Positions 1-18,940 of a stretch of DNA of 18,940 nt are shown here, one piece after another. The notes under the pieces were generated by a model. The model was not told the DNA's origin. It saw only the letters and a program-made list of their open reading frames with translations, and searched no databases. Position 1 is the stretch's first letter. Every line of letters begins with the position of its first letter. This stretch comes from an uncultured Lachnospiraceae bacterium (GTDB lineage Bacteria > Bacillota_A > Clostridia > Lachnospirales > Lachnospiraceae), in NCBI GenBank assembly GCA_902780985.1, contig CACZHN010000020.1, forward strand, positions 1-18,940, given 5' to 3'. Position numbers and translations under genes: made by a program.

Positions 1-1
1 T

Positions 2-379
2 CAGGGAGAATGGGTCAAGTATACCGAGGAAGGACTTGCCGGAGATCAGATACTGGCGGTAGATCAGGCAACAACGGTGAACAATTCGGCAGTCATTACC
101 ATGGTTACATATGATATGGATGTAAATCTTGATACGATGGCAACCGAAAGCATGTCCTACTGTGAGTCCACGGGAGCCCAGAATGTTAAGGGCGGCAAGG
201 ACACTCTCGGAGGATTTTCCTGCAACAAGGTATCCTGTTATTATCCGGATTACAACAGGAATCTCGATGCATGGTACTTTGTAGCCGGTGACGGAAATTT
301 TCATTATATATCAGCCGAGTATTCACCGGATGATACATATGTAGCGGATCTGGTTGCACAATTCAGTATAGGAAAATAA
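2..379 (+). CDS. 3' end of an unrecognised gene (hypothetical protein)
   Basis: The reading frame is open from the first full codon of the window to a TAA at 377-379, so this is the C-terminal ~125 residues of a longer protein that starts upstream. No signal peptide or catalytic motif is visible in this part. The residues suggest a compact, soluble or exported beta-rich domain: aromatic residues alternate with polar ones, there are three cysteines, and the end reads YVADLVAQFSIGK. That ending resembles the tail of PsbP-like or other small exported domains of Gram-positive lipoproteins, but I cannot assign a family. An intrinsic terminator follows 5 bases after the stop. Function unknown. Confidence 0.7.
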   Translation, partial: QGEWVKYTEEGLAGDQILAVDQATTVNNSAVITMVTYDMDVNLDTMATESMSYCESTGAQNVKGGKDTLGGFSCNKVSCYYPDYNRNLDAWYFVAGDGNFHYISAEYSPDDTYVADLVAQFSIGK

Positions 380-383
380 AAAC

Positions 384-418
384 AGAGCAGGGAGCTTTCG
401 CTTCCTGCTCTTTGTCTT
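384..418. terminator. Bidirectional intrinsic terminator
   Basis: AGAGCAGG (384-391) pairs with CCTGCTCT (404-411). On the plus strand it is followed by TTTGTCTT. Read on the minus strand, the same stem is followed by GTTTTTATTTT, which is the better U-tract. It can therefore end both the upstream gene and a leftward transcript. Confidence 0.75.
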
Positions 419-443
419 GCAGAGTTAAATGTTTAGTTCGTTA

Positions 444-620
444 TCATCCTCCTTCAGACTCTATCTCCGGCGGTATCCTTAAAACGGACGTGCTTTCTGT
501 GATATATTTGTTTGCCAAAGATATGTCCCGTATGGTGATCTTCCGGTTCTCGGCGATTTCGGGCAGCCGAACTGCGAACCTTCGGACCTCGGTCGGATGT
601 TCACACACATTATAGAACAT
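444..620 (-). CDS. Possible small protein of 58 aa, or gene remnant
   Basis: An ATG at 620-618 opens a 58-codon frame ending in TGA at 446-444. The protein is charged and looks coding-like, for example EVRRFAVRLPEIAENRKITI in the middle. The stretch is GC-richer than the flanking intergenic DNA, and a terminator with a good minus-strand U-tract lies just past the stop. Against it, no Shine-Dalgarno sequence precedes the ATG and no family is recognised. It may be the C-terminal remnant of a longer gene. The rest of 380-735 holds only the mecA promoter. Confidence 0.25.
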   Translation of the reverse strand: MFYNVCEHPTEVRRFAVRLPEIAENRKITIRDISLANKYITESTSVLRIPPEIESEGG

Positions 621-683
621 GTGGTATAATATTTACAACAGGGAAAATAAAAATTATCATCACGAATTTTTCACACACTGCCT

Positions 684-712
684 TTGACCTTTATGTATGA
701 TTATGTTATAGT
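684..712 (+). promoter_or_regulatory. Sigma-A-type promoter for the mecA-like gene
   Basis: TTGACC (684-689), a 17-base spacer, then TATAGT (707-712). Transcription would start near 719, which leaves a very short leader before the coding region. Confidence 0.75.
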
Positions 713-746
713 AGGATAACTCTAAAAGTATTAAATGGTGAAGCGT

Positions 747-1448
747 ATGAAATTTGAACGTTTAGATGAAAATAAAATAAGATGCACCCTTACGAAAGCA
801 GAGCTTGCGGAAATGCATATAAATCTCACAGAGCTGGCTTACGGAACAGATAAAGCGAAGGCCCTCTTCAAGGAACTGATGGAACAGGCCAGAGATGAGC
901 TGGGCTTTGAGGTGGATGACATGCCGCTTATGATCGAAGCTATTCCGGTTAAGCCTGATTCTCTTATGCTTATCATCACTAAGGTTTCGAATCCTGATGA
1001 GATGAATTCCAGATTCTCAAAGTTCGCGGGACTTAATCCGAATGAGATCGTTGAGAACATGCTGGACGGTGAGCAGCAGCATCCGGAGCCTGAAGAAAGT
1101 ACATCTGTTGAAGATGCATGGAAGGAAGAAGCTTCCGATATAAATGTAAAGGATTCCACCTACATGGTATTCGCATTTGACAGCATCAAGGATGTTATCA
1201 GCGTAGCCCATGTGGTTACAGGCTATTACAAGAGCAACAACAGCCTTTACAGCAATCCTCATGACAACAGATTATATCTTGTAATGTACAGGAATCATAA
1301 TACTGAGGATGAGATGAAGCGTGTCGGACTGAAGACAAGTGAGTATGGCTTCTTCATTAAGACCATTTACAGCAGCAGAGATTTCTTCGATGAGCATTTC
1401 AAACTTATCATTAAGGATGAAGCTCTTCAGAGATTGGCGGAAATATAA
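747..1448 (+). CDS. mecA: MecA-family adaptor protein
   Basis: MecA proteins are adaptors that deliver substrates to the ClpC AAA+ unfoldase for degradation by ClpCP. The N-terminus, MKFERLDENKIRCTLT, is the typical family opening. A central acidic linker (about residues 105-135, rich in E, P and D) is followed by a C-terminal domain beginning YMVFAFDSIKDVISVA, as in the ClpC-binding half of MecA. At 233 aa the length is normal. An in-frame ATG at 735 would add four residues. I prefer 747 because it matches family N-termini and GGTG lies about six bases upstream. The gene has its own promoter at 684-712. Substrates cannot be inferred; in Bacillus MecA targets ComK. Confidence 0.85.
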   Translation: MKFERLDENKIRCTLTKAELAEMHINLTELAYGTDKAKALFKELMEQARDELGFEVDDMPLMIEAIPVKPDSLMLIITKVSNPDEMNSRFSKFAGLNPNEIVENMLDGEQQHPEPEESTSVEDAWKEEASDINVKDSTYMVFAFDSIKDVISVAHVVTGYYKSNNSLYSNPHDNRLYLVMYRNHNTEDEMKRVGLKTSEYGFFIKTIYSSRDFFDEHFKLIIKDEALQRLAEI

Positions 1449-1469
1449 AAAGTATATATGCATCCGTTC

Positions 1470-1569
1470 GAGAGAGTGCCTCCCGCATTTGCGGGTCGCA
1501 TAACTCACAGCACTTTTTTCTATCGCGTAGGCATTGAGGTGGACTGGTGAGTTGCGGGTGCTTTTTTTT
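1470..1569 (+). terminator. Structured element ending in a strong terminator
   Basis: CCCGCA (1483-1488) makes a local hairpin with TGCGGG just downstream. It could also pair with the TGCGGG next to the T9 tract near 1561. A second stem joins CGCATAACTCAC to GTGAGTTGCG with a small bulge. The two alternative partners for CCCGCA make this either the compound terminator of the mecA transcript or an attenuator-like leader of the nitroreductase gene 70 bases further on. No known riboswitch class was recognised. Confidence 0.5.
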
Positions 1570-1637
1570 TCGGTTCATGGGTTAATCTGAATATCAGAGA
1601 TATTAACAGCGTGCGCTGACTGAAAGGAGATAAATGT

Positions 1638-2162
1638 ATGAACGAAACATTAGCTACACTGGAGAAGAGAAGAAGCTGCAGAAAGTTCAAGCCTGATATG
1701 ATAAAACAGGAAGAGCTGGATGCCATTTTAAAGGCAGGTACATATGCGGCAACAGGTATGGGAAAGCAGAGTCCGATCATAATAGCTGTTACCGATAAGG
1801 CTGTTCGCGATGAGATATCCGAGGAGAACAGAAAGATCGGCGGATGGGGCGAAGATTTCGATCCGTTTTACGGAGCTCCTGTGATCCTTATAGTTTTGGC
1901 AAAGAAGGATGTGGCTACTCACATTTATGACGGTTCTCTTGTAATGGGAAATCTTATGAATGCTGCCGAAAGTCTGGGAGTTGCAAGTATCTGGATCCAC
2001 AGAGCAAAAGAAGAGTTTGAATCCGAATTCGGAAAGAATCTTCTGAAGAAGCTCGGAATAGAAGATGAGTATGAGGGAATAGGACATTGCGCCCTGGGTT
2101 ATGCTGAGGCTGCACCAAACGAAGCAGCCCCAAGAAAAGATAACTATATTTATCGCGTATGA
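1638..2162 (+). CDS. Nitroreductase-family FMN oxidoreductase
   Basis: This 174-aa protein is a compact member of the nitroreductase fold, which uses FMN and NAD(P)H to reduce nitroaromatics, quinones or similar acceptors. The FMN-phosphate contact motif RRSCRKF lies at residues 11-17. The segment GTYAATGMGKQSPIIIAV (about 33-50) matches the family's AP(S/T)..N.QP region, with G-K-Q in place of the usual N-x-Q-P. The C-terminal IGHCALGYAEAAP matches the family's GYP-like turn. The Shine-Dalgarno sequence AAAGGAG is well placed before ATG 1638. The gene is convergent with the next gene, the two stop codons being one base apart. The natural substrate is unknown. Confidence 0.85.
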   Translation: MNETLATLEKRRSCRKFKPDMIKQEELDAILKAGTYAATGMGKQSPIIIAVTDKAVRDEISEENRKIGGWGEDFDPFYGAPVILIVLAKKDVATHIYDGSLVMGNLMNAAESLGVASIWIHRAKEEFESEFGKNLLKKLGIEDEYEGIGHCALGYAEAAPNEAAPRKDNYIYRV

Positions 2163-2163
2163 A

Positions 2164-2454
2164 TTAATATCTCAGATACTGCATATAGTTTTCTACCATA
2201 TCCTTTGCGTCTTTAAGACCTGCACCGGATGCTTTTCTGCACTTATCGATAGCTTCGATCTTTTGACCGTGCTCGATCAGTGTACATATGGCCAGCTTGT
2301 CGTCGTTAGAGATCCTTGCGGCGAGGGTTGAAAGATAATCGGGTTGTTCGTTACCTTCAATTTTATTATCGGCCTTATTCATAGTTAAGGCTAATATGAT
2401 AAGAATGATAGCGAGAACTCCGACGCCTCCGGCGAAAAGGATGATTATACTCAT
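2164..2454 (-). CDS. Small membrane protein with ribosomal L7/L12-like C-terminal domain
   Basis: The 96-aa product has one N-terminal membrane segment (residues about 3-24) followed by a short linker. The C-terminal helical domain (about 52-96) reads IEAIDKCRKASGAGLKDAKD, matching the L7/L12 C-terminal pattern of K-x-R..TG-GLK-AK-xV. In true L7/L12 this domain recruits translation GTPases; here it would be tethered at the membrane facing the cytoplasm. AAAGGGGG precedes the ATG by about eight bases. Membrane-anchored L7/L12-CTD proteins are seen in Firmicutes, but their role is not established to my knowledge. The gene is divergent from the tRNA array promoter. Confidence 0.75.
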   Translation of the reverse strand: MSIIILFAGGVGVLAIILIILALTMNKADNKIEGNEQPDYLSTLAARISNDDKLAICTLIEHGQKIEAIDKCRKASGAGLKDAKDMVENYMQYLRY

Positions 2455-2522
2455 TTTTATATCCCCCTTTGAGTTGATTACTACCGTATTTTACCATAAA
2501 AAAATTTTTTAAAAAATAGTTG

Positions 2523-2551
2523 TTGACATCTATGGTGATATTTGATAGTAT
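2523..2551 (+). promoter_or_regulatory. Promoter of tRNA array, module A
   Basis: A perfect TTGACA (2523-2528), a 17-base spacer and TAGTAT (2546-2551) predict a start near 2558. No other convincing promoter is visible before the first tRNA. The RNA would begin with a hairpin: GAGAG 2559-2563 with CTCTC 2574-2578. Confidence 0.8.
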
Positions 2552-2666
2552 AACGCTTGAGAGAAGTGCCTGTCTCTCCGATTGTTATGCGCAAACGGAG
2601 AAATGGGCATATTTTTTTGGAAAAATCAGAAATTCCAATTTATACGAAAGAGGTACAAAAAAGCAA

Positions 2667-2828
2667 ATGAGAAGTTCAATAATGATGAACAGAATAGATA
2701 TCATTATAAGACCTGCTATAAGTGGGTTTGATTTCTCATGCTTTATTCAGGCGCAGAATAATATGGATATGGCCGATAAATTTGCGCAAATTAAAGATCA
2801 GGACAAAGACAGGTATAGGCGGAAGTAG
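2667..2828 (+). CDS. Leader peptide A (53 aa), rich in Ala, Asp and Met
   Basis: This small ORF lies between the module A promoter and a strong terminator just before tRNA-Ala. It contains 7 Asp, 4 Ala and 5 Met. The densest stretch, MDMADKFAQIKDQDKD (residues 33-48), has 5 Asp, 2 Ala and 2 Met. The tRNAs that follow are Ala, Asp and initiator Met. Codons 50-52 (TATAGGCGG, 2814-2822) can pair with CCGCTTATA (2860-2868), the 5' arm of the terminator. This is the layout of a translational attenuator. GAGGT ends 12 bases before the ATG, a long but usable spacing. A longer open frame extends to 2520, but those starts lie upstream of the predicted transcription start. No homology is recognised; the peptide itself may have no function. 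Confidence 0.6.
   Translation: MRSSIMMNRIDIIIRPAISGFDFSCFIQAQNNMDMADKFAQIKDQDKDRYRRK
2814..2822 (+). promoter_or_regulatory. Antiterminator strand of module A
   Basis: TATAGGCGG is complementary over 9 pairs (one G-U) to CCGCTTATA at 2860-2868, which is the ascending arm of the terminator. It overlaps the last codons of leader A, so a ribosome reaching the stop codon would cover it and let the terminator form. Confidence 0.55.
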
Positions 2829-2858
2829 GCTCTTTAGGCTTTGATAGTTGAGAGATTT

Positions 2859-2901
2859 ACCGCTTATATTCGGAAACCGAGATATAAGCGGTTTTTATTT
2901 T
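2859..2901 (+). terminator. Intrinsic terminator / attenuator A
   Basis: ACCGCTTATAT (2859-2869) pairs with ATATAAGCGGT (2882-2892). The stem is extended inside by TCGG-AAA-CCGA, and it is followed by TTTTATTTT. tRNA-Ala starts at 2902, directly at the end of the U-tract, so the tRNAs can only be made by read-through or antitermination from the promoter at 2523. Confidence 0.9.
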
Positions 2902-2970
2902 GGGGTGTTAGCTCAGTTGGGAGAGCGTCTGTTTTGCAGAAGGTCGCAGGTTCGAAGCCTGTATGCTCAA
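2902..2970 (+). tRNA. tRNA-Ala(TGC)-like, shortened anticodon arm
   Basis: The D arm (GCTC/GAGC) and T arm (GCAGG, TTCGAAG, CCTGT) are normal. Only 18 bases separate them after position 26, instead of 22. The anticodon arm folds as TCTG-TTTTG-CAGA, or a 3-bp stem with a 7-base loop. TTTGCA matches the tRNA-Ala(TGC) loop, and the 3-70 position is G-U, the alanine identity pair. It looks like tRNA-Ala with a 4-base deletion in the 3' side of the anticodon arm. Positions 1 and 72 (G and A) do not pair. No CCA is encoded. It may be non-functional. Confidence 0.55.
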
Positions 2971-3007
2971 TTTGGCCGGATAAACGGCCGAATAAAATAT
3001 TAATATA

Positions 3008-3038
3008 GAGTGAGAGAAAACAGGCACTTCTCTCACTC
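3008..3038. repeat. 11-bp perfect hairpin between tRNA-Ala and tRNA-Asp
   Basis: GAGTGAGAGAA (3008-3018) pairs with TTCTCTCACTC (3028-3038) around a 9-base loop, with no U-tract on the plus strand. Bases 3020-3035 are the exact reverse complement of 2558-2573, at the predicted 5' end of the array transcript. A shorter GC hairpin (GGCCG/CGGCC, 2974-2989) precedes it. Confidence 0.75.
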
Positions 3039-3062
3039 GCAATCCTAAAATAAATAAAATAT

Positions 3063-3134
3063 GGCTGTGTGGCGTAATGGTTAGCGTACCAGATTGTCTC
3101 TCTGGGGGTAAGGGTTCAATTCCCTTCATAGTCG
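3063..3134 (+). tRNA. tRNA-Asp(GTC)
   Basis: All four stems form. The anticodon arm is CCAGA-TTGTCTC-TCTGG, giving anticodon GTC, and the discriminator is G73, as expected for Asp. Position 37 is T, where a purine is normal. The acceptor has two G-U pairs. No CCA is encoded. Confidence 0.85.
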
Positions 3135-3137
3135 CTT

Positions 3138-3211
3138 CGCGGGATATTATCAATCGGAAGATAGCCGGGCCCATACCCCGGAGGTTGTCGGTTCAAGTCC
3201 GGCTCCCGCTA
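3138..3211 (+). tRNA. Initiator-like tRNA-fMet(CAT)
   Basis: The anticodon arm is CCGGG-CCCATAC-CCCGG. It has the three consecutive G-C pairs at 29-31/39-41 that mark bacterial initiator tRNAs. The acceptor is CGCGGGA with TCCCGCT, leaving C1 opposite T72 unpaired; normal initiators have C1 against A72. Position 33 is C rather than the near-universal T. The D stem is AT-rich and position 26 seems to be missing. A divergent second initiator is the best reading. Confidence 0.8.
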
Positions 3212-3254
3212 CTCAAATTATTACATTTAACATTTAAGAAAGGAAATGAAGACA

Positions 3255-3368
3255 ATGCGATCTACAGTAATGAAAAGACAATTTAAGATGATCCAGAATA
3301 TAATTCAGTTTTGCAATAATAGAAAAACTGGATCACTTATGATGTCTTTATCAGATCATGTGGATTAA
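3255..3368 (+). CDS. Leader peptide B (37 aa), rich in Phe, Gln, Cys, Asn, Arg, Met and Lys
   Basis: AAAGGA sits 10 bases before ATG 3255; an upstream in-frame ATG at 3246 lies too close to it. Residues 6-24 read MKRQFKMIQNIIQFCNNRK. Sixteen of these 19 belong to {F,Q,C,N,R,M,K}, and the other three are Ile. The downstream tRNAs up to 4870 are exactly Phe, Gln(TTG), Gln(CTG), Cys, Asn, Arg, Met and Lys. Both Gln codons occur (CAA and CAG), as do AAT, TGC, AGA, AAA and AAG. The last codons (3348-3363) can pair with the following terminator's 5' arm. I read this as a regulatory leader peptide; no homology is recognised. Confidence 0.7.
   Translation: MRSTVMKRQFKMIQNIIQFCNNRKTGSLMMSLSDHVD
3348..3363 (+). 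promoter_or_regulatory. Antiterminator strand of module B
   Basis: TTATCAGA (3348-3355) pairs perfectly with TCTGATAA (3411-3418). GTGG (3360-3363) pairs with CCAC (3404-3407). This uses up the 5' arm and loop of terminator B. The segment is the last six codons of leader B before the stop. Confidence 0.65.
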
Positions 3369-3402
3369 TACGTCTAAGCAGCAATAATATTGTTTTGTTG
3401 AG

Positions 3403-3438
3403 ACCACTTGTCTGATAAGGGCAGGTGGTTTTTCTTTT
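3403..3438 (+). terminator. Intrinsic terminator / attenuator B
   Basis: ACCACTTGTC (3403-3412) pairs with GGCAGGTGGT (3420-3429) with two G-U pairs, followed by TTTTCTTTT. tRNA-Phe begins at 3439, right after the U-tract, with no room for a promoter. Confidence 0.85.
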
Positions 3439-3512
3439 GGAAAGATAGCTCAGGTTGGTAGAGCGGCAGGTTGAAGCCCTGCGCGTCGGAGGTTCGATTC
3501 CTTCTCTTTCCA
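3439..3512 (+). tRNA. tRNA-Phe(GAA)
   Basis: The acceptor GGAAAGA/TCTTTCC is perfect. The anticodon arm is GCAGG-TTGAAGC-CCTGC, the T loop TTCGATT and the discriminator A. No CCA is encoded. It is the first tRNA of module B. Confidence 0.93.
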
Positions 3513-3520
3513 CTTTATAG

Positions 3521-3593
3521 TAGGGTGTCGTACAAATGGTAAGTACACGGGACTTTGACTCTCGTAATATGGGTTCAAATCCCGTCGCCCTTG
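3521..3593 (+). tRNA. tRNA-Gln(TTG)
   Basis: The anticodon arm is CGGGA-CTTTGAC-TCTCG and the D stem GTAC/GTAC. The discriminator is G, as usual for Gln. Positions 1 and 72 are T-T and do not pair; known Gln tRNAs have a weak U1-A72. Confidence 0.87.
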
Positions 3594-3596
3594 TAT

Positions 3597-3667
3597 AGCC
3601 GAATAGTGTAAAGGTATCACGTCTGACTCTGACTCAGAAGATATAGGTTCGATTCCTGTTTCGGCTG
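3597..3667 (+). tRNA. tRNA-Gln(CTG)
   Basis: The acceptor is AGCCGAA/TTCGGCT, the anticodon arm TCTGA-CTCTGAC-TCAGA, and the discriminator G. It follows the TTG isoacceptor by three bases; together they read CAA and CAG, both of which occur in leader B. Confidence 0.92.
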
Positions 3668-3668
3668 T

Positions 3669-3738
3669 GTACCGTAGGTAGCGGTTGCCGTCCGGTCTGC
3701 AAAATCTGATTCAGTGAGTTCGACTCTCACACGGTACT
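3669..3738 (+). tRNA. tRNA-Cys(GCA)
   Basis: The acceptor GTACCGT/ACGGTAC is perfect, the anticodon loop is CTGCAAA, and the discriminator is T73, the cysteine identity base. The D arm is short. The anticodon stem has one C-T mismatch and one G-U pair. Confidence 0.87.
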
Positions 3739-3744
3739 TAATAT

Positions 3745-3816
3745 TCCCGGGTAGAACAATGGTAGTTCGGCTCCCTGTTAAGGAGAAGGTTGTAGGTTCG
3801 AGTCCCATCATCCCAA
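3745..3816 (+). tRNA. tRNA-Asn(GTT), acceptor stem unpaired
   Basis: The D stem GAAC/GTTC is perfect and the anticodon arm is GCTCC-CTGTTAA-GGAGA, giving anticodon GTT. The acceptor strands TCCCGGG and CATCCCA do not pair (three C-C oppositions), and the T stem has one A-C mismatch. It is either a decaying gene or an unusual tRNA-like RNA. It lies 22 bases before the ATP-grasp gene. Confidence 0.65.
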
Positions 3817-3835
3817 CTTATGATCAAGGAGAAAA

Positions 3836-4618
3836 ATGATGAAAACAATATGGCTCAAAACAAAATATGATACAGAAATTGATATGGAGATACCTCACAG
3901 TCAAAACTTCGCAAATGCAATGTATGGTTTTATGGAAATGGGAGCTAGGATTGAGAGATATCACAAATTACAAGATATATATGACAGAGTCAAGAGAGAA
4001 GATATAGTCCTGGATTATATAGATCAGTGTAATACCGTATTTAATAAGTTTGGAGTATCACCTTATATTCCGGATTATCCTGAAGTCCTTTCCGAATTCC
4101 TTGGAAGGAAGATCTGGCATGATTCAATGAATAAGTTTTCCTGTGACGAGAAAAAATGGAGTGCCGGATACTTTGTAAAACCGGTCAAAGAAAAAACGTT
4201 TACAGGACATGTGATCAGAAGCATATCCGATCTTATGGGATGCGGAAGTCATTGTGAAGATTATGAAATACTTGTAAGTGATGCGCTGGATATCGCAGCA
4301 GAATGGAGAGTATTTATTCTTTATGACAGAATACTCGATGTCAGACCTTATAGGATGATATTGGATAGTAATAGTTATAGACATCATTTCGATCCGGAAA
4401 TCCTTGATCAGATGGTTTCAGCCTTTACAAATTGGGAAGACCGTCCGATGGCATGCAGTATGGATATATGCTGCACTAAGGATGGCAGGACACTCCTTGT
4501 TGAAATGAATGATGCATATGCGCTTGGCTGTTATGGATTAAACAGCGTTATGTATGCAAGATTTATCTCGGCAAGATGGAGCCAGCTTCTCGGAGTAGAG
4601 GATGAATTTAAGTTTTAG
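3836..4618 (+). CDS. ATP-grasp protein, R2K clade (family 3-like)
   Basis: ATP-grasp enzymes use ATP to join a carboxylate to an amine or thiol through an acyl phosphate. The 260-aa sequence has the R2K pattern. GYFVKPVKEKTFTG (residues 111-124) carries the lysine-bearing RAGNYA strand. EWRVFI follows at 156-161. DICCTKDGRTLLVEMNDAYA (210-229) has D210, E223 and N225 placed as Mg-ATP ligands. The clade includes eukaryotic CDC123 and many phage and bacterial proteins proposed to act in conflicts; the substrate here is unknown. No signal peptide is present. AAGGAG precedes ATG 3836 by four bases and ATG 3839 by seven, so 3839 may be the real start. It sits inside the tRNA array between tRNA-Asn and tRNA-Arg, apparently cotranscribed. 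A role in acting on tRNA or translation is only an inference. Confidence 0.8.
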   Translation: MMKTIWLKTKYDTEIDMEIPHSQNFANAMYGFMEMGARIERYHKLQDIYDRVKREDIVLDYIDQCNTVFNKFGVSPYIPDYPEVLSEFLGRKIWHDSMNKFSCDEKKWSAGYFVKPVKEKTFTGHVIRSISDLMGCGSHCEDYEILVSDALDIAAEWRVFILYDRILDVRPYRMILDSNSYRHHFDPEILDQMVSAFTNWEDRPMACSMDICCTKDGRTLLVEMNDAYALGCYGLNSVMYARFISARWSQLLGVEDEFKF

Positions 4619-4644
4619 GAGCCCGGACTCCGGGTCCCTAGTTT
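4619..4644 (+). terminator. GC hairpin after the ATP-grasp gene (weak terminator or processing site)
   Basis: CCCGG-ACT-CCGGG, extended by GGA/TCC with a bulge, starts right at the stop codon and is followed by only CTAGTTT. It echoes the ORF-hairpin-tRNA order of the leader modules, but I found no clear antiterminator partner. Confidence 0.4.
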
Positions 4645-4718
4645 ACAGGCGTAGCTCAATGGATAAGAGTATCGGATTTCTAATCCGACGGTTGAGGGTT
4701 CGAATCCCTTCGCCTGTA
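4645..4718 (+). tRNA. tRNA-Arg(TCT)
   Basis: The acceptor ACAGGCG/CGCCTGT and the anticodon arm TCGGA-TTTCTAA-TCCGA are both perfect. It reads AGA and AGG; AGA occurs twice in leader B. No CCA is encoded. Confidence 0.94.
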
Positions 4719-4720
4719 CT

Positions 4721-4794
4721 TGCAGTGTAGCTCAGTTGGTCAGAGCAGGATCTTCATACGGTCAAGGTCGTGGGTTCAAGTCCCATCACTGTAA
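4721..4794 (+). tRNA. tRNA-Met(CAT), elongator type
   Basis: The anticodon arm is GGATC-TTCATAC-GGTCA with loop TTCATAC, as in Bacillus elongator Met. It lacks the three G-C pairs of initiators. The acceptor TGCAGTG/CACTGTA pairs fully, with T1-A72. tRNA-Ile(CAT), which is lysidine-modified, is a less likely alternative. Confidence 0.85.
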
Positions 4795-4797
4795 TAA

Positions 4798-4870
4798 GAG
4801 TGTGTAGCTTAGTTGGCAGAGCAACGGGCCTTTAACCCGTAGGTCGAGAGTTCGAATCTCTCTACACTCA
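4798..4870 (+). tRNA. tRNA-Lys(TTT) with C33
   Basis: The acceptor is GAGTGTG/TACACTC and the anticodon arm is ACGGG-CCTTTAA-CCCGT. The loop differs from the normal CTTTTAA by having C at position 33. All stems are otherwise intact. Confidence 0.9.
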
Positions 4871-4896
4871 CTTTCAAAGATATACCGCAGGTTTAC

Positions 4897-4924
4897 TTTA
4901 CTATTTGTGTTCATGCAGTATAAT
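4897..4924 (+). promoter_or_regulatory. Promoter of tRNA array, module C
   Basis: TTTACT (4897-4902), a 16-base spacer and a perfect TATAAT (4919-4924). The predicted start is near 4931, leaving a 27-base leader with GAAAGGA before leader peptide C. Confidence 0.7.
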
Positions 4925-4957
4925 AAGCACATAAGATTGAGAAAGGAAAACAAAGCA

Positions 4958-5050
4958 ATGAACATATTCAGAAACTTACATTCATATAACAGTTACTCGC
5001 TCCTCGGCTACGAATCCGAACGTAGTAAAGGATCAATTGTAATGCAGTGA
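4958..5050 (+). CDS. Leader peptide C (30 aa), rich in Leu, Glu, Tyr and Ser
   Basis: GAAAGGA (4941-4947) lies 10 bases before the ATG. Residues 7-23 contain SYNSYSLLGYESERS, preceded by Leu-His. Of these 17 residues, 13 are Leu, Glu, Tyr or Ser, exactly the four tRNAs that follow (Leu AAG, Glu TTC, Tyr GTA, Ser GCT). Codons fit too: CTC-CTC in tandem for Leu(AAG), GAA twice, TAT/TAC three times, AGT twice for Ser(GCT). The stop codon lies within a 16-bp potential antiterminator (5044-5062 with 5081-5097). Own promoter, Shine-Dalgarno and terminator are all visible. Regulatory leader peptide is the best reading. Confidence 0.75.
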   Translation: MNIFRNLHSYNSYSLLGYESERSKGSIVMQ

Positions 5051-5062
5051 AACAGTAAGTGG
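5044..5062 (+). promoter_or_regulatory. Antiterminator strand of module C
   Basis: GCAGTGAA (5044-5051) pairs with TTCATTGC (5090-5097). GTAAGTGG (5055-5062) pairs with CCGCTTAT (5081-5088). These two 8-bp helices, with three G-U pairs, flank a small internal loop and compete with the first terminator. The leader C stop codon is at 5048-5050. Confidence 0.65.
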
Positions 5063-5079
5063 ATGAAGTACAGATACGA

Positions 5080-5112
5080 ACCGCTTATGTTCATTGCATA
5101 AGCGGTATTTTT
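5080..5112 (+). terminator. Intrinsic terminator / attenuator C1
   Basis: ACCGCTTATG (5080-5089) pairs with CATAAGCGGT (5097-5106), followed by ATTTTTG. The stem core ACCGCTTAT is shared with terminator A, 2.2 kb upstream. Confidence 0.88.
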
Positions 5113-5142
5113 GTGGAAGAATGTCAAAATGATATTTAGATG

Positions 5143-5174
5143 CGGAGATACTGTGAAGTATCTCCGTATTTTTT
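5143..5174 (+). terminator. Second terminator of module C
   Basis: CGGAGATAC (5143-5151) pairs perfectly with GTATCTCCG (5158-5166), followed by TATTTTTTAT. tRNA-Leu starts seven bases after it. Two terminators in tandem guard this block; I saw no antiterminator partner for this one. Confidence 0.88.
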
Positions 5175-5180
5175 ATGCCT

Positions 5181-5265
5181 GTGCGTATATCCGAATTGGT
5201 ATAGGAGCTGCACTAAGGATGCAGTCGGGATAATCCCGGTGGAGGTTCGAGTCCTCTTACGCACA
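5181..5265 (+). tRNA. tRNA-Leu(AAG)
   Basis: Class II tRNA. The acceptor GTGCGTA/TACGCAC is perfect, the anticodon arm is CTGCA-CTAAGGA-TGCAG, and the long variable arm contains CGGGA-TAA-TCCCG. The wobble base is A34, rare in bacteria outside tRNA-Arg(ACG), and would need deamination to inosine to read CTC efficiently. Confidence 0.92.
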
Positions 5266-5273
5266 CGAAATAT

Positions 5274-5347
5274 GGTCCCATCGAATAAATGGTCAGTTCG
5301 TCGGCCCTTCAAGCCGGAAATGTCGGGTTCGAGCCCCACTGGGATCA
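5274..5347 (+). tRNA. tRNA-Glu(TTC) with C33
   Basis: The acceptor GGTCCCA/TGGGATC pairs with one G-T. The anticodon arm is TCGGC-CCTTCAA-GCCGG, giving anticodon TTC with C at position 33 instead of T. The outer T-stem pairs are mismatched (TC opposite AC). Confidence 0.85.
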
Positions 5348-5361
5348 CTAAAAGAATATAT

Positions 5362-5445
5362 GGATGGATAACCCGTAATTGGTAGCGGTGCTGACTGTAA
5401 ATCAGTTGTCTTCGGGCTCTGGAGGTTCAAGTCCTTCTCCGTCCA
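5362..5445 (+). tRNA. tRNA-Tyr(GTA)
   Basis: Class II. The acceptor is GGATGGA/TCCGTCC and the anticodon arm is GCTGA-CTGTAAA-TCAGT. The variable arm is closed by a TTCG tetraloop, and the discriminator is A. Confidence 0.93.
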
Positions 5446-5449
5446 CTAT

Positions 5450-5540
5450 GCCTGTATAAGCCTAATATGGTAAGGCAGCAGATTGCTAATCTGTGAGTAA
5501 TCAGGATTCTGGTGTGTTGGTTCGAGTCCAGCTGCAGGCG
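5450..5540 (+). tRNA. tRNA-Ser(GCT)
   Basis: Class II. The acceptor is GCCTGTA/TGCAGGC, the anticodon arm GCAGA-TTGCTAA-TCTGT, the variable arm about 21 bases, and the discriminator G, as in other Ser tRNAs. It reads AGT and AGC. It is the last tRNA of the array. Confidence 0.93.
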
Positions 5541-5559
5541 CTTATATATAATGCCGTAA

Positions 5560-5636
5560 GTGAAACTCGGGGACGGGGGTCAAGTATTCATTTTGAATAC
5601 TTGCCCCCCGTCCCCGAGTCTCACTTTTTATAATTT
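5560..5636. terminator. 30-bp GC-rich hairpin ending the tRNA array
   Basis: 5560-5589 and 5595-5624 are inverted repeats matching at 28 of 30 positions around an ATTTT loop. On the plus strand TTTTTATAATTTT follows, making a terminator for the array. On the minus strand it lies just past the rpiB stop, but with a poor U-tract. The length and near-perfect symmetry also fit a dispersed palindromic (REP- or MITE-like) repeat. Confidence 0.8.
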
Positions 5637-6062
5637 TGAGTACATTGAAATTCTTCTTATATGACGTTCGTCATTTGAGAATGGTGTGTCTACGAACTTG
5701 TCGACGATCATGCAGGCAAGGCCGGCGCCGATAACTCTTGCTCCCATACAGACAACGTTGGCGTTGTTGTGGCTTCTGGTTGCTTCTGCCGAGAATACGT
5801 CGTGGCAGAGAGCTGCGCGTATGCCGTCAACCTTATTGGCTGCCATTGACATTCCGATACCTGTGCCGCAGATGAGGATTCCCAGATCTGCTTCTCCGGC
5901 GGTTATAATGTCGGTGAGCTTCTTTGCGTAAACAGGATAATCACAGGATGCCGGACTGTCTGTTCCCACATCGATTATCTCGAATCCGCGGCTCTTTAAA
6001 TGCTCTATAACTTCCTGCTTCATGGTATATCCGCCATGATCGGATCCTATTACAAGTTTCAT
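5628..6062 (-). CDS. rpiB: Ribose-5-phosphate isomerase B
   Basis: RpiB interconverts ribose 5-phosphate and ribulose 5-phosphate in the cytosolic pentose phosphate pathway. The 144-aa product opens MKLVIGSDHGGYTMK, with the family's D8-H9 pair. The nucleophile region GILICGTGIGMS has Cys65, and the second conserved His is in SHNNANVV (H98). The length is normal. AAGGAGG is about eight bases before the ATG. It is the last gene of the leftward murT-gatD-sua5-rpiB group, 49 bases after sua5; sua5 and rpiB neighbour each other in other Firmicutes as well. Some LacAB/RpiB members act on other sugar phosphates (galactose 6-phosphate, allose 6-phosphate), which cannot be excluded. Confidence 0.92.
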   Translation of the reverse strand: MKLVIGSDHGGYTMKQEVIEHLKSRGFEIIDVGTDSPASCDYPVYAKKLTDIITAGEADLGILICGTGIGMSMAANKVDGIRAALCHDVFSAEATRSHNNANVVCMGARVIGAGLACMIVDKFVDTPFSNDERHIRRISMYSKL

Positions 6063-6111
6063 CAGTGTAACCCTCCTTGATATATTGCTTTTCCCTTGTA
6101 ATTATACCTTC

Positions 6112-7185
6112 TTAAACTTTCTCAACCCTGTGTCCTGCTGCTTTAAGCAGGCGGTTCATTATACTGAAGCCCAGCTCGTCTCTGTCGAAACTTTCGCTGA
6201 AGATAACCTCTGCACCTATTCTATCACATTCACGGAGCGCCGCATATAGTCTGGCGGCAACTGTTGTACCTGCTCCGGATTCCCCCAAAGTGATAACGTG
6301 CTTGCAGTTGTATCTTTCGGCCTTGTCATTTGTGGTAAGTACCGCCGCAATCCTGCCTTCGGCCTCGGCACTGTCTGTTTCGCTGTTGATCTTATCGATC
6401 ACGGCGTCCGATACGTCGCCGGTTTCGGAATCTTCTATAATAGTAAGCTTTCCGACAGGAGCGTAGTGAGTATATTTCATTCCCGGAGCTTTCGGTCTCA
6501 GGTTCGGATCCGGCTCGATGATGGCCTTATCGATCTTAACCTCTCCCAGAACTCCTTCAAGCATATGCTTTGTTATATAACCCGGTCTTAGGATGACAGG
6601 TATATCACCGGTCATATCTACGATGGTGGATTCGATGCCGATACCTACGGCACCTCCGTCCAGGATCATATCGATACGTCCGTTCATATCCTCGATGACG
6701 TGCTCCGCCAGAGTCGGTGAAGGACGTCCGGATGTATTTGCGGACGGAGCGGCGATGAGAACACCGCTTTCTCTTATGAGGCGCGCCGCATCCGGATGGG
6801 ACGGCATTCTGATGGCTACCGTATCCAGACCGCCTGTTGTGGCATCCGGAACTTCCGGCTTCTTCTTAAAGATTACCGTAAGAGGTCCCGGCCAGAAGGC
6901 TTCCATAAGAGTGCGTGCCTTGTCGGGAATCTCCCTTGCAAGTCGCTCCACATCGGACATATCCGCTATATGTACTATCAGAGGATTGTCGGAAGGGCGC
7001 CCCTTGGCTGCATATATTTTCGCTGAGGAATCGGCATTCAGTCCGTCGCCCCCCAGACCGTATACGGTTTCTGTGGGGAAGGCTACCAGTCCGCCGTCCT
7101 GCAGTATCCTGCATGCAGTAGGAAATGCATCGCTGTCCGTTACATTTCTGATAATCGTATTTATCTTTTTCTCTTCATTATCCAT
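6112..7185 (-). CDS. sua5: L-threonylcarbamoyladenylate synthase (Sua5/YwlC type)
   Basis: The enzyme makes threonylcarbamoyl-AMP from threonine, bicarbonate and ATP. This is the first step of the t6A37 modification of tRNAs that read ANN codons. The 357-aa length shows the long Sua5 form rather than the short TsaC. The YrdC domain (about residues 10-210) has FPTETVYGLG (36-45), KGRPSDNPL (61-69) and SANTSGRPSPT. The linker has PKAPGMKYTHYAP, and a C-terminal Sua5 domain follows. The start lies five bases after the gatD stop, so the two are probably cotranscribed. Array tRNAs such as Lys, Asn, Arg(TCT), Ser(GCT) and Met would be potential t6A substrates, but no direct link is shown. Confidence 0.93.
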   Translation of the reverse strand: MDNEEKKINTIIRNVTDSDAFPTACRILQDGGLVAFPTETVYGLGGDGLNADSSAKIYAAKGRPSDNPLIVHIADMSDVERLAREIPDKARTLMEAFWPGPLTVIFKKKPEVPDATTGGLDTVAIRMPSHPDAARLIRESGVLIAAPSANTSGRPSPTLAEHVIEDMNGRIDMILDGGAVGIGIESTIVDMTGDIPVILRPGYITKHMLEGVLGEVKIDKAIIEPDPNLRPKAPGMKYTHYAPVGKLTIIEDSETGDVSDAVIDKINSETDSAEAEGRIAAVLTTNDKAERYNCKHVITLGESGAGTTVAARLYAALRECDRIGAEVIFSESFDRDELGFSIMNRLLKAAGHRVEKV

Positions 7186-7190
7186 ATGAA

Positions 7191-7949
7191 TCAGTCTCCG
7201 CTCATCTGGTCTGCGAGAACCTTTTCAAGAACGGTGTCGTGAGCCGCTTTTTCGAAATTATCTTTAAGAGCCGGCATGATGGCCGTTCCGTATTTACGCT
7301 TTAATGCGGTTTCGAGAAGAAGGTCGGCAAAATCCGGATTCTTCGGAAGTACAGGACCGTGGCTGTAGGTTCCGAATACATTCTTATAATGTACGCCTTC
7401 TGTGCCGTCCTCGCCGTTGTTTCCGAAGCCCTTCAGTATTTTTCCGAGAGGCTCCACTCCGGATCCGAGATAGGTTTTACCGCTGTGGTTCTCGAAGCCC
7501 ACAACGCTGCTTCCGCCGATACTATTTCCGAGCTTGAAAGCGTAATTGCCGATCATTCGTGTGTCGCTTCCCTTGGTGTAGAGATCTACCGCACCCAGGA
7601 ACTCGCATTTCTTTCCGTCATGGGTCTCGTAATAATGGCCCATCATCTGATATCCGCCGCAAATGCAGAGGAAGGTTTTTCCGTCCTCGATGGCAGCCTT
7701 GATATCGGCTCCCTTTCCGCCGGCAAGATCTTCCAGGAGAACTCCCTGCTCGAAGTCCTGTCCTCCGCCTACGAAGAAGATATCGAAGTCGGTGAGAGAC
7801 ATTTTCTCTCCGAGATGAAGCTCGACAACCTCGGCTTTGATGCCGCGCCATACGAGACGCTGCTTCAGGCAGAGGGTATTTCCTCTGTCACCGTAAAGAT
7901 TAAGCACCTCCGGATAGAGGTGGCATATTTTAAGTGATTGTTCTGACAT
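7191..7949 (-). CDS. gatD: Lipid II isoglutaminyl synthase, glutaminase subunit GatD
   Basis: GatD releases ammonia from glutamine and passes it to MurT, which amidates the D-Glu of the lipid II stem peptide to D-isoglutamine. This is a class I glutamine amidotransferase-like domain of 252 aa. The nucleophile is Cys97 in CICGGYQMMG and the catalytic His is H197 in GTYSHGPVLPKN. The start at 7949 is chosen because MSEQSLKICHLYPE matches GatD N-termini and AAAGGA lies just upstream. An upstream in-frame ATG at 7994 would overlap murT by 41 bases. The gene begins four bases after the murT stop, so the two are translationally linked. Confidence 0.93.
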   Translation of the reverse strand: MSEQSLKICHLYPEVLNLYGDRGNTLCLKQRLVWRGIKAEVVELHLGEKMSLTDFDIFFVGGGQDFEQGVLLEDLAGGKGADIKAAIEDGKTFLCICGGYQMMGHYYETHDGKKCEFLGAVDLYTKGSDTRMIGNYAFKLGNSIGGSSVVGFENHSGKTYLGSGVEPLGKILKGFGNNGEDGTEGVHYKNVFGTYSHGPVLPKNPDFADLLLETALKRKYGTAIMPALKDNFEKAAHDTVLEKVLADQMSGD

Positions 7950-7953
7950 GACT

Positions 7954-9351
7954 CTATCCTTTCCAGAATTCTGATTTTCCTGACAGCTCGCCAAGAACGT
8001 GTCTCAGAGAGAGCATGGAAGTATAGTTTGGAAGTACGAAAACAGGAAGTCCTGTTTCGGTAAATGCATCTATAAGTGAATTGTCATCCGGCTTGAGGAT
8101 TATCTTATCCTCCGGTACGTCGGCGTACTTCAGACGAAGCTGCATATCTTCGCCTCGGGTTCCGGTGACATATATCTTCTTACAATTCTCATCACGGCAG
8201 ACTTTTTCGTAGTCCGCATCCCATATCCAGGAAATGTCGTGGCCGTCGGCAGTCTTGTCATTGAGACAGAAGACAGCAACATAGTCCTGACTCAGTGAAG
8301 CCAGATAGGACAGTGCCTGATTGCAGCCTGCCGGGTTCTTAACCAGGATCATCTGGATATCGGTGTTCTTATAATTGAAGGTTTCCATTCGTCCGAAGCT
8401 TGAACTTACCTTTGTAAGCGAACGGAGAATGTACTTTATATTAAAGCCGGCGGTCTTAAATGCGCTGATGGCCGCCAGTGCGTTGTATACGTTGTAAAGA
8501 GCGGGAAGGCCGATGCGTACGTCCTTATGCGTTTCATTTCCCTTATTGTCGGTATATCTTAGGCTTACTGAAGTTCCCTTTGCGGTGAGTGACTTGATGG
8601 CGGTAACCGCAACATCAGGAGTCATTCTCTTGTAACCGCACTCAGGACAGTAGAAGTCGCCCAGATGTGCATAAGTATGGAAGTTATATTTATATTCGGT
8701 GCCGCACTTTATGCAGTACTTGGCATCCGAAAGAGTGTCTGCAGCGTCGCCGCCGGTTGTGGTATCTATTCCGTAATAAACCACCTTGTTCGGAACATCG
8801 CCGGCAAGGGATGATGTAAGGGAACAGTCCGCATTCAGACAAAGAGTGCTTTCCGGAACCAGGCTTACACCTTCGCGGATAGCGGAAAGTGTGTGCATAA
8901 CCTCGCCGTAGCGATCCAGCTGATCACGGAAAAGATTTGTTACAAGGATAACCTTCGGGCGAATGAGAGGAACAACTCTCTTAAGTGCGCCTTCGTCGCA
9001 CTCGATGATAGCGTAGTGCTTCTTTGCGTGTCCGAGAGGTCCTGCGTTGCAGGTAAATTCGGCGGTGATACCCGTAAGAAGATTGGCTCCGCTTCGGTTG
9101 GAAAGAACGTCGATGCCTGCAGAGTGAAGCGCCTGACGCAGCAGTCCGCAGGTTGTGGTCTTTCCGTTGGTACCTGTGACAACGATTATCTCCATATCCG
9201 AGGATACGACCTCGAGAATCTTCTTATCAAAAAAGAGGGCTGCACGACCGGGCAGGGTTGTACCTCCGCGCTTCATGATTCGAAGGGCGGTCCTGCAAAG
9301 CTTACATGCAGCAACTGAAAGAAATGTAGTTATTACATTATGACGAGACAT
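7954..9351 (-). CDS. murT: Lipid II isoglutaminyl synthase, Mur ligase subunit MurT
   Basis: MurT is a Mur-ligase-like ATPase that forms a complex with GatD at the inner membrane face and amidates lipid II. The 465-aa product has the Mur ligase P-loop VTGTNGKTTT (58-67). A Cys4 zinc ribbon (C213, C216, C235, C238) lies in the central domain, as in known MurT proteins. The C-terminal MurT-specific domain (formerly DUF1727) spans roughly 330-460. A minus-strand promoter with TTGAAA, 17-base spacing and TACGAT (9419-9391) lies upstream. It is the first gene of the four-gene leftward group. Confidence 0.95.
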   Translation of the reverse strand: MSRHNVITTFLSVAACKLCRTALRIMKRGGTTLPGRAALFFDKKILEVVSSDMEIIVVTGTNGKTTTCGLLRQALHSAGIDVLSNRSGANLLTGITAEFTCNAGPLGHAKKHYAIIECDEGALKRVVPLIRPKVILVTNLFRDQLDRYGEVMHTLSAIREGVSLVPESTLCLNADCSLTSSLAGDVPNKVVYYGIDTTTGGDAADTLSDAKYCIKCGTEYKYNFHTYAHLGDFYCPECGYKRMTPDVAVTAIKSLTAKGTSVSLRYTDNKGNETHKDVRIGLPALYNVYNALAAISAFKTAGFNIKYILRSLTKVSSSFGRMETFNYKNTDIQMILVKNPAGCNQALSYLASLSQDYVAVFCLNDKTADGHDISWIWDADYEKVCRDENCKKIYVTGTRGEDMQLRLKYADVPEDKIILKPDDNSLIDAFTETGLPVFVLPNYTSMLSLRHVLGELSGKSEFWKG

Positions 9352-9390
9352 AATTTTACCTCAAACTATCTTAGTAACTTCTGAACTATC

Positions 9391-9419
9391 ATCGTATCAC
9401 AAACAGATTTGCATTTCAA
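9391..9419 (-). promoter_or_regulatory. Promoter of the murT-gatD-sua5-rpiB group
   Basis: On the minus strand TTGAAA (9419-9414) and TACGAT (9396-9391) are separated by 17 bases. The predicted start is near 9384, 33 bases before the murT ATG. Confidence 0.65.
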
Positions 9420-9440
9420 TTTAATGTTATAACGCTGAAA

Positions 9441-9475
9441 ATTTACATAATTATTTGGGCTTGATTTACATAATT
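9441..9475. repeat. Two direct repeats upstream of the wall-hydrolase promoter
   Basis: ATTTACATAATT occurs at 9441-9452 and again at 9464-9475, 23 bp apart (about two helical turns). They end five bases before the -35 box, a usual place for an activator. On the minus strand each contains TGTAAA, which fits the WalR half-site TGTWAH. Confidence 0.6.
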
Positions 9476-9480
9476 GGTCG

Positions 9481-9509
9481 TTGACAAATATGTTACGTGT
9501 TGTTATAAT
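9481..9509 (+). promoter_or_regulatory. Consensus promoter of the SH3-NlpC/P60 gene
   Basis: TTGACA (9481-9486), a 17-base spacer and TATAAT (9504-9509), both perfect. The start is near 9516, giving a leader of about 90 bases that ends in a hairpin (ACCACAA 9566-9572 with TTGTGGT 9577-9583) and then AGGAGG. Confidence 0.9.
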
Positions 9510-9514
9510 CCTTT

Positions 9515-9531
9515 TGTAACAGATTTGTAAC
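9515..9531 (+). promoter_or_regulatory. WalR-like operator (TGTAAC-N5-TGTAAC)
   Basis: TGTAAC at 9515 and 9526, separated by exactly five bases, match the known WalR (YycF) consensus TGTWAH-N5-TGTWAH. Further single half-sites occur at 9491 (TGTTAC), 9501 (TGTTAT) and 9558 (TGTAAC). NlpC/P60 wall hydrolases are classic WalR targets. The site covers the transcription start, which would favour repression. Binding is inferred only. Confidence 0.5.
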
Positions 9532-9608
9532 AAATCGGGTTACATTCGTAAAAGAAATGTAACAAACCACAATATTTTGTGGTAAATAGAATCCTAGGAG
9601 GTTACATA

Positions 9609-10943
9609 ATGTGGTTTAAACCTAAGACTGTTCTTGCAGCCGGTCTTGCAGCGTGTCTGGTATTTCAGGGAAGCGGAGTTGCAGTTCGTGCAGACGGCAC
9701 AGTAGATGCATCTACAGTCGGTATCATTTCAAAGGTTGATGAGTATATTGAAAAGGGCGGAGAAGAAGCTGTAGCTTCACTTACAGGTATAGTAGAAGTT
9801 GTTGAAGAACCGGAAATTCAGGTTGAAGAGCCTGTGGATCTTGCGGTTGAAGAAGCAACGGAAACAGATGCTGTGCAGTACGCACAGTTTGACGGAAAAG
9901 CTATAGTAGCTGTAGAAACGGAACTTAATATCCGTACCGAGCAGGCGCAGGAGGCGGAGATCGTCGGAATTCTTTACAGATGCGGTATCTGCGATGTTCT
10001 TGAAAAGGGCGACGAGTGGACACTGATCGAATCAGGTGATTGTAAAGGATATGTAAGAACAAAGTATCTTAGATTCGGTGATGATGCGGCTGCATGGAGC
10101 ATTGAGAACGGATATTCGGAAGTTGCAACGGTTGTCGAGGAAAGCGGCCTGAATGTACGCGAGAAACCTGATGAAGAAAGCGAGAGCCTGTCGCTTATAG
10201 CGAACGGTGAGTCCTACCCGATTGTTGAGAAGGGTGATGAATGGACCAAGATCAAGCTGAATGATACAACAGAAGGTTATGTAAGCACAGAATATGTAAC
10301 CGTTGGATTTAAGACCTCAGCGGCAGTACCTTATGAACAGGTACTTGCAGCACGTGCCGAGGAAGAGAAGAAGGCACAGGAAGAGGCCGAGAGGGCTGAA
10401 CAGGAAAAAGAAGAAAAGAAGACAGCTGACGCAGAAAATGCGGAAGCAAAAGACGCGGCTCCTGATAACAAAGAGGAGCAGAAAACAGAACAGAAGACAG
10501 AAGCACCGACAGAGGCAGCTACAGAAGAAGTAACAGAGGCACCTGCAGAGGAACCTCAGAAGACTTATGCACAGCCTGCGGGAAGCGCAGGACAGGATAT
10601 AGCCGATTATGCGGTTCAGTTTGTAGGCAATCCGTACAGATACGGTGGAACAAGTCTTACAGACGGAGCTGACTGCTCGGGATTTGTACAGAGTATATAT
10701 TCGGCATTCGGCTACAGTCTGCCGAGAGTTGCGTGCGACCAGGTAACAAGAGGTGTAGAAGTTGATATGTCGGATCTTCAGCCGGGAGACATCATCGGAT
10801 ACGGCGGAGGCTATATCGGACATGTCGGCATTTATATAGGAAACGGTCAGATAGTGCATGCCGCTTCCTCAACACAGGGAATCATAACTCAGAATTATGA
10901 TTACCACACACCTACAAAGGCCGTAAGAATTGTTAACAACTAG
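9609..10943 (+). CDS. Secreted SH3-domain NlpC/P60 cell wall hydrolase
   Basis: This is a 444-aa exported enzyme predicted to cut peptide bonds in peptidoglycan stem peptides. A signal peptide covers about residues 1-28 (KPK, a hydrophobic core, then cleavage near VRADG). Two bacterial SH3 domains follow at roughly 100-160 and 173-232, each with LN(I/V)R and GY-V(R/S)T motifs. An E/K/A/T-rich spacer runs from about 245 to 320. The C-terminal NlpC/P60 domain has Cys356 (DCSGF), His405 (GHVGIY) and His417 (HAASS) as the catalytic set. The start is ATG 9609 with AGGAGG eight bases upstream, not the GTG at 9579 that precedes the ribosome site. A strong promoter and WalR-like sites suggest control by wall stress or growth. 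Confidence 0.93.
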   Translation: MWFKPKTVLAAGLAACLVFQGSGVAVRADGTVDASTVGIISKVDEYIEKGGEEAVASLTGIVEVVEEPEIQVEEPVDLAVEEATETDAVQYAQFDGKAIVAVETELNIRTEQAQEAEIVGILYRCGICDVLEKGDEWTLIESGDCKGYVRTKYLRFGDDAAAWSIENGYSEVATVVEESGLNVREKPDEESESLSLIANGESYPIVEKGDEWTKIKLNDTTEGYVSTEYVTVGFKTSAAVPYEQVLAARAEEEKKAQEEAERAEQEKEEKKTADAENAEAKDAAPDNKEEQKTEQKTEAPTEAATEEVTEAPAEEPQKTYAQPAGSAGQDIADYAVQFVGNPYRYGGTSLTDGADCSGFVQSIYSAFGYSLPRVACDQVTRGVEVDMSDLQPGDIIGYGGGYIGHVGIYIGNGQIVHAASSTQGIITQNYDYHTPTKAVRIVNN

Positions 10944-11441
10944 ACATCTTAACATCTGACTATGAACAATTCCCTAACCAACCAACTACCAAGGATTATG
11001 TCGTTCAGCAGGCCATGTAAGAAACATTCATAACGTCAGCGCTTCGCGCTTAACCGTATCCTTCGGAGACTCGTTATTTCATGTTCCTCACATGACCCTG
11101 TTCCACAGGGCATGTGTTGATAAACAAACCTGTTTAGAAAACAAGTTTTCACACAGATTTGTTTATCAACACAGCCTGCTGAACGAAAAAAGTGCAAAAC
11201 AAATAGTCAGAATATTCGATTTCGACAGTTTGTTGTGCAACATGCACAACAAAGTTCGCGAATGGTTAACAATAATGCACGGAAACCTCCTTTTTAGTGT
11301 GTTGATAACTCACATTAAAAATGTGTTTATTTAAGGTTATTCACAAAGTTATCAACATTATCAACAAAATCGTGCTTTACATAACGCGAAACCAAAGTTG
11401 AAAACGAGTGAAAAAAATTTGTTAATTCTTACGAAAATAAA
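10944..11441. other. Gene-free region with DnaA-box-like sites and inverted repeats
   Basis: No convincing gene is present. Six 9-mers fit TTATNMACA: minus at 11115-11123 and 11300-11308, plus at 11163-11171, 11337-11345 (TTATTCACA), 11349-11357 and 11358-11366. Large inverted repeats include GTGTTGATAAACAAA (11114-11128) with TTTGTTTATCAACAC (11158-11172), TTTGTTGTGCA (11229-11239) with TGCACAACAAA (11243-11253), and TGTTGATAACT (11300-11310) with AGTTATCAACA (11347-11357). Smaller hairpins sit at 11080-11094 and 11096-11110. It could be a replication-linked element; neither dnaA nor dnaN is in the window. Confidence 0.5.
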
Positions 11442-11476
11442 AACGGGACTTGATTTTTTAAAAGTCCCGTTTTTTC
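11442..11476. terminator. Bidirectional intrinsic terminator
   Basis: AACGGGACTT (11442-11451) pairs with AAGTCCCGTT (11462-11471), followed by TTTTTC; A-rich DNA on the other side makes it usable from both strands. It is the first terminator after the wall hydrolase gene, 500 bases past its stop, so that gene has a long 3' region or another short RNA ends here. Confidence 0.85.
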
Positions 11477-11531
11477 AATAAAACCGTTTTTGAGATTTGA
11501 ATTGTCTGACAAAAATAATGCAAATCAATCA

Positions 11532-11560
11532 TTGAACGGACTATTAGCCTATGGTATAAT
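11532..11560 (+). promoter_or_regulatory. Promoter of hpf
   Basis: TTGAAC (11532-11537), a 17-base spacer and a perfect TATAAT (11555-11560). The leader (about 11567-11627) can fold: GCAT-TCAG-ATGC inside an outer CCGTT/AACGG stem. Confidence 0.85.
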
Positions 11561-11627
11561 TAATTAACCGTTGAGGGAGCATTCAGATGCGACCGAGATG
11601 GATTAACGGCGAGAAGGAGTGAGCATA

Positions 11628-12158
11628 ATGAATTACATAATAAGCGGTAAAAACATTGACGTAACTGAGGGGTTAAGACAGGCTGTTTACGACAAGCTTG
11701 GAAGGTTAGAAAAGTTTTTTAACGAAGACACCAAAGCACAGGTAACCTTTTCTGTAGAGAAGGAGAGACAGAAGATAGAGGTTACGATCCCTATGAAGGG
11801 ACATATCATCAGAGCAGAGCAGACAAGCGATGATATGTATGTATCTATCGATATGGTTGTTGAGACCATTGAGAGACAGGTAGTTAGATACAAGAAGAAG
11901 ATCATTGATCAGAATCAGGATGCAGCATATTTCCAGAATGCATTTATTGAGGATGATGAGTATGATGAAGATGATGAGATTCAGATCATCAGAAGCAAGA
12001 GATTCGCTGTAAAGCCTATGTATCCGGAAGATGCATGCGTACAGATGGAGCTCCTCGGACATAACTTCTACGTATTCAGAAATGCTGAAACTGATGAAGT
12101 AAATGTCGTATATAAGAGAAAGGGCAACACATACGGTTTAATAGAGCCGGAATTTTAA
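11628..12158 (+). CDS. hpf: Ribosome hibernation promoting factor, long form
   Basis: Long HPF binds the 30S decoding region and dimerises 70S ribosomes into inactive 100S particles in slow or stationary growth. The N-terminal S30AE domain (about residues 1-100) opens MNYIISGKNIDVTEGL. An acidic linker (E/D-rich, about 108-122) leads to the C-terminal dimerisation domain (about 123-176), with KRFAVKPMYPEDACVQMELL and NVVYKRKGNTYGLIEP. At 176 aa it is the normal long form. The start is ATG 11628 with AAGGAG eight bases upstream, not the GTG at 11619 inside that site. Its own promoter and terminator make it a single-gene unit; hpf next to secA is common in Firmicutes. Confidence 0.95.
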   Translation: MNYIISGKNIDVTEGLRQAVYDKLGRLEKFFNEDTKAQVTFSVEKERQKIEVTIPMKGHIIRAEQTSDDMYVSIDMVVETIERQVVRYKKKIIDQNQDAAYFQNAFIEDDEYDEDDEIQIIRSKRFAVKPMYPEDACVQMELLGHNFYVFRNAETDEVNVVYKRKGNTYGLIEPEF

Positions 12159-12185
12159 AATAGAATAACATTGACTTAATCCAGC

Positions 12186-12235
12186 GTCCCCGGGGGCCTT
12201 TCAGTAAGTGGAGGGTTTCCGGGGACCTTTGTTTT
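12186..12235 (+). terminator. Terminator after hpf
   Basis: GTCCCCGG (12186-12193) pairs with CCGGGGAC (12219-12226). An inner CCTTTC/GGAGGG stem extends the hairpin, and CTTTGTTTT follows. Confidence 0.85.
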
Positions 12236-12273
12236 ATTCGGAGGTCGTAAAACACTTTAACTATAGAAAAGAC

Positions 12274-12302
12274 TTGATACAGGGCCAAAGTAATGATATA
12301 GT
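12274..12302 (+). promoter_or_regulatory. Promoter of secA
   Basis: TTGATA (12274-12279), a 17-base spacer and TATAGT (12297-12302). The predicted start is near 12309, 61 bases before the secA ATG. Confidence 0.75.
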
Positions 12303-12369
12303 ATTTGAATGGTTTATTAGGTGCACATTTTATCGGATATATTATTGATAGATTTTTTGGAGGAACGGG

Positions 12370-14955
12370 ATGCAATTATTTGATAAGATATTCGGAAGTC
12401 ACAGCGACAGAGAGCTGAAGAAGATCAAGCCACTGGTTGATGCCATTATGGATCTTGATGAGAAGATGCAGGCTCTGTCGGATGATGAGCTTTTCGGAAT
12501 GACTGCTAAATTTAAAGAGAGACTTGCTGCAGGCGAGACACTGGATGATATTCTGGTAGAAGCTTTCGCGGTAGTAAGAGAGGCAGACTACAGAGTACTG
12601 GGTATGAAGCCTTTCCGTGTACAGGTTACTGGTGGTATCATTCTTCATCAGGGAAGACTTGCCGAGATGAAGACAGGTGAAGGTAAAACCCTCGTATCAA
12701 CTATGCCTGCATATCTTAACGCGCTTGAGGGACAGGGTGTTCATGTTGTTACAGTTAACGACTACCTGGCTAACCGTGATGCTACAGAGATGGGACAGGT
12801 TCACAGAGCTCTCGGACTTACAGTAGGATGTATCCTCAACTCCAGTACACCGGATGAGAGAAGAGAAGCATATAACTGTGACATTACATATATAACAAAC
12901 AACGAACTCGGTTTCGATTACCTTCGTGACAACATGGTTGTTTACAAGAAGAACCTGGTTCAGAGAGGACTTCATTTTGCGATCATCGATGAGATCGACT
13001 CAATCCTTATCGATGAGGCTCGTACACCTCTCATCATTTCCGGACAGAGCGGAAAGTCAACAGATATATACAAGCGATGTGATTACCTTGCTCGTCAGAT
13101 GACAAGAGGTACAGCATCAACAGAAATCAGCAAGAGAGATATCCTTATGGGAGAAGCTCCGAAGGAAGACGGAGATTACCTTGTAAATGAAAAGGATAAG
13201 TACGTTGTATTTACCGAGCAGGGTATTCACCAGATCGAGCAGTTCTTCGGATTTGATAACTTCTCCGACAGCTCACATCTTGAGTATCAGCATACAATGC
13301 TTCAGGCGGTTAAGGCCCATGCACTTATGCATAAGGATCAGGACTATATCGTAAAGGACGGAGAGATCCTTATCGTTGATGAGTTCACAGGACGTGTTAT
13401 GCCGGGAAGACGTTTTAGCGACGGACTTCACCAGAGTATCGAGGCTAAGGAGCACGTTGATGTAAAGCGTGAGAGCAGAACTCTCGCAACTATTACATTC
13501 CAGAACTTCTTCAACAAGTACGACAAGAAGTGCGGTATGACAGGTACTGCTCTTACAGAGGAAAATGAGTTCCGTGAAATCTACGGAATGGACGTTGTTG
13601 TGGTTCCTACAAACCTTCCGGTTGCAAGAATCGATCACAACGATGCTATATACAAGACAAAGAAGGAAAAGCTCAACGCTATCTGCGATGAGATACTTGC
13701 AAGCTATGAGAAGGGTCAGCCTGTTCTTGTAGGTACTGTAAATATCGATGCATCGGAGGAGATAAGCGCTATGCTTAACAAGCGCGGTCTCAAGGGTAAG
13801 CATCAGGTACTGAATGCTAAGTTCCATGAGATGGAGGCTCAGATCGTAGCTCAGGCTGGTCAGCCTCACGCAGTTACAATCGCAACAAACATGGCAGGTC
13901 GTGGTACCGATATTAAGCTTGGTGAAGGCGTTGCGGAACTCGGTGGTCTTAAGATCATCGGTACAGAGCGTCACGAGTCAAGACGTATTGATAACCAGCT
14001 CCGCGGACGTTCGGGACGTCAGGGAGATCCGGGTGAATCCAAGTTCTACATTTCACTTGAGGATGATCTGATGAGACTCTTCGGTTCAGACAGAATGATG
14101 GCTGTATTCGATGCACTCAAGGTTCCGGAAGGACAGGAGATACAGCATTCCGCACTTACCAAGGCGGTTGAGAGAGCTCAGCAGAAGATCGAGGGTAACA
14201 ACTTCGCTATCAGAAAGAGCCTTCTTGAGTACGATCAGGTAAACAACGAGCAGCGTGAAGTTATCTACGCAGAGCGCCGCCGTGTTCTTGATAACGATGA
14301 TATGCATGAGACAATACTCGGTATGACTCATGATACTATAGACAGATATGTGGATATGTCAGTATCCGCAGATACAAATGTAGAAGATTGGGATATGCAG
14401 GAGCTCAGCGATATGCTCTGCAGAATCATTACTTATCCTAAGAAGATCGAACTTACAGAGGATGAGAAGAATCATGCCGATGTTGAGCATCTGAGACAGA
14501 GACTTAAGGATGAGGCGGATGCTATCCTTGAGAAGCAGCTGGCAGAGTTCCCTGAAGATGAGATGCGCCGCGAGGTTGAGCGCCGCAGCGTTCTCAGAGG
14601 CGTTGACGTTAAGTGGATGGAGCACATCGATGACATGGAGCAGCTGAGACAGGGTATCGGCCTTCAGTCTATGGGCGGTAAGGATCCTATCGTTGAGTAT
14701 AAGCTCGCTGCATTTGACATGTTCAACGACATGCTTGATTCTATTAAGGAAACAACAACACAGCTTGTATTCCACACAAGATACGTTCCTAATAAGGAAG
14801 TTGAACGTGAGGAAGTTGCAAAGGCTACCGGAACCAACAAGGATGATACAGCTAAGAAGAAGGCTGTTGTTAAGAACAAGAAGGTTTATCCTAACGATCC
14901 TTGCCCATGCGGTTCGGGAAAGAAATATAAAGAATGTTGCGGAAAGTTTAAGTAA
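12370..14955 (+). CDS. secA: Preprotein translocase ATPase SecA
   Basis: SecA drives post-translational export of preproteins through SecYEG by ATP hydrolysis at the cytoplasmic membrane. The 861-aa protein is full length. Walker A is MKTGEGKT (100-107), the DEAD-type Walker B is IIDEIDSILIDEARTP (near residue 205), and the second RecA-like fold has TNMAGRGTDIKLG and GRSGRQGDPG. The preprotein cross-linking region, helical scaffold/wing, and C-terminal zinc finger (C845, C847, C856, C857 in PCPCGSGKKYKECC) are all present. The zinc tail normally binds SecB and phospholipid or ribosomes. GGAGG lies six bases before the ATG. prfB starts five bases after the stop. Confidence 0.98.
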   Translation: MQLFDKIFGSHSDRELKKIKPLVDAIMDLDEKMQALSDDELFGMTAKFKERLAAGETLDDILVEAFAVVREADYRVLGMKPFRVQVTGGIILHQGRLAEMKTGEGKTLVSTMPAYLNALEGQGVHVVTVNDYLANRDATEMGQVHRALGLTVGCILNSSTPDERREAYNCDITYITNNELGFDYLRDNMVVYKKNLVQRGLHFAIIDEIDSILIDEARTPLIISGQSGKSTDIYKRCDYLARQMTRGTASTEISKRDILMGEAPKEDGDYLVNEKDKYVVFTEQGIHQIEQFFGFDNFSDSSHLEYQHTMLQAVKAHALMHKDQDYIVKDGEILIVDEFTGRVMPGRRFSDGLHQSIEAKEHVDVKRESRTLATITFQNFFNKYDKKCGMTGTALTEENEFREIYGMDVVVVPTNLPVARIDHNDAIYKTKKEKLNAICDEILASYEKGQPVLVGTVNIDASEEISAMLNKRGLKGKHQVLNAKFHEMEAQIVAQAGQPHAVTIATNMAGRGTDIKLGEGVAELGGLKIIGTERHESRRIDNQLRGRSGRQGDPGESKFYISLEDDLMRLFGSDRMMAVFDALKVPEGQEIQHSALTKAVERAQQKIEGNNFAIRKSLLEYDQVNNEQREVIYAERRRVLDNDDMHETILGMTHDTIDRYVDMSVSADTNVEDWDMQELSDMLCRIITYPKKIELTEDEKNHADVEHLRQRLKDEADAILEKQLAEFPEDEMRREVERRSVLRGVDVKWMEHIDDMEQLRQGIGLQSMGGKDPIVEYKLAAFDMFNDMLDSIKETTTQLVFHTRYVPNKEVEREEVAKATGTNKDDTAKKKAVVKNKKVYPNDPCPCGSGKKYKECCGKFK

Positions 14956-14960
14956 AAAAT

Positions 14961-16082
14961 ATGCTTGAATTAGATGAATATAAATTTGAATACGGCAAGT
15001 ATGCCACACCGCTCGAAGAGGTCGGGCAATCTCTGGACATAGAGGGCAAGAAGGCGCGCATCGCCACCCTCGAAAAGTCCATGGAGGAGCCGGGCTTCTG
15101 GGATGACATCGAGGGAAGCGGCAAGGTCATGAAGGAGCTGAAGAACTTAAAGGATAACATCGAAGAGTTCCGAACCATCAGTTCCGAGTATGACGATATC
15201 GGCGCTATGATCGAGATGGCAGAGGATGAGCCTGGTGAAGAAGAGCTGGTTACGGAAGCCGGTGAGATGCTGGATGCATTTAAGAAGAAATTCGAAGCTT
15301 TCCGTATACAGACACTTCTTTCGGGAGAATTTGACGAGTGCAACGCGGTTGTATCTCTTCATGCCGGAGCCGGCGGAACCGAGTCCTGTGACTGGGCGAG
15401 CATGCTTTACAGAATGTATACCCGTTGGGCCGATAAGCACGGTTTTTCCGTAGAGGAACTTGACTTCCTTGACGGAGACGAAGCAGGTATCAAGACGGTT
15501 ACATTTCAGGTAAACGGATATCATGCTTACGGTTATCTGAAGTCCGAGGCAGGTGTTCACAGACTTGTACGAATCAGTCCGTTCAATGCGGCAGGAAAGA
15601 GACAGACGTCCTTCGTATCCTGCGATGTCATGCCGGACATTGACAAGAATATAGAGATCGAGATCAACGATGACGATCTCAGAATAGATACTTATCGTGC
15701 CAGCGGAGCAGGCGGACAGCACATCAACAAGACGTCTTCCGCAATCCGTATAACACACATTCCTACGGGAACGGTAGTGCAGTGCCAGAACGAGAGATCA
15801 CAGCATCAGAACAAGGATAAAGCCATGCAGATGCTGAAATCCAAGCTCTATCTGATGAAACAGGCAGAGCAGCAGGCACAGCTTTCCGATATAAGAGGAG
15901 AAGTTGGGGAAAACGGCTTCGGAAGCCAGATCAGGTCTTATGTCCTTCAGCCATACACTATGGTAAAGGACCTTCGAACTTCCTGCGAAATGGGTGATGC
16001 AGGAAGGGTTCTGGACGGCGATATCGATCCGTTTATAAATGCGTATCTGAAGTGGATCAACACTAAGCCGACTGAGGAATAA
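14961..16082 (+). CDS. prfB: Peptide chain release factor 2, no frameshift site
   Basis: RF2 recognises UAA and UGA stop codons and triggers peptide release. The 373-aa product shows the SPF recognition motif (206-208), which reads UGA, and the GGQ hydrolysis motif (251-253) followed by HINKTSSAIRITH. The N-terminus is a coiled domain beginning MLELDEYKFEYG. In most bacteria prfB has an in-frame CUU-UGA near codon 25 that needs a +1 shift. Here the corresponding place reads ...GGG CAA TCT CTG GAC without a stop, so the gene is read straight through. No clear Shine-Dalgarno sits at normal distance; start depends on coupling to secA, whose stop is five bases upstream. Confidence 0.96.
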   Translation: MLELDEYKFEYGKYATPLEEVGQSLDIEGKKARIATLEKSMEEPGFWDDIEGSGKVMKELKNLKDNIEEFRTISSEYDDIGAMIEMAEDEPGEEELVTEAGEMLDAFKKKFEAFRIQTLLSGEFDECNAVVSLHAGAGGTESCDWASMLYRMYTRWADKHGFSVEELDFLDGDEAGIKTVTFQVNGYHAYGYLKSEAGVHRLVRISPFNAAGKRQTSFVSCDVMPDIDKNIEIEINDDDLRIDTYRASGAGGQHINKTSSAIRITHIPTGTVVQCQNERSQHQNKDKAMQMLKSKLYLMKQAEQQAQLSDIRGEVGENGFGSQIRSYVLQPYTMVKDLRTSCEMGDAGRVLDGDIDPFINAYLKWINTKPTEE

Positions 16083-16129
16083 CGCATTTCGACAGCACAA
16101 AAACAATCTATTCAGAAAGAGGAAAAGCT

Positions 16130-17413
16130 ATGGTAAATGTTGCAATACTTGGATACGGAGTTGTAGGCTCCGGCGTATATAAGGTAATTAACGATAACAA
16201 CAGTCATGTATCCAGACGTGCCGGTGAAGAGATCAGAGTAAAGTACGTTCTTGATCTTAGAGAGTTCCCGGGAGATCCTGCAGAGGACGTTCTGGTTCAC
16301 GATTTTGATGTAATACTGAACGACGAAGAAGTTGATATCATCGTTGAGACAATGGGAGGCGTTGAGCCTGCTCATACATATGAAGTTAAGGCTCTTAAGG
16401 CCGGCAAGAGTGTATGTACCTCTAACAAGGAAGTTGTTGCCAAGTGCGGTTACGAACTTCTTCAGCTGGCAAGAGAGAATAACTGCAATTTCTTCTTCGA
16501 GGCTTCGGTAGGCGGCGGAATTCCTGTTATCCGTCCTCTTATCAACTGCATTACTGCAGATCATGTTAAGAGCATTTCAGGTATCCTTAACGGAACAACA
16601 AATTACATCCTTACAAAGATGGCTGATGAAGGCCTTGCATTTGAGGATGTTCTTAAGGACGCTCAGAAGAAGGGTTATGCAGAGAAGAATCCTGAGGCTG
16701 ATATCGAAGGATACGATGCATGCCGTAAGATAGCTATCCTCGCATCTCTTGCTTATGAGAGACAGGTTAATTACGAAGACATTTATACAGAAGGAATCAC
16801 AAAGATCACGGGAATCGATTTCTGGTATGCAAATCAGCTGGGAGCTTCCATCAAGCTTCTCGGACTTGCAAAGAGACAGAACGGCGTGGTTTACGCAATG
16901 GTTGCTCCTTTCATTGTAAAGGCAGACAATCCTCTTTACGGAGTAAATGATGTATTTAATGCAATTCTTCTTGACGGAGACATGCTCGGAGATGTAATGT
17001 TCTACGGAAAGGGTGCGGGATCACTTCCTACAGCCAGCGCCGTAGTTTCAGATGTAATAGAAGCAGCTAAGAATAAGGGAAGAAATATTCCTATCCTTTG
17101 GAGACCTGAGAAGAGAGAACTCGGAAGCGTTGACGTATTCGAGACATCTTATCTTGTACGTGTTTCCGGACTCAAGGGTGTTGAGAGAATCAAGAGTTCT
17201 TTCGGTACTGTAGGAGATGAGTTAAGATTCGAGAGAAACAAGGAAGAGATCTTCAAGAAGGAGATCAAGGCTTCCTTCGGACCTGTTGAGTTCCTTGAAG
17301 GACAGCACGGCGGAGAGGTTGCATTTGTAACCAAGCCTATGTCCGGAGCAGACTTTGAAAAAGCTGCTGAAGATTTTATCATCGAGAGCCGTATCCGTAT
17401 TGCGGATATGTAA
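16130..17413 (+). CDS. hom: Homoserine dehydrogenase
   Basis: This enzyme reduces aspartate semialdehyde to homoserine with NAD(P)H, the branch leading to threonine, methionine and isoleucine. The 427-aa protein has the N-terminal nucleotide-binding motif VAILGYGVVGSGV (about 4-16), the conserved GILNGTTNYILT region, and KNPEADIEGYDACRKIAILA around the catalytic Asp/Lys. The C-terminal ~80 residues resemble the ACT-type regulatory domain of Gram-positive homoserine dehydrogenases, so threonine feedback is plausible. AAAGAGGAAA precedes the ATG. It lies 47 bases after prfB and 43 before lysC. No riboswitch or T-box was recognised upstream. Confidence 0.96.
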   Translation: MVNVAILGYGVVGSGVYKVINDNNSHVSRRAGEEIRVKYVLDLREFPGDPAEDVLVHDFDVILNDEEVDIIVETMGGVEPAHTYEVKALKAGKSVCTSNKEVVAKCGYELLQLARENNCNFFFEASVGGGIPVIRPLINCITADHVKSISGILNGTTNYILTKMADEGLAFEDVLKDAQKKGYAEKNPEADIEGYDACRKIAILASLAYERQVNYEDIYTEGITKITGIDFWYANQLGASIKLLGLAKRQNGVVYAMVAPFIVKADNPLYGVNDVFNAILLDGDMLGDVMFYGKGAGSLPTASAVVSDVIEAAKNKGRNIPILWRPEKRELGSVDVFETSYLVRVSGLKGVERIKSSFGTVGDELRFERNKEEIFKKEIKASFGPVEFLEGQHGGEVAFVTKPMSGADFEKAAEDFIIESRIRIADM

Positions 17414-17456
17414 ATAAATTTAACCGTTCACGGTTTATCTTGGAGGAAAAGATACA

Positions 17457-18662
17457 ATGTTAATCGTTAAAAAGTTTGGTGGTACATCTGTCGGCAACAG
17501 AGACAGAATCTTCAATGTTGCCAATCGCTGTATCGAAGATTACAAAAAGGGAAATGACGTGGTTGTCGTTCTTTCTGCTATGGGTAAGTACACAGACGTG
17601 CTTATCGATATGGCAAAAGAGATCAACGAGAATCCGCCTAAGAGAGAGATGGACATGATCCTCACAACAGGTGAGCAGCAGTCTGTTGCACTTATGGCAA
17701 TGGCTATGGCATCTCTCGGAGTTCCTGCTGTTTCTCTCAACGCTTATCAGGTTGCTATGCATACAACATCAACCTACAGCAATGCGAGACTTAAGAGAAT
17801 CGATACCGAGAGAATCAGAAACGAACTGGAGCAGCACAAGATTGTTATAGTTACCGGTTTCCAAGGAATCAACAAGTACGATGATTATACAACACTCGGA
17901 AGAGGCGGAAGCGATACAACAGCAGTAGCACTTGCTGCAGCACTTCACGCTGACCTTTGCGAGATTTATACAGATGTAGACGGCGTATACACAGCCGATC
18001 CTAGAAAAGTTAAAAGTGCACGTAAACTGCCGATGGTTACCTACGATGAGATGCTGGAGCTCGCTACACTCGGAGCAGGAGTGCTTCACAACAGATCAGT
18101 TGAGCTTGCTAAGAAGTACGGTGTACAGATGGTTGTACGTTCAAGTCTTAATAATCACGAAGGAACTATCGTTAAGGAGGGAAATAAGATGGAGAAGATG
18201 ATAGTCAGCGGTGTTGCCGCAGATACAGATGCTGCAAGAGTTGCGGTTGTCGGACTTAAGGATGAGCCGGGAGTTGCATTTAAGCTTTTCAACGAGCTTG
18301 CAAAGCATAACATTAACATAGATATGATACTTCAGTCAGTAGGACGTCACGGTACAAAGGACATTACATTTACATGTAGCGTTGATGATGCGGATGAAGC
18401 AGCAGAGCTTCTTCAGTCAAAGATGGATTGTGAGTCTATCGACGTAAACAAGAAGGTTGCTAAGGTTTCTATAGTAGGTGCGGGAATGCAGTCAAATGCA
18501 GGTGTTGCCGCAAAGATGTTCGAGGCACTTTACGATGCCAATATCAATATCAGAATGATATCTACTTCAGAGATAAGAGTAACAGTACTTATCAATGACA
18601 ACGAGACAGAGAGAGCCATGAATGCAATTCATGACAAGTTCGACCTCGGAAGCGATAAGTAA
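17457..18662 (+). CDS. lysC: Aspartate kinase
   Basis: It phosphorylates aspartate, the first step towards lysine, threonine, methionine and diaminopimelate for the wall. The 401-aa protein starts LIVKKFGGTSVGN, the kinase signature. Other motifs are VVLSAMG, TTGEQQSVALMA and GRGGSDTTAVALAAAL. Two ACT domains follow (about 260-330 and 340-401), suggesting allosteric control by lysine or threonine. GGAGG lies 10 bases before the ATG. A small hairpin (AACCG-TTCA-CGGTT, 17422-17435) precedes it. The gene also contains an internal start for a separate small subunit at 18189. With hom upstream it forms an aspartate-pathway pair. Confidence 0.97.
   Translation: MLIVKKFGGTSVGNRDRIFNVANRCIEDYKKGNDVVVVLSAMGKYTDVLIDMAKEINENPPKREMDMILTTGEQQSVALMAMAMASLGVPAVSLNAYQVAMHTTSTYSNARLKRIDTERIRNELEQHKIVIVTGFQGINKYDDYTTLGRGGSDTTAVALAAALHADLCEIYTDVDGVYTADPRKVKSARKLPMVTYDEMLELATLGAGVLHNRSVELAKKYGVQMVVRSSLNNHEGTIVKEGNKMEKMIVSGVAADTDAARVAVVGLKDEPGVAFKLFNELAKHNINIDMILQSVGRHGTKDITFTCSVDDADEAAELLQSKMDCESIDVNKKVAKVSIVGAGMQSNAGVAAKMFEALYDANINIRMISTSEIRVTVLINDNETERAMNAIHDKFDLGSDK
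18174..18662 (+). CDS. lysC: Internal start: aspartate kinase beta subunit
   Basis: AAGGAGGG (18174-18181), an ideal Shine-Dalgarno, lies seven bases before an in-frame ATG at 18189 inside lysC. Translation from there gives 157 residues made of the linker and both ACT domains. Bacillus subtilis aspartokinase II is an alpha2-beta2 enzyme whose beta subunit arises from just such an internal start. The same design is inferred here. The entry includes the ribosome site; coding starts at 18189. Confidence 0.75.
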   Translation, partial: KEGNKMEKMIVSGVAADTDAARVAVVGLKDEPGVAFKLFNELAKHNINIDMILQSVGRHGTKDITFTCSVDDADEAAELLQSKMDCESIDVNKKVAKVSIVGAGMQSNAGVAAKMFEALYDANINIRMISTSEIRVTVLINDNETERAMNAIHDKFDLGSDK

Positions 18663-18677
18663 GAAGATGATTTATTC

Positions 18678-18715
18678 CCCCGTATGATGCATTCTGTGTC
18701 GTACGGGGTTGTTTT
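18678..18715 (+). terminator. Terminator after lysC
   Basis: CCCCGTATGA (18678-18687) pairs with TCGTACGGGG (18699-18708) with one G-U pair, followed by TTGTTTT. Confidence 0.85.
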
Positions 18716-18749
18716 GCAAAAACGGAAACGATATTCGGGGGAGGTAAAA

Positions 18750-18940
18750 ATGAGCGAAAAGAGAAGTGATTACATAAGCTGGGATCAGTATTTTATGGGG
18801 ATTGCAATGATGTCAGCTTACAGAAGCAAAGATCCGAACACTCAGGTAGGAGCATGCATAGTCGGCGAGGATAACAGAATCCTTTCCGTAGGCTATAACG
18901 GTATGCCTGAGGGCTGCGAGGACGATGACATGCCTTGGGG
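18750..18940 (+). CDS. dCMP deaminase (cytidine/deoxycytidylate deaminase family), 5' part
   Basis: The gene runs off the window after 63 full codons. The start is [20 protein letters not shown] followed by [20 protein letters not shown] and GYNGMPEGC, the standard opening of ComEB-type dCMP deaminases. These make dUMP from dCMP for thymidylate synthesis. The zinc-binding HAE and PCxxC motifs lie beyond the end, so activity cannot be judged. GGGGGAGG precedes the ATG by about six bases. It follows the lysC terminator, so it is a separate unit. Confidence 0.88.

Follow-up and report, generated by a model that had tools for sequence, protein, structure and literature searches.

Analysis of an 18,940-nucleotide stretch of DNA from an uncultured Lachnospiraceae bacterium (hereafter the window) indicated that the leader ORF and terminator in front of each of its three tRNA blocks probably form (we put this at about 0.85) a ribosome-mediated attenuator, predicted to induce a block when the tRNAs that it encodes are lacking or uncharged. 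No published description of leader-peptide attenuation of tRNA genes was found in a literature search. We know of no earlier case in which such attenuation acts on tRNA genes; if true, the sensor would read its own products in a closed loop. It would also give a testable function to tRNA arrays and provide ready sensors for the depletion of many tRNAs, which could reveal which are lost when in these bacteria, for example in phage or toxin conflict.

The sequence-only reading had described one plan of short ORF, intrinsic terminator and tRNAs for all three blocks, and the ORFs, terminators and tRNA starts were all located. Each leader ORF has a Shine-Dalgarno match, and between 2902 and 5541 Rfam found 14 tRNAs and ARAGORN 12. 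The gap from U-tract to first tRNA is 0 to about 6 bases (starts at 2902 by Rfam, 3439 and 5181 by ARAGORN), within the 0-8 bases of that reading, but block 3 follows a second terminator which it had not mentioned. The features are as follows.

2523..2551, + strand, promoter-like site of block 1 (TTGACA, 17 nt, TAGTAT), from the sequence
2558..2618, + strand, 5' hairpin region and U-tract; 2558-2573 and 3020-3035 are perfectly complementary over 16 nt
2667..2828, + strand, leader ORF 1 (53 aa)
2811..2825, + strand, putative antiterminator strand 1, within the last codons of leader 1 (duplex -15.3 kcal/mol)
2859..2892, + strand, terminator 1 (-18.9 kcal/mol)
2902..2970, + strand, tRNA-Ala (TGC) (Rfam; anticodon from sequence)
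3008..3038, + strand, hairpin in the tRNA-Ala/tRNA-Asp interval, its loop side complementary to the 5' hairpin
3063..3135, + strand, tRNA-Asp (ARAGORN, Rfam)
3138..3212, + strand, CAT-anticodon tRNA, initiator-like by reading of its anticodon-stem G-C pairs (ARAGORN, Rfam)
3255..3368, + strand, leader ORF 2 (37 aa)
3347..3363, + strand, putative antiterminator strand 2 (duplex -16.6 kcal/mol)
3402..3430, + strand, terminator 2, ahead of block 2 (-17.0 kcal/mol)
3439..3738, + strand, tRNA-Phe, Gln(TTG), Gln(CTG) and Cys (ARAGORN, Rfam)
3751..3809, + strand, tRNA-Asn (GTT), the span being a partial Rfam match (anticodon from sequence)
3836..4618, + strand, R2K-clade ATP-grasp protein gene, within block 2
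4645..4871, + strand, tRNA-Arg(TCT), Met(CAT) and Lys(TTT) (ARAGORN, Rfam)
4881..4895, + strand, promoter-proximal dyad TATACCGCAGGTTTA, upstream of leader 3
4958..5050, + strand, leader ORF 3 (30 aa)
5045..5063, + strand, putative antiterminator strand 3, spanning the stop codon (duplex -13.5 kcal/mol)
5080..5106, + strand, first terminator ahead of block 3 (-17.0 kcal/mol)
5139..5170, + strand, second terminator ahead of block 3, which the leader does not open in the equilibrium model
5181..5541, + strand, tRNA-Leu(AAG), Glu(TTC), Tyr and Ser(GCT) (ARAGORN, Rfam; Glu, 5274-5347, Rfam only)
5559..5630, + strand, long inverted repeat and T-run at the array end, from the sequence

By reading, no promoter was seen in the 42 nt preceding leader 2, which makes a serial arrangement of gates 1 and 2 probable; a separate promoter seems to serve block 3.

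The comparison started from 63 loci, each carrying two or more tRNAs; eight were skipped (the copies L038, L039, L040, L042 and L084, the fragment L055 and the tRNA pairs L002 and L003) and 16 shorter copies were dropped, leaving 39. The leader search rule was blind to composition and took an ORF with a Shine-Dalgarno sequence, a terminator and a tRNA block; the terminator is thus built into the rule. This plan was found in 36 of the 39 analysed loci, with 50 leaders, and a leader was absent in three; the tRNA-Arg and tRNA-Tyr pairs L002 and L003, similar to L026 and excluded before counting, had no leader by eye. Removal of six leaders with more than 70% identity left 44 non-redundant leader/block pairs. 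L074, with the same tRNA order as L075, was omitted from the leader scan, the partial relative L234 was read and uncounted, and the class-search loci L177-L181 lay outside the tRNA scan. For the window alone, the tRNAs for Ala, Asn and Glu that were found only by Rfam were added by hand; for its leader 3 the rule took the second, stronger terminator, and the first (5080-5106) was used by hand in the duplex, folding, coverage and position tests.

Comparison of leader composition with the downstream tRNAs against shuffled pairings, a check proposed with the original reading, showed that composition follows tRNA identity across related arrays. Residues of the own block made up 36.4% of whole leaders against 24.3% expected (n=44), and the mean own z was 1.90 versus 0.01 (sd 0.17) in shuffled pairings, none of 20,000 being as good, a test which only partly corrects for shared ancestry. 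None of 20,000 shuffles reached the observed score either under stricter redundancy removal (n=25, z 2.30), when each locus contributed a single leader (n=31, z 1.56) or with the window left out (n=41, z 1.83). Frames +1 and +2 of the leaders carried no composition signal (z -0.09 and -0.18); chance composition was rejected on the shuffles and this frame control. Nearly every block specificity was present in its own leader (186/187; shuffled mean 160.1, sd 3.8, maximum 173).

In support of the attenuation reading, the signal is limited to codons where stalling would keep the ribosome off the antiterminator strand. From codon 7, a core start chosen after the shared N-termini had been seen, to the last codon leaving that strand free, own-block residues reached 53.3% against 26.7% expected (0/20,000 shuffles) and own z was above 0 in 44/44 leaders. 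Codons past this limit showed no signal (23.9% versus 23.3% expected), and codons 2-6 had 10.5% own-block residues versus 17.5% expected.

Taken alone, the window leaders are modestly enriched over other leaders, and the main force comes from the relatives: leaders 1, 2 and 3 carry 15/52 (5.9 expected), 19/36 (13.6) and 14/29 (9.0) own residues, with binomial tails of 4.9e-4, 0.047 and 0.040, respectively. The core counts first reported for leaders 2 and 3 (16/19 and 13/17) were correct on reading the sequence. Leader 1, assigned at first to an Ala/Asp/Met block, fits blocks 1 plus 2, to which 37/52 residues match (23.2 expected). A matched change within one type was found in locus L005, whose block 2 has a tRNA-Trp and whose leader has two W, while block 2 and leader 2 of the window have neither. 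An H in L005 leader 3 was dropped as a second matched change since window leader 3 includes an H too, in a block without tRNA-His.

The match is imperfect elsewhere. W occurs in 7 leaders without a tRNA-Trp found in the block (n=33), and an Rfam rescan of four such loci (L039, L045, L121 and L144) gave tRNA matches only where ARAGORN had them. Leader B of L063 matched in 11/30 core residues, and L164 and L142 had own-block residues below expectation across the whole leader. At the isoacceptor level the codon match is weak: readable codons were 43/71 for Leu, 50/66 for Arg and 64/85 for Ser, the readable fractions with other blocks' tRNAs being 0.54, 0.66 and 0.65, so that codon-level choice contributes little beyond the amino-acid match.

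Pairing of the ORF end with the terminator 5' arm, noted originally in all three window leaders, was recovered in each, and across the 44 leaders the own terminator was preferred: the cognate duplex was at -16.15 kcal/mol versus -12.68 kcal/mol for non-cognate pairs (0/20,000 shuffles). For window leader 1, however, the cognate duplex is stronger than the duplexes with just 30% of the other terminators. In the equilibrium model the predicted terminator probability fell from 0.97 with the ribosome at the stop to 0.17 when stalled at matching codons for window leader 2, and from 0.98 to 0.08 for leader 3; leader 1 gave no switch (0.93 stalled, 0.94 at stop). Equilibrium switching was seen in 16/44 leaders versus 1/44 in each of two codon/spacer shuffles, and 28/44 leaders show none. 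Mutual exclusion of antiterminator and terminator is supported for the set by the duplex comparison and, within the window, by the modelled switch of leaders 2 and 3, not of leader 1.

The further claim that absence of initiation also turns the tRNAs on gained no support from the ribosome-free equilibrium, where the terminator forms in every window leader (0.93, 0.93 and 0.98) and the off state is predicted; a co-transcriptional variant without ribosome, in which the terminator 5' arm is captured to 0.78, 0.47 and 0.50, does not decide the matter. With ribosomes, that variant favoured the stalled state in 44/44 leaders, a biased result since a ribosome at the stop leaves less RNA free. The second terminator of block 3 remains formed in every modelled state.

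We propose that RNA polymerase would initiate at the array promoter, with a ribosome beginning to translate the leader. With all cognate tRNAs charged, the ribosome would reach the stop region and mask or pass the antiterminator strand, the terminator would fold and the block would be off. If a cognate tRNA were short, the ribosome would stall upstream, the antiterminator strand would take the terminator 5' arm and polymerase would enter the block. The fresh tRNAs would be expected to lift the stall and so complete a negative feedback loop. A likely role, less certain than the attenuator itself, is that of a backup set made on demand when tRNAs are lost, for example by anticodon cleavage. A link to repair is given by RtcB, which is encoded in related arrays (L004 by Pfam; L007, L016 and L045 by reading); by reading, none was seen in the window.

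The same attenuator could instead answer ordinary amino-acid starvation as its natural signal, i.e. low charging rather than tRNA loss, which we consider unlikely. Classical attenuation leaders sense starvation, and a hungry codon is identical to the ribosome either way. However, extra tRNA is no cure for starvation, the leaders are mixed (187 specificities in 44 blocks, about four per block) and fit no single biosynthetic signal, and the arrays contain RtcB and an R2K enzyme.

A quite unlikely alternative is that the arrays are phage-derived codon-supplement sets whose leaders are inherited control parts of a mobile element. Arrays of the same type do lie on IMG/VR contigs (L062-L065, L074/L075), one of them with a GOLLD RNA within it; yet 30 of the 36 leader-bearing loci are Lachnospiraceae genome loci, and a phage source accounts for the origin and not for the match of leader to own block.

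Reverse polarity, in which stalling at a cognate codon promotes termination and the leaders shut off tRNA synthesis, is improbable. By reading, the antiterminator strand of several leaders lies well before the stop codon and could become free again once the ribosome has passed, but the cognate codons precede the antiterminator strand, and among switching leaders a ribosome at cognate codons gives a lower modelled terminator probability than one at the stop. A role of the ORFs as genes for functional small proteins, with the composition match a by-product or chance, is very improbable: leaders of one type have a recognisably common N-terminus, but the peptides are not conserved as sequence (pooled pN/pS 0.90 over 16 non-independent pairs), which led to rejection of a conserved small protein, and both the shuffles and the lack of signal in codons 2-6 and after the antiterminator strand argue against it. 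Direct reading of uncharged tRNA by a T-box-like leader RNA is the least probable alternative. T-boxes are widely used in Firmicutes, but none reached the gathering score in the window or in those parts of L005 and L075 that were scanned, and the composition match is confined to codons of one frame.

Classical attenuators (trp, his, leu, ilv) combine a short translated ORF with many regulatory codons, an intrinsic terminator and an overlapping antiterminator. The units described here resemble them in these parts, the antiterminator being predicted, and differ in that the targets are tRNA genes, the product is predicted to be the molecule sensed, up to eight amino acids are matched at once (e.g. 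L063 block C), and the modelled antiterminator is a switch of two strands, one of them in or beside the ORF end. The window also shares with the tRNA array units of Firmicutes and Mycobacterium the dense clustering of tRNA genes (14 at 2902-5541; 24 in the related L005). In the available part of a study of the mycobacterial units, many have XRE regulator and HNH genes, arrays are abundant in Firmicutes, and the terms "leader" and "attenuation" have 0 matches (PMC5966550).

The RtcBA RNA repair operon is reported to be under control linked to tRNA damage, the sensor being the CARF protein RtcR, which binds tRNA fragments (PMC7790460). RtcB is common to that operon and the related arrays, whereas the sensor proposed here is leader translation and the output replacement tRNAs. 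Phage tRNAs are proposed to replace depleted tRNAs and so evade anticodon nucleases (PMC10264068); the array tRNAs are likewise proposed as replacements, but most loci are on genome contigs and induction is predicted to be block by block.

In L005, 20/24 array tRNAs have a same-anticodon housekeeping counterpart (39 fetched) with 40-66% identity, and by sequence the array tRNAs of this one related genome are a divergent second set. A spare-tRNA system, of divergent backups with RNA-repair and R2K enzymes, silenced by leader peptides that sense the cell's tRNA pools block by block, in which any tRNA loss (e.g. to an anticodon nuclease) would trigger the replacing block, has in our judgement an even chance of being correct. 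A fold search with the R2K protein matched general ATP-grasp ligases, e.g. D-Ala-D-Ala ligase, LysX/ArgX and RimK, with query-normalised TM of 0.36-0.59 among the 50 matches listed. A viral scan of one protein gave no match. As bait the R2K protein retrieved few tRNA arrays, at least two ARAGORN tRNAs being found in 8/33 genome loci. The HTH family is not array-exclusive, with at least two tRNAs in 24/60 fetched HTH regions, the better-scoring of 97 listed places, and by reading no HTH gene was noticed in the window array. The 16-nt complement of the 5' hairpin was also found in L005.

The window carries three blocks of tRNA genes, each placed behind a short leader ORF and one or two intrinsic terminators, at the following coordinates:

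2523-2551, promoter-like site upstream of a 5' hairpin region and leader ORF 1
2667-2828, leader ORF 1, followed by its terminator and the block 1 tRNAs
2859-2892, terminator 1, upstream of block 1 (tRNA-Ala, tRNA-Asp and a tRNA with a CAT anticodon)
3255-3368, leader ORF 2, followed by its terminator
3402-3430, terminator 2, upstream of block 2 (tRNAs Phe, Gln, Gln, Cys, Asn; the R2K gene; tRNAs Arg, Met, Lys)
3836-4618, R2K ATP-grasp gene within block 2, between tRNA-Asn and tRNA-Arg (PF18299, E 3.7e-41)
4958-5050, leader ORF 3, followed by two terminators and block 3 (tRNAs Leu, Glu, Tyr, Ser)
5080-5106, first terminator before block 3
5139-5170, second terminator before block 3; the related array L005 has its counterpart at 6957-6982

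The Rfam scan of the window revealed 14 tRNAs; no further RNA family reached the gathering score.

Related arrays were gathered with two baits. Relatives of the R2K protein of the window number 577 at E 1e-10 or better, but at E 1e-30 it was found in only 7 of 397 Lachnospiraceae genomes; this bait gave 33 genome loci, and the named loci carrying a relative were mostly from Lachnospiraceae, so the window probably comes from that family as well. One of them, L005 (Lachnospiraceae bacterium AC2031), is an array of 24 tRNAs in which all three leaders of the window recur. The second bait consisted of alignments A2 and A3 of a small helix-turn-helix (HTH) gene which adjoins the tRNAs in arrays L004, L007, L016 and L011, and which biases the sample toward arrays carrying it. 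At E 1e-24 it matched 82 of the 397 Lachnospiraceae genomes and at E 1e-28 5 of 391 genomes of the class (the query genome included), and a further 15 matching loci lay on viral contigs; at least two ARAGORN tRNAs were present in 24 of the 60 best-scoring regions out of 97 HTH places from the family search. L074 and L075 are 26-tRNA arrays with an identical tRNA order; their IMG/VR contigs measure 55 kb and 253 kb. In MT839421.1 (L078), labelled Bacteriophage sp., the L004 leader is present together with an HTH gene 98.8% identical to that of L004; the record is perhaps bacterial DNA in a virome.

Leaders were extracted by a script that ignored amino acids: an intrinsic terminator upstream of tRNAs was located, and then an ORF of 18-80 codons with an ATG start and a Shine-Dalgarno match, ending near the terminator. 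A rule-based filter discarded ORFs inside long genes and allotted tRNAs to leaders. Of the 63 loci in which two or more tRNAs were present, 24 were set aside as copies, fragments or tRNA pairs and 39 were analysed, of which 36 yielded 50 leaders in total; the main set comprised 44 leaders, all pairs being at most 70% identical. The rule gave no leader in L026, L119 and L123. L119 has one tRNA per strand and is not an array, L123 has no leader within 300 bases upstream of its tRNAs, where the contig begins, and L026 is a tRNA-Arg and Tyr pair with the promoter dyad and no leader. Such pairs also occur, leaderless, in L002 and L003, skipped before counting; in all three Lachnoanaerobaculum-type pairs a dyad-like promoter sequence is followed directly by tRNA, with neither leader nor terminator.

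Judged from the sequences, leader composition does track the tRNAs of its own block. Own-block residues in whole leaders gave a mean z of 1.90 against 0.01 (sd 0.17) for shuffled pairings (n=44), and none of 20,000 shuffles was as good; the same held when redundancy was cut at 42% identity (n=25, z 2.30, 0/20,000) and when the window was left out (n=41, z 1.83, 0/20,000). The +1 and +2 frames gave z of -0.09 and -0.18. Nearly all block specificities were present in the own leader (186/187; shuffled mean 160.1, maximum 173), and each of the 20 amino acids was on average more frequent in leaders whose block has the matching tRNA (n=33, with few blocks for some amino acids). Some of the tabulated specificities may be in error: at L004 7584-7671, for instance, ARAGORN calls a tRNA-Phe whose anticodon is oddly placed, and this gene could instead be a tRNA-Arg carrying an insertion.

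Among single leaders, 24 of 44 passed 0.05 against other leaders over the whole leader and 29 of 44 over the core. Own-block core residues amounted to 17/17 in the L063 block C leader, 15/15 in L075 leader 3, 20/21 in L005 leader 2, 14/15 in the L011 leader and 12/38, 15/21 and 13/19 in window leaders 1, 2 and 3; the L063 block B leader matched poorly (11/30). In L141 a Met-rich leader precedes Met, Met and an Arg-rich leader precedes Arg, Arg.

The antiterminator strand was placed by pairing alone, each leader was split around it, and the reach of a stalled ribosome was assumed to be 14 nt. From codon 7 to the last codon leaving the strand free, 53.3% of residues were own-block against 26.7% expected (positive in 44/44 leaders; 0/20,000 shuffles), with 23.9% against 23.3% beyond that codon and 10.5% against 17.5% in codons 2-6. 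This apparent confinement of the signal to codons ahead of the predicted antiterminator is the pattern required of an attenuator. Leader ends paired with the 5' arm of their own terminator at a mean of -16.15 kcal/mol against -12.68 with other terminators (0/20,000 shuffles), and by reading, the arm varies between arrays and the leader end varies alongside, as in leader 1 of the window, L005 and L075. The proposal that the leader, terminator and tRNA units would act as attenuators is well supported by sequence comparison. A literature search, thin on subscription papers and not covering preprints, turned up no account of tRNA genes being controlled by leader-peptide attenuation; related papers are PMC10264068, PMC7790460, PMC5966550, PMC5179076 and PMC4431377.

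Equilibrium folding was modelled on the RNA that remains once everything upstream of or beneath the ribosome is taken away. Terminator probabilities with the ribosome stalled at cognate codons, at the stop codon and absent were 0.17, 0.97 and 0.93 for window leader 2 and 0.08, 0.98 and 0.98 for leader 3; that of leader 1 was flat (0.93, 0.94 and 0.93). Switching was obtained in 16 of 44 leaders, whereas two codon/spacer shuffles each gave a single switching leader out of 44. The sequence-only reading had held that the tRNAs are made when no ribosome initiates; the equilibrium model instead predicts OFF without a ribosome for window leaders 1-3 (0.93, 0.93 and 0.98). A co-transcriptional variant favoured the stalled state in 44/44 leaders, but differences in how much RNA is free bias this outcome; in the same variant the arm was captured without a ribosome at 0.78, 0.47 and 0.50 in window leaders 1, 2 and 3, a result that favours neither view of the ribosome-free state. 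The leader does not open the second terminator of block 3 in the equilibrium model, where its probability is 0.98 in the window and 0.90-1.00 in L005 across the states modelled. In a possible cascade, opening of the first terminator would release its 3' arm and U-tract, which could then capture the 5' arm of the second (-10.3 kcal/mol in the window, -14.6 in L005).

The last block 1 tRNA and leader 2 are 42 nt apart, and since no promoter is visible by eye between them, leader 1 is expected to control both blocks. Leader 1 residues that match the two blocks taken together numbered 37/52 in the window (23.2 expected), 41/55 in L005 (28.7) and 49/55 in L075 (36.5). Leader 3 is preceded by a promoter-like site with a dyad (window 4881-4895). 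The dyad, TATAYYnnnnGTWKA, overlaps the -35 region and stands before 25 of 44 leaders against 0.06 expected in shuffles, the pattern having been drawn from the same sequences; the HTH protein may use it as its operator.

The tRNA search of the genome of L005 gave at least 63 matches, with 150 of 183 candidates scored. Comparison of the 24 array tRNAs with 39 tRNAs from 20 housekeeping regions revealed same-anticodon counterparts for 20, at 40-66% identity, and none among those 39 for the other four; in this one genome the array tRNAs are, by sequence, a divergent second set. Anticodon stems and loops differ in several of them, and such differences might let them evade anticodon nucleases. Partner genes of the arrays code for RtcB RNA ligase (PF01139 in the L004 array; in further related arrays by reading), which fits tRNA repair, and for the HTH protein, the R2K ATP-grasp and, in L063, a DUF2828/DUF7788 protein, encoded inside the array at 6348-7850 with a weak von Willebrand A match. 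The R2K protein (AlphaFold pLDDT 89) has the fold of a general ATP-grasp ligase; R2K.2 and R2K.3 proteins are predicted peptide ligases (PMC4431377). The likeliest role of the arrays, at about even odds, is to provide spare tRNAs when others are lost.

The 5' hairpin of the window transcript (2558-2573) is a perfect 16-nt complement of 3020-3035, on the loop side of an inter-tRNA hairpin whose stem is kept by paired changes between the window and L005 and whose loop is identical. The complement also occurs in L005, at 4346 and 4935, and no such complement of at least 10 nt was found in L075; the two sites may form a loop-loop contact, or the spacer RNA may act in trans. By reading, L005 carries hairpin-rich insertions in or between array tRNA genes (5256-5420, 6342-6540, 7080-7200 and 7693-7850), some of which apparently split tRNAs. 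A GOLLD RNA (RF02032, 174.5 bits) lies within the L075 array at 3657-4093, with a tRNA gene inside it.
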